A DNA stretch of 51,813 bases from an uncultured Erysipelotrichaceae bacterium (GTDB lineage: Bacteria > Bacillota_I > Bacilli_A > Erysipelotrichales > Erysipelotrichaceae): NCBI GenBank assembly GCA_944326095.1, contig CALVCO010000007.1, positions 1-51,813 on the forward strand, given 5' to 3'. The notes beneath the pieces are model-generated. The model saw nothing but the letters and a program-made list of their open reading frames with translations, was not told where the DNA came from and did no database searches. This document shows positions 1-51,813 of this stretch, one piece after another (position 1 is the first letter of the stretch; each line of letters starts with the position of its first letter). The position numbers were made by a program, and so were the translations under genes.

Positions 1-42
1 ATATAGCTATGCTTGCCATAGTGAAACTAGCAAGTTGCCAGG
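1..42 (+). rRNA. rrf: 5S ribosomal RNA, 3' end only
   Basis: The first 42 bases end in GTTGCCAGGT, and the stretch from about position 19 resembles the conserved 3' end of bacterial 5S rRNA (GTGAGAGTAGGACGTTGCCAGGC type). The 5' part lies outside the window. A rho-independent terminator follows six bases later, as expected at the end of an rRNA operon. The match is by memory of the 5S consensus, over a short stretch. Confidence 0.72.
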
Positions 43-48
43 TTATTT

Positions 49-75
49 CCACCTTCTATTTAGGTGGATTTTTTT
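49..75 (+). terminator. rho-independent terminator of the rRNA operon
   Basis: A 6-bp stem (49-54 CCACCT with 62-67 AGGTGG) and a 7-base loop are followed by a run of seven T. It lies just after the 5S 3' end. Confidence 0.85.
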
Positions 76-306
76 ATATACTTAATCCTAATTTGTACAT
101 CAGGAGAAGGTTGGTATCAAGAAGAAGGTAAACTAGCTCAAAGTTTAACAGCAGGAACAGTTGTAGTAATTCAACCAGGAGTTAAACATTGGCATGGTGC
201 AAAGAAAGATAGTTTGTTTTTCCATATTGCTTTTGATATACCAGGAGTAGATCAAAGTAATGAATGGTTAGAAAAAGTTAGTGATAAAGTTTATAACAAC
301 CTTTAG
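64..306 (+). pseudogene. C-terminal remnant of a cupin-domain protein
   Basis: From about base 90 the translation reads like the second half of a small cupin (ICTSGEGWYQEEGK, then a VVVIQPGVKHWHGA strand with the HWH metal-binding type motif, then FHIAFD and SNEWLEKVSD). This matches the C-terminus of the cupin/carboxymuconolactone-decarboxylase-associated family. The N-terminal half, including the first cupin motif, is missing. The open frame instead begins inside the rRNA terminator at a GTG without a ribosome binding site. It is therefore a truncated remnant fused to the rRNA operon end. Its last codons run into the next broken gene at 281, so at least two deletions shaped this stretch. 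Confidence 0.7.
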
Positions 307-779
307 TATAATTCTTACAACTATTTGTTGTATATTATTGGTGAATGGTTGTAGTCAAACAATAGAAAGCCAAGAAATAACTACTCCATCTATAAATAAA
401 GAAATAATTAATCAAGAAATTATGGAGGAAAATATTATGTATGTAAAAGATGGTAATAAAACATTTGAGGCAACATTAGTTGATAATTTCTACCCAAGCT
501 TTAAAAGAACTATTGTCTAAAGGACCATTAACTATTGATATGCAAGATTATGCTAATATGGAGAAAGTAGGAACTATTGGACAAAGTCTTCCTACAAATG
601 GTGAACCAATTTCTACAGAGGCTGGGGATATCATTTTATATCAATGCCATAATTTAGTAATCTATTATGGAAATAATAGTTGGAATTTAACACGAATTGG
701 AAAAATTGAGAATGTAACTAGTGAAGAATTATTAGCTGTCTTAGGTGATGGTAATATTTCGGTTACATTTAGTTTATAA
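281..779 (+). pseudogene. frameshifted cyclophilin-like lipoprotein
   Basis: Two frames together make one protein. The first (281-about 489) has a hydrophobic leader ending in the lipobox-like LVNGC, a polar linker and the start of a domain (YVKDGNKTFEATLVDN). The second (about 490-779) continues with STQALKELL, GPLTIDMQDYANMEKVG, GDIILYQ, NLVIYYGNNSWNLTRIGKI and a VLGDG end, typical of the cyclophilin-like fold lipoproteins of Firmicutes. The frames join if one T is removed from the TTT at 487-489, giving DN-STQALKELL, so a single-base insertion broke the gene. The GTG at 281 has no clear ribosome site and overlaps the cupin remnant, suggesting the original start was also lost. Confidence 0.72.
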
Positions 780-793
780 AAGTGAAAAAATCC

Positions 794-822
794 TTGACAA
801 ATCTATGGATTATTGGTATTAT
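794..822 (+). promoter_or_regulatory. sigma-A type promoter of the rplJL operon
   Basis: A consensus -35 box TTGACA (794-799) is followed after a 17-bp spacer by TATTAT (817-822). Transcription would begin near 829, at the start of the L10 leader. Confidence 0.85.
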
Positions 823-828
823 TACCGC

Positions 829-936
829 GTTATCAATATACCATAGACAGTAACGGCGCAAGCTTAATAATGTTACCGAGGTAAAGAATAGTTATATGAA
901 CATTCAACCCTTACTGTCTATAAGTAGGGGTTTTTT
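829..936 (+). promoter_or_regulatory. L10 leader (rplJL autoregulatory attenuator)
   Basis: The untranslated leader upstream of rplJ carries the CCGAGGTAA core seen in Rfam-type L10 leaders. Two mutually exclusive stems are visible. Bases 843-853 (ATAGACAGTAA) pair perfectly with 911-921. Alternatively 906-914 (AACCCTTAC) pairs with 924-932 (one G-U) to give a terminator followed by a T-run. In the known family the L10(L12)4 complex binds the leader and tunes read-through of rplJL. Which conformer the protein stabilises here cannot be read from the sequence. Confidence 0.85.
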
Positions 937-981
937 ATTACTAAAGTGTATATTGAAAACAAAAAATACGGAGGTAAAGCG

Positions 982-1560
982 ATGAATCAAGCGGTATTAG
1001 AAGCTAAAAAACAAACGGTTGCTGAAGTTAGCGAAAAATTCAAAAATTGCGGTTCAGCTGTTGTTGTTGAGTATCGTGGATTAAGTGTTGCGGATGTTAC
1101 AGATCTAAGACGTCAATTGCGTGCCGAAGAAGTTGAGTTTAAAGTATACAAGAATTCAATTACTACCCGTGCTGCACAGGCTGCTGGATTTGATGAACTT
1201 ACGGAACATTTAGTTGGGCCAAACGCTGTTGCATTCTCTAGTGATGCAGTTGCGCCTAGCCGTATCTTAGCAAAGTTTGCTAAAAAACATGATGCATTAG
1301 TTTTAAAGGGTGGTGTCGTTGAAGGTAAAGTTGTTGGCGTTGACACTATCAAAGAATTATCAAGCTTGCCAAACAGAGAAGGTATGTTAAGCATGTTACT
1401 AAGCTGCTTACAATCACCTGTAAGAAGTTTCGCTTGTGTTGTTAAGGCTGTTGCCGATGCAAAAGAAGATGGAATTTTCAATGTAGCAAGCACTACTGAA
1501 GCTGCTGCTGAAACAGCAGAAGCTAGCCAAGAAGCTGCAACTGAAGCAGCAAGTGAATAA
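982..1560 (+). CDS. rplJ: 50S ribosomal protein L10
   Basis: This 192-residue protein is the ribosomal stalk base. It binds 23S rRNA and anchors L7/L12 dimers that recruit translation GTPases. The start is set at ATG 982 because GGAGG lies at 970-974; an upstream in-frame ATG at 946 falls inside the leader next to the attenuator and lacks such a site. The N-terminal motif [29 protein letters not shown] and the [10 protein letters not shown] segment are typical of L10. The C-terminal tail ([19 protein letters not shown]) is an Ala/Glu-rich extension longer than in Bacillus. The gene is followed 17 bases later by rplL in one operon, controlled by the L10 leader upstream. Confidence 0.97.
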
Positions 1561-1577
1561 TTAGGAGGAAAATAGAA

Positions 1578-1949
1578 ATGGCAAAATTATCACATGAAGA
1601 TATTCTATCTTATTTAGAAGAAGCTACTATTCTTGAATTGAATGACTTAGTAAAAGCTATCGAAGAAAAATTTGGTGTTACTGCTGCTGCTCCTGTAGCT
1701 GTAGCTGCTCCAGTTGAAGAAGAAGCTGCTAAGGGTCCTACAAGCGTTAATGTTGTGTTAACTGCACCTGGTGATAGCAAAGTTGGCGTTATCAAAGTTG
1801 TTAGAGAAATCACTGGCTTAGGCTTAGTAGATGCTAAGGGCTTAGTTGACAAATGTCCATCAGTTATCAAAGAAAATGTACCTACTGAAGAAGCTGAAGC
1901 TATTAAGAAAAAGCTTATGGATGCTGGTGCAAGCGTTGAATTCAAATAA
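1578..1949 (+). CDS. rplL: 50S ribosomal protein L7/L12
   Basis: This 123-residue stalk protein forms dimers on L10 and contacts EF-Tu and EF-G. The N-terminal dimerisation domain (residues 1-30) is followed by an Ala/Pro-rich hinge (about 36-52) and the globular C-terminal domain with [16 protein letters not shown] and [10 protein letters not shown]. The ribosome site TTAGGAGGA is at ideal spacing. It is co-transcribed with rplJ and ends in a strong hairpin terminator at 1978, which probably makes stalk protein mRNA more abundant than the downstream rpoBC message. Confidence 0.97.
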
Positions 1950-1977
1950 GAATTTAGTCGAATTTAGTATTTAAGAG

Positions 1978-2001
1978 GCCGAAATTTGATTTCGGCTTTT
2001 T
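1978..2001 (+). terminator. rho-independent terminator after rplL
   Basis: An 8-bp stem GCCGAAAT (1978-1985) with ATTTCGGC (1989-1996) is followed by five T. Some read-through into the methyltransferase and rpoBC is likely, as in other Firmicutes. Confidence 0.9.
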
Positions 2002-2024
2002 GCCCCTAGAAAAGGATTATAAAT

Positions 2025-2636
2025 ATGAGTCATTATTATACGGATAATACGAATCTAGCACAAAACCGGAAGGAAATTTCTTTCCGGTTTTCGGGCATTA
2101 ATTTTTCCTTTATTACTGATAATGGTGTATTTAGCAAAACCGAAGTTGACTTTGGTACTTGGGTCTTGCTTGATACTCTAAAAAATAAAGAACTTAAAGG
2201 GAAAATATTAGATCTTGGATGTGGATATGGAGTAGTTGGTATCGTATTAAAAACATTATTTAAGTTATGTGATTTAACTAGTGTAGATATTAATCCTCGA
2301 GCAGTGGAATTAGCTAAACTTAATTATCCTTTAAATAATGTTGAAGGTAATTGTTTTGTTAGTAACATTTATGAAAATGTTGAAGGTAAGTTTAGTCATA
2401 TAGTAACTAATCCGCCAATAAGAGCTGGAAAGGTTGTTATATATCAAATGTTTGAGGAAGCTTATACCCATCTTGAAGATAATGGGTGCTTATGGGTGGT
2501 TATAAGAAAAGCCCAAGGTGCTAAAAGTGCTATTACTAAAATTAATGAAGTTTTTGGTAATTGTGAAACAATAAGAAAAGAAAAAGGATATTTTATATTA
2601 AAAGCTAAAAAAGTTGACAAGTTGACAATGCTTTGA
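2025..2636 (+). CDS. class I SAM-dependent methyltransferase, RsmC/YbxB-like
   Basis: The 203-residue protein has a Rossmann methyltransferase core: SAM motif ILDLGCGYGVVGI near residues 61-73, acidic motif VDINPRAVELAKLN, and the catalytic NPPIRAGK motif typical of RsmC-type 16S rRNA guanine-N2 methyltransferases. It is about the length of Bacillus YbxB, which occupies the same position between rplL and rpoB. That conserved neighbourhood supports a role in rRNA modification. The ribosome site AAAGGAT is weak. Substrate specificity (G1207) is known for E. coli RsmC, which is a two-domain protein, so the assignment by family is an inference here. Confidence 0.88.
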   Translation: MSHYYTDNTNLAQNRKEISFRFSGINFSFITDNGVFSKTEVDFGTWVLLDTLKNKELKGKILDLGCGYGVVGIVLKTLFKLCDLTSVDINPRAVELAKLNYPLNNVEGNCFVSNIYENVEGKFSHIVTNPPIRAGKVVIYQMFEEAYTHLEDNGCLWVVIRKAQGAKSAITKINEVFGNCETIRKEKGYFILKAKKVDKLTML

Positions 2637-2645
2637 TAATATAAT
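2614..2645 (+). promoter_or_regulatory. possible rpoB promoter, overlapping the 3' end of the methyltransferase gene
   Basis: TTGACA occurs twice (2614-2619 and 2622-2627) just before a perfect TATAAT (2640-2645). Neither pairing gives the ideal 17-bp spacer (20 and 12 bp). A GATAAT at 2635-2640 gives 15 bp from the first. The concentration of boxes suggests a promoter, but the active pair is unclear. Confidence 0.4.
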
Positions 2646-2668
2646 AAATTGCTAATAGTCTAAATATT

Positions 2669-2689
2669 AAGGGTATTTTTGCCCTTTTT
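2669..2689 (+). terminator. weak terminator or attenuator before rpoB
   Basis: AAGGG (2669-2673) pairs with CCCTT (2682-2686), followed by T. It is a short stem directly upstream of the rpoB ribosome site, placed to attenuate read-through from rplJL. Confidence 0.5.
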
Positions 2690-2722
2690 AGGCGTTATTT
2701 GAATGAAGAAAGGAAGGCATTC

Positions 2723-5700
2723 ATGAATAAAAAACAGTCATACCGCGTCGTGCAGCTAGGTAATAAAGCTACTAGAAGAGACTACTCTAAAGTAAGCGGT
2801 GAATTGGAATTACCTGATTTAGTAGAAATTCAAACAGCTTCATTTGAATGGTTCATGAAAGAAGGTATCCGTGAAGTATTCGAAGATATCTATCCTATTA
2901 CTAACTTTAATGAAAATATTCATTTAAAGTTCTTGGATTATGAATTTGGTGAACCAAAATATGATATTAATGAATCTAAATATCGTCAAACTAATTATGC
3001 AGCGCCTTTAAAAGCTAAAATGGAATTAGAAATGTATGATACCGAAACTGGTGAAGTATATTCTAAGTGGGAAGATGTATTCTTAGGAGAATTCCCAATT
3101 ATGACCGATACTGGTACCTTTATTATCAATGGTGCTGAACGTGTTATCGTATCACAAATTGTTAGATCTCCAGGTGCTTATTTTGATATTATTTCTGAAG
3201 ATAAGACAGGCCGTGATACTTATACTTCTGAATTGATTCCTAGCCGTGGTACTTGGTTGGAATTAATGTCTGATTCTAAGAAGGTGGCTTTAGGTCGTTT
3301 AATTAATGTTTCTATTGATAGAAAACGTAAAATTTTAAGTACTATTCTATTTAAAGCTATTGGTTTAAGCTTAAACTTAGAAAAAGGCGAAGATGCTTTT
3401 TCAACTAATGATATTAAGAAATTCTTGTCTAGTTTAGGATTAGAAGCTTTTGATGATGTTGTAGTTGATGGTGAACCTCGCGAATTCTTGAATTTATATA
3501 TGATGCTTTATACAGCAATTTTTGGTAATTATGAAGAAATTATCAATACTTTACAAGCTGATAAAGTTAAGACCACTAATGATGCTTTATTATATATTTA
3601 TGAAAACCAAAGAGCTGATGAAGTTCCAACATTAGATGGTTCATTTAATTTGATGAATGCTAAATTCTTTGATTATCGCCGTTATGATTTAAATAAAGCT
3701 GGTAGATTTAAATTAAATAAGAAACTAAGTATTATTGATCGTATGGAAAATAATATGTTAGGGGAAAATATTTATTCAGCTGAAGGTAAATTGTTATATA
3801 AAAAAGGTACTAAAATTACTAAAGTTGAAAGAAATGCTTTGAAGGATGAGGTTGCTAAGGGTATTTGTCAATTTGCTTTACCTTTTAATCATCGTTTCTC
3901 ACATCCAACTATTTCTACGATGAAGACTAGTTGGACTTCAGCATTAGTTGGTAGAATTTTGGCTAATGATCTTGATAGCGATGGTGTTCAATATGAAAAG
4001 GGTACAGTATTAAGTGCTCAAGATGTTGAAAAGATTGCCAAGGTATTTGATCAAGTTGAAGTATATGCTGGTATTGTTGCGAATGGTATTAAATTAACTA
4101 AAGATAATGTTCGTGCAGTATTAAATTATGGATCTAGACTTTATGTAGTAGGTAGATTTACCAAAGATGGTGAAGATGTTGTTAGTGAAGGTTTAGAACC
4201 TCTTCGTTATATTCCTGATGAAGATGTATATCCAGTTACTAGTGAAAATGAACAAACTATCGTTGATATGGTAAATGCCAATGAAGATATTACAATTTGG
4301 TGTGTTGGTGCTTGTGTACAAAGAATTAATGTAATGCAAGAAGATGGTCATATTGTTAAAGTTATTGGTAATGACCCACTTAATAAGAAGAAGACTATTT
4401 GCATATCTGATATGTATGCATTCTATAGCTATCAATTAAATATGTTAGATGGTGTTGGTAGTGTTGATGATATCGATATGCTTGGTAATCGAAGAATTCG
4501 TACTGTTGGTGAATTAATTCAAAATCAATTTAGAATTGGTTTATCAAGAATGGAAAGAGTTGTTAAGGAAAGAATGTCAATTAGTGAGATTAGTGCTTTA
4601 ACTCCTAAACAATTGACTAATATTCGTCCATTAACAGCAGCTATTAAAGAATTCTTCTCTAGTTCACAATTATCTCAATTCATGGACCAACAAAATCCAT
4701 TGGCTGAATTGACAAATAAACGTCGTATTAGTGCGTTAGGACCTGGTGGTTTGACTCGTGAGCGTGCAGGATTTGAAGTTCGTGACGTTCATAACTCACA
4801 CTATGGTCGTATCTGTCCTATTGAAACACCAGAAGGACCAAACATCGGTTTGATTTCTAACTTGACTACTTATGCGCGTGTTAATGAATATGGCTTTATT
4901 CAAACACCTTATCGTATAGTTAAAAAGGGTGGAATTGTTACTGATGAAGTAGTATATTTATCTGCTGATGAAGAAAATGATTATGTAATTGCCCAAGCAA
5001 ATGAAATCGTTGATGGTAAATTGACTGGTGATAAAGTAGTTGCTCGTATTGCGGGTGAAACAGTTATGGCTGATCGTGAAAGCGTTGAATTAGCTGACGT
5101 TAGTCCAAAACAAATTGTATCAGTTGCTACAGCTTGTATTCCATTCTTGGAAAATGATGACTGTACTCGTGCCTTAATGGGTGCTAACATGCAACGTCAA
5201 GCAGTTCCTCTATTAAGACCTAATTCTCCATATGTTGGTACGGGTATTGAACATCGTATTGCTAGAGATGCTGGTAGTGGTTTAGTTGCGACTGGTGATG
5301 GTATTGTTACATATGTAGATGCTGATCGTATTGAAGTACAAGAAGAAAATGGTACTAAAGTATATCAATTAACTAAATTTAGAAGAAGTAATGCTGGTAC
5401 ATGTTTGAATCAAAGACCTATTGTTGAAGATGGCGAACATGTTAAGCGTGGAGATATTTTGGCTGATGGTCCTTCTATGCAAAATGGAGAATTGGCTTTA
5501 GGTCAAAATGTTACAATTGCCTTCATGACATGGCATGGTTATAACTATGAAGACGCTATTATCATGTCTGAAAGAATGGTTCGTGAAGATGTTTATACTT
5601 CAATTCATATTGAAGAATATGAAATTGAATGTCGTGAAACAAAATTAGGTGAAGAAGAAATTACTCGTGATATTCCTAACGTAAGTGAAAGTTCATGTCG

Positions 5701-6841
5701 TTTCTTAGATTCTCGTGGTATTGTTATGCCTGGTGCAGAAGTTAAAGAAGGGGATATCTTAGTTGGCAAAGTAACACCTAAAGGACAATCAGAAGTTAGC
5801 CCTGAAGAAAAATTGTTATTAGCTATCTTTGGAGAAAAATCTCGTGAAGTTCGTGATAATTCATTGAAAGTTCCTCATGGTGGTGCTGGTATTGTTCATT
5901 CTATTCGTGTATTTAAACGTAGTGAAGGTCATGAACTACCTCCTGGAGTAAATGAGGTTGTTAAGGTTTATATCGTTCAAAAACGTAAGATTTCTGAAGG
6001 TGATAAGATGGCCGGAAGACATGGAAATAAGGGTGTTATTTCTAAGATCTTACCTATTGAAGATATGCCATATATGGCTGATGGTACACCAGTTGATATC
6101 ATGTTAAATCCATTTGGTGTTCCTTCACGTATGAATATTGGACAAGTATTAGAAATTCATTTAGGTATGGCAGCTAAAAAACTTGGTGTTAAGTTTGCTA
6201 CACCAGTATTTGACGGTATTTCTAATGAAGAATTAAAAGATATCATGGCAGAAGCTGGAGTAAGTCCTGATGGTAAACAAGTATTACATGATGGTAAGAC
6301 TGGTGAAGCTTATGATGAAAGAATTTCTGTTGGTGTTATGTATATGATTAAATTGGCTCACATGGTCGATGATAAATTACATGCTCGTGCTACAGGACCT
6401 TATAGTTTAGTAACTCAACAACCATTGGGTGGTAAAGCTCAAAATGGTGGTCAAAGATTTGGTGAAATGGAAGTTTGGGCATTGGAAGGCTATGGTGCCG
6501 CTCATACATTACAAGAAATCTTAACTATTAAATCTGATGATGTTATTGGCCGTACTAAGACTTATGAAGCAATCATCAAAGGTAAAGATATTCCAGAACC
6601 TGGTATTCCTGAATCATTTAGAGTTTTATTACATGAATTACAAGCTTTAGCTATCAATGTTAAGATGCTTGATGAAAATGGTAATGAACTTGATATGAAG
6701 AAGTTAGAAAAAGAAGAAGTTAGTGAAGAAATTGCGATGAGCATGGAAAATGTTCTAGGCAAAGAAGATAGTGAAGCACTAAGCATTCTTGATGAAGATG
6801 AAATCGAAGAAGCAGCAGCTGTAGGCTTTGATGAAGAATAA
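2723..6841 (+). CDS. rpoB: DNA-directed RNA polymerase subunit beta
   Basis: This is the catalytic beta subunit (1372 residues from ATG 2723, chosen because AGGAAGG lies five bases upstream; a TTG at 2699 is in frame but has no such site). Conserved landmarks include [26 protein letters not shown], the rifampicin region [50 protein letters not shown], and the C-terminal [23 protein letters not shown]. Asn occupies the position of E. coli His526 (codon 4715-4717, residue 665). The protein is clearly longer than Bacillus RpoB (about 1190). Most of the extra length lies between residues about 349 and 575, where a short module of the form [11 protein letters not shown]...VERNALKD recurs as [11 protein letters not shown]...VEKIAKV. 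Gene order with rpoC is canonical. Confidence 0.98.
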
Positions 6842-6855
6842 GGAGGAATTGTTAA

Positions 6856-9800
6856 ATGAATATAAATAAATTTAGCGCAATGCAAGTTGGTTTAGCATCT
6901 CCTGAACGTATTCGTGAATGGTCATATGGTGAGGTTAAAAAGCCAGAGACTATCAATTATCGTTCACAAAAGCCTGAAAGAGATGGATTATACTGCGAAA
7001 GAATTTTCGGTCCTAGTAAAGACTGGGAATGTAGCTGTGGTAAGTATAAGAAAGTAAGATATGAAGGCGTTGTTTGTGATAAATGTGGAGTAGAAATTAC
7101 TAAGTCTAGCGTTCGTCGTGAACGTATGGGTCATATTGAATTAGCTGCTCCAGTAGCTCATATTTGGTATTTAAGAGGCATTCCTAGCCGTATGAGTTTA
7201 CTATTGAATATCACGCCTAAACAATTGGAAGAAATCGTTTATTTCGTTAGTAAGGTTGTAGTTGATCCTCGTGATACTAATCTTGCTTATAAACAAATTT
7301 TATCTGAACGTGAATATCGTGAAAATTTAGCAATCTATGGACCTGGAAGCTTTGTAGCTTTAACAGGTGCTGAAGCTATCAAGACTTTACTTGAAGAAGT
7401 AGATCTTGAAAAAGAACATGATATGATTGCGAAAGAATTGGAAAAGGCAACTGGTGATAAACGTAAGAAATTAATTAAACGTTTAGAAACTGTGGATGCT
7501 TTTAGAAATAGTGATAATCGTCCAGAATGGATGATCTTAACAGCACTTCCAGTTATTCCACCTGATTTAAGACCAATGTTACAACTTGATGGTGGAAGAT
7601 TTGCTACAAGTGATTTAAATGATTTATATCGTCGTGTTATTACGCGTAATAATCGTTTGAAAAAATTATTAGAATTAGGTACACCTGCTATTATCGTGCA
7701 AAATGAAAAACGTATGTTGCAAGAAGCAGTAGATGCTTTAATTGATAATGGTAGAAGAAGTAAACCTATTACTGGTGCTGGAGGACGTGCTTTAAAATCT
7801 TTAAGTCATAGCTTAAAGGGTAAACAAGGACGTTTCCGTCAAAACTTATTAGGAAAACGTGTTGACTTCTCTGGTCGTTCAGTTATTGCCGTTGGACCAG
7901 ATTTGAAGATGTATCAATGTGGTATTCCTCGTGAAATGGCTATTCAATTATATAAACCATTTGTTATTAATGAACTAGTAAATCAAGAGATTGCTACAAA
8001 TCATAAAACAGCGGAAAAATTAATTGAAAGAATGGATGCACGTGTATGGGATGTTGTTGAACAAGTAATTGATAATCATCCAGTATTCTTAAACCGTGCA
8101 CCTACGCTACATAGATTAGGTATTCAAGCATTTAAACCAAAATTAGTTGAAGGTAGAGCTATTCGTCTACATCCATTAGTATGTACAGCATTTAATGCGG
8201 ACTTCGATGGTGACCAGATGGCTGTGCATTTACCTTTAAGTGAAGAAGCTTGTGCTGAAGCAGAAATTTTAATGTTAGGTTCTAATAATATCCTTTCACC
8301 TAAGGATGGTAAACCTATCGTTACTCCTTCACAAGACATGGTTCTTGGTAACTTCTACTTAAATATGGAAGAAACAGCTGATGAATTCCGTAAGAAAGCT
8401 GACTTTATCGAAAGCTTAGGAGATATTGAAACTGCTAAGATGTGGAGAAGATTTGCAGATAATGAAGGACATATCTTTAAGAGCCCTGATGAAGTTATGA
8501 TGGCTTATGATATGAAGATTGTTCATTTGCATACACGTATTGCCTTAAAAGCAAGCAGTTTGAAGAAAACATGCTTTAGCGAAAAACAAAATGAATCTTA
8601 TTTGATTACTACGGTTGGTAAGATTATATTCAATAGTATGTTCCCTAATGATTTCCCTTATATTAACCGTGTAACTAAGGAAAGCTTAGAAAATACTCCT
8701 GATTATGAATTTGTTCCAATGGGTACAAATATCAAGGAAGAGATTGCTAAGCGTGAGATTGCTCCAGAATTAAAGAAGAAGAATTTAGGTCAAGTAATTG
8801 CTGAAGTCTTCAATCGTTATGGTACTGAAGGTACTAGTGATATCTTGGATGCAATCAAAGATATGGGATTTAAATATTCTACAGTAGCTGGTATGACTGT
8901 TTCTTTGGCCGATATCAATGTTGCGCCTAATAAGCAAAAATATGTTGATGAAGGTAAGGCTAAATCTGATGTTATTCATACATTATTAGAACGTGGTTTA
9001 TTAACTCCTCAAGAATGGGAAAGACATTTCTCAGCTATTTGGGATAGTACTAAGAAACAAATTGGTGGTCAATTAATGGCTAGCTTACCTCGTATGAATC
9101 CAATCAATATGATGGCTGTTTCTGGTGCCCGTGGTAATGAATCACACTTTACCCAATTAGCTGGTATGCGTGGATTGATGGCTCGTCCTACACAATCTAA
9201 GTCTAAGAAGGGTTATCAACCTTCAGTTATCGAGGTTCCTATTTATTCATGTTTCCGTGAAGGTATGACCGTGTCTGAGTTCTTTATTTCTACCCATGGT
9301 GTGCGTAAAGGATTAACAGATACAGCATTAAAGACAGCAGAATCTGGATATTTAACAAGACGTTTAGTAGATGTTGCGCAAGATGTTATTGTTAATGAAG
9401 AAGATTGTGGTACAGATAAGGGTTATTTGGTAGAAGATATCGTCGACCAAAAGAACAATTCTATTATCGAATCTTTATATGATCGTTTAGTTGGTAGATT
9501 TACAAAATATGAAGTTGTAGATCCTAATACTAAAGAAGTAATTGTTGAAGCAGATACTTATATGGATGAAGCTATAGCTCAACGTATTGTAGATGCTGGT
9601 ATTAAACAAGTATATATCCGTAATATCTTTACTTGTGAAAGCAAGACTGGTGTATGTCAAAAATGTTATGGACGTAATATGGCAACTGGAAAGGTTGTTG
9701 AAACTGGTGAAGCTATTGGTATCATGGCAGCTCAATCTATTGGTGAACCTGGTACTCAGTTAACCATGCGTACTTTCCATACTGGTGGTGTTGCTTCAGG

Positions 9801-10689
9801 TAATGATGGTGATATCACTCAAGGTTTACCACGTGTTGAAGAATTATTTGAAGCTCGTTGTCCAAAACGTGTTGCTGTATTAGCTAAGATTAGTGGTGAA
9901 ATTACTGATATTCGTGAAATGGAATCTAAGACGGGTATGATCGTTGTAGTTTCTAATGAAACAGAATCTATTGAACATAAATGTGATTTAACTCAAACTA
10001 TTAGACCTTGGATTAAAGTTGGCACTCAAGTAAAAGCTGGTGAAAAACTTACTGAAGGTCAAATCGCACCAAAAGAATTATTAGCGGTAGCAGGTGTTCA
10101 AGAAGTTCAAAAATATATCTTGAAAGAAGTTAAGAAAGTTTATGCTGCTCAAGGTATTGAAATCAGTGATAAACATATCGAAGTTATGATTCGTCAAATG
10201 TTGAAGAAAGTAATCATTACTGATGGTGGTGATTCTGGATTGAGCGTTGGTCAAACTATTAGTTTATATCAAATGACTTTAATTAATGAACGCTTATTTG
10301 ATGAAGGTAAGACTCCTGCTAAATTTGGAGCAGTATTATTAGGTATCACTAAGGCTTCAGTTGAAACAGATTCCTTCTTATCGGCTGCTTCATTCCAAGA
10401 AACTACTAAAGTATTAACTGATGCAGCAATTAAAGGTAAGACTGACAATTTAACAGGTTTGAAAGAAAATGTTATTATTGGTAAGTTAATTCCTGCAGGT
10501 ACTGGAAGTAATTTCAATCGTGAGTCTAGTCATAGAATTGCTTTAAGAGCTACTCAATTAAAAGCTGAAAGAGAAGCTCGTAACTATCATCCAGATACTA
10601 AACCTCTACCAAAAGAAGTATTAGAAAATGGAAAAGATAGTGAAACAGGAGAAATTTATCAAGCTCCAGAAGCTAATACACAAGAATAA
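6856..10689 (+). CDS. rpoC: DNA-directed RNA polymerase subunit beta'
   Basis: This 1277-residue subunit carries the active-site magnesium motif NADFDGDQM (residues about 447-455). The N-terminal zinc ribbon has Cys at 59, 61, 74 and 77, and [20 protein letters not shown] forms part of the rudder/switch region. The bridge-helix/trigger-loop region includes [20 protein letters not shown]. The second zinc site is [14 protein letters not shown], with [28 protein letters not shown]. The start follows AAGGAGG at ideal spacing, 14 bases after rpoB, so the two are translationally close and co-transcribed. It is somewhat longer than the Bacillus protein. A strong terminator follows directly. Confidence 0.98.
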
Positions 10690-10695
10690 TAAATT

Positions 10696-10725
10696 AGACC
10701 GTTGAAAATTCAGCGGTCTTTTTAT
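10696..10725 (+). terminator. rho-independent terminator after rpoC
   Basis: AGACCGTTGAA (10696-10706) pairs with TTCAGCGGTCT (10709-10719, one G-U), followed by TTTTT. It ends the rplJ-rpoC transcription region. Confidence 0.93.
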
Positions 10726-10761
10726 AAGTTTTGATATGTTATAATCTTTATGGTGATAAAA

Positions 10762-11769
10762 ATGAAAAAAATATGTTGGATAACAACAGGTGGTACAATT
10801 GCTAGTATTGGTACAAAAGATGGTTATATTGCAGCAAATAAAGGTGAAATCTTATATGATTTATTAGGGAATATGACCGCCCAATATGATATAGAAATAT
10901 ATGATCTTTTTACGATGGATAGCAGTAATATTCAACCTGAAGAATGGAAGGATATTGCTGGTTGTATAAATGAAAGAATAGATGATTATGATGGTTTTGT
11001 CATAACTCATGGTACTGATACTATGGCTTATACATCTAGTTGTTTGAGTTTTATGTTATTGAATATAAAAAAGCCTGTAGTATTAACTGGTTCACAACTG
11101 CCGCTTATCCATCCATTAAGCGATGGTTTAGAAAATATGCGTTTAGCCCTAGCTATAGCTAGTAGTGATTGTCATGGAGTATTTGTAGCTTTTAATCGAA
11201 AAGTAATATTAGGTACTAGAGCAGTAAAAGTTAGAACCACAGGTTTCCACGCTTTTGAAAGTGTTAATTATCCGTATGTTGCAACTGTAAATAGTTTGGG
11301 TTTAGATTTACATTCAGAATATTTATTAAATAATAATGAACCATATCAATATAATGATAGTCTATGTACTGATGTATTTTTATTAAAATTAATACCCGGC
11401 ATGAACCCAAATATCTTTGATATGCTAATTAAATTAAATATTAAAGGAGTAGTAATTGAAGCCTTTGGTATTGGTGGATTATCATATATTCGCCGTGATT
11501 TTACTAAGAAAATTGTTGATTTGTTAGATGCAGGAATTAGTGTTGTAGTATGTAGTCAATGTTTATATGAACGTAGTGATTTTAGTATCTATGAAGTAGG
11601 TAAAAAAGCTTTGGAACATGGAGTAATCGAAGCTTATGATATGACAAGTGAAGCATGTGTTACAAAACTAATGTGGATCTTAGGTCAAACTAATGACGTA
11701 GCAAAAATCAAAGAAATGTTTATGCATAATTATGCTAATGAAATAAAAGAAAATATTAAATTAAAATAA
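10762..11769 (+). CDS. ansA: L-asparaginase, type I (cytosolic)
   Basis: The enzyme hydrolyses asparagine to aspartate and ammonia. Residues 6-15 hold the first catalytic-threonine motif (TTGGTIAS), and GFVITHGTDTMAYTSS holds the second Thr-Asp pair. The length of 335 matches E. coli AnsA, and no signal peptide is visible, so it is the cytoplasmic type. The start is placed at ATG 10762 because GGTGAT (10752-10757) pairs with the anti-Shine-Dalgarno sequence; an ATG at 10750 is in frame but has no ribosome site. A TATAAT at 10740-10745 lies very close to the start and would give a leader of only a few bases if used, and no clear -35 precedes it. It is flanked by terminators, so it is probably monocistronic. 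Confidence 0.92.
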   Translation: MKKICWITTGGTIASIGTKDGYIAANKGEILYDLLGNMTAQYDIEIYDLFTMDSSNIQPEEWKDIAGCINERIDDYDGFVITHGTDTMAYTSSCLSFMLLNIKKPVVLTGSQLPLIHPLSDGLENMRLALAIASSDCHGVFVAFNRKVILGTRAVKVRTTGFHAFESVNYPYVATVNSLGLDLHSEYLLNNNEPYQYNDSLCTDVFLLKLIPGMNPNIFDMLIKLNIKGVVIEAFGIGGLSYIRRDFTKKIVDLLDAGISVVVCSQCLYERSDFSIYEVGKKALEHGVIEAYDMTSEACVTKLMWILGQTNDVAKIKEMFMHNYANEIKENIKLK

Positions 11770-11776
11770 TTAATTT

Positions 11777-11808
11777 AAAAAACCTGTCGACATTATTATC
11801 GACAGGTT
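11777..11808 (-). terminator. terminator between ansA and hsp20, best on the minus strand
   Basis: A perfect 10-bp stem (11781-11790 AACCTGTCGA with 11799-11808) has an 8-base loop. On the minus strand it is followed by a T-run, so it ends the hsp20 message. On the plus strand the U-tract is poor, but the hairpin may still help end ansA. Confidence 0.85.
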
Positions 11809-11828
11809 AATAGTTTAAATATCATTGA

Positions 11829-12254
11829 TTATTCAATCATAATCTTATTGCTAGTTTCAACTTGTTGTACTTCATTATTAGGAACAATTAATTGTAATAC
11901 ACCATTTTCGAATTTAGCTTTGATATCTTCAACCTTAATATCATTACCTACATAGAAACTTCTTGAGCAAGAACCAAAGCTTCTTTCTTGACGGATGACA
12001 TTGCCCTTAGCATCCTTTTCTTCATCATTTGTATTATGAGTTGCGCTGATATTAATATAACCATCTTGTAGTTCGATATTAACATCTTCTTTATTATATC
12101 CTGGTAATTCGATATCTAAGATATAATTGCCATCCTTTTCATGAACATCTGTCTTCATAACAGGTAAGTTACGATAAGTTGGTCTATCAAACATATCATC
12201 GAATAAATCATCAAATAAACTATAACGTGTTGGCATAAATTTCATATTGGTCAT
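11829..12254 (-). CDS. small heat shock protein, Hsp20/alpha-crystallin family
   Basis: The 141-residue holdase has a short N-terminal region (MPTRYSLFDDLFDDMFD) and an alpha-crystallin domain from about residue 33. The typical segments DIELPGYNKEDVNIELQDGYINISA and RSFYVGNDIKVEDIKAKFENGVLQLIVP are present; the last has the conserved GVL motif. It would bind unfolding proteins in the cytosol without ATP and form oligomers. The start follows AAAGGAGA. The promoter upstream overlaps a CIRCE-like inverted repeat, so HrcA-type heat-shock repression is likely. Control of an Hsp20 gene by CIRCE rather than only groE/dnaK is less usual. Confidence 0.94.
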   Translation of the reverse strand: MTNMKFMPTRYSLFDDLFDDMFDRPTYRNLPVMKTDVHEKDGNYILDIELPGYNKEDVNIELQDGYINISATHNTNDEEKDAKGNVIRQERSFGSCSRSFYVGNDIKVEDIKAKFENGVLQLIVPNNEVQQVETSNKIMIE

Positions 12255-12319
12255 CTCCTTTTAAGCATATATTAACTGAAACTTAATACCGCTTGTACCT
12301 TAACTCTTGGTACGATTAT

Positions 12320-12361
12320 ATTATAGCACCAAGTTTAGCAGAGTCAATACTTAAGTGCTAA
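12320..12361 (-). promoter_or_regulatory. hsp20 promoter with CIRCE-like HrcA operator
   Basis: On the minus strand TTGACT (12342-12347) and TATAAT (12320-12325) are 16 bp apart. The inverted repeat TTAGCAgag-N9-aaGTGCTAA (12335-12361) matches the CIRCE consensus TTAGCACTC-N9-GAGTGCTAA with substitutions at the inner ends, and overlaps the -35 box. A second small inverted repeat, GTACC/GGTAC, lies just downstream at 12294-12313. HrcA is not in this window. Confidence 0.75.
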
Positions 12362-12424
12362 AAATTTATACATTTTATTTAAATTGTATATTTGTATTTT
12401 AAAAAATATAAATATATAATTAAA

Positions 12425-12454
12425 TTGTAATAGAAATAGGTTATATGTTATAAT
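12425..12454 (+). promoter_or_regulatory. probable promoter of the flavodoxin gene
   Basis: TTGTAA (12425-12430) and a perfect TATAAT (12449-12454) are separated by 18 bp, giving a leader of about 25 bases before the GTG start. Confidence 0.6.
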
Positions 12455-12486
12455 AAAAACACTTTTTTAAGATTGGAGGTGCAATA

Positions 12487-12912
12487 GTGCAAATAGGTAT
12501 CATCTATTATTCGCAGACCGGTAGTACTAAAAAATTAGCAGATGGACTAGGCGAAGCATTAGGCATTGAACCAATCGATATTTCTAAACCTCATGTTTTA
12601 AAGAATTATGATATGTTATTTGTGGGTTGTGGTACATATAATGATTTACCAAGTGATATGATGATTAATTATATAAATAATATACCTGCTAATAGTATTT
12701 CTGGGGCAGTTATCTTTATGACTAATGCAACGGGTAAAGATAGTGCTCAACTATTAGTTAATAGTTTAAGTGCTAAAGGTATTGAAGTTTATGAAAAACA
12801 TTTTGTCTGTCCATGTAAAAGATGGTTATTTAAATCTAAACGTCCAGATAATCATGATATTGTACGATTTAAAAAATTTGGTACAAAAATAGTAAAAGCT
12901 TTACAACAATAA
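12487..12912 (+). CDS. flavodoxin-like protein
   Basis: The 141-residue protein begins with the flavodoxin FMN-phosphate loop IIYYSQTGSTKKLADGL (T/S-x-T-G-x-T form). It continues with the alternating fold: DMLFVGCGTYNDLPSD at the second FMN loop and VIFMTNATGKDSAQLL. A C-terminal pair of cysteines (FVCPCKRWLFKSKRPD) is reminiscent of the flavodoxin-like proteins of anaerobes. It probably carries electrons for a reductase in the cytosol. The GTG start is supported by TTGGAGGTG seven bases upstream. The gene stands alone between hsp20 and a convergent bile salt hydrolase gene. The partner enzyme is unknown. Confidence 0.85.
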   Translation: MQIGIIYYSQTGSTKKLADGLGEALGIEPIDISKPHVLKNYDMLFVGCGTYNDLPSDMMINYINNIPANSISGAVIFMTNATGKDSAQLLVNSLSAKGIEVYEKHFVCPCKRWLFKSKRPDNHDIVRFKKFGTKIVKALQQ

Positions 12913-12934
12913 TTGGCACCCTTAGGGGTGCCAA
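12913..12934. terminator. hairpin between convergent flavodoxin and bile salt hydrolase genes
   Basis: A perfect 9-bp stem TTGGCACCC/GGGTGCCAA with loop TTAG lies between the two stop codons. The U-tracts on both strands are poor, so it may act as a bidirectional terminator or only as a stabilising hairpin. Confidence 0.65.
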
Positions 12935-12937
12935 TAA

Positions 12938-13906
12938 TCATTTATTATAATTTTGTTTATTAACTAATTCATAGCTAAATATTAGCTTACTATCTAAGTC
13001 AACATCATGCATATTAATAGCTTGAATTTGATTATTATCATAAGTTTTATAATAATATATGCCTTTTTGAGTATCTACACAACAAGTATAGATAGTATAA
13101 TCAGGTTTTCCATCAGGCGTTATAACAGCACCTTTAACCATAGATACATTATCTAAAATATGGAAGAATTGACTTATCTTTCCATCATCATCTTCTTGAT
13201 GCCAATTGTTCGCTCTTAAAAATGCAGCTTTAACAAAGCGTGATGTTGGCGAATAATCTCCTGGTAAGCCTATGCCACCAAAACCTTGACCATAGGCTTT
13301 TAAATTAACATCCTTGGCAAAAGAATTTGTGGGATTATTTACATCTAAATGTAAATAATTATTTAAATGCATTAAATAATAATTAAATGGTGGATTATTA
13401 GTTAGTACGTGGAAAGGATTATCATAGATATGAACTCCATCTTCCATAGCTTCAATAACAATTGATTTATTACCATCACTTAACATCCAATGTAATGGAG
13501 CAGGATTAATTCCTGGTTTAAATGGTTCATTTAATAAATTAATATTTTCTAATAAACGATATGCTTCATCGACACTTGTACATTGACCTAGAATCCAAGG
13601 AATAATTTCATATGGAGCTACATTTTCTTTACCTTCTATTCTTGGTTTATAACATGCATTGTTAGGGAAATTTAAGCCTGCCATTCCTAATCCTTTTTCA
13701 TTTACTGCTTCAGCAAATAATGCTTGATCATCTACAATGGTTGCCATACCAATTAAAGCATAATGGTTTTCCATTGTTTTTTGATCTTTAAAATAAATAG
13801 GATGATTTCTTGGAGTAATTGCGACTTTTTGGCCAAAATTATATTCTAAATCTAAAGTTCTACCAAATAAAAATTTTTCATCATTTAAAGTTAAACATGT
13901 ACACAT
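12938..13906 (-). CDS. bsh: bile salt hydrolase / choloylglycine hydrolase family
   Basis: This 322-residue Ntn-hydrolase cleaves the amide bond of taurine- or glycine-conjugated bile acids. The N-terminal nucleophile Cys2 is exposed after Met removal (MCTC). The expected partner residues are visible: Arg16 and Asp19 in FGRTLDLEY, the Asn in NEKGLGMAGLNFP, the Asn in VLTNNPPFNYYL, and the Arg in SPTSRFVKAAF. There is no signal peptide, so it is cytosolic. The related penicillin V acylases share this fold, but the length and LDLEYNFGQ and GLNFP segments favour the bile salt group. It is monocistronic. The enzyme fits a gut commensal lifestyle. Confidence 0.92.
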   Translation of the reverse strand: MCTCLTLNDEKFLFGRTLDLEYNFGQKVAITPRNHPIYFKDQKTMENHYALIGMATIVDDQALFAEAVNEKGLGMAGLNFPNNACYKPRIEGKENVAPYEIIPWILGQCTSVDEAYRLLENINLLNEPFKPGINPAPLHWMLSDGNKSIVIEAMEDGVHIYDNPFHVLTNNPPFNYYLMHLNNYLHLDVNNPTNSFAKDVNLKAYGQGFGGIGLPGDYSPTSRFVKAAFLRANNWHQEDDDGKISQFFHILDNVSMVKGAVITPDGKPDYTIYTCCVDTQKGIYYYKTYDNNQIQAINMHDVDLDSKLIFSYELVNKQNYNK

Positions 13907-13964
13907 ATTATGTTTTCCTACTTTCTATAGATTCATTATATCCTATTTAAGCAATAAAAGCATT

Positions 13965-13992
13965 AAAAAAGCCATTAGATAATCTAATGACT
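13965..13992 (-). terminator. terminator of the CAP-domain gene
   Basis: On the minus strand AGTCATTAGAT pairs with ATCTAATGGCT (13970-13980 with 13982-13992) and is followed by a T-run (A-run at 13965-13970 on the plus strand). The stem includes the stop codon of the gene. Confidence 0.8.
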
Positions 13993-14986
13993 AATATACT
14001 AAAGCACACCACATACCACTTGCATTGGCAATCGCAATCTTTGTTGCATTAGCATCCATTAAGATTGAACGATGACCGCTAGAGTTCATCCACCAATTTA
14101 ATTTATCTTGAACACTAGATCCAGCATAGGTAAGAATTTCTAATGGATGGTTACTATATGATACTCCTAATTCATCAAATACGGTTTTATAATGTGAACC
14201 ATTAGGACGAGTATGAGAAACATTTCCTAAAGCTTCTTGAGCACGAATAGCTACAGCTTGTTGAGCTAAATCATCACCAAGTTCAAAGGCATGTAAACCA
14301 TTTGCCGCTCTTTGTTCATTTATTAAATCTAGCATATATTGGATATCATCACCATTATATTCTACATTGGAAATGTCAACATAAGTATTATTTACTTTTA
14401 CTGGTACTACTACTTCAGTAGTATTTAAACTTTTATCCTTAGCAATTATTTTTATTTCATAATCACCAGGAGTTGTTGTATCAACAGTACTATCAATAGT
14501 TACATCAGGATAAATAGCTGAATTATCATAAGTGAATTCTAGATAATCCCAAGGATTGAATTCACTATCTTTAGTAATGACAATACTATCTTGAGTAGCT
14601 TTAACTACTGGAGCAATAGTGTCTACTACTTTAATATTTAATTGTAAGCTTTGACTTGTATTAATTAAAGTTAGACTTGATGGGTTTGATTGAATGTTGA
14701 TTGAAGCATTTACGATATGATCACCTAATACAGTTGTATCAATTGTATCAATATTTACTGTTGTTTTAGCTAAATCAATTTCGTTAATATCAATTGTTTC
14801 AATATTATTAATAATAGAAGATTTAATTAATTCACTATTTTCAATAGAATTAATTTCTACTTCAATTGTTTGAATCTCATTTAAATTTGTTTCATTTTGT
14901 ACTACTTCAGCTTTAGGATTTAAAGTAGTTAGGCTAAGTGCTATTAGTGATGCGAAAAAATAATTACTTAATTTTTTAATATTCAT
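13991..14986 (-). CDS. secreted CAP/SCP-domain protein with Ig-like repeats
   Basis: The 331-residue protein opens with a signal peptide (MNIKKLSNYFFASLIALSLT, cleavage near residue 27). Residues about 30-120 are Ile/Asn/Thr-rich and of uncertain fold. Residues about 122-203 match the DUF5011/Cry22-type Ig-like module (VVDTIAPVV, DNSAIYPDVTI, TTPGDYEIKIIAKDKSLNTTEVVVPV). The C-terminal 120 residues form a bacterial CAP domain (MLDLINEQRAANGL, SHTRPNGSHYKTVFDELG, WWMNSSGHRSILMDANATKIAIA). The conserved His residues at SHTRP and SGHRS resemble the CAP cavity. Extracellular and possibly wall-associated; no LPxTG motif is seen. Function of bacterial CAP proteins is poorly known. Confidence 0.85.
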   Translation of the reverse strand: MNIKKLSNYFFASLIALSLTTLNPKAEVVQNETNLNEIQTIEVEINSIENSELIKSSIINNIETIDINEIDLAKTTVNIDTIDTTVLGDHIVNASINIQSNPSSLTLINTSQSLQLNIKVVDTIAPVVKATQDSIVITKDSEFNPWDYLEFTYDNSAIYPDVTIDSTVDTTTPGDYEIKIIAKDKSLNTTEVVVPVKVNNTYVDISNVEYNGDDIQYMLDLINEQRAANGLHAFELGDDLAQQAVAIRAQEALGNVSHTRPNGSHYKTVFDELGVSYSNHPLEILTYAGSSVQDKLNWWMNSSGHRSILMDANATKIAIANASGMWCALVY

Positions 14987-15012
14987 TCGTTCCTCCTTTA
15001 AACACGTGTATT

Positions 15013-15042
15013 ATTTTAACTTTGTTTAAAGGGAAATGTCAA
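15013..15042 (-). promoter_or_regulatory. promoter of the CAP-domain gene
   Basis: On the minus strand TTGACA (15037-15042) and TAAAAT (15013-15018) are 18 bp apart. The promoter starts immediately after the rarA stop codon, separating the two genes, and AAAGGAGG lies just before the start. Confidence 0.75.
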
Positions 15043-15046
15043 ATTT

Positions 15047-16303
15047 TTATAGGCTTTTTTTAAGTTTTTTAAGGTTTTTAGTGCGTTTAAGCGTTTTCAA
15101 CTTATTATAATTTTCTAAAAGTTGAATTTCAGCTTTACTACTATTTTGGGGAATATAGAATTCTATATTAGCTATTTCATCTGGTAAATATTGAATGTGA
15201 GGCCACATATCTTTGCGAGCATAATCATATTTATCATCTTCATCCATATTAACTGGGGTTAGACGTAAATATGCTGGTACTTGATATGATGTACTATTAA
15301 CAACATTTAAAGCTGCATCTATAGCTTCATCTGCACTTCTACTTTTTGGGGATAAGGCTAATTCGATTACTGTATTGGCTAAAGGGATTCTAGCTTCAGG
15401 AAAACCAATGCGTTTGGCAGCATCTATAGCATTTACACATCTAGCACAAGCAGCAGGGTTTGCTAGCCCTATGTCTTCATAGGCAATAGTTAATAATCTT
15501 CTTTCAATGGATACCATATCATTAGCTTGAATTAGCCGGGCTAGATAATATAGGGCTGCTTGAACATCGCTACCTCTAATGGATTTTTGTAAAGCACTTA
15601 AAGCATCATAATGACCATCATCATCTTTACTAATAGAAGAATTAGCTAAGCGACTATATTCTAAGACAACATCCATAGTAATATGCTTGTTGGCAATTGC
15701 ACATATTTCAAGAACATTTAAAGCATAGCGAATATCCCCATTAGCATGATTCGCAATTATATGTAAAGCATCTTCATCAATAGTTACTTCATTATTTAAT
15801 CCTTCAGGAGCTTTAATCGCATTATTAATAGCTTCTGAAATATCATCAGCACTTAAAGCTTTAACTTCTAAAAGATGACAACGTGAACGAATAGCGGGAT
15901 TTATGGCAAAATATGGATTACTAGTAGTAGTACCCATTAGATAGATTAGTCCTTCTTCTAAATAAGGTAATAAAAGATCTTGTTTATCTTTATTTAGACG
16001 ATGAATTTCATCGACAATTAATACTAAACCATTATTCATTTTAGCTTCTAAAAATATTGCATCTAATTCTTTTTTATTACCAGTTACAGCATTAAATAAA
16101 CGATAAGGACGATTCAAAGAATTCGCAATAGCTTTAGCTAAAGTAGTTTTACCTGTACCACTAGGGCCAAAGAAAATAAATGAGAATAATTGTTTTTGTT
16201 CAACAACTTTACGCAAGATCATATCTTTGCCAACTAAGTGTTTTTGTCCAATGACATCATCGATGGTTTTAGGACGCATTCTAAGTGCTAATGGCTGTTT
16301 CAT
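15047..16303 (-). CDS. rarA: replication-associated recombination protein A (AAA+ ATPase)
   Basis: The protein of 418 residues is a RarA/MgsA-type clamp-loader-like ATPase that acts at stalled replication forks. It has RPKTIDDVIGQKHLVG at residues 11-26, Walker A FFGPSGTGKTTLA, Walker B LVLIVDEIHRLNK, sensor GTTTSNPYFAINPAIRSRC, and the C-terminal tetramerisation domain with RLLTIAYEDIGLANPAA and the DDKYDYARKDMWPHIQYLPD end typical of the family. Its start codon follows GGAGG (AAGGAGGGCCTATG on the minus strand). It is divergent from dtd; the 78-bp gap between them must hold both promoters, though only weak boxes are visible. Confidence 0.95.
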   Translation of the reverse strand: MKQPLALRMRPKTIDDVIGQKHLVGKDMILRKVVEQKQLFSFIFFGPSGTGKTTLAKAIANSLNRPYRLFNAVTGNKKELDAIFLEAKMNNGLVLIVDEIHRLNKDKQDLLLPYLEEGLIYLMGTTTSNPYFAINPAIRSRCHLLEVKALSADDISEAINNAIKAPEGLNNEVTIDEDALHIIANHANGDIRYALNVLEICAIANKHITMDVVLEYSRLANSSISKDDDGHYDALSALQKSIRGSDVQAALYYLARLIQANDMVSIERRLLTIAYEDIGLANPAACARCVNAIDAAKRIGFPEARIPLANTVIELALSPKSRSADEAIDAALNVVNSTSYQVPAYLRLTPVNMDEDDKYDYARKDMWPHIQYLPDEIANIEFYIPQNSSKAEIQLLENYNKLKTLKRTKNLKKLKKSL

Positions 16304-16381
16304 AGGCCCTCCTTGATTATTATTAATTCTATCATTTTAGAGGCAATTTTGATATACTATATTGATGAGGATTGTGATAAA

Positions 16382-16840
16382 ATGCGAATAGTTATTCAAA
16401 GAGTAAAACATGCTAGCGTTACTATTGATAATGCTATATATAATAAGATAGAACAAGGTCTATTATTATTAGTAGGATTTGAAAAAAATGATACAGAAGA
16501 TATATTGCCTAAGATCTGTGATAAAGTAGCAGGTATTAGAATATTTGAAGATGAAAATGGAAAGATGAATCTAAGTGCTAAAGATTTAAATCTTGAAATA
16601 TTATCAATTTCGCAATTTACTTTATATGCGGATATGAAAAAAGGTAAAAGACCTAGTTTTGATTCAGCTATGGAAGCAAATAAAGCTAAAGAGTTATATG
16701 CTAAATTCAATGAGATGTTATCGACATATCTACCAGTAAAGACTGGAATATTTCAAGCCGATATGAAGATAGAATTATTGAATGATGGACCAGTAACAAT
16801 TATTTTAGATTCAAATGATTTAATCAGAAGGGAAAAATAA
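16382..16840 (+). CDS. dtd: D-aminoacyl-tRNA deacylase
   Basis: This 152-residue proofreading enzyme removes D-amino acids (and glycine mischarged on tRNA-Ala) from tRNA. Residues 1-12 give the conserved MRIVIQRVKHAS start. The signature SQFTLYADMKKGKRPSF carries the SQxT motif, and NDGPVTIIL near the C-terminus is the expected variant of the Gly-cisPro active-site motif. The start at ATG 16382 restores the usual family N-terminus; the longer in-frame ATG at 16313 would add a hydrophobic stretch not found in the family. TATACT upstream (about 16353) may be the -10 box. It is followed two bases later by folD, so the two are co-transcribed. Confidence 0.95.
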   Translation: MRIVIQRVKHASVTIDNAIYNKIEQGLLLLVGFEKNDTEDILPKICDKVAGIRIFEDENGKMNLSAKDLNLEILSISQFTLYADMKKGKRPSFDSAMEANKAKELYAKFNEMLSTYLPVKTGIFQADMKIELLNDGPVTIILDSNDLIRREK

Positions 16841-16842
16841 AA

Positions 16843-17691
16843 ATGATAATATATGGAAGTGAAATAGCTAAAAATATTAAAGCAGATATTAAAAGTAGAG
16901 TAGATGAAATTGTAGCTAGTGGTAAGCGTAAGCCTTGTTTATGTGTTATTTTAGTAGGTGATGATCCTGCTAGTATATCTTATGTAAAAGGTAAGGAAAA
17001 AGCATGTGCAGAAATTGGCTTTGCTTCAAAAATGATTACTTTACCACAAGAAACTAGTGAAGAAGAATTATTAGATATTGTTAGAGAATGTAATAATGAT
17101 GATAATATCGATGGTATCTTAGTACAATTACCTTTGCCAAAACATATCAATGCCCATAATATTATTATTAATATTGATCCTAATAAGGATGTTGATGGTT
17201 TACATCCTTTAAATGTTGCGAAATTATATCAATCACAAGATGGCTTTGTTCCATGTACTCCTCAAGGGGTTATGCAGATACTTAAACAAGCTAATGTAAG
17301 TTTAGCAGGTAAACATGTAGTAGTTATAGGTAGAAGCCATTTAGTAGGTTCACCAGTAGCCCGTTTATTATTAAATGAAAATGCTACAGTAACTATGTGT
17401 CATTCATATACTCAAGACTTATCTTCAATTACTAAATTAGCTGATATTCTAGTAGTATGTGTAGGAAAACCACGCATGATTACCAAAGAATATGTTAAAG
17501 AAGGTGCGGTTGTGATTGATGTAGGAGTAAATCGCGATGAAAATGGTAAATTATGTGGAGATGTTGATTTTGAAAATGTTAAAGAAAAATGTTCTTTAAT
17601 TACTCCGGTTCCTAAAGGGGTAGGACCAATGACCATATGCATGTTACTTGTTAATACCTTGAAAGCTTATGAAGGTAGAATTAATGGCTAA
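16843..17691 (+). CDS. folD: bifunctional methylenetetrahydrofolate dehydrogenase/cyclohydrolase
   Basis: FolD (282 residues) interconverts 5,10-methylene-, methenyl- and 10-formyl-THF for purine and formyl-Met-tRNA synthesis. The catalytic Lys sits in SYVKGKEKACAEIG; ILVQLPLPKHI and DVDGLHPLNVAKL are the substrate-side signatures. The NADP-binding motif is VVIGRSHLVGSPVARLL, and VPKGVGPMTICMLLVNTL closes the active site. The gene starts two bases after dtd and overlaps the following phosphoesterase gene by eight bases, indicating a tight operon. Confidence 0.96.
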   Translation: MIIYGSEIAKNIKADIKSRVDEIVASGKRKPCLCVILVGDDPASISYVKGKEKACAEIGFASKMITLPQETSEEELLDIVRECNNDDNIDGILVQLPLPKHINAHNIIINIDPNKDVDGLHPLNVAKLYQSQDGFVPCTPQGVMQILKQANVSLAGKHVVVIGRSHLVGSPVARLLLNENATVTMCHSYTQDLSSITKLADILVVCVGKPRMITKEYVKEGAVVIDVGVNRDENGKLCGDVDFENVKEKCSLITPVPKGVGPMTICMLLVNTLKAYEGRING

Positions 17692-18487
17692 AATATTAAG
17701 TATAATCTTAGTTATTTTCTTATTGATATTTTGTTATGCAAGCTTTATTGAACCAAATCGTTTAATTGTAAAAGATGTAAATATTACAATGGAAGCTCCT
17801 ATTGAAAATATTACCTTTTTTACTGATACACATTTTGGCACAAATTATTCCCAAGAAAAAGCTGAAGAAATAGTTAATAAAATTAATGAAATTAATGCGC
17901 CAATTGTTATATTTGGTGGGGATTTAATAGATGCTTATTGGCAAGATAAAGATCTTCTTGATTTAGAAGTTTTAAGCAATACCTTAAGTAAAATAAATGC
18001 CAAATATAAAATAGCAGTATGGGGTAATCATGATTATGGTGGTGGAGCATATCGCCATTATGAAAAAATCATGGAAGATGCAGGCTTTATCCTTTTAAAA
18101 CAAGATAGTTTAACTATTGAAGAATTAAAAATAAATATTATTGGTTTTGATGATTTACAACTTGGTACATCATTGAATGATCCGCAAAACTTAAAAGCTA
18201 AAGAGGATTATTTCAATATTTATATATCACATGAACCTGATTTATTTAGTACTATTGATGTTAGTGAAGCAGATTTATGCTTAAGTGGACATTCCCATGG
18301 AGGACAAATTTCTTTACCAATTATAGGTAGTCTTATAAGCAATATGGGTGCTAGAAAATATATCAAGGGAGTGTATAATATAGATGCAACTAAACTTTTT
18401 GTTTCTTCAGGTATTGGAACAACAAAAATTAAGATGCGATTATTAAATATTCCGGAGATTGTTAATATAAAATTTAAAGGAGAATGA
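17684..18487 (+). CDS. membrane-anchored metallophosphoesterase, YkuE-like
   Basis: The calcineurin-like phosphoesterase (267 residues) carries all five metal motifs: TDTHFG, FGGDLID, GNHDYGG, SHEPD and SGHSHGGQ. Residues 1-19 are a hydrophobic anchor (AKILSIILVIFLLIFCYA), placing the catalytic domain outside the membrane. The start is set at ATG 17684 because AAGGT lies eight bases upstream; an in-frame ATG at 17669 has no such site. It overlaps folD by eight bases and the DUF951 gene follows at once. Related proteins act on lipid or UDP-lipid pyrophosphates (YkuE, LpxH relatives), but the substrate here is unknown. Confidence 0.88.
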   Translation: MAKILSIILVIFLLIFCYASFIEPNRLIVKDVNITMEAPIENITFFTDTHFGTNYSQEKAEEIVNKINEINAPIVIFGGDLIDAYWQDKDLLDLEVLSNTLSKINAKYKIAVWGNHDYGGGAYRHYEKIMEDAGFILLKQDSLTIEELKINIIGFDDLQLGTSLNDPQNLKAKEDYFNIYISHEPDLFSTIDVSEADLCLSGHSHGGQISLPIIGSLISNMGARKYIKGVYNIDATKLFVSSGIGTTKIKMRLLNIPEIVNIKFKGE

Positions 18488-18489
18488 TC

Positions 18490-18684
18490 ATGCTAGATTA
18501 TAAATTAAATGATATTGTGGAAATGAAAAAGGAACATCCTTGTCATTTATCTAAACAATGGCGCATTATTCGTATGGGCGCGGACATTAAAATTAAATGT
18601 TTAGGATGTGGAAATGTAGTAATGATGTCTAGACATGATTTTGAAAGAAAATTAAAGAAAGTCATTAAGGAGGATGTAGAATAA
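18490..18684 (+). CDS. DUF951 family small protein
   Basis: The 64-residue protein has the family pattern YKLNDIVEMKKEHPCHLSKQWRIIRMGADIKIKCLGCG, including a KxxHPC motif and a CLGCG knuckle that may bind metal or nucleic acid. Start 18490 is preferred over the in-frame ATG at 18484 because AAAGGAGA ends one base before the latter. Its stop overlaps the ychF start (TAATG). DUF951 genes are regularly found directly upstream of ychF in Firmicutes. Function is unknown; the linkage to a ribosome-binding ATPase suggests a translation role by association only. Confidence 0.9.
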   Translation: MLDYKLNDIVEMKKEHPCHLSKQWRIIRMGADIKIKCLGCGNVVMMSRHDFERKLKKVIKEDVE

Positions 18685-19784
18685 TGCCATTAACAGCTGG
18701 TATAGTAGGTTTACCTAATGTTGGTAAATCAACTTTATTTAATGCGATTACCCAAAGTAGTGTAGAAGCAGCAAACTATCCATTCGCTACTATTAATCCT
18801 AATGTTGGAGTAGTAGAAGTTCCTGATGAAAGAATGGATAATATTGTTAAATTATTTAATCCAAGAAAAACCATTTATACTACTTTTGAATTTACGGATA
18901 TTGCCGGTTTAGTAAAAGGCGCTTCACAAGGTGAAGGTCTAGGAAATCAATTTTTATCTCATATTCGCCAAACAGATGCGATATGTCATGTAGTAAGATG
19001 TTTTGAAGATCCTAATATTACCCATGTAGAAGGTAGTGTTGATCCAATTAGAGATATTGAAATCATCAATTTAGAATTAGCAATCGCTGATTTACAAAGC
19101 GTAGAAAATCGTTTAACTAAAATTGAACGTAAAGCTCAAGCTAAAGATAAAGAAGCAATGGCTGAATATAGTGTTTTAAATAAATTGGTAGATGCTTTAA
19201 AAGCTGGAAATCCTGCAAGAAGTGTTGAATTAAATAAGGAAGAAATGGAAATAGCTAAAAGTTATCAACTATTGACCATGAAACCAATGATATATGTAGC
19301 CAATATTTCAGAAGATGATATTAGTACACCAGAAAATAATGCTAATTATCAAAAAGTAAAAGAATATGCAACTAAACAAAATAATGATGTAATTGCGATT
19401 TGTGCATCAATTGAAGAAGAACTATCAGGCTTATCTAAAGAAGAAAAAGCTATCTTCTTAGAAGAATTAGGAATTAAACAAAGTGGTTTAGATAGTGTAA
19501 TTCAAGCAGCATATCATATGTTAGGATTAAAAACTTTCTTTACCGTAGGTGAACCTGAATGTCGTGCTTGGACTTTTAAAGAAGGTATGTTAGCACCAGA
19601 TTGTGCTGGTATTATTCATACTGACTTTAAACGCGGATTTATTCGTGCAGAAACTTATAGTTATGATGACTTAATGGAATATAAGAGTGAACAAGCTTTA
19701 AAGGAACATGGTAAGTTGCGCTTAGAAGGTAAAGACTATGTAGTTAAAGATGGAGATATCATGCACTTTAGATTTAATGTGTAA
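18684..19784 (+). CDS. ychF: ribosome-binding ATPase YchF (Obg family)
   Basis: YchF is an Obg-family P-loop protein that prefers ATP and binds the 50S subunit. At 366 residues it is full length: G1 GLPNVGKSTLFNAIT at residues 8-22, switch/G3 DIAGLVKGASQGEGLGNQFL, a NISEDD segment in place of the canonical NKxD (the feature that relaxes GTP specificity), an alpha-helical coiled insertion, and a C-terminal TGS domain (FTVGEPECRAWTFKEG, GFIRAETYSYDDL). Its start overlaps the DUF951 stop by one base. Confidence 0.97.
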   Translation: MPLTAGIVGLPNVGKSTLFNAITQSSVEAANYPFATINPNVGVVEVPDERMDNIVKLFNPRKTIYTTFEFTDIAGLVKGASQGEGLGNQFLSHIRQTDAICHVVRCFEDPNITHVEGSVDPIRDIEIINLELAIADLQSVENRLTKIERKAQAKDKEAMAEYSVLNKLVDALKAGNPARSVELNKEEMEIAKSYQLLTMKPMIYVANISEDDISTPENNANYQKVKEYATKQNNDVIAICASIEEELSGLSKEEKAIFLEELGIKQSGLDSVIQAAYHMLGLKTFFTVGEPECRAWTFKEGMLAPDCAGIIHTDFKRGFIRAETYSYDDLMEYKSEQALKEHGKLRLEGKDYVVKDGDIMHFRFNV

Positions 19785-19836
19785 AATATAGTTAATTGTG
19801 ATAAAATAAACTTAAGAAGTATGGAGGTACAAATTT

Positions 19837-20160
19837 ATGAAATTAATCTTAGCGATTGTATCTAATGACGATAGCTCAAGCGTTTCATCAGCATTAACTA
19901 AAAATAATTATTCGGTAACTCGTCTAGCAACTACTGGTGGTTTTTTAAGAGCTGGAAATACTACAATGATCGTCGGAACTGAAGATGACAAAGTAGAACG
20001 CGCTATTGAAATTATCGGTAACGAAAGTAAAAGAAGAACGGAAATCGTTCCATCTACTGCTAGCTATGATATTGGAAGATATGCTTCATTCCCAGTGGAA
20101 GTACAAGTTGGTGGAGCAACAATCTTCGTATTAGATGTTGAACAATTCATTAAAGTTTAA
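19837..20160 (+). CDS. darA: cyclic-di-AMP receptor, PII-like (DarA/PstA)
   Basis: The 107-residue protein matches DarA/PstA (formerly YaaQ, DUF970): MKLILAIVSNDDSSSVSSAL, TRLATTGGFLRAGNTTMIVG and the end VQVGGATIFVLDVEQF. These PII-like trimers bind c-di-AMP between subunits through the TTGGFLRAGN loop; their downstream target is not settled. A good ribosome site (ATGGAGGTAC) precedes the start, and a terminator follows. The presence of darA indicates c-di-AMP signalling in this organism, although the cyclase is not in the window. Confidence 0.95.
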   Translation: MKLILAIVSNDDSSSVSSALTKNNYSVTRLATTGGFLRAGNTTMIVGTEDDKVERAIEIIGNESKRRTEIVPSTASYDIGRYASFPVEVQVGGATIFVLDVEQFIKV

Positions 20161-20167
20161 TTAAATT

Positions 20168-20192
20168 GCTTAGCTAAATGCTAAGCTTTTTT
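20168..20192 (+). terminator. rho-independent terminator after darA
   Basis: GCTTAGC (20168-20174) and GCTAAGC (20180-20186) form a 7-bp stem followed by six T. Confidence 0.92.
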
Positions 20193-20432
20193 AATGCAAA
20201 AGTTGGTTATTTTTTGTATATAGAAATCGAGTATATTTAAGTAAAAAATCAATAAAATATACAATTTTCCATAAATAAGTACAATTTTTTATTGAAAATA
20301 AGCAAAAACACAATAAATTACCCCTAAAGTAAAGGTATGTTTTTTGGTTATTTTTTACTATTGCTTAATAAACTTATATTTGTTAAAATTTTAACAAATA
20401 ATACTGTTATTACTCATAACGTGTTATATTAT
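20193..20432. other. AT-rich intergenic region with repeated words, no gene seen
   Basis: No plausible coding frame is visible. It contains a direct repeat of TTGGTTATTTTTT (20203 and 20344 region), a perfect 24-bp palindrome (20377-20400) and alternating ATAAC/GTTAT words (20405-20428). It ends at the promoter element of the first lipoprotein, so it may be an upstream regulatory region. Confidence 0.5.
20377..20400. repeat. perfect 24-bp palindrome
   Basis: TATTTGTTAAAA is followed directly by its exact reverse complement TTTTAACAAATA. There is no loop and no T-run beyond, so it looks more like a protein binding site than a terminator. It lies about 60 bp upstream of the first lipoprotein promoter. 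Confidence 0.6.
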
Positions 20433-20493
20433 GCTTGTTTCATGTCAGAAAGTGATATTGAAAATACAAGTAACAATTGTTAATATCAAAGTA
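20433..20493 (+). promoter_or_regulatory. conserved promoter/operator element, copy 1
   Basis: This 61-base element is about 90% identical, without gaps, to copy 2 at 21397. It contains TTGAAA (20458-20463), a 17-bp spacer and TAATAT (20481-20486), with a conserved block ATGTCAGAAAGTGATA just upstream of the -35 box. It would drive the lipoprotein gene at 20583 with a leader of about 90 bases. Confidence 0.7.
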
Positions 20494-20582
20494 ACAACAT
20501 ATATCATTAAAAAAGATAAATTAATAATATTATAAAATTAAAACAAAATATATTCGCTATATTATAGAAAGGAGAAATGATT

Positions 20583-21380
20583 ATGAAAAAAATGTTGGTT
20601 GCTATTTTTACCCTAATGTTACTAGTGGGGTGTACAACAGAAAATGTAAATGTATCTAAAGAGATTGGTGATAACTTAGCTTCTTCTAATCCAAATATTT
20701 CAGGAAATTTACCAAAAGTATATATAAAGGATATTCTTGAATTTGATGAGTTTGATATAACAAGTGAGAGTTTTACGGATATTACAAAAGCAGATAATCA
20801 AGAATTGTTAGATGAAGATACTTATTATGCTCAATCAAAACAATTCACGGATTGGATTGTTCCGCAATATGATGAAATGATGCAAGAGATAACAAGCGCA
20901 AATTATAGTAAAATTGATTATATAAATGGGACAGATGGTTTATTAATGTTATTAGAAAATAAAGATAATGGTTATATGCTATATATTTATGATAATAACA
21001 GAATTAAAGTAGTTGATGGTGAAAATTCTCAATGTTATGTAGCGGATAAAGATCTAAGTTATACCAATGGATTATTAGATAATTTCTTAGAAGAAATAAG
21101 TAGTTTTATGACAAATCTTCGAAATGAGTATAATGAAGAAATAAATGAAAAGAATATGAATGCTCCAATTTGTGAAAACGATGGAGTACAAACTCAATAT
21201 TTAGAAATAACAATAGGAAATCCACATAGTTTATCAGAAGGATGTATACACCATACGTTTGGCACAGATAGAGTATGGTATCAAGACTACTTAACATATT
21301 ATCAATGCCCAGAATGTGGACAAAGGATTCAAGAAGAAGAGATAAGTATAGAAGTAGATAGAGAATGTTTTGGATATTAG
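20583..21380 (+). CDS. lipoprotein with a C-terminal five-Cys domain
   Basis: A type II signal peptide ends in the lipobox LLVGC (Cys 17). Residues about 18-180 are acidic and closely parallel the next lipoprotein (FDITSESFTDITKADNQELLD, DWIVPQYDEMMQEITSA, YINGTDGLLMLLENKDNGYMLYIYDNNRIKV). The last 70 residues form a separate domain: C-x23-C-IHHTFGTD-x12-C-PE-C-G-x15-C-FGY. The same spacing is found in the secreted peptide at 24227. The start at ATG 20583 is seven bases after GGAGA; the ATG at 20577 is too close. Known family: none recognised. Attached to the outer membrane face, it could be an immunity or receptor protein; this is inference. Confidence 0.82.
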   Translation: MKKMLVAIFTLMLLVGCTTENVNVSKEIGDNLASSNPNISGNLPKVYIKDILEFDEFDITSESFTDITKADNQELLDEDTYYAQSKQFTDWIVPQYDEMMQEITSANYSKIDYINGTDGLLMLLENKDNGYMLYIYDNNRIKVVDGENSQCYVADKDLSYTNGLLDNFLEEISSFMTNLRNEYNEEINEKNMNAPICENDGVQTQYLEITIGNPHSLSEGCIHHTFGTDRVWYQDYLTYYQCPECGQRIQEEEISIEVDRECFGY

Positions 21381-21396
21381 TTGCTTGATAAAATTT

Positions 21397-21457
21397 GCTT
21401 ATTTTATGTCCGAAAATGATATTGAAAATACAAGTAACGATTGTTAACATCAAAGTA
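21397..21457 (+). promoter_or_regulatory. conserved promoter/operator element, copy 2
   Basis: Aligned base for base with copy 1: TTGAAA (21422-21427), a 17-bp spacer and TAACAT (21445-21450), preceded by TATGTCCGAAAATGATA. It drives the mini-ORF at 21504 and the second lipoprotein. Confidence 0.7.
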
Positions 21458-21503
21458 CAAAGTAATATTAAATTAATCATATAATTTTAAGGAGAGTTGT
21501 ACT

Positions 21504-21557
21504 ATGATGGGCAGGTATAAAAACGGTGATAGTTTATTCCGTATAATTAGAAAATAG
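21504..21557 (+). CDS. upstream mini-ORF, 17-residue peptide
   Basis: The ORF encodes MMGRYKNGDSLFRIIRK and stops 16 bases before the second lipoprotein. A ribosome site AAGGAGA lies about nine bases upstream of the ATG. The first nine residues are identical to those of the mini-ORF at 24148, although the codons differ (GGC/GGT and GGT/GGA), which points to selection on the peptide. It may be a leader peptide, a signal or a conserved remnant. No function is assigned. Confidence 0.55.
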   Translation: MMGRYKNGDSLFRIIRK

Positions 21558-21573
21558 AAATGAGGTATGAACC

Positions 21574-22125
21574 ATGAAGAAATTTTTGTTTGTTTTATGT
21601 ATTCTAATGATTATGGTAGGTTGTAGTAAATCTAATAATGTATCATCTGAAATTAATAATAATTTATCTTCTAGTAATCCAAACATTTCTGCAAAAGGAG
21701 CTACAGTAGATGAAAGTGGTAATCAAGTTTTAAAAGAATTTCATATCACTAGTGATAGTTTTAATGATATTACTAAAGCTGATAATCCTGAATTATTAGA
21801 TGATGAAACTTACTATGAACAGACAAAGGAATATACAGAGTGGTTAGTTCCACAATATGATGAAATGATTGATGAGATTACTAGCGCTAAGTTCAAAGTG
21901 ATTGATTATATAGATGGTACAGATGGATTATTGTTGGTATTAGAAAATGAAGACAATGGTTACATGCTATACATCTATGATAATAATCGTGTTAAGATTA
22001 TCAATGGTAATGATACTAATTCTTATGAACTTGATGGCGATTTATCATATAGTTATTCATTATTAGATGGACTATACCAAAAAATTAGTGATTTTAATAC
22101 TAATTTAAGAGAAAAATCAAAATGA
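21574..22125 (+). CDS. lipoprotein, paralogue of the upstream lipoprotein
   Basis: The 183-residue protein has a signal peptide with lipobox MVGC (Cys 17). Its acidic domain is homologous to the N-terminal 180 residues of the protein at 20583 (FHITSDSFNDITKADNPELLDDETYYEQ, EWLVPQYDEMIDEITSA, DGTDGLLLVLENEDNGYMLYIYDNNRVKI). It lacks the five-Cys tail. The tandem pair therefore arose by duplication, with gain or loss of a tail domain. It lies downstream of promoter copy 2 and a mini-ORF. No known family was recognised. Confidence 0.82.
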   Translation: MKKFLFVLCILMIMVGCSKSNNVSSEINNNLSSSNPNISAKGATVDESGNQVLKEFHITSDSFNDITKADNPELLDDETYYEQTKEYTEWLVPQYDEMIDEITSAKFKVIDYIDGTDGLLLVLENEDNGYMLYIYDNNRVKIINGNDTNSYELDGDLSYSYSLLDGLYQKISDFNTNLREKSK

Positions 22126-22126
22126 G

Positions 22127-22501
22127 ATGAAGAAAATGAAAATTTATAAAAAATAATATTAACATCTATTATATTTTTGATGACAATAGTAAGTGTTAAC
22201 GCTTCTCAAAATAGACAGGATGTTACAGAAAGACGTGGGCTAGCATATTCAAACATGATAATAAAAATAAAATGTCCTGCAAATGAAGGACCTTATGCAG
22301 AAGTTACAAGAGGTAATTTTTCAACAAGTTCAAGTATTGTTGGGTCTTCATATTTTATGGATATTAAACAGTAATCCAGGATACTTCATTATTGCTGCAA
22401 GCTATAGTTTGTCTGATGGAACATCTTATGTACCATCAACTATGGGATATACAAATGGTTATACTTCATATGAGTATACTACAGCATGTCAAGGATGGTA
22501 A
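22127..22501 (+). pseudogene. frameshifted small secreted protein
   Basis: ATG 22127 begins a lysine-rich start (MKKMKIYKK) that stops at once. Adding one A to the six-A run at 22148-22153 restores a signal peptide (KKIILTSIIFLMTIVSVNA) and a mature region (SQNRQDVTERRGLAYSN, KIKCPANEGPYAEVTRG, SSSIVGSSYFMDI). A second shift near the AAA at 22366-22368 is needed to continue into NPGYFIIAASYSLSDGTSYV and the end TTACQGW. The intact product would be about 120 residues, with Cys near the end in a C-x-G-[WY] ending like the five-Cys proteins nearby. It starts one base after the lipoprotein stop, so it was the second gene of that operon. Family not recognised. Confidence 0.7.
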
Positions 22502-22541
22502 AGGCATATATCATGTAATCAAAATTTAAGAAATTTTAAAA

Positions 22542-22577
22542 GGTTAGAATGGATATGCACAACCATTCTAGCCTTTT
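22542..22577 (+). terminator. rho-independent terminator after the broken secreted-protein gene
   Basis: GGTTAGAATGG (22542-22552) pairs perfectly with CCATTCTAGCC (22563-22573), followed by TTTT. Confidence 0.9.
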
Positions 22578-22606
22578 AGTATATAATGGAAAAGGAGATA
22601 TAGAAG

Positions 22607-22807
22607 ATGAAAAAACTTTTTACTTTATTAACAATACTGTTGATTTGTGGAGCTATTAATGTACAAGCGGTTCAAGAAAATCCAATAGAAGCATGTGAAG
22701 CACAATCTGACGAAACAAAAGAATGTATGATTAATGAAGATGGAGAATGTGAATGTATATATAAAATTTCTTTGTATGGGAATAATCACCAAGGCGGTGA
22801 CGATTAA
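22607..22807 (+). CDS. small secreted Cys-rich peptide upstream of the regulator
   Basis: This 66-residue precursor has a clear signal peptide (MKKLFTLLTILLICGAINVQA) and an acidic mature part of about 45 residues with C-x9-C-x7-C-x-C and the tail YGNNHQGGDD. AAAGGAG lies 10 bases upstream of the start, and a TATAAT at 22582-22587 is a possible -10 box. The stop codon touches the TTG start of the regulator, so translation is coupled. An exported small peptide next to an HTH+TPR regulator recalls peptide-pheromone pairs, but those usually carry the peptide gene downstream and are shorter. Bacteriocin-like activity is another option. Confidence 0.72.
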   Translation: MKKLFTLLTILLICGAINVQAVQENPIEACEAQSDETKECMINEDGECECIYKISLYGNNHQGGDD

Positions 22808-24037
22808 TTGAATATCACACCAATAGAATATGCTTATTTTAAAAGAATTCGCAACGAAAACGATGATATTAGTGCTTTAGCGTTTAAAATAAATGTTAGT
22901 AAAGGTCTTTTGTATGATATTGAATCGGGAAGAAGAGCGTTGACAACGGAAGTATTTAAAAAAGTTATAAATTATTATGGAATAAAATATGATAGTTCCA
23001 GAGAGTTATATGATGAAGGATATAATTTAGTTTTAGAATTATTTAAATATACAGTAAAAATAGATAAGTCTGGTTTCTTTAAATTATATGAACAATTTGA
23101 AGAAAAAATAGATGAATATAAGCACTCTAAAGCCTTTATATTTGTGGATCTTATAAAATCGATGCGTGAAACTAAGCTTAAAAATTATAAAAGTGGAGAA
23201 GTATATCTTGAAAAATGCAAAGAGTATATTGATCAATATGACAATAATATAATCTTTATTTATGCCATACAATGGATGTTTACCAAAGAAATTGAAGATA
23301 ATGTTAAAGAATTAAGAAAAATACTTATAGGAACTTATAATAAATATTCATTAAATAATCTTGATAGTTATATATTAGGAATGCTTTATTATCAAATTGG
23401 TAGATTATTACAAATAGAAGAAGATTATTTTGAAGCCGATAAATATTTTGACGAAAGCATTAAATATTTTAAATTTAATGGATTGTTAAATCGTGAAATA
23501 CAAGCAAATATACAGAAAGCCATTAGTTATATGGAAATAAATCAATTTGAAAAAGCTGAAAAAATTTATTTGGAAATGTATAATAAAGCATTAGAAAATA
23601 ATTTTATTGGGCGTATTAAAGTTTGTTGCGATAATTTAACTGTATTGTACTTTGTGATAAATAAATTTGATAAAGCAGAAAAATTTTATCAATCTGCTAA
23701 AAAGAATGGTTCGACATTTTCGGATATTAATTTTTATCATGCATATATTGTCTATAAAACAAAGCCTTTAAAAGAGGCACGTAGTGAAATATCTCAATTA
23801 ATAAAAAATGAAAACAAAAAAAGAATATTATTATCTTTAAAATTCATTCAAGCGATGCTGAATAAAAATGATTCGAAAGTTGATGAGTATTACGAATCAG
23901 CGTTAGAAGAATTTAAATTAATTAATGCAAAAATAGATGATAAATTAGTAACTAAAATGATTATAGAATATTACCAAAATCGTAATAATGATAAATTTAA
24001 TAAATTGGTAAAGGAATATTTCGAAAAATATTATTGA
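22808..24037 (+). CDS. HTH + TPR transcriptional regulator, RRNPP-like
   Basis: The 409-residue protein has an N-terminal XRE-like helix-turn-helix (residues 4-60: EYAYFKRIRNENDDISALAFKINVSKGLLYDIESGRRALT) followed by repeated helical TPR units to the C-terminus. Examples are LGMLYYQIGRLLQIEEDYFEADKYFDESIKYF, NIQKAISYMEINQFEKAEKIYLEMY, and LTVLYFVINKFDKAEKFYQSA. This is the architecture of Rgg/PlcR/PrgX/AimR-type regulators that sense imported peptides. The TTG start directly abuts the stop of the Cys-rich peptide gene; no separate ribosome site is needed if coupled (GGCGGTGA lies upstream). It probably acts on the three repeated elements in this cassette, one of which begins at its own 3' end. 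Confidence 0.82.
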   Translation: MNITPIEYAYFKRIRNENDDISALAFKINVSKGLLYDIESGRRALTTEVFKKVINYYGIKYDSSRELYDEGYNLVLELFKYTVKIDKSGFFKLYEQFEEKIDEYKHSKAFIFVDLIKSMRETKLKNYKSGEVYLEKCKEYIDQYDNNIIFIYAIQWMFTKEIEDNVKELRKILIGTYNKYSLNNLDSYILGMLYYQIGRLLQIEEDYFEADKYFDESIKYFKFNGLLNREIQANIQKAISYMEINQFEKAEKIYLEMYNKALENNFIGRIKVCCDNLTVLYFVINKFDKAEKFYQSAKKNGSTFSDINFYHAYIVYKTKPLKEARSEISQLIKNENKKRILLSLKFIQAMLNKNDSKVDEYYESALEEFKLINAKIDDKLVTKMIIEYYQNRNNDKFNKLVKEYFEKYY

Positions 24038-24086
24038 TTTTATGTCCAAAAATATTATTGAAATTACTAGTAGGAATAATTATTAT
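24033..24086 (+). promoter_or_regulatory. conserved promoter/operator element, copy 3
   Basis: Aligned with copies 1 and 2 without gaps: a TTTTATGTCCAAAAAT block, then TTGAAA (24058-24063), a 17-bp spacer and TATTAT (24081-24086). It overlaps the last codons of the regulator gene and drives the mini-ORF and five-Cys peptide. Confidence 0.65.
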
Positions 24087-24147
24087 AAAACCAAAGAAAG
24101 ATGATATTCTAAAAATAATTTATAAATATAAAGCGAGGTAGTGTGAA

Positions 24148-24180
24148 ATGATGGGTAGGTATAAAAACGGAGATGAATAA
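24148..24180 (+). CDS. upstream mini-ORF, 10-residue peptide
   Basis: It encodes MMGRYKNGDE, matching the first nine residues of the mini-ORF at 21504. GCGAGGT lies about nine bases before the ATG. It ends 46 bases before the secreted five-Cys peptide. The placement between a conserved promoter and a secreted gene is the same in both copies. Confidence 0.5.
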   Translation: MMGRYKNGDE

Positions 24181-24226
24181 TAATTTTAAGTTTTTTAAAT
24201 TTATAAAACAAGGAGGAAATATTTTT

Positions 24227-24538
24227 ATGCGTAAATTTAAAAAAATAATTATTGTAGTTGCTTGTTTATTGATGACTCCAGTTGCAACCTTAGCTGAAGG
24301 TATTGAACCAAGAGCGGCAGTTCATTCATGTGGTGGTATATTAACTGATACAACAGAATATGGCCCATGGGGTTTTGCTTATGAAGCACCTTGTGTTCAT
24401 AATCATCCTTATGGCACAGATGTATATCAAAAAAGAGATGTAATTGTTCGTAGAAGTTGTAATAAATGTGGCATGAATGAAATTATTAGTATAACTGAGG
24501 AAGTTATATATAAGGAATGCCATGGGTATGATTGGTAA
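24227..24538 (+). CDS. secreted five-Cys peptide precursor
   Basis: The 103-residue precursor has a signal peptide (MRKFKKIIIVVACLLMTPVATLA) and a mature part of about 78 residues. The pattern is C-x20-C-VHNHPYGTD-x12-C-NK-C-G-x15-C-HGY. This closely follows the C-terminal tail of the lipoprotein at 20583: the GTD, CxxCG and EC-x-GY elements are shared. The Cys and His residues could bind metal or form disulfides outside the cell. The start at 24227 is supported by AAGGAGG nine bases upstream; the longer frame from 24173 lacks a site. A terminator separates it from the ABC genes. I recall similar small secreted proteins in Clostridia without known function. It is the best candidate cargo or effector of this cassette. 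Confidence 0.8.
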   Translation: MRKFKKIIIVVACLLMTPVATLAEGIEPRAAVHSCGGILTDTTEYGPWGFAYEAPCVHNHPYGTDVYQKRDVIVRRSCNKCGMNEIISITEEVIYKECHGYDW

Positions 24539-24549
24539 TTAAATATTTA

Positions 24550-24581
24550 GCCACAAGATTTCAAAATTCTTGTGGCTTTTT
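24550..24581 (+). terminator. terminator/attenuator between the peptide and the ABC genes
   Basis: GCCACAAGA (24550-24558) pairs with TCTTGTGGC (24568-24576), followed by TTTTT. With no other clear promoter before the ABC gene at 24605, partial read-through would give high peptide and low transporter expression. Confidence 0.92.
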
Positions 24582-24604
24582 GCCAAATGTAAGGTGGTGA
24601 AAAT

Positions 24605-26707
24605 ATGAAGCTAGTTGATGTTAGTAAAATATATCATAATAAAAGTAGTGAAGTTGTTGCTTTAGATAAAATAAATTTGTCTTTTGAAAATAAGGGTTTA
24701 ATAATTATTCAAGGGGCTAGTGGTTCGGGAAAAACTACCTTATTAAATATTTTAGCAGGCATTGATCATGATTATGATGGTGTTGTAGATGGCTTGTATG
24801 ATTCATCATATTTGATGCAAAATGTAGCTCTATTTGAGAATATGAGTGTATATGATAATCTGTTGATAGTTTGTAATAGACATAAGACTATAGATAAGTA
24901 TCTTGCTAAATTTAATCTTGATGAAGTTAAAAATCATAAAGTTAAGAAATGTTCAAATGGGCAAAAGAAAAGAGTTCAATTGTTGTGTGGTTTTTTAAAT
25001 AATAAGCAGATGATGCTTTGTGATGAACCTACAGCGGCACTTGATTATGAAAATGCTGAAGAAGTAATGATGATGTTAAAACAGATTGCTAAACAGAAAT
25101 TAGTAATTGTTGTTACACATGATATTGCTTTGAGTGAAAAATATGCAGATAGGATTATTAAAATTGAAAAAGGCATAATTGTTCGGGATGAAATAATTAA
25201 TGATACTTCTAAAATTATTGTTAAAAATAATAAAAAAATTAGAAGTTTAGTAGCTACCATTAAATTGGTTATAAAAGATTTATTGTCTAGACCTATTAAT
25301 TATTTATTGCTTAGTGTTTTTATTTTTATAGGTGGAATGTGTTTATATGTAGTAACTAATTTATTTTTTAGCTTGAATGCTCAGCTTGATTATAATGATA
25401 GTTTTGAAAATGGTAATAATATAATTGTTGAATATAATCAAGAAGAAAAATTTGTGGATATTACTAATATGGAATCAAATATGATAAATCTTGATGGTAG
25501 AGTATATGTTAATTATGATTATATTAGTTACAATAATCTGCAACATTTACTTGATAATAATCCCGAAATAATTGCATATGAAGCCAATGTTGAAACATTT
25601 GATTATGCAGTTTATAATGATGGCTTTGATAAAGATCAAGGCGTTTTTAAGTTTATTTTGGATGAAATTCCTTCTGAGCAAAAGGATCAATATATAGAAA
25701 AATATTCTGGTTCAATTAGTAATTATTTGTATGATATTAGCTTTAGGCCTCGTCATTATCCATTTATTTCATCACAAATTGTTTATAATGGAAGTGAGTA
25801 TGAAAATGAATTAACTGCTTTTGATGAGTTAGATAAAGATTATTTAGCTAATAGTGTTAATGTTTTTTATTTGCGAAATTATGATGATATACCATTACTT
25901 TATGGTTCATATGTTGAAGGTCCTACAGATATAATTATTGATCAAAAAGTAGCTAATATTGTTATGGATGAATATGATATTGATAACATTGAAGATTTGC
26001 TTGATATGAATATTGATTTAAAACAGAAAACATATGCTTTTGTTAATATACTTTATGAACGTTTGAATTTACCTAGTTATGATAGTTTTACCTATACAAT
26101 TAAAGGGATTACTAGTGTTAATAATGATGAATTAGCTATGATATTTATATATAATGATATAGTTAACGATCAATTGTTAGCTACGCATTTAGTAGGTACA
26201 GATAATTTGCAATTCCAAAATGTTCGTTTTATTTTAGATCCAAATTGTGATATAGAAAATTTAGTTATTAAAATTAATGATGAACTTGGTTTGGCTAATA
26301 CATCATTTGTATCTTTAGCAGATTTGAATTCCCAAAGTAATGCTTTAAATCGACATAATGAAGATATGTTAATGTATTTAGGAATGATATTTTTAGGTAT
26401 TATTGGTTTGTTAGTATTATTCTATTTATTACAAATGCGAACTAATAAAAAAGAAGCTAGATTAATTGTAAGCTATGATTATAATTTTAACTTTTATATA
26501 GTCATTAAGAATGTTATTCTAGGACTATTAGGGCTATTAATAATGCTTGTATTATCACATTATATTTTAGTTTATATTAATGAATTAGGAATTCAATATG
26601 GTTATAGTTATTTAATGGAAGATAATAACTTATTTATCTTATTAAGCTGGTTGATAATGTTAATCATTGCAATATTAGTTAATAGATTGTTGGTGCATAG
26701 CAAATGA
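24605..26707 (+). CDS. ABC transporter, fused ATPase and MacB/FtsX-type permease (1)
   Basis: Residues 1-205 form an ABC ATPase: Walker A QGASGSGKTTLLN, signature CSNGQKKRVQLL (degenerate, LSGGQ expected), Walker B MMLCDEPTAALD and switch His in VVTHD. A transmembrane helix at about 231-255 is followed by a large extracellular domain (256-585) and three C-terminal helices (about 587-610, 635-660, 673-697), the MacB/FtsX topology. Such proteins pair with small secreted peptides in lactococcin 972-type bacteriocin systems and act in export or self-protection. It overlaps the second ABC gene by four bases (ATGA). The ribosome site is AAGGTGGTG. There is no C39 peptidase domain. Confidence 0.85.
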   Translation: MKLVDVSKIYHNKSSEVVALDKINLSFENKGLIIIQGASGSGKTTLLNILAGIDHDYDGVVDGLYDSSYLMQNVALFENMSVYDNLLIVCNRHKTIDKYLAKFNLDEVKNHKVKKCSNGQKKRVQLLCGFLNNKQMMLCDEPTAALDYENAEEVMMMLKQIAKQKLVIVVTHDIALSEKYADRIIKIEKGIIVRDEIINDTSKIIVKNNKKIRSLVATIKLVIKDLLSRPINYLLLSVFIFIGGMCLYVVTNLFFSLNAQLDYNDSFENGNNIIVEYNQEEKFVDITNMESNMINLDGRVYVNYDYISYNNLQHLLDNNPEIIAYEANVETFDYAVYNDGFDKDQGVFKFILDEIPSEQKDQYIEKYSGSISNYLYDISFRPRHYPFISSQIVYNGSEYENELTAFDELDKDYLANSVNVFYLRNYDDIPLLYGSYVEGPTDIIIDQKVANIVMDEYDIDNIEDLLDMNIDLKQKTYAFVNILYERLNLPSYDSFTYTIKGITSVNNDELAMIFIYNDIVNDQLLATHLVGTDNLQFQNVRFILDPNCDIENLVIKINDELGLANTSFVSLADLNSQSNALNRHNEDMLMYLGMIFLGIIGLLVLFYLLQMRTNKKEARLIVSYDYNFNFYIVIKNVILGLLGLLIMLVLSHYILVYINELGIQYGYSYLMEDNNLFILLSWLIMLIIAILVNRLLVHSK

Positions 26708-28380
26708 TTTTAATTAAAGATTTATGTAAAAGTTTTGGCAATCAACTTATTTTTAAAAATGTCGATTTCTGTATAAATAAATGTGGATTATATGGAATAG
26801 TTGGAAGTAGTGGTAGTGGGAAGTCTACTTTATTAAATATAATTTTTAAAAATGAGGCTTTTAATAGTGGTGAAGTCATTGTTGATGGAACAATGGCGAT
26901 GATATATCAAAATTATGAACTTATTGATGAACTTAATGTTTTAAGTAATATTACTTTATATCGTAAAAATTTATATAATCTTAAAAGTATTATTAATGAT
27001 TTAGGATTAAAACCAATGTTACATCATTATCCTAAAGAATTATCAGGGGGACAGGCGCAAAGAGTTGGCATAGCTAGAGCTTTAGTGTGTAATCCAGATA
27101 TAATTTTATGCGATGAGCCATGTGAATCATTGGATATTGATAATAAGATTATTGTGATGGATATGTTAAAAAAACTATCACAAGATAAAATTGTTATAAT
27201 GGTTAGTCATGATAGACAAATTATAGATGAATATTGTGATGTTATATATACAATTGAAAATTATAATATAAAAGAAGATATTCGAAATAATAATTTAGAA
27301 ATGTTTATTCCTAAAAATATGCCACTTGTCAAAGTTGATGCGAAAAGGATTGTTAGAAAAACATTGCAGAAAAAGAATATTATTTTTAGTATTTGTATAT
27401 CTTTGATGATGGTTATTTTAGGAATATTAAATATTATTAGTAAAGATTATTTTGCGCTTAATGAGTCAAGAGATGTTTTGAATATTAATATGTTATATGT
27501 TGATGCTGATGCTTCTTATCTTCTTGAAGAAAATGGCATTGCTTTAGCTTTGAGGCCGATAATTTCCTTTGAAGAAATGAGATATAATGATAAAAATTAT
27601 GCGATAAATATTATCCCCTATATTGATAATGATTTATATCCTATGCCAGCAGCTAATATTTTATATATTAATAATTATTTAGCAGATATGGTTAATTTAA
27701 CAGAAGGTTCGCAAGTTATACTTAATTATAAGAGTGTGAATGGAAACTTTGAAGAGATGAATTATAGTGTCGGGAAAATAATTCATGAAGATTGTACGAT
27801 TCCTCAGGCTTACTATAATCTTGATGTAATATTAGGTGAATATGATAATATTCCTATAAATGATGAAGGTGCGACTTTTTTAGATTATTTCAATTCCCAA
27901 GCTACTCGCTATCAAGTGAATGTTGGATATGATAATATTGAAAATAATTATCGAAAATATGGTGATATTGCAGGAATTGATTTTTATAATTTAGTATATG
28001 ATGAAAGAATAGATAATTATACTAAACAAAGGCCAATAAAATTAATGTTTGATATAGCTAGTTATTGTATATATGGCATAATAGTATTAATAGCAATTTT
28101 ATTTAATTATCGTACTAATAATAAACAATTAAGATGTTATGGATTACTAGTTAATTTTGGTAATGAAATAAAAGATATAAAGAAAGAACATTTAAAATAT
28201 AAAATAATTAGTTTTTCATTAATTTATCTTATTTTAAATGTTTGGTTATTTATTTCTTTAAATATACTAGTGATTATAGAAATAATATTATTATTGCTTG
28301 TTTATATTTTTACTTGTCAATTGGGTATGAAAAAATTTAGCAATGATAAAATTAATATCATATTAAAGACTAGTGATTAG
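26704..28380 (+). CDS. ABC transporter, fused ATPase and MacB/FtsX-type permease (2)
   Basis: The 558-residue protein repeats the layout of its upstream partner. The ATPase (1-205) has Walker A GSSGSGKSTLLN, a canonical LSGGQAQRVGIARAL signature, Walker B IILCDEPCESLD and VSHD. One helix follows at about 223-245, an extracellular domain at 246-440, and three helices after 442. With the upstream protein it probably forms a heterodimer in which one nucleotide site (using the canonical signature here) is active and the other degenerate. The ectodomain is about 130 residues shorter than in the partner. Four-base overlap indicates coupled translation. A terminator closes the operon. Confidence 0.85.
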   Translation: MILIKDLCKSFGNQLIFKNVDFCINKCGLYGIVGSSGSGKSTLLNIIFKNEAFNSGEVIVDGTMAMIYQNYELIDELNVLSNITLYRKNLYNLKSIINDLGLKPMLHHYPKELSGGQAQRVGIARALVCNPDIILCDEPCESLDIDNKIIVMDMLKKLSQDKIVIMVSHDRQIIDEYCDVIYTIENYNIKEDIRNNNLEMFIPKNMPLVKVDAKRIVRKTLQKKNIIFSICISLMMVILGILNIISKDYFALNESRDVLNINMLYVDADASYLLEENGIALALRPIISFEEMRYNDKNYAINIIPYIDNDLYPMPAANILYINNYLADMVNLTEGSQVILNYKSVNGNFEEMNYSVGKIIHEDCTIPQAYYNLDVILGEYDNIPINDEGATFLDYFNSQATRYQVNVGYDNIENNYRKYGDIAGIDFYNLVYDERIDNYTKQRPIKLMFDIASYCIYGIIVLIAILFNYRTNNKQLRCYGLLVNFGNEIKDIKKEHLKYKIISFSLIYLILNVWLFISLNILVIIEIILLLLVYIFTCQLGMKKFSNDKINIILKTSD

Positions 28381-28405
28381 ATAGATACACACATGGAAAA
28401 GTTTT

Positions 28406-28432
28406 GGTGCAAGGATTTCCTTGTGCCTTTTT
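28406..28432 (+). terminator. rho-independent terminator closing the peptide/ABC cassette
   Basis: GGTGCAAGGA (28406-28415) pairs with TCCTTGTGCC (28418-28427, one G-U), followed by TTTTT. Confidence 0.9.
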
Positions 28433-28463
28433 CTTATGGTAATATATAACATGGGTGATATGT

Positions 28464-28970
28464 ATGATAAGATTAGCTAATGAGGCTGATGTTCAAGCAA
28501 TTAATAGTTTATTTAAACAAGCGATTGCTTATTTTAAAGATAAGGGAATTGATCAATGGCAAAATGGATATCCTGATGAGGTTGATATCTTAGAAGATAT
28601 AGAAAAAGGATATGGATATGTGCTAGATATTGATAATAAAGTTGTTGGATATAGTGCTATTGTTTTAGATGGTGATCATAACTATGATGTGATATATGAT
28701 GGTAAGTGGTTAAATGATGATTATTATGGGACAGTTCATAGAATTGTAATAGATAATAAATTAAAAGGTCAAGGGTTGGCTAGTCAATTTTTTGAGTTTG
28801 CTAAAGAGCTTTGTTTGAAGAATAATATTAATAATTTAAGGGTTGATACGCATGAAGATAATATTAGTATGCAACGTTTGATTATGAAAAATGGTTTTAC
28901 TAAGTGTGGAATTATTTATGTGGAAGATGGTACACCAAGGTTTGCTTATCAAAAGGTTTTCACGAAATGA
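28464..28970 (+). CDS. GNAT family N-acetyltransferase
   Basis: The 168-residue protein shows the GNAT fold: MIRLANEADVQAINSLFKQA at the N-terminus, strand 4 TVHRIVIDNKLKGQGLASQFFEFA with the acetyl-CoA loop KGQGLA, and LRVDTHEDNISMQRLIMKNGFTKCGIIYVEDG. The start at ATG 28464 gives the usual family N-terminus and follows GGGTGAT. The acceptor substrate cannot be predicted. It stands between a terminator and the gdhA promoter, so it is probably monocistronic. Confidence 0.9.
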   Translation: MIRLANEADVQAINSLFKQAIAYFKDKGIDQWQNGYPDEVDILEDIEKGYGYVLDIDNKVVGYSAIVLDGDHNYDVIYDGKWLNDDYYGTVHRIVIDNKLKGQGLASQFFEFAKELCLKNNINNLRVDTHEDNISMQRLIMKNGFTKCGIIYVEDGTPRFAYQKVFTK

Positions 28971-28986
28971 AAAAATGATAGAAAAT

Positions 28987-30372
<1,386 letters not shown>

Positions 30373-30374
<2 letters not shown>

Positions 30375-30401
30375 GCTTTTGTTTTTGCAAAAGCTTTTTT
30401 T
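30373..30401 (+). terminator. rho-independent terminator after gdhA
   Basis: AAGCTTTTG (30373-30381) pairs with CAAAAGCTT (30388-30396), followed by T. The end of the T-run overlaps the next operator. Confidence 0.92.
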
Positions 30402-30432
30402 GTAACATTTTTTCAAGATATATAGGTAAAAT
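30400..30432 (+). promoter_or_regulatory. palindromic operator and promoter, site 1 (AEC-M81 operon)
   Basis: TTGTAAC-ATT-TTTTCAA (30400-30416) lies 27 bases upstream (start to start) of the -10 box TAAAAT (30427-30432). The palindrome takes the place of the -35 region. The right half has one mismatch from the consensus described in the findings. Confidence 0.6.
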
Positions 30433-30450
30433 AAGAATAGGAGAATGCTT

Positions 30451-31377
30451 ATGACCGTTGCACTAATTAATACGCAAATTACGATTGTTACTTATCTTGT
30501 TTTTGGCTTCATCCTATATAAAGCTAAAATTATTACACCTCATGCCCAAGTATTTATTTCTGATATCATGATCGATGTACTTTTGCCATGTAGTGTTTTT
30601 GCTTCGGTTTTAAGCGGATTGACCCTTGATTTATTGATGCGATTAGGAGCTATTTTAGCTATAGGTATTGGTATAGAAATCATTCTTTTCCTATTAACTA
30701 AATTACCGACAGGTAAGATGGATATCAGTGAAGCTAATGTCAATCATTATGGCATGTTGGTAAGTAATGGAGGCTTAGTTGGCACACCGGTCATTGAATC
30801 ATTGTTTGGCCCTGTGGGAGTCATGTGCTGTAATGTCTTTTTGATTCCTACGCGGGTTATGGCTTATAGTGCTGGAGAGAGTATTTTTAATCCTCAGCTT
30901 AAAAGAACATATAAAGAAGTAATTTATTCTATTTTGACCAATAAGATAATTATCGTAATGGTATTGGGTATCATTTGTGTATTTTTAAATATTAGCCTTC
31001 CAGATCCTATTTATAGTGCTATTTCCAAAATTGGTGGATGCTTAGCACCATTTTCTTTGATGCTTATTGGCAGTATGTTGGCACAATATGGAGGGTTTGA
31101 TCTATCATTGATCAAAAAGATCTTTTCTATTTCTATCATTCGTTTATTTATTATTCCATTAGGTGCTTTAGCTGTTTGTCTATTTTGTCATCTAGATTTT
31201 CAATCAACAGCTATCGTCGTATTATTGATGGGTATGCCTGTTGGTAGTACATGTGCTAGTTTTGCTAAAAAATATAAAGGCAATGAAAAGTATGCGACCA
31301 ATGTGGTACTAGTTAGTACTTTAGCTTCTACCATTACTTTGGTTATCTTGATGCGTATCATTGAAATGTTTTTTTAG
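30451..31377 (+). CDS. AEC (auxin efflux carrier) family transporter
   Basis: The 308-residue membrane protein has about ten hydrophobic helices and the PIN/AEC family layout: two five-helix halves with LVSNGGLVGTPVIESLFGP in the first and VLLMGMPVGSTCASFAKKY in the second, both near the family's polar crossover positions. Members export or import carboxylates and amino-acid-like compounds. The start at ATG 30451 is preferred because AGGAG lies seven bases upstream. The stop overlaps the ribosome site of the following M81 gene, so a product or substrate of that enzyme may be the cargo (inference). Confidence 0.88.
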   Translation: MTVALINTQITIVTYLVFGFILYKAKIITPHAQVFISDIMIDVLLPCSVFASVLSGLTLDLLMRLGAILAIGIGIEIILFLLTKLPTGKMDISEANVNHYGMLVSNGGLVGTPVIESLFGPVGVMCCNVFLIPTRVMAYSAGESIFNPQLKRTYKEVIYSILTNKIIIVMVLGIICVFLNISLPDPIYSAISKIGGCLAPFSLMLIGSMLAQYGGFDLSLIKKIFSISIIRLFIIPLGALAVCLFCHLDFQSTAIVVLLMGMPVGSTCASFAKKYKGNEKYATNVVLVSTLASTITLVILMRIIEMFF

Positions 31378-31385
31378 GAGGATTT

Positions 31386-32828
31386 ATGTTTAATATTTTA
31401 GTTGGTAGTTTTACGACGGAATCTAATACCAATGTTCCCTATATTACTAAACTTGGGGATTATGAATTATGTTTTAATGATGAAGTTATCGATAAGATGG
31501 GATTGAATGAAATTAATAGAAGCCAAGAGGTTAGGCTTTTACCTTTGGTATATGCTAATGCGAATGCGGCTTCATTGGTTGAATATGAGACTTTTATTTA
31601 TATTGAAAACTTATTTTTGCATCAGGTGAAGAATAATTTATCAAAAATTGATGGTATATATCTGCATTTACATGGTGGCAGTTATGTAGAAAAAATTGGT
31701 TCTGGGGATCATCATCTATTAAAAGAGATTAGAAAAATCGTGGGACCTTATTTACCAATTGCGATTTCTTGTGATCCTCATGGTAATCTTACAGAAGAAT
31801 ATGCGACAAATTGTACGATCATCAGAAGTTATCGTGAATCTCCACATGTTGATGCAGCTAGTACGCGGGTCAAAGTTTTAAATATGTTAATTGATTTATT
31901 ATTTGATCGACAAAATATTCATGCGATCTATCGAAAATTACCACTTATCTTAGGTGGGGAACAATCAGTATCAGCTGATGAACCAGTATTATCGATCAAT
32001 AAATATATGGATGAAATGGAAAAAGATGCAAGGATAAGAAGTGTTTCTTGGCATGTAGGATATTTAAGACATGATTGTCCAGAAGCAGGATGTGGGGTTA
32101 TTGTGGTTCCTAATACATATGAGGATATAAAATATTGTGAAAGTAAGGCGGATGAATTGGCTAAATTTGTTTGGGATAGACGTCATGAATTTCATTATAC
32201 CGGCTTAACTTTAGGTGAAGATGAATCTATTGATATGGCTTTAAATTTTATTGATAAACCATTTGTAATAACTGATTCTGGAGATAATACCACATCAGGT
32301 GCTAGTGGGTGGAATACGACTTTATTAAGAAAATTGTTGCAGAAGAATAATGGAAAAAAGATGTTGTTTGCCTCAATTAAAGATGAAGAGTGCTTTAAAT
32401 ATTTAAAGACAATTGAAGAAGATGAGATAACTGATATCAAGCTAGGTAATAATTTTGATAAAAATTGCCAAGAAGTTTATTTAAAGATTCAAAAGAAAAA
32501 AACCGCACCGATATATATGGCACATGGTGAGGTAACTTTTGGTACTTTAGGAGAAGGTATCTTGGTTCATGTCTTAGATACCAATATTGATATCATCGTT
32601 GCCGAAAAGACGGGAAGGATAACTAATGGAGCGCATTTGGATGTCTTTGGCATCAAGTGGCAAGATTATGATATCGTCATTTTAAAACAAGGTTATATCT
32701 TTCCAGATTTTAAGAAAGATTGTAAAGGTTATGTGATGGCCTTGACAAATGGAAATACTTTGCAGGATACTAAAAATATTAATTTTAAATTGATCATGCG
32801 GCCAATGTATCCTATTGATAACATTTAA
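31386..32828 (+). CDS. M81 family metallopeptidase (MlrC-type), copy 1
   Basis: The protein of 480 residues matches the MlrC/DUF1485 family: VGSFTTESNT at the N-terminus, YLHLHGGSYVE with the acidic active-site region, GSGDHHLLKEIRKIVGPYLPI, CDPHGNL (Asp130, His132) and SPHVD (His154), which supply the metal ligands. A C-terminal half contains TDSGDNTTSGASG and IVILKQGYIFPDF. The family includes microcystinase C, which cleaves a linear tetrapeptide; other members act on unknown amides. Start spacing after AGGAGG is good. It is 73 bases upstream of an M81 paralogue transcribed from its own promoter. It is closest by eye to the copy at 47575. Confidence 0.9.
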   Translation: MFNILVGSFTTESNTNVPYITKLGDYELCFNDEVIDKMGLNEINRSQEVRLLPLVYANANAASLVEYETFIYIENLFLHQVKNNLSKIDGIYLHLHGGSYVEKIGSGDHHLLKEIRKIVGPYLPIAISCDPHGNLTEEYATNCTIIRSYRESPHVDAASTRVKVLNMLIDLLFDRQNIHAIYRKLPLILGGEQSVSADEPVLSINKYMDEMEKDARIRSVSWHVGYLRHDCPEAGCGVIVVPNTYEDIKYCESKADELAKFVWDRRHEFHYTGLTLGEDESIDMALNFIDKPFVITDSGDNTTSGASGWNTTLLRKLLQKNNGKKMLFASIKDEECFKYLKTIEEDEITDIKLGNNFDKNCQEVYLKIQKKKTAPIYMAHGEVTFGTLGEGILVHVLDTNIDIIVAEKTGRITNGAHLDVFGIKWQDYDIVILKQGYIFPDFKKDCKGYVMALTNGNTLQDTKNINFKLIMRPMYPIDNI

Positions 32829-32847
32829 GAGCTTTATGCTCTTTTTT
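32827..32847 (+). terminator. short terminator after M81 copy 1
   Basis: AAGAGC (32827-32832) pairs with GCTCTT (32838-32843), followed by T. It overlaps the stop codon and the next operator. Confidence 0.65.
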
Positions 32848-32879
32848 GTAACTTAGTTACAAAAAGCTTTGGTTATAAT
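32846..32879 (+). promoter_or_regulatory. palindromic operator and promoter, site 2 (M81-GH1 operon)
   Basis: TTGTAAC-TTA-GTTACAA (32846-32862) is a perfect inverted repeat around three bases. It lies 28 bases upstream (start to start) of TATAAT (32874-32879). There is no recognisable -35 box apart from the palindrome. Confidence 0.75.
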
Positions 32880-32906
32880 TTAAATAAATATAATAGGAGG
32901 ACTTTT

Positions 32907-35794
<2,888 letters not shown>

Positions 35795-35802
35795 GTGATA
35801 TT

Positions 35803-36180
35803 ATGATAGATCCTTTAAAATACAAAAAAAGAATTGATAAAGCTATCGATGATGATTTTAATAAGAAAATTAAGTATGGAAAAATCTACTATTATGGTTC
35901 CCATATATTTATGAAAGATGGATTAAGTTGGACTTATTTTCCTTTATCACAAGTAAAATCAATAGAGATTTTAGCAGGAAGTAGACAGCTTAGGCAATGT
36001 TGTGGGGCACCAATATATCCTACGCAAGAATTATTGATTACTACTAAAGATGATGAGCATTTATATATTCGTGTAGAAGAAGATGAAAATGGCATAATGA
36101 ATAAAGCACAAAAGTTAATGGAGCAAATAATTATACATAATCAAAATATTGTTTGGATAAAAAATAGTGGTTGTAACTAA
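35803..36180 (+). CDS. hypothetical protein in the M81-GH1 operon
   Basis: This 125-residue protein was not recognised. It has no signal peptide or membrane helix. The N-terminus is charged (DPLKYKKRIDKAIDDDFNKKIKYGKIYYYG), followed by beta-rich segments (SWTYFPLSQVKSIEIL, TQELLITTKDDEHLYIRVEED) that resemble a PH-like barrel, and a C-terminal helix. A Cys pair (RQCCGAPIYP) sits mid-protein. It starts nine bases after the GH1 stop with an AGGTGAT ribosome site, so it belongs to the operon. The last codons hold the operator for the PTS genes. Confidence 0.75.
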   Translation: MIDPLKYKKRIDKAIDDDFNKKIKYGKIYYYGSHIFMKDGLSWTYFPLSQVKSIEILAGSRQLRQCCGAPIYPTQELLITTKDDEHLYIRVEEDENGIMNKAQKLMEQIIIHNQNIVWIKNSGCN

Positions 36181-36203
36181 GTTTCACCAAGAACACTTAT
36201 AAT
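36171..36203 (+). promoter_or_regulatory. palindromic operator and promoter, site 3 (PTS operon)
   Basis: TTGTAAC-TAA-GTTTCAC (36171-36187) lies 27 bases upstream (start to start) of TATAAT (36198-36203). The left half is inside the coding end of the preceding gene. The leader to the EIIA start is about 75 bases and contains a repeated GCATAC word. Confidence 0.75.
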
Positions 36204-36283
36204 AAATGCATACGATATGAAAGGGCATACATAAAATGGTATGTAATTAATATCGAATGATTAGTAATGAATGGAGGAATAAT

Positions 36284-36763
36284 ATGTCAGATGTTATTTA
36301 TAGTCCTACAGATGGAAAGGCTATAAAAATGGAAGAAGTTAATGATCCAATGTTTAGTCAAAAGATGTTAGGAGATGGCGTTGCAGTTTATCCTACATTC
36401 AGTACAGGATTGTTTGCGAAAAGCGTTCCAGTTTACGCTCCTTGTGATGGAGAAGTAATATTGGTATTTGCGGAAAAACATGCCGTGGGTATTCGTACTC
36501 CAAGTGGCAAAGAGATTTTAGTTCATATGGGTATCGATACTGTTGAACTAAAAGGTGATCCATTTACTATTACATGCAAAGTTGGTGACCAAGTTAAACA
36601 TGGTCAAAAGATTGGTGAAGTAAATTGGAAAAAAATTCAAAAGAGTGGTAAAGATACCATAATTCCAGTTATTTGGACTAACAATGATGAAAATAAGCAA
36701 ATAACTATTAAAAATAATAATGGCATGGTTACTAAAGATACGCCATTGTTTGAAATTGATTAA
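36284..36763 (+). CDS. PTS glucose-type EIIA component
   Basis: The 159-residue soluble protein is an EIIA of the Glc superfamily: YSPTDGKAIKMEEVNDPMFSQKMLGDGVAVYP, then the His of EKHAVGIRT and the phosphorylated His of LVHMGIDTVELKGDPF. It accepts phosphate from HPr and passes it to the EIIB domain of the following gene. The start at ATG 36284 follows GGAGG; the earlier ATG at 36257 has none. It is transcribed from the palindrome-controlled promoter with EIIBC. Confidence 0.94.
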   Translation: MSDVIYSPTDGKAIKMEEVNDPMFSQKMLGDGVAVYPTFSTGLFAKSVPVYAPCDGEVILVFAEKHAVGIRTPSGKEILVHMGIDTVELKGDPFTITCKVGDQVKHGQKIGEVNWKKIQKSGKDTIIPVIWTNNDENKQITIKNNNGMVTKDTPLFEID

Positions 36764-36777
36764 TTTTGGTAAATGAA

Positions 36778-36832
36778 GTATTGCTTATTTTTATAAACTG
36801 AACTGATCAAGCAATTTATAAAGTAAGCATAC
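36778..36832 (+). other. long hairpin between EIIA and EIIBC
   Basis: Outer stem GTATTGCTTA (36778-36787) pairs with TAAGCATAC (36824-36832) with one bulge, and inner stem TTTATAAA (36790-36797) with TTTATAAA (36815-36822); the loop is 17 bases. There is no clean T-run. It may be an mRNA processing or stability element, or partial attenuator, setting the EIIA:EIIBC ratio. It does not resemble a LicT/BglG-type antiterminator site. Confidence 0.6.
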
Positions 36833-36861
36833 TTTTAAATTTATAGGGAGGAAAAATTTTT

Positions 36862-38280
36862 ATGGGAAAGTACAAAGAACTATGTGAAAAAGCCTTAGTC
36901 GCAATGGGTGGGCTTGAAAACATCTCTTATGTAACTAACTGCGCTACTAGACTTAGAATCAATTACATTAGTAAGAGCAAAGTTGATGAAGAAGCTTTGA
37001 AAAACTTACCTGGTTCTGCAGGCCTAGTTCCAAAACCTGCTAATAAGCAATATCAAATTATCATCGGTCCAAACGTTCGTGATGCTTATTATGAATTCTT
37101 GGATGTATCTGGTTGGAAAGATACAGGAAATGCTCCGGATGGCGCTAATGATCCAGTAGACGATGATGCAGAAACTAAGAAAGACATCGTTTGGGCATTA
37201 AATAAATTTGGTAACTTCATGACTCCTATCATGATGCCTATCGTTCCAGCATTAATCGTTGGTGGTATGATCTTAGCCTTCCGAAATCTATTAATGAACT
37301 ATTTCGGAATGACATTCGATGGTGGTTCATATTATCTATTTATGGCTATCTTCGATGCCGGATTTACTTTCTTGCCTATCTATGTTGGATGGCAAACTGC
37401 TGAACAATGCCGCATTAAACCTATTTTAGGTGGTATGTTAGGTGCTGTATTGTTAACTAGTTATTTACCTCAAGTAACTGATATCTTTGGTATTCCAGTA
37501 TATCAAGCATCTTATGGATCTACAGTATTACCTGTATTATTAGGTGTATTATTCATGATGCCAATCTATCGTTTCTTCAATAAGGTAATTCCTGAAGCAT
37601 TATCATTCTTCGTAGTACCAATTTTAACAATGATTATCGTTGTTCCAGTTGAATTGGTTGTTATTGGTCCTATCGGACAAATGTTATCTGGTTACATTGC
37701 TGATTTCGCATTGTGGATTACGGATAGCGCGAACATTATCGCTCAGCCAATCTTAGCAATGTTATATCCATATATGGTTATGATTGGTCTTGATAAAGGT
37801 ATGACGCCAATCGCTGTTGAATTGATTTCTAACTTAGGTTATAACTCAGTAACAGCTTGTATGGGATTTATTTCAAATATCGCTGTTGGTGGTTCAACAT
37901 TAGCTTTAGCTACAATGATTAAAAATGATAAAGCTAGACGTGGTATGATTAGCTCATTTGGTGTTACGGCCCTTTGTGGTGTTACTGAACCAGCATTCTA
38001 TGGTGGTTTGATAACTAACCCTATCGCATTAGGTGGTACTGCAATTGGTGCATGTGTTGGTGGAATCATCGCTGGTGCGGTTAAACTTAGAATGTTCGTT
38101 ACTGGAGGATGTCCTGGTTGGTTGACCTTGGTATTCTTCGTTGACCAAAATGGTGATGCAACTTACATGTTATGGGCAATCTTAGTTGGTGCTGTTACGA
38201 CGGTTGTTTCATTCGTTGCTGCTAAGATTCTATTAGAAATTGCTGCTAGACGTAAAGCAAAAGCAGTAGATGCAGCTTAA
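36862..38280 (+). CDS. PTS EIIBC component, glucose/beta-glucoside superfamily
   Basis: The 472-residue membrane permease has an N-terminal EIIB domain with the phosphorylated Cys in NISYVTNCATRLRI (near residue 28), a linker, and an EIIC domain with about ten helices from residue 115 (FMTPIMMPIVPALIVGGMIL, GVTALCGVTEPAFYGGLITNP). The GVTEPAFYG motif corresponds to the GITEP substrate loop. It imports and phosphorylates a sugar, and the surrounding GH1 enzymes suggest a beta-glycoside. GGGAGG precedes the start. A terminator follows. The EIIA is a separate protein. Confidence 0.93.
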   Translation: MGKYKELCEKALVAMGGLENISYVTNCATRLRINYISKSKVDEEALKNLPGSAGLVPKPANKQYQIIIGPNVRDAYYEFLDVSGWKDTGNAPDGANDPVDDDAETKKDIVWALNKFGNFMTPIMMPIVPALIVGGMILAFRNLLMNYFGMTFDGGSYYLFMAIFDAGFTFLPIYVGWQTAEQCRIKPILGGMLGAVLLTSYLPQVTDIFGIPVYQASYGSTVLPVLLGVLFMMPIYRFFNKVIPEALSFFVVPILTMIIVVPVELVVIGPIGQMLSGYIADFALWITDSANIIAQPILAMLYPYMVMIGLDKGMTPIAVELISNLGYNSVTACMGFISNIAVGGSTLALATMIKNDKARRGMISSFGVTALCGVTEPAFYGGLITNPIALGGTAIGACVGGIIAGAVKLRMFVTGGCPGWLTLVFFVDQNGDATYMLWAILVGAVTTVVSFVAAKILLEIAARRKAKAVDAA

Positions 38281-38290
38281 TATCATAACT

Positions 38291-38328
38291 AACTGTAGAT
38301 AAACTGATCACTTATCTACAGTTTTTTT
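38291..38328 (+). terminator. rho-independent terminator after the PTS operon
   Basis: AACTGTAGATAA (38291-38302) pairs perfectly with TTATCTACAGTT (38312-38323), followed by a T-run. Confidence 0.95.
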
Positions 38329-38337
38329 ACGCAATTT

Positions 38338-38354
38338 TTGAAATATAATTTCAT
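38338..38354. promoter_or_regulatory. degenerate operator-like palindrome before the HAD gene
   Basis: TTGAAAT-ATA-ATTTCAT is a perfect palindrome with the geometry of sites 1-5, but the inner C/G bases are T/A. A -10-like TAAAAC lies 26 bases on. The more likely promoter of the HAD gene is TTTACT-N16-TATAAT (38380-38407), about 40 bp downstream. Confidence 0.35.
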
Positions 38355-38425
38355 TTTTAAACTTAAAACACTTTTAACATTTACTTAACGAAAGCTTATA
38401 TTATAATATCTTAGGGGTTGATATT

Positions 38426-39247
38426 ATGATCAAGGATGTTAAATTAGTGATTTGTGATATTGATTGGACTTTGTTATCGAGGAATCGAAGAGTACTTAGT
38501 CCATATACCATGAGGGTTATAGAAGAATTACATAAAAGAAATATAATGTTTGGTCTAGCATCAGGTAGACCATTAGATGAAGTTAAACCAGTATATGAAT
38601 CATGGGGATTGAGTTTTCCTTGTGATATCATTATTTATATGAATGGTGGAGGCATATGGGATGAACATGCCAAAAAGAATGAAGAGTTTTATAAACTAAA
38701 AAAAGCATGGATAAAAGAAATAGTAGAAATGACTAAACCTTTGAATGTTAATCCATATATGTATTATCATGGAGCTATCAAAGCTTTAAAAGATGATCAA
38801 ACAATTCAAGAAACCGCAATTCGTAATAATAAGAAGTTAATAATTGCGAAAGATGTTGATGATTTTGCTAATGAAGATAATGGCAAGATAATGATTCGTG
38901 TTAAGAAAGAAGAAATGGAAAGCTTTGAAAAATATATCAAAAACTATCCATCAGAAAATTATGCTGAATTTAAGACACAAGAAACTTTAATGGAATTCTG
39001 TGATCGCAGGGTATCTAAAGGCAATGCCTTAGTTACTTATTGTAAAGCTACAAATTTACCTATTTCTAAAGTAATGGCTTTTGGTGATACTACTAACGAT
39101 AATTTAATGATTAAAAATGCTGGATGGGGCGTTTGTTTATTAAATGGTTCTAGTGATACTAAAGCAATATGCGATGATATTACCGAATTTGATGTAAGTA
39201 ATGATGGATTTGCTCATTATATCGAAAAACATGTTTTAAATAGATAA
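38426..39247 (+). CDS. HAD superfamily phosphatase, Cof-type (IIB)
   Basis: The 273-residue protein has the HAD motif I DIDWTLL (Trp replaces the usual Gly of DxDGT), motif II-type LASGRPLDEV, and C-terminal motif III/IV KGNALVTYCKATNLPISKVMAFGDTTNDNLMIKNAGWGVCLLNGS. The cap domain is type IIB. Such enzymes dephosphorylate sugar phosphates or cofactors. Its location after the PTS genes suggests a phospho-sugar role. The start follows AGGGGTTGA. It converges on a terminator shared with the dpaL remnant. Confidence 0.88.
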   Translation: MIKDVKLVICDIDWTLLSRNRRVLSPYTMRVIEELHKRNIMFGLASGRPLDEVKPVYESWGLSFPCDIIIYMNGGGIWDEHAKKNEEFYKLKKAWIKEIVEMTKPLNVNPYMYYHGAIKALKDDQTIQETAIRNNKKLIIAKDVDDFANEDNGKIMIRVKKEEMESFEKYIKNYPSENYAEFKTQETLMEFCDRRVSKGNALVTYCKATNLPISKVMAFGDTTNDNLMIKNAGWGVCLLNGSSDTKAICDDITEFDVSNDGFAHYIEKHVLNR

Positions 39248-39256
39248 GGACATAAT

Positions 39257-39295
39257 AAAAGCGTGCTAGCTAATAAAATGCTAAACACGCTTTTT
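39257..39295. terminator. bidirectional terminator between the HAD gene and the dpaL remnant
   Basis: AAAAGCGTG (39257-39265) pairs with CACGCTTTT (39286-39294), and the inner TAGC/GCTA also pairs. T-runs follow on both strands. The dpaL remnant's reading frame ends inside it. Confidence 0.9.
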
Positions 39296-39649
39296 ATCAC
39301 TTCCTTTTGGCATAAAGACAATTACTTTATGATTGGTTTGTAATCCATACCAAGCTAAGGGTTTGCCATGATTTCCATCGGTACATGTTACATAGATATC
39401 ATCTTTATTTTCAATACAATTTATGTCATAACTTACACCTAAGGCTTTAAATGAGTTTAAGTTAAATCTTTTTGATTCATCTTTGATTAATAGATTTTTA
39501 ATACCATAATTTTGGGCGAAATTTTGCCATGAATAAAGAGAAGTTAGCTTATAATTTGGTTGATTTTGTCGGAATTGTTTTACTTTTTCTATATTAAAAT
39601 TGGTTTTATTGGTATTTGTTTTATTTTTGTTTTTATAAATTTTATACAT
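39281..39649 (-). pseudogene. N-terminal fragment of diaminopropionate ammonia-lyase
   Basis: About 122 of some 400 residues remain. The segment FRQNQPNYKLTSLYSW, LLIKDESKRFNLNSFKALGVSY (with the PLP-binding Lys), VTCTDGNHGKPLAWYG and VIVFMPKGSDKKR matches the N-terminal PLP lobe of DpaL/YgeX. The frame then runs into the HAD terminator and stops. The rest of the gene is absent, so the product cannot be active. It lies downstream of the GH1 operon, after a weak hairpin. Confidence 0.78.
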
Positions 39650-39657
39650 ACAGCAAA

Positions 39658-39675
39658 GAGGCCTTAATAGGCCTC
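39658..39675 (-). terminator. weak terminator at the end of the GH1 pair operon
   Basis: On the minus strand GAGGCC pairs with GGCCTC around a 6-base loop, followed by only three T. It lies between the GH1 stop and the dpaL remnant. Confidence 0.5.
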
Positions 39676-39679
39676 CATA

Positions 39680-41095
39680 TTAAATATCTTTATGTTTACT
39701 AATAAAGTCTTTATACCAATAATAGCTCTTTTTAGGAATACGTTTTAAGCCATTATCGTAATCAACTCTTACAAGGCCATAACGTTTTTTATAACCATTT
39801 ATCCATGAATATAAATCCATTGTTGACCATACATAGAATCCTTTCACATTTACTCCATCTTCTTTTGCTTTAAGGATATAATGTAAATAATTTTCTAAGA
39901 ATTCAATACGATCATCATCTTCTACATAGCCATTTTCATCAGCTATATCATACGCTCCATGTCCACATTCTGTAATATAAATAGGAATGTTGCCAAATTT
40001 TTCTTTGCGTAACATTAGTGTTGAATAAGCGCATGCTGGATAGATTTCTCTTCCCCATTTATTTAATTGAGTATTAGGATCTCTATCAGTTTCAAACCAA
40101 CCTTCAATAGCTCTTGTTTCTCTAGCAGTATTTTTAGTGCCATCATTATTTCCAGCATTATTTACAGTGAATCTAGTTCCACCTGATTCATATGGTTTTG
40201 CAAGTTGACGAGAATAGATATTTTGACCTAAGAAATCGATAGTATTATCTTTCATAATATCTAAATCTTCTTGTTTTACAAATGATAAATCAATTCCTAG
40301 TTTTTTAACTTCGGCAACTAATTCTGGATTGTATCTTCCCCAGATTGCTGGTTCAGTGAATGGATCATTGCAGAAGAAATCTAATTTTTTAACTGCTTCT
40401 TTATATGCTGGTTCATCAGATAGAGCGGTTGCTGGGGCACATCCATGAACATAACCTATCTTAGCATTTTTGAAATTGAATTTTCTGAATTCTCTGATAG
40501 CTTTAGCATTACATACCATCATGTTATATACACAATGGGCATAGTCTTGTAGATTATTTTTTTCATTTGGTGGATAGTTTCCTACGCAATAGTTGCAATA
40601 GGCATTATGATTAGGTTCATTAATAGTGGTATATAATGGTATTCTTTCACCAAAATGTTCGAAACAGACTTTGGTATAGTAAGCAAATTCATCACTTACA
40701 CCATCGTAACACCAACCACCTTTAGCTCCAATATAATCAGGTAAATCATAGTGGATTAAAGTTACATTTGGTACAATACCATATTTTTCACACTCATCTA
40801 ATACTTTGTCATAGAATTCTAGACCTTTTTGATTTACTACATGATCTTCTTTAGGAAGAATTCTACTCCAACTAATAGAAAAACGATAAGTATTTTGGCC
40901 ACAATCTGCCATCATTTTAATATCTTCTTGATAATGATGATAGAAGTCACAGCTAACATCACCAGTTATCTTTGTAGTATTTGCTTCGCTATGGCAAAAT
41001 TCATCCCAAATGCTTGCGCCTTTGCCATCTTCATCCCAAGCACCTTCACATTGATAGGCAGCAGTAGCACTTCCCCATAAAAATTTTTCACTCAT
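39680..41095 (-). CDS. GH1 6-phospho-glycosidase, copy 2
   Basis: This 471-residue enzyme starts at [20 protein letters not shown] (ATG complementary to 41093-41095); the longer frame overlaps the upstream gene. Acid/base Glu is in TTINEPNHNAY. The nucleophile Glu is in IPIYITECGHGAYD, where Cys replaces the usual Asn after it. The phosphate-binding set is YSWINGYKKRYG. It is nearly identical in long blocks to copy 4 at 49025 (for instance GLEFYDKVLDECEKYGIVPN), indicating recent duplication. It begins one base after the stop of the upstream GH1 gene. Confidence 0.92.
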   Translation of the reverse strand: MSEKFLWGSATAAYQCEGAWDEDGKGASIWDEFCHSEANTTKITGDVSCDFYHHYQEDIKMMADCGQNTYRFSISWSRILPKEDHVVNQKGLEFYDKVLDECEKYGIVPNVTLIHYDLPDYIGAKGGWCYDGVSDEFAYYTKVCFEHFGERIPLYTTINEPNHNAYCNYCVGNYPPNEKNNLQDYAHCVYNMMVCNAKAIREFRKFNFKNAKIGYVHGCAPATALSDEPAYKEAVKKLDFFCNDPFTEPAIWGRYNPELVAEVKKLGIDLSFVKQEDLDIMKDNTIDFLGQNIYSRQLAKPYESGGTRFTVNNAGNNDGTKNTARETRAIEGWFETDRDPNTQLNKWGREIYPACAYSTLMLRKEKFGNIPIYITECGHGAYDIADENGYVEDDDRIEFLENYLHYILKAKEDGVNVKGFYVWSTMDLYSWINGYKKRYGLVRVDYDNGLKRIPKKSYYWYKDFISKHKDI

Positions 41096-41096
41096 T

Positions 41097-42518
41097 TTAT
41101 TTACCTTCCGTATGTTCTTTAATATATTCTTTATACCAATAATATGAATCTTTTGGAATACGTGGACGTTTATCATCATTGAAATCCACATATACTAGTC
41201 CATAGCGTTTTTCATATCCATTTATCCATGAGTAGCAATCAGTAGTACTCCAAGCATAATAGCCTTTGACATTGCATCCTTCATTTTCCGCTTTTACTAA
41301 CCAATCAAGATATCCTTTCATGAAATCAATACGTTGTTGGTCATGTAATTTACCTTCAGCATCTGGTTTTTCATATAGAGCACATCCATTTTCGGTAATA
41401 TATACAGGAATATCACCGTAATCTTTTTTAATACCCATTAACATATCATATACAGTTTTTGGATATTCTTCACGTCCCCAAGCATTTAATTTGCTATTTG
41501 GATCATGATCACTTGTAAACCAATTTTTAATTACATAACCTTCTAAGCGTTTTTGAGCACTTCCTACATTATTTGGATAATAGTTTGTTTCACCATCTTC
41601 TGGACGATAAGGTCTAGCAAGAGTACGAGTATAACAGTTTTGTCCTAAGAAATCGATAGTTGTAGTGGCTAGAAGATCTAAATCTTCTTGTTTAACAAAT
41701 GATAAATCGATACCACTTTCTTTTAATAATGGGAATAGATCTTCAGGAAATTTTCCTAAGATAACTGGATCTGTTACCCATTTATTTTTAAATAAATCGC
41801 ATCTTCTTTTAGCAATCATATATTCTGGATCATCTTTTAAAGTTTGTACACAGTTAGTAGTATGAACAATACCAATTTGGGAATTTTTAAAATTATGTTT
41901 TCTAAATTCTACTACAGCCTTTGCATGAGCCATAATTAAGTTATAACCAACTTCACATACAGCTTGTACACTATGAACATTTGGTGGATAGTTCCCTTGT
42001 AAATATGAACAGTTTGTATTATGTGTAATTTCATTGATAGTAACATATAGAGGAATTAATTCACCAAACTCATCGAATACTACCTTACAATATTTTGCAA
42101 ATTCATCTGAGAAAATTGGATTACGATATCCACCTAAATCTTCTAACCATGATGGAATATCATAATGTAGTAAAGTAACATTTGGGGTAATACCATACTT
42201 TTTGCATTCAGCTAATACATTTTTATAGAATTCCACTCCTTTTTGATTTACTTGACCACTTTGATCAGGTATAATTCTTGGCCAAGAAATAGAAAAACGT
42301 AAAGTGTTTTGTCCTCCTTCAGCAGCCATTCTAATATCTTCTTTATAATGATGATAGAAATCAGCTGCTACATCACCAGTTATACCTTTAGTATTTTTTG
42401 GCCCATGGCAAAATTGGTCCCAGTTGCTTTCTCCTTTTCCATCTTCATTCCATGCGCCTTCACATTGATAAGCAGCGGATGCGCTTCCCCATAGGAAGTC
42501 TTTCTTTACTTTATTCAT
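41097..42518 (-). CDS. GH1 6-phospho-glycosidase, copy 3
   Basis: The 473-residue enzyme has [20 protein letters not shown], acid/base region VTINEITHNTNC (Glu followed by Ile rather than the usual NEP), nucleophile VYITENGCALYE and phosphate-binding [12 protein letters not shown]. The NEI in place of NEP at the acid/base motif is unusual but the Glu is kept. It is the first gene of a two-gene minus-strand operon with copy 2, driven by palindrome site 4. AGGAGG precedes the start. Confidence 0.92.
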   Translation of the reverse strand: MNKVKKDFLWGSASAAYQCEGAWNEDGKGESNWDQFCHGPKNTKGITGDVAADFYHHYKEDIRMAAEGGQNTLRFSISWPRIIPDQSGQVNQKGVEFYKNVLAECKKYGITPNVTLLHYDIPSWLEDLGGYRNPIFSDEFAKYCKVVFDEFGELIPLYVTINEITHNTNCSYLQGNYPPNVHSVQAVCEVGYNLIMAHAKAVVEFRKHNFKNSQIGIVHTTNCVQTLKDDPEYMIAKRRCDLFKNKWVTDPVILGKFPEDLFPLLKESGIDLSFVKQEDLDLLATTTIDFLGQNCYTRTLARPYRPEDGETNYYPNNVGSAQKRLEGYVIKNWFTSDHDPNSKLNAWGREEYPKTVYDMLMGIKKDYGDIPVYITENGCALYEKPDAEGKLHDQQRIDFMKGYLDWLVKAENEGCNVKGYYAWSTTDCYSWINGYEKRYGLVYVDFNDDKRPRIPKDSYYWYKEYIKEHTEGK

Positions 42519-42539
42519 GTAGTTTTTCCTCCTAGCATT

Positions 42540-42573
42540 ATTATAAAATGATTGAATTGAAATGAAGTTTCAT
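42540..42573 (-). promoter_or_regulatory. palindromic operator and promoter, site 4 (GH1 pair operon)
   Basis: On the minus strand ATGAAAC-TTC-ATTTCAA (42573-42557) lies 28 bases upstream (start to start) of TATAAT (42545-42540). The left half matches the consensus exactly; the right has one inner mismatch. Confidence 0.68.
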
Positions 42574-42705
42574 AATAAAGACTTTTAAGATGTATTAGAT
42601 TATTATTTTTAGATTTTGTGTAATAAAGTTTCTATTTTGGTTTAAGCAATTTTAGAAATAAAACTAAGGATTATAATAAAGCTACATTTAAAAGGAGAAA
42701 ACTAG

Positions 42706-43896
42706 ATGAAGCGTTATATTTATTTAGCTATTGGAACCATTGCGATGGTAATATATGGATTAATGTATAATTGGACAGTATTTTCACCACAAGTTCAAGT
42801 AGATTTACAAGTATCAGCGGCATCATTGGCTAATGTTTTTTCGATATGTCAAATCTTTTTAACTCTAGGCGGACTTGTTTCCGGTTTTATTTATTATCGC
42901 ATTAATTATCGCTTATCGATGATTATTACTTCTATAATGATGGGAGCTGGGTTATTGATTACTAGTTTTGCAACCAATACTCTTGCGATATATTTTTTCT
43001 ATTCATTTTGTTATACCTTTGGAGCTGGATATGCTTATAAAAGTTTATTGACAGCTATAATGACCTGGTTCCCAGATAAATCTGGTCTCGCTAGTGGTAT
43101 CTTATTGATGGGAGCTGGATTAACCGCCTTTATTTTTAATGTACCAATGACTTATTTGATTGAAAGTTTTGGATGGCGTACAGCTATGATGATTTTAGCA
43201 CTTATTGCATTTGTGATTACTTTTATTGCTGGGGTTATCGTAGTACCAACTAAAAGTGTGGTAATTAAAAATGAAAATCATGAAGAATTAGAGACAATTG
43301 ATGATGTGCCAACTAAAACAATGTTAAAAAGTAATAAATTTTGGTTATATTTTATTTGGTCAATTTTAGTTATGGCAGGATGTACAACCATAATTGGTAA
43401 TGCAGTGAATTGTGGTATATCATTTGGTATTAGTGCTACAGTGGCAGCTGGTCTATCAATGATTATTTCTTTATTTAATTCTACCAGCAGAATTTTCTAT
43501 GGTTATATATATGATAAGATGGGACGTAAAGTAACAATGGGAATTGCTACAGTTTTCTTTGCTTTTAGTATTGGTTTATTATTTATTGCCTTTATGAGCT
43601 CTTCAACATTATTATTGTCGATTAGTTTTATTTTTATTGGTCTTACTTTTGGAGCTGTTCCAACAATTTCTAATATTTATATTCTAAAAACTTTTGGCCC
43701 TAAATATTATCCTAGCAATTTTTCTATTCAATATTTATATTCCTTAATTTCTTCATTTGCAGGAACAATGTTGTTTAGTTTATTCTTTTCAATTACCCAA
43801 ACATATTCTATTTCTTGTAGTTTTATAATTGTATATGTAATTATAGCTATTGCATTATATCTTGCATTAAATAAGGTTTTAAAAACTAAAAATTAA
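42706..43896 (+). CDS. MFS transporter, OFA (oxalate/formate antiporter)-like
   Basis: The 396-residue protein has 12 predicted helices in two halves with a central hydrophilic loop (ENHEELETIDDVPTKTMLKSNKFW). The first half carries GLMYNWTVFSPQVQVDL, ICQIFLTLGGLVSGFI, SFCYTFGAGYAYKSLLTAIMTWFPDKSGLASGILLMGAGLTAF, the pattern of OFA-type carboxylate transporters. The MFS loop motif appears as YDKMGRK after helix 8. A TATAAT at 42672-42677 is its probable -10 box; AAAGGAG precedes the start. Cargo is unknown. It is divergent from the GH1 pair operon. Confidence 0.87.
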   Translation: MKRYIYLAIGTIAMVIYGLMYNWTVFSPQVQVDLQVSAASLANVFSICQIFLTLGGLVSGFIYYRINYRLSMIITSIMMGAGLLITSFATNTLAIYFFYSFCYTFGAGYAYKSLLTAIMTWFPDKSGLASGILLMGAGLTAFIFNVPMTYLIESFGWRTAMMILALIAFVITFIAGVIVVPTKSVVIKNENHEELETIDDVPTKTMLKSNKFWLYFIWSILVMAGCTTIIGNAVNCGISFGISATVAAGLSMIISLFNSTSRIFYGYIYDKMGRKVTMGIATVFFAFSIGLLFIAFMSSSTLLLSISFIFIGLTFGAVPTISNIYILKTFGPKYYPSNFSIQYLYSLISSFAGTMLFSLFFSITQTYSISCSFIIVYVIIAIALYLALNKVLKTKN

Positions 43897-43957
43897 AATG
43901 AAAGTATTAATTGGTATTAAAACTAATTAATCGTCCTATTTATTCTATTGATGAATA

Positions 43958-43990
43958 AAGTTCTTAAGTTTTTTGCTTAAGAACTTTTTT
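43958..43990 (+). terminator. rho-independent terminator after the MFS gene
   Basis: AAGTTCTTAAG (43958-43968) pairs perfectly with CTTAAGAACTT (43976-43986), followed by T. Confidence 0.93.
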
Positions 43991-44441
43991 AAAATAAAGT
44001 GTGAAATACTTTTCCTAGTGAAAGATGAATTGCTTACATTATTTAAGGTTAATTGTTAATAATGGTATATATACTATAAATAAAGTAGAAATGAAGCATA
44101 TTTGATATTAGATTATTTATTTCATTTTTAAATTTGTAGAAGACGATTGTAATTACTATTACTTTGCGCTAAAACGAAAACAAAAAGGTGATAAAATTAA
44201 TTTGTATTTCATAAAAAGTGGATGCTTTATGTACAGAAAAATTTAATAGAGCTAATAGAAAAAGATTGTTGTTTTGTAGTTGTTTTAGCTTTCATAGGGT
44301 AAGATCTGATATCACCTGATAGTCTTGCACTAAAAATCGATTGGGCACCCAGGAACTACACAAAAATATATAGTTAAAAATATTATTAAAAATCTTACTT
44401 TTTAAAGGGTTTTATGTTAACATTTAACTAGGTGATAAAAT
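43991..44441. other. intergenic region without a recognisable gene
   Basis: About 450 bases separate the MFS terminator from the AbiE pair. A TTGTTA-N16-TATAAA promoter-like pair lies near 44052-44079, and an orphan ribosome site AAGGTGAT near 44186 is followed by only a 14-codon frame (TTG start). A less AT-biased stretch near 44300-44360 (GATTGGGCACCCAGGAAC) differs from its surroundings and may be a remnant of a lost or inserted gene. Nothing could be identified. Confidence 0.4.
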
Positions 44442-45209
44442 GTGAAATATTATGATAAGATTTTAGATTTAGGAGTTTTCACAAAAAAAGACATAGAAAA
44501 AATTGTTCAAAATTCTAAAACAGCTGAATCATTTTTAACACGTTCTCTTAAAAAAGGCTATATCAAAAGAATAAAACAAAATTATTATGTTGCAATGGAT
44601 ATCGTAAACAATTGTCCATTATATAATAAATATATAATTGCTACAAAACTAGATCATAGTAATTATATATCATATCATTCTGCTTTAGAATATCGTGGTT
44701 TCAACAATCAAGTATTTAACGAGGTAGTATATTCTGGAAATAGTAAAATAAATAATTTTGAATTTGAACATATTACTTATCATTTTGTTCAAAGTAAATG
44801 CAATCTACAAATAGAATCAAATTATGATGGGGTAAAAATCACTAGCCTCGAAAGAACAATGATTGATTGTATTGATCAAATCAATTTAGCTGGAGGAATA
44901 GAAGAAATCTATCGCTCATTTAATAGCATTCATAATATTAATGAAAATAAGTTATTAGAAATATTAGACTTTTACAACAAAAAAGTTTTATACCAGCGAG
45001 CTGGTTATATTTTAGAAACATTTAAAACCAGTCTAGGTATCAGTGATGCTACTATTAATTATATCCAATCTAAAATTGGTTTATCAAAATGTTATCTAAA
45101 TACTTCTAAAAAAATATCCAATACAACATTAGATAAAAAATGGAATGTTTGTGTTCCTCACTATGTATCAACAATATTAAGTAAAGGAAGTGATATTGGT
45201 GAACTTTAA
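44442..45209 (+). CDS. AbiEi-type antitoxin (type IV toxin-antitoxin)
   Basis: The 255-residue protein has an N-terminal winged-helix (FTKKDIEKIVQNSKTAESFLTRSLKKGYIKRIKQNYYVAM). The AbiEi core follows with NKYIIATKLDHSNYISYHSALEYRGF, VKITSLERTMIDCIDQINLAGGIEEIYRS and LLEILDFYNKKVLYQRAGYILE. AbiEi represses its operon and counteracts the AbiEii nucleotidyltransferase. The GTG start follows GGTGAT. It overlaps the toxin gene by 11 bases. The toxin is broken, so the antitoxin may be a decaying survivor. Confidence 0.88.
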   Translation: MKYYDKILDLGVFTKKDIEKIVQNSKTAESFLTRSLKKGYIKRIKQNYYVAMDIVNNCPLYNKYIIATKLDHSNYISYHSALEYRGFNNQVFNEVVYSGNSKINNFEFEHITYHFVQSKCNLQIESNYDGVKITSLERTMIDCIDQINLAGGIEEIYRSFNSIHNINENKLLEILDFYNKKVLYQRAGYILETFKTSLGISDATINYIQSKIGLSKCYLNTSKKISNTTLDKKWNVCVPHYVSTILSKGSDIGEL

Positions 45210-46158
45210 TAAAAGAGAATTACAAAAAGAAGCTGATAGAAATAATTATGTAAGAGACACCTATGAAAAAGTTGTTCGCTTAGTAGATATATTGTCTTAT
45301 ATACATTCTGAGCCATTTTTATTTGAAAATTTAGCTTTAAAAGGTGGAACTGCAATAAATTTAACAATATTTGATTTACCACGATTATCAGTTGATATTG
45401 ATTTAGACTATACAAACAATAACTCTAGAGATGATATGTTGAAAGATAGAAAAAAAATTAAATAATTACTCATTGATTACCTAGAAAAAAACGGTTATCA
45501 GCTTAGTAAAGATACACGTGAACATCATGCTCTTGAAAGTATTAAAGCAAACTATATTAATGCTGGAGGAAATAATGATAACATTAAAATAGAAATAAAT
45601 TATATGTTAAGAGCTCACATCTATGAACCTGTAATCGTAAAAACAAAAAACTATGGTTTAATTGGTGAAGTTGAAATTCGAACAATCAACCCAATTGAAA
45701 TATTTGGAAGTAAGCTTGTAGCACTAATGACTCGCACAACTCCTAGAGATTTTTATGATTGTTTTTATATGATAAATGCAAATATTTTTAATGAAGTAGA
45801 AATTAAAAAAATCAAAAGATGTGCTGTATTCTATAGAGCAATTAGTAATGAAGATGGTATATTTGATTTTAACTTAAATAATTTAGATTCCATTACCCAA
45901 AATAATGTCAAAAGATTTTTGATACCTGTTCTCAATAACAAAGATTTTTTCTCTATATCTGAAACAAAACAGGTTATTAATGATTTCTTTAGCGCACACC
46001 TCATATTAGATGAAAATGAATCAAAGTTTCTTGAACAGTTTAAGCAAAAGAAATATATTCCTGAACTACTTTATGCAGGTGATGAACTAAATAGAATTCA
46101 AAATCATCCCATGGCACTTTGGAAGTGTTATAGAAAAGAGATAGTTGAAACTTTATAA
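45199..46158 (+). pseudogene. AbiEii-type nucleotidyltransferase toxin, nonsense-interrupted
   Basis: One continuous frame of about 319 codons encodes the toxin, interrupted by an in-frame TAA at 45463-45465. Before it are the nucleotidyltransferase motifs LALKGGTAINL and LSVDIDLDY. After it the frame continues with LIDYLEKNGYQLSKD, INYMLRAHIYEP, EVEIRTINPIEIFGSKLVALMTRTTPRDFYDCFYM (motifs III/IV) and the C-terminal helical domain. The break is a single stop with no frameshift, so it is recent or could be a sequencing error. The start GTG 45199 follows AAAGGAAG and overlaps the antitoxin stop. An internal ATG at 45604 leaves a 184-residue remainder without the catalytic Asp pair. Confidence 0.88.
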
Positions 46159-46159
46159 A

Positions 46160-46197
46160 AAATAGAAGAGTTGTCTATATTGGCACCTCTTCTATTT
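46160..46197. terminator. bidirectional terminator between AbiEii and the RpiR gene
   Basis: AAATAGAAGAG (46160-46170) pairs perfectly with CTCTTCTATTT (46187-46197) around a 16-base loop. The minus strand, ending the regulator gene, has the better T-run. Confidence 0.85.
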
Positions 46198-47037
46198 GTT
46201 TAAATGATAATTATGATAATAACTATTATAGATATTTTCATCAAAGTTCATTCTAAACATGAATGAATATAAAACATTAATTACAAAGTCCATGGCGATA
46301 TCACTAGAGAATGGAGCAATCTTATTATCATTACTTTCTTCAGAAGCAATATGGATTACAACTTGAGCATTTACGCATAAAGGATTTAGATTTGGACCAG
46401 TAATTAAGATATATGGAGTATTATTCTTTTTCAAATTTTTAGAAATGCATATATTTCTTTCATTAGTTCCATAATATGAAACGATGATAGCTACATGTTT
46501 TTCATTAGATATAGTAGATTTAACTCTTTGAAATCCTTGACCGATTTCTAGATTAGAATTTTTTCCCATCCATAATAATTTACTATGAAGATTTATCGCA
46601 CTTACTAAAGAATTCCAGCTAGCATAAATATCAATAATATCAGCGTCATTTAATAATAAAGCTGCATGATGAATCATCATATAATCAATAGCGGCATAAT
46701 TTTCATTTATAGTTTGAATGGCTAAATGTTGAATTTTTTGCGCTACTACTTCTTCACTATCACTTGGAAGAAATGGATAGTTGTTTTCAATTCTTTGAGT
46801 ATTATTTGCCAAATTAGACATTTCTTTAACGATATTAATTTTTAATTGATTAAAGTTCTTTAATTTTAGCTTTTTACAAAAACGTGATATAGTCGCAACT
46901 GAACAAAAGGAGTTTTCGCTTAGTTCATATATGGTCATCTTGCTGACATCATTTAAATTAGCTAAGATGTAGTTAGATAATACTATTTCAGCATCAGTGA
47001 AATTACTTTGTTTCTTTAATTTGTCAATTAGTAACAT
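46192..47037 (-). CDS. MurR/RpiR family transcriptional regulator
   Basis: The 281-residue regulator has an N-terminal HTH_6 domain (residues 1-75: FTDAEIVLSNYILANLNDVSKMTIYELSENSFCSVATISRFCKKLKLKNFNQLK) and a C-terminal SIS sugar-phosphate-binding domain (about 105-250; ADIIDIYASWNSLVSAI, VAIIVSYYGTNERNICISKNLKKNNTPYILIT). Such proteins sense phosphosugars and bind palindromic operators. It is the only sugar-type regulator seen among the GH1/PTS/M81 genes and is the natural candidate for the five 17-bp palindromes. ATG at 47037 follows AAAGGGG, and TATAAT lies upstream on the minus strand. Confidence 0.92.
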   Translation of the reverse strand: MLLIDKLKKQSNFTDAEIVLSNYILANLNDVSKMTIYELSENSFCSVATISRFCKKLKLKNFNQLKINIVKEMSNLANNTQRIENNYPFLPSDSEEVVAQKIQHLAIQTINENYAAIDYMMIHHAALLLNDADIIDIYASWNSLVSAINLHSKLLWMGKNSNLEIGQGFQRVKSTISNEKHVAIIVSYYGTNERNICISKNLKKNNTPYILITGPNLNPLCVNAQVVIHIASEESNDNKIAPFSSDIAMDFVINVLYSFMFRMNFDENIYNSYYHNYHLNK

Positions 47038-47095
47038 TAGTTAACCCCTTTCAATAAATCATATTATAAATTAAAAAATTATTTGGTGCAAGAAT

Positions 47096-47113
47096 AGGCC
47101 CATAATAGGGCCT
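47096..47113. repeat. hairpin downstream of the small membrane-protein gene
   Basis: AGGCCC pairs with GGGCCT around a 6-base loop. T-runs are poor on both strands; it may still end the minus-strand transcript. Confidence 0.45.
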
Positions 47114-47154
47114 AAGTATCATTATTACAAGTAATGTGTAAATTATTACGATAA

Positions 47155-47457
47155 TTATTGAGAATTTCTAAAGATAATTAATAAAATTACGCCTATGATT
47201 ATAGCATATACAAGAAAACCTTTCTTTTTGGCATAATCATGGACAGTGAATGACATAAAATAACTTAGAATTAAGGCTAAACCAACACTAACAATGTAAC
47301 TTACAATTGGAAACATTCTTGTTAAGTCTTTCATTGCAAAGCCAACAAGCACAATAAAAAAGATAACGAAAAGGATTATACGATGGATATAGATATTTTT
47401 CATTTCTTCTTTAGTATATTGATTTTTTAAATCATCATTTTTATTATTATCATTCAT
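47155..47457 (-). CDS. small membrane protein, hypothetical
   Basis: From the ATG complementary to 47455-47457 (GAGG nine bases upstream) it encodes 100 residues. A hydrophilic N-terminus (MNDNNKNDDLKNQYTKEEMKNIY) precedes three hydrophobic helices (IILFVIFFIVLVGFAM, MFPIVSYIVSVGLALILSYFMSF, GFLVYAIIIGVILLIIF). The longer frame from 47529 lacks a ribosome site. It is divergent from M81 copy 3 and may share its operator: TATATT (47509-47504 on the minus strand) lies 28 bases from the same palindrome. No family recognised. Confidence 0.72.
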   Translation of the reverse strand: MNDNNKNDDLKNQYTKEEMKNIYIHRIILFVIFFIVLVGFAMKDLTRMFPIVSYIVSVGLALILSYFMSFTVHDYAKKKGFLVYAIIIGVILLIIFRNSQ

Positions 47458-47520
47458 ATAAAAATACCTCGCTTTCATTTTAAAATAATTAATTATATTG
47501 TGCAATATATGCATTTGATT

Positions 47521-47553
47521 ATGAAACAAAGTTTAAATGTAAGCTAGTATAAT
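47521..47553 (+). promoter_or_regulatory. palindromic operator and promoter, site 5 (M81-GH1-HAD operon)
   Basis: ATGAAAC-AAA-GTTTAAA (47521-47537) lies 27 bases upstream (start to start) of TATAAT (47548-47553). It could also serve the divergent minus-strand gene. Confidence 0.68.
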
Positions 47554-47574
47554 TAAGAAAAGGAGAATGTTTTA

Positions 47575-49014
47575 ATGAAGGTTGCAGTGGGCTATTTTAC
47601 TACCGAATCCAATGCCAATATCAAAACAAAATGTAAAATATCTAATTATGATATTGCTTTTGGTGATGAGTGTATAATCAAATGTAAAATTAAAGATGTA
47701 TTTGAAAGTAATAATATCGAATTAATTCCTTTAATATATGCAAATGCGGCAGGAGCAGGGGTTATTGAAAAAGAAACTTTTGAATATATTGAAAGCTGTT
47801 TTATTAATAATATTAAAGCTAATTTAAATAATATTGATGGTATATGGTTGCATTTGCATGGAGCTAGTTATGTGGAAGAAATAGGTTCAGGAGACCATCA
47901 TATCTTAAAAGAAATAAGAAAGATTGTAGGACCTTATTTACCAATTGCTATTGTTTGTGATCCTCATGGTAATCTAACTAAAGAATATGTAGAAAATTGT
48001 ACGATTATTAGAAGTTATCGTGAATCACCGCATACCGATGCAGATAAAACTAAGAAATTAGTAGCCAAGATGTTATGTAATTTATTAAAGCATAGACAAA
48101 ATATTCATGCTTTATATCACAAATTACCACTAATTCTTGGTGGAGAACAATCAGTATCAACTGATGAACCGGTACTCTCCATTAATAAATATATGAATGA
48201 AATGGAAAAAGATTCAAGAATAAGAAGTGTATCTTGGCATGTAGGATATCTAAGACATGATTGTCCTGAAGCAGGATGTGGAATAGTTATCGTTCCTAAA
48301 ACTCATGAAGATATAGAATATTGTAAAAAGAAATTAGATGAATTAGCTAATTATATTTGGAATAAACGTCATGAATTCCATTATACAGGATATACTTTAG
48401 TGCCAGATAAGGCTCTTGATGAGGCTTTGAGTTTTGATGGTAAACCTGTATTTATTACAGATAGTGGTGATAATACTACTAGTGGAGCTAGTGGGGAAAA
48501 TGCTTATATATTAAGACAGTTATTAGTTAAAAAATTAGATAAAAAAGTTTTGATTGCGAATATTACAGATGCATCTTGTGTTAAACATTTACAAAATTAT
48601 CAGGTTAATGAAGAAGTTATAATAAATTTAGGTAAAGATGATAATGAATTAAATAAAGCTATATCTTTAAAAGTACAAATTATTTCCTTTGCCAAGATGG
48701 TAGGAAACAAGTGGAGTGGACGTGATAAGGTATGGGGAGATATTGTTAATGTAAAAGTAGTTGATAAACCTTTATATATCACCATATCAAGCTGTAATAA
48801 TTCAATGACGGAGATTAATCAATTTGTTAATGCTAAGTTAGATATTAATGATTATGAAATAATTGTGGTTAAACAAGGCTATCTATTCCCAGAATTAAAA
48901 GAAATTACTAAATTTTGGATAATGAGTTTAACTGATGGAGCAACTCCTCAAGATACTAAATTAATACCATTTAAACAAATAATGCGACCAATGTATCCGA
49001 TAGATGAAATGTGA
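47575..49014 (+). CDS. M81 family metallopeptidase (MlrC-type), copy 3
   Basis: The 479-residue protein parallels copy 1 closely: VGYFTTESNANI, WLHLHGASYVEEIGSGDHHILKEIRKIVGPYLPIAIVCDPHGNLT, IIRSYRESPHTDAD, LPLILGGEQSVSTDEPVLSINKYMNEMEKDSRIRSVSWHVGYLRHDCPEAGCG, and TDSGDNTTSGASGENAYI. The metal-ligand motifs DPHG and SPHTD are present. AAAAGGAGA precedes the start. It is followed directly by a GH1 gene (10 bases), repeating the M81-GH1 arrangement seen at 32907-35794. Confidence 0.9.
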   Translation: MKVAVGYFTTESNANIKTKCKISNYDIAFGDECIIKCKIKDVFESNNIELIPLIYANAAGAGVIEKETFEYIESCFINNIKANLNNIDGIWLHLHGASYVEEIGSGDHHILKEIRKIVGPYLPIAIVCDPHGNLTKEYVENCTIIRSYRESPHTDADKTKKLVAKMLCNLLKHRQNIHALYHKLPLILGGEQSVSTDEPVLSINKYMNEMEKDSRIRSVSWHVGYLRHDCPEAGCGIVIVPKTHEDIEYCKKKLDELANYIWNKRHEFHYTGYTLVPDKALDEALSFDGKPVFITDSGDNTTSGASGENAYILRQLLVKKLDKKVLIANITDASCVKHLQNYQVNEEVIINLGKDDNELNKAISLKVQIISFAKMVGNKWSGRDKVWGDIVNVKVVDKPLYITISSCNNSMTEINQFVNAKLDINDYEIIVVKQGYLFPELKEITKFWIMSLTDGATPQDTKLIPFKQIMRPMYPIDEM

Positions 49015-49024
49015 GGTAAATAAA

Positions 49025-50422
49025 ATGAGCGAAAAATTTTTATGGGGAAGTGCTACTGCTGCCTATCAATGTGAAGGTGCTTGGAACGAAGATGGTAAAG
49101 GTGCGAGCATCTGGGATGAATTTTGTCATAGCGCGGCTAATACTACTAAAATAACAGGTGATGTTAGTTGTGACTTTTACCATCATTATAAAGAAGATAT
49201 TAAAATGATGGGAGATTGTGGTCAAAATACTTATCGCTTTTCTATTAGTTGGAGTAGAATTCTTCCTAAAGAAGATCGTGTAGTAAATCAAAAAGGTCTA
49301 GAATTCTATGATAAAGTATTAGATGAATGTGAAAAATATGGAATCGTACCAAATGTAACTTTAATCCATTATGATCTGCCTGATTATATTGGAGCTAAAG
49401 GTGGTTGGTTATATGAGGGTATCAGTGATGAGTTTGCTTATTATGCTAAGGTTGTTTTTGAACATTTTAAAGATAGAATTCCTTTTTATGCAACAATTAA
49501 TGAACCAACATTTAATGCATCATGTTGTTACTTGACGGGTAATTATCCACCTAATGTACAAAATAGTTTACAAGATTATTTCCATTGTATCTATAATATG
49601 GCCGTATGTAATGCTAAGGCTATTAGAGAATTTAGAAAATTAAATTTAAAAGCTAAGATTGGTTTAGTACATTCTTCTTGTTCATATGATATCTTTGTAG
49701 ATAATGAAGAATATCGTAAAGCAGCAAAATATGGCGAATATTTTAGTACAGAATGCATGTTAGATCCTGCTATTTTAGGCAAATATGAAGATAATTTTAT
49801 TATTGCACTTACAAAATTAGGTTTAGATCTTTCTTATATGCATGAAGAAGAAATTGCTTTATTTAAAGATAATACCATTGATTTCTTAGGTCAAAATGCT
49901 TATTGTCGAAATGTTGTTAAGCCATATACTACTGGAGAAACTTATGTTCAAGTTAATAATTCAGGTAGTGGTGATAAAAAAGAAAGTAAGATTATTAAAG
50001 GTTGGTTTGAATCAGATTTTAATGATAGTATGATATTTAATAAGTGGGGTAGAGAAATTTATCCTAAGACAATTTATGATACTTTAATTAAACGTAGAGA
50101 ACGCTATGGTAATATTCCAATTTATATTACTGAATGTGGACATGGAGCATATGATATAGCTGATGAAAATGGTTATGTTGAAGATGATGATCGTATTGAA
50201 TTTTTAAGTAGTTATATTAATTATATGTTAAAAGCTAAAGAAGAGGGAGTTAATGTTTTAGGCTTTTATGTTTGGTCAACGATGGATTTATATTCATGGA
50301 TAAATGGTTATAAAAAACGTTATGGCCTTGTAAGAGTTGATTATGATAATGGCTTGAAACGAATTCCTAAAAAGAGTTATTATTGGTATAAGGACTTGAT
50401 TAAAGATAAAAAGGATATTTAA
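49025..50422 (+). CDS. GH1 6-phospho-glycosidase, copy 4
   Basis: The 465-residue enzyme starts at [20 protein letters not shown] (ATG 49025, GAGG nine bases upstream); the longer frame overlaps the M81 stop. It has acid/base ATINEPTFNAS, nucleophile IPIYITECGHGAYD with Cys after the catalytic Glu, and phosphate-binding YSWINGYKKRYGLVRVD. It is very similar to copy 2 over most of its length but differs in the substrate-loop region around residues 215-300. It sits between M81 copy 3 and a HAD gene that starts one base after its stop. Confidence 0.93.
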   Translation: MSEKFLWGSATAAYQCEGAWNEDGKGASIWDEFCHSAANTTKITGDVSCDFYHHYKEDIKMMGDCGQNTYRFSISWSRILPKEDRVVNQKGLEFYDKVLDECEKYGIVPNVTLIHYDLPDYIGAKGGWLYEGISDEFAYYAKVVFEHFKDRIPFYATINEPTFNASCCYLTGNYPPNVQNSLQDYFHCIYNMAVCNAKAIREFRKLNLKAKIGLVHSSCSYDIFVDNEEYRKAAKYGEYFSTECMLDPAILGKYEDNFIIALTKLGLDLSYMHEEEIALFKDNTIDFLGQNAYCRNVVKPYTTGETYVQVNNSGSGDKKESKIIKGWFESDFNDSMIFNKWGREIYPKTIYDTLIKRRERYGNIPIYITECGHGAYDIADENGYVEDDDRIEFLSSYINYMLKAKEEGVNVLGFYVWSTMDLYSWINGYKKRYGLVRVDYDNGLKRIPKKSYYWYKDLIKDKKDI

Positions 50423-50423
50423 A

Positions 50424-51221
50424 ATGAAATTATTTGTTTCGGATATTGATGGCACTTTATATTGGTATGATAATAAAAATAATAATAAGTGTTCATTAGT
50501 ATGCAAAAAAGCTATTAAAAAATGGATAGATGCAGGCAATATTTTTGCGATAGCTACCGCAAGAGTACATATTATTAGAGATAGCATCCTCGATGATTTA
50601 GGGCTTCCTGTTGATTATATTGGTGGTAATGGTGCCGAAATTGTTTATAAGGATGGTACAAAGGATATACATTATGTTCCTGTTTCTTTATTTTTAGAAG
50701 TTAATAAATGGCTAGAAGAAGAAAATATCGATGCAACTGTTAAAATTTGTGTTGATGGTAAATTTATAGCTTTGCATAATGATAAGTATCCTTTTAATTA
50801 TTTAGCTAGAATGCGCAAGAATTTAGCAAATGCTAAAATTATTTCTAAAGATGATTGTACAAAGTTCATCAATGGCTATAATATGAGTATCATATGTAGT
50901 CCTAAGTTTATGTCATATGTTGAAGAAATGATGCAACAAAAATTTGGCGATAAATTTACAATTATTGCGAATGATATTGATAATATTGATTTTATGCCTT
51001 TAAATATAAATAAAGGAAAAGGTGTAACAATATTAGCTGATAGATATCATATAGCTAAAGATGATATTATTGTTATTGGTGATGATCGTAATGATATTGC
51101 AATGTTTGAAGTAGCAGGAAAAAGCTATGCAATGGCACATAGTGATATTGATATTAAAAAATATGTCGATAATGAAGTTGATTTGATTGAAGAAGCGATA
51201 TATAGAGAATTAAGAGGTTAA
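50424..51221 (+). CDS. HAD superfamily phosphatase, Cof-type (IIB)
   Basis: The 265-residue protein has canonical motif I FVSDIDGTLYWY at residues 4-15, motif II-type FAIATARVHII, and NINKGKGVTILADRYHIAKDDIIVIGDDRNDIAMFEVAGKSYAMAHS for motifs III and IV, with a type IIB cap between. It starts one base after the GH1 stop and two bases before the next gene, so it is part of the M81-GH1 operon. It probably removes phosphate from a sugar or derivative made by the glycosidase; the substrate is unproven. Confidence 0.9.
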   Translation: MKLFVSDIDGTLYWYDNKNNNKCSLVCKKAIKKWIDAGNIFAIATARVHIIRDSILDDLGLPVDYIGGNGAEIVYKDGTKDIHYVPVSLFLEVNKWLEEENIDATVKICVDGKFIALHNDKYPFNYLARMRKNLANAKIISKDDCTKFINGYNMSIICSPKFMSYVEEMMQQKFGDKFTIIANDIDNIDFMPLNINKGKGVTILADRYHIAKDDIIVIGDDRNDIAMFEVAGKSYAMAHSDIDIKKYVDNEVDLIEEAIYRELRG

Positions 51222-51223
51222 AT

Positions 51224-51667
51224 ATGGACATTAAAAAATTTTATTTAAAAACATTTAGAGAATTTGGTAAACATAATTCATCATATTTTAATATACCAGC
51301 AGGTTTTATGGTATTGATTGCCTATTTATTACCTGGTGTATTGAGTATGATTAATATTAATTTTTCAGCATTTGCTTCATTGATTTTATTAGTAGTTGCC
51401 GTATTTGAAAAACGTAGTGATATGGTTAAATTTTATTGCTTGCAATTTTGTTTTGTTTCTTTAGCATTTAATATCTTTTTAACTATTTTAACTATTATTG
51501 CGATGTTTATTCCAATCTTTACTTTAATTATTGGTATGTGTAGCATTATAATTGCGACTATTATGCTTATTACTTATTTTTATTCTTTATATAATGCTTT
51601 TAAATATCGTGCTTGGATAATGCCTTGGATTGGTCCATTTATTATGGATAAAGTGTTAAAAATATAA
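51224..51667 (+). CDS. small membrane protein, DUF4870/Tic20-like
   Basis: This 147-residue protein has four predicted helices (FMVLIAYLLPGVLSMI, FASLILLVVAVFE, LFIFFNIFLTILTIIAMF region, and SIIIATIMLITYFYSLYNAF) and a C-terminus YRAWIMPWIGPFIMDKVLK that resembles DUF4870-type proteins, which end with a conserved Ile-Pro-Gly motif. It starts two bases after the HAD stop. Its role in this operon is unknown, but a membrane protein also lies on the other side of the M81 operon. Confidence 0.65.
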   Translation: MDIKKFYLKTFREFGKHNSSYFNIPAGFMVLIAYLLPGVLSMININFSAFASLILLVVAVFEKRSDMVKFYCLQFCFVSLAFNIFLTILTIIAMFIPIFTLIIGMCSIIIATIMLITYFYSLYNAFKYRAWIMPWIGPFIMDKVLKI

Positions 51668-51690
51668 AAAAATTATAAAAAAATTAATAA

Positions 51691-51728
51691 AAATCACAAA
51701 ATTTTTAAGCGATTTTGTGATTTTTTAA
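51691..51728 (+). terminator. rho-independent terminator closing the M81-GH1-HAD operon
   Basis: AAATCACAAAAT (51691-51702) pairs with ATTTTGTGATTT (51712-51723), followed by T. Confidence 0.93.
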
Positions 51729-51739
51729 TTTTTACCGTA

Positions 51740-51813
51740 AGCGTCAAAATGTACCCATCTATAAATAAAAGCGTTCATCCTACATAATAATGATGATAGG
51801 AGGATTAGAAGAT
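51740..51813 (+). promoter_or_regulatory. upstream region of the next gene
   Basis: The last bases include TAGGAGGA (about 51796-51803), a strong ribosome site with spacing that places a start codon at or just past the window end. TATAAA near 51761 may be a -10 box. The gene itself is outside the window. Confidence 0.4.

Follow-up and report, generated by a model that had tools for sequence, protein, structure and literature searches.

The window analysed here, a 51,813-nt stretch of Erysipelotrichaceae DNA, contained a locus bounded by two intrinsic terminators, one upstream (20168..20186) and one at the downstream end (28406..28427), with all of its features on the + strand. The first gene encoded lipoprotein A (20577..21380; 267 aa), which carried an extra C-terminal Cys/His segment and was a paralogue of lipoprotein B (21574..22125; 183 aa). 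A tiny ORF, MMGRYKNGDSLFRIIRK, lay ahead of lipoprotein B (21504..21557), and the frameshifted remains of a gene for a small secreted protein, whose ORF was intact in the near-identical relative G004 by tblastn, lay behind it (22150..22501). A strong hairpin (22536..22579; 17 bp stem, -21 kcal/mol, z -4.6) occupied the interval before a gene for a secreted, Cys-rich propeptide of 66 aa (22607..22807), the stop codon of which directly abutted the TTG start of a 409-aa regulator gene (22808..24037). The locus continued with a second tiny ORF, MMGRYKNGDE (24148..24180), a secreted Cys/His protein of 106 aa (24218..24538), and two ABC ATPase-permease fusions of 700 aa (24605..26707) and 558 aa (26704..28380). 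A search of the locus against Rfam returned no known RNA family, so the 5' leaders do not correspond to a described riboswitch. The pheromone-like propeptide gene, a tandem duplication behind the first two promoter copies, and the conserved tiny ORF were observed in addition to the features named in the original prediction.

Three copies of a promoter/operator element were distributed along this arrangement. Copy 1 (20439..20486) consisted of a conserved block (20439-20457), the -35 box TTGAAA (20458-20463), a 17-nt spacer, and the -10 box TAATAT (20481-20486); copy 2 (21403..21450) had its block at 21403-21421, its -35 box at 21422-21427, and the -10 box TAACAT at 21445-21450; and copy 3 (24039..24086), which began immediately past the regulator stop codon, had its block at 24039-24057, its -35 box at 24058-24063, and the -10 box TATTAT at 24081-24086. 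Copies 1 and 2 additionally had the TG of an extended -10. The original prediction of three ungapped, same-strand copies starting at 20433, 21397, and 24033, each reading TTGAAA-N17-(TAATAT/TAACAT/TATTAT), with a regulator gene between the second and third, was borne out at those starts, with the boxes as described and the regulator at 22808-24037. Copies 1 and 2, expected to agree at about 55 of 61 bases, were identical at 55 positions over 61 nt, and the core said to be common to copy 3 was recovered as 41 matches with copy 1 and 43 with copy 2 over the same length.

The repetition of this element, rather than the presence of its boxes, was informative, as consensus sigma-70-like promoter sites were no more frequent here than expected for an AT-rich region (75 against 84 expected). 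Across the whole window, the best matches to copy 3 were copies 1 and 2, the next-best chance match reaching 36/61. When the pattern TTTATGTCCNNAAATNNTATTGAAANTAC was searched with up to three mismatches, exactly three matches occurred in the window and none in 100 dinucleotide shuffles, and the same search of the 1.61-Mb genome returned exactly three matches, with none for the reversed control. The proposed genome-wide search for the block therefore ended at this locus, which excluded a dispersed intergenic repeat. All three copies were kept in the corresponding locus of G004; the -35 TTGAAA was invariant in all six copies of the two genomes, and the block was partly conserved.

Copies 1 and 2 lay within a tandem duplication that included the following lipoprotein gene, with a spacing of 988 and 73% identity over 300 nt of coding sequence. 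By itself, the 90% agreement of these copies was therefore weak evidence, and copy 3 provided the sole independent context, placing the weight on copy 3 and on conservation in G004. As the duplication is real, with about the same spacing between its units, the first two copies could be mere remnants of it, with copy 3 a generic promoter and no regulator-specific operator present. We consider this very improbable: copy 3 precedes an unrelated gene but matches copy 2 at 22 of 25 core bases, the block is found at no other promoter in the genome, and members of the lipoprotein family have another block where they lie beside another clade of regulators, as described below.

The regulator carried an N-terminal XRE-type HTH domain (PF01381 / HTH_3; E 3.4e-6, above the gathering score), and TPR repeats appeared as weak matches in the domain search. 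An AlphaFold (AF2) model built from 11 homologues (pLDDT 95.3, pTM 0.88) was nearly all helical, and the solved structures closest to it in Foldseek were NprR, phage Rap proteins, RapI, RapF, and AimR, with E values from 5.5e-7 and TM-scores of up to 0.65. The regulator thus combined an HTH domain with what was modelled as a C-terminal TPR superhelix of RRNPPA geometry. A sequence-profile search of the PDB returned no RRNPPA chain at E<0.1, and at the sequence level the protein fell outside the NprR subfamily, its likeness to NprR being one of fold. By its predicted fold and its architecture, the regulator is of the RRNPPA type, forming a distant branch. An ortholog of 95% identity was present in G004, and homologues of 30-42% identity occurred several per genome in this genome (G000), G001, G003, and G005, while genus genome G002 was without regulator, propeptide, and tiny ORF. 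In the rest of the sample, outside the genus, regulator matches were very weak at most, and the viral contigs searched held no relative. Named records of the homologues were uncultured Erysipelotrichaceae or Firmicutes MAGs, and no paper treating RRNPP together with Erysipelotrichaceae was found in the literature searched.

The third hallmark of an RRNPPA receptor locus, an adjacent ORF with an export signal, was represented by the 66-aa propeptide, a candidate pheromone precursor whose signal was judged by eye. Its layout comprised an N-terminal signal-like stretch, a conserved segment (ACEA-S-E--C-IN-DGECEC), and a variable Gly/Asp-rich tail ending in ...ISLYGNNHQGGDD. An equivalent propeptide ORF preceded most of the paralogous regulators examined. 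A family-wide profile search matched the propeptide strongly in five genomes, all of the genus (E<1e-24), and only weakly elsewhere (E>1e-4). The C-terminal tail was its most variable part and was alike within receptor clades, as would be expected of the source of a mature pheromone, for which it is the likely candidate.

The original prediction had suggested the block upstream of the -35 box as an activator site, and comparison with the paralogues supported that block as the cognate operator: in addition to its occurrence at this locus only and its conservation in G004, a different block stood at the same position with other paralogues. A second clade of regulator paralogues was accompanied by GGTTGnnTTn4TCTTGyrAAA, downstream of which lay a -10 conforming to TGCTAGTATAT, with the same placement relative to the -35 and extended -10 as the block of the window. 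This pattern yielded 14 matches in four genus genomes, against one for the reversed control. In two loci (L035 and L032), the GGTTG block was found before the target operon and also before the propeptide-regulator operon, which indicated autoregulation, and in another (L045), the regulator was closely followed by a tandem pair of GGTTG blocks, the second of which preceded a lipoprotein of the family found in the window. Members of that lipoprotein family followed an ATGTCC block in the window and a GGTTG block in L038, L045, and L111, and the genomes with the GGTTG block before this family held the other regulator clade. The block therefore followed the regulator and not the gene, as an operator should.

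A maximum-likelihood tree separated the regulators with one block from those with the other by a fully supported branch, although few rows were labelled and 38 of 500 shuffles did equally well; the regulator of L036, a long branch and probably an artefact, was used for no claim. The ATGTCC block was confined to one regulator lineage (the window and G004), and no recognised block accompanied the closest regulators, of 40% identity (L034 and L042). In the window, no copy of the block stood directly in front of the pheromone-regulator operon, and the block showed no clear dyad, which might be expected in the operator of a dimeric XRE regulator.

Taken together, the three elements are probably the promoters targeted by a single peptide-signalling module of the RRNPPA type, in which the regulator acts as an activator. 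The propeptide at 22607 would be exported and processed, releasing its tail as the likely pheromone, and the re-imported peptide would be bound by the regulator at 22808 in its TPR domain. Through its HTH domain, the regulator would then bind the TTTATGTCC...AAAAT block that abuts the -35 box, and the bound protein would recruit RNA polymerase to the three promoters, each weak on its own. Copy 1 would drive lipoprotein A, copy 2 the first tiny ORF and lipoprotein B, and copy 3 the second tiny ORF, the secreted Cys/His protein, and the two ABC transporters. Read-through from copy 2 past the hairpin may perhaps extend to the pheromone-regulator pair, which would create positive feedback.

The block was positioned directly upstream of the -35 box, at approximately -54 to -36 relative to the expected start. 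With the imperfect -10 boxes, this position made polymerase recruitment by the peptide-bound receptor the simplest reading. The regulator could instead be a repressor, with the block as its operator and the pheromone relieving repression, as has been described for PrgX and Rgg3. A protein bound to a block that touches the -35 box could occlude polymerase, and XRE-type HTH regulators are often repressors. We regard this as unlikely, as conservation ran on upstream of the -35 box instead of covering the -10 or the start, and the non-consensus -10 boxes (TAATAT, TAACAT) were in keeping with dependence on an activator; the GGTTG block found before two propeptide-regulator operons suits positive feedback, but would suit autorepression too.

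Copies 2 and 3 of the element each preceded a tiny ORF as the first ORF downstream. The tiny ORFs shared the motif M-x-[A/G]-R-Y-K-N-G-D, were about ten residues long and leaderless by sequence, and at this locus both were preceded by Shine-Dalgarno-like sequences. A codon-degenerate search identified eight RYKNG[D/E] copies in this genome and copies in five of the six genus genomes. With a start codon required, the tiny ORF was present in 11 of 273 family genomes, representing four genera, while the reversed control gave no match in any of the 273, and in a class-wide sample, matches occurred in Erysipelotrichaceae alone. Since a codon-degenerate pattern would bias the comparison, codons were examined by a plain DNA search allowing three mismatches. 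Among 19 differences within the RYKNGD codons, counted by hand from the match list with one orthologous repeat left out, 17 were synonymous and the other two changed D to E. Chance would give 18% synonymous, corresponding to P of about 3e-11 if the differences were independent, which is optimistic given shared ancestry. As nearly all of the codon changes were synonymous, it is very probable that the tiny peptide is translated and that selection acts on it.

Where the contig was long enough, the tiny ORF was nearly always followed by a signal-peptide-bearing protein, often with ABC transporters. A complete operon from another genus (L104) consisted of the tiny ORF, a 110-aa Cys/His secreted protein, and two ABC genes, in the same order as the copy-3 operon, and its first two proteins were 35% and 27% identical to their counterparts, the 35% applying to the secreted protein in the same position. 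The literature searched held no mention of the RYKNGD motif. The RYKNGD peptide, conserved across several related genera, appears to be previously undescribed. We somewhat favor the view that these ORFs encode a new class of ultra-short peptides and serve as the shared first gene of pheromone-controlled secretion operons in Erysipelotrichaceae, the peptide acting either in trans, as a signal that is exported or sensed, or in nascent form, by controlling translation of the downstream secreted gene.

Other readings of the tiny ORF were considered and rejected. In the window, the gaps to the next gene were short (16 and ~37 nt) and contained no predicted terminator, which argued against a terminator or attenuator. 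A classical -1 slippery heptamer did not fit, since the frame reads T AAA AAC and one copy has AAG AAC. A macrolide-type arrest motif (R-x-K) would leave the conserved N-G-D that follows it unexplained.

The tiny peptide might also itself be the signal read by these receptors, in place of the Cys-rich propeptide. It is ~10 aa long, without a leader, conserved at the peptide level, and near most receptors examined, and Firmicutes are known to use leaderless signals with RRNPPA receptors (PMC10518010). This appears quite improbable, as the same RYKNGD core accompanied receptors of different clades and so would confer no specificity, the tiny ORF also occurred in other genera with no receptor of the regulator's family nearby, and it followed the receptor instead of preceding it.

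These sequence comparisons give good support to a system of a known type at this locus, in which an RRNPPA module for peptide signalling is combined with the promoters that it targets; the RYKNGD peptide is its most surprising component. The module as a whole is a predicted bacterial peptide-signalling system in which the element would switch on secreted-protein genes. The locus defines a family of peptide-signalling systems in a genus of gut Erysipelotrichaceae, with receptor-propeptide pairs occurring in parallel, several to a genome. These parallel pairs and their recognisable operators make the regulon and its specificity directly testable with synthetic peptides. The locus also exposed a conserved peptide of about ten residues, likely missed by ordinary gene calling because of its small size.

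Among known systems, the locus resembled lactococcin 972-type bacteriocin/ABC loci in having small secreted proteins ahead of ABC genes of the MacB/FtsX-like kind. TIGR03608 (lactococcin 972 ABC) was the best family for both ABC ATPases of the locus, at 118.9 and 137.5 bits, below its cut-off of 254.85, and family searches gave no convincing match for the secreted proteins. The N-terminal HTH of RRNPPA receptors is absent in Rap. The regulator resembled NprR in joining an HTH domain to a long TPR superhelix, and NprR and Rap were its closest solved folds, although identity to NprR was 17-19% in the fold alignments. NprR/NprX and Rap/Phr belong to RRNPPA clan B, with nine-TPR receptors (PMC12700828). 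As in those systems, a gene for an apparently exported propeptide adjoined the receptor; in contrast to them, the propeptide preceded the receptor and was Cys-rich, and the pair was found in one Erysipelotrichaceae genus only.

In the Rgg/SHP and ComR/ComS systems of streptococci, a conserved block lies upstream of weak core promoters under the control of the receptor, and the targets include secreted peptides and exporters. The locus shared this promoter layout, with control by the receptor predicted, but its block was unrelated in sequence, its propeptide had an ordinary Sec-type signal, and its target operons began with the RYKNGD tiny ORF. Very short leaderless ORFs at the loci of RRNPPA receptors have been described as leaderless communication peptides (LCP/RopB; PMC10518010). 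The tiny ORFs, known here by sequence, were likewise very short, leaderless, and located near such receptors; unlike those peptides, they had a hydrophilic, constant R-Y-K-N-G-D core that was common to many receptors and headed the target operons.

A tiny ORF of the motif M-x-[A/G]-R-Y-K-N-G-D was found to open secreted-protein operons and was conserved across four genera of one family. This ORF occurred at 21504-21557 and 24148-24180 in the window and, outside it, at comparison loci L030, L031, L033, L035, L037, L038, and L101-L111; no mention of it was found in the literature searched.

The Cys/His segment at the C-terminus of lipoprotein A (20577-21380) resembled the secreted protein of the copy-3 operon (24218-24538), the pattern C..GC.HH..GTD....C..CG....EC.GY being common to both. 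As this end resembles a separate secreted protein, the sequence suggests that lipoprotein A is a fusion of two target products. At 22150-22501 a gene for a small secreted protein survived only as a frameshifted remnant, and its reading frame was unbroken in the near-identical relative G004.

A tandem pair of RYKNGD copies was noted for L033 (G000:C43, 5819-6251, minus strand) and L112. The second copy ran in frame into a lipoprotein (VVSRYKNGDRLILKFFCILLLILLPAC...), a consensus-like sigma-70 promoter lay upstream, and the contig carried no regulator. Three regulator paralogues stood in a row at L034 (G001:C18, 10524-14561), of which only the third was preceded by a propeptide; neither a recognisable promoter block nor a tiny ORF was found at this locus.

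In another genus, for which the loci are L102 (143-334 and 432-1088) and L106, a 63-aa secreted Cys-containing peptide was encoded directly upstream of the tiny ORF in L102; next after the ORF came genes for a secreted C39-like peptidase and an FtsX-type ABC system. At L103, also in another genus, a divergent 417-aa HTH-like regulator without a Pfam match (7864-9117) faced a tiny-ORF operon, and is possibly another receptor type in control of the same kind of operon.
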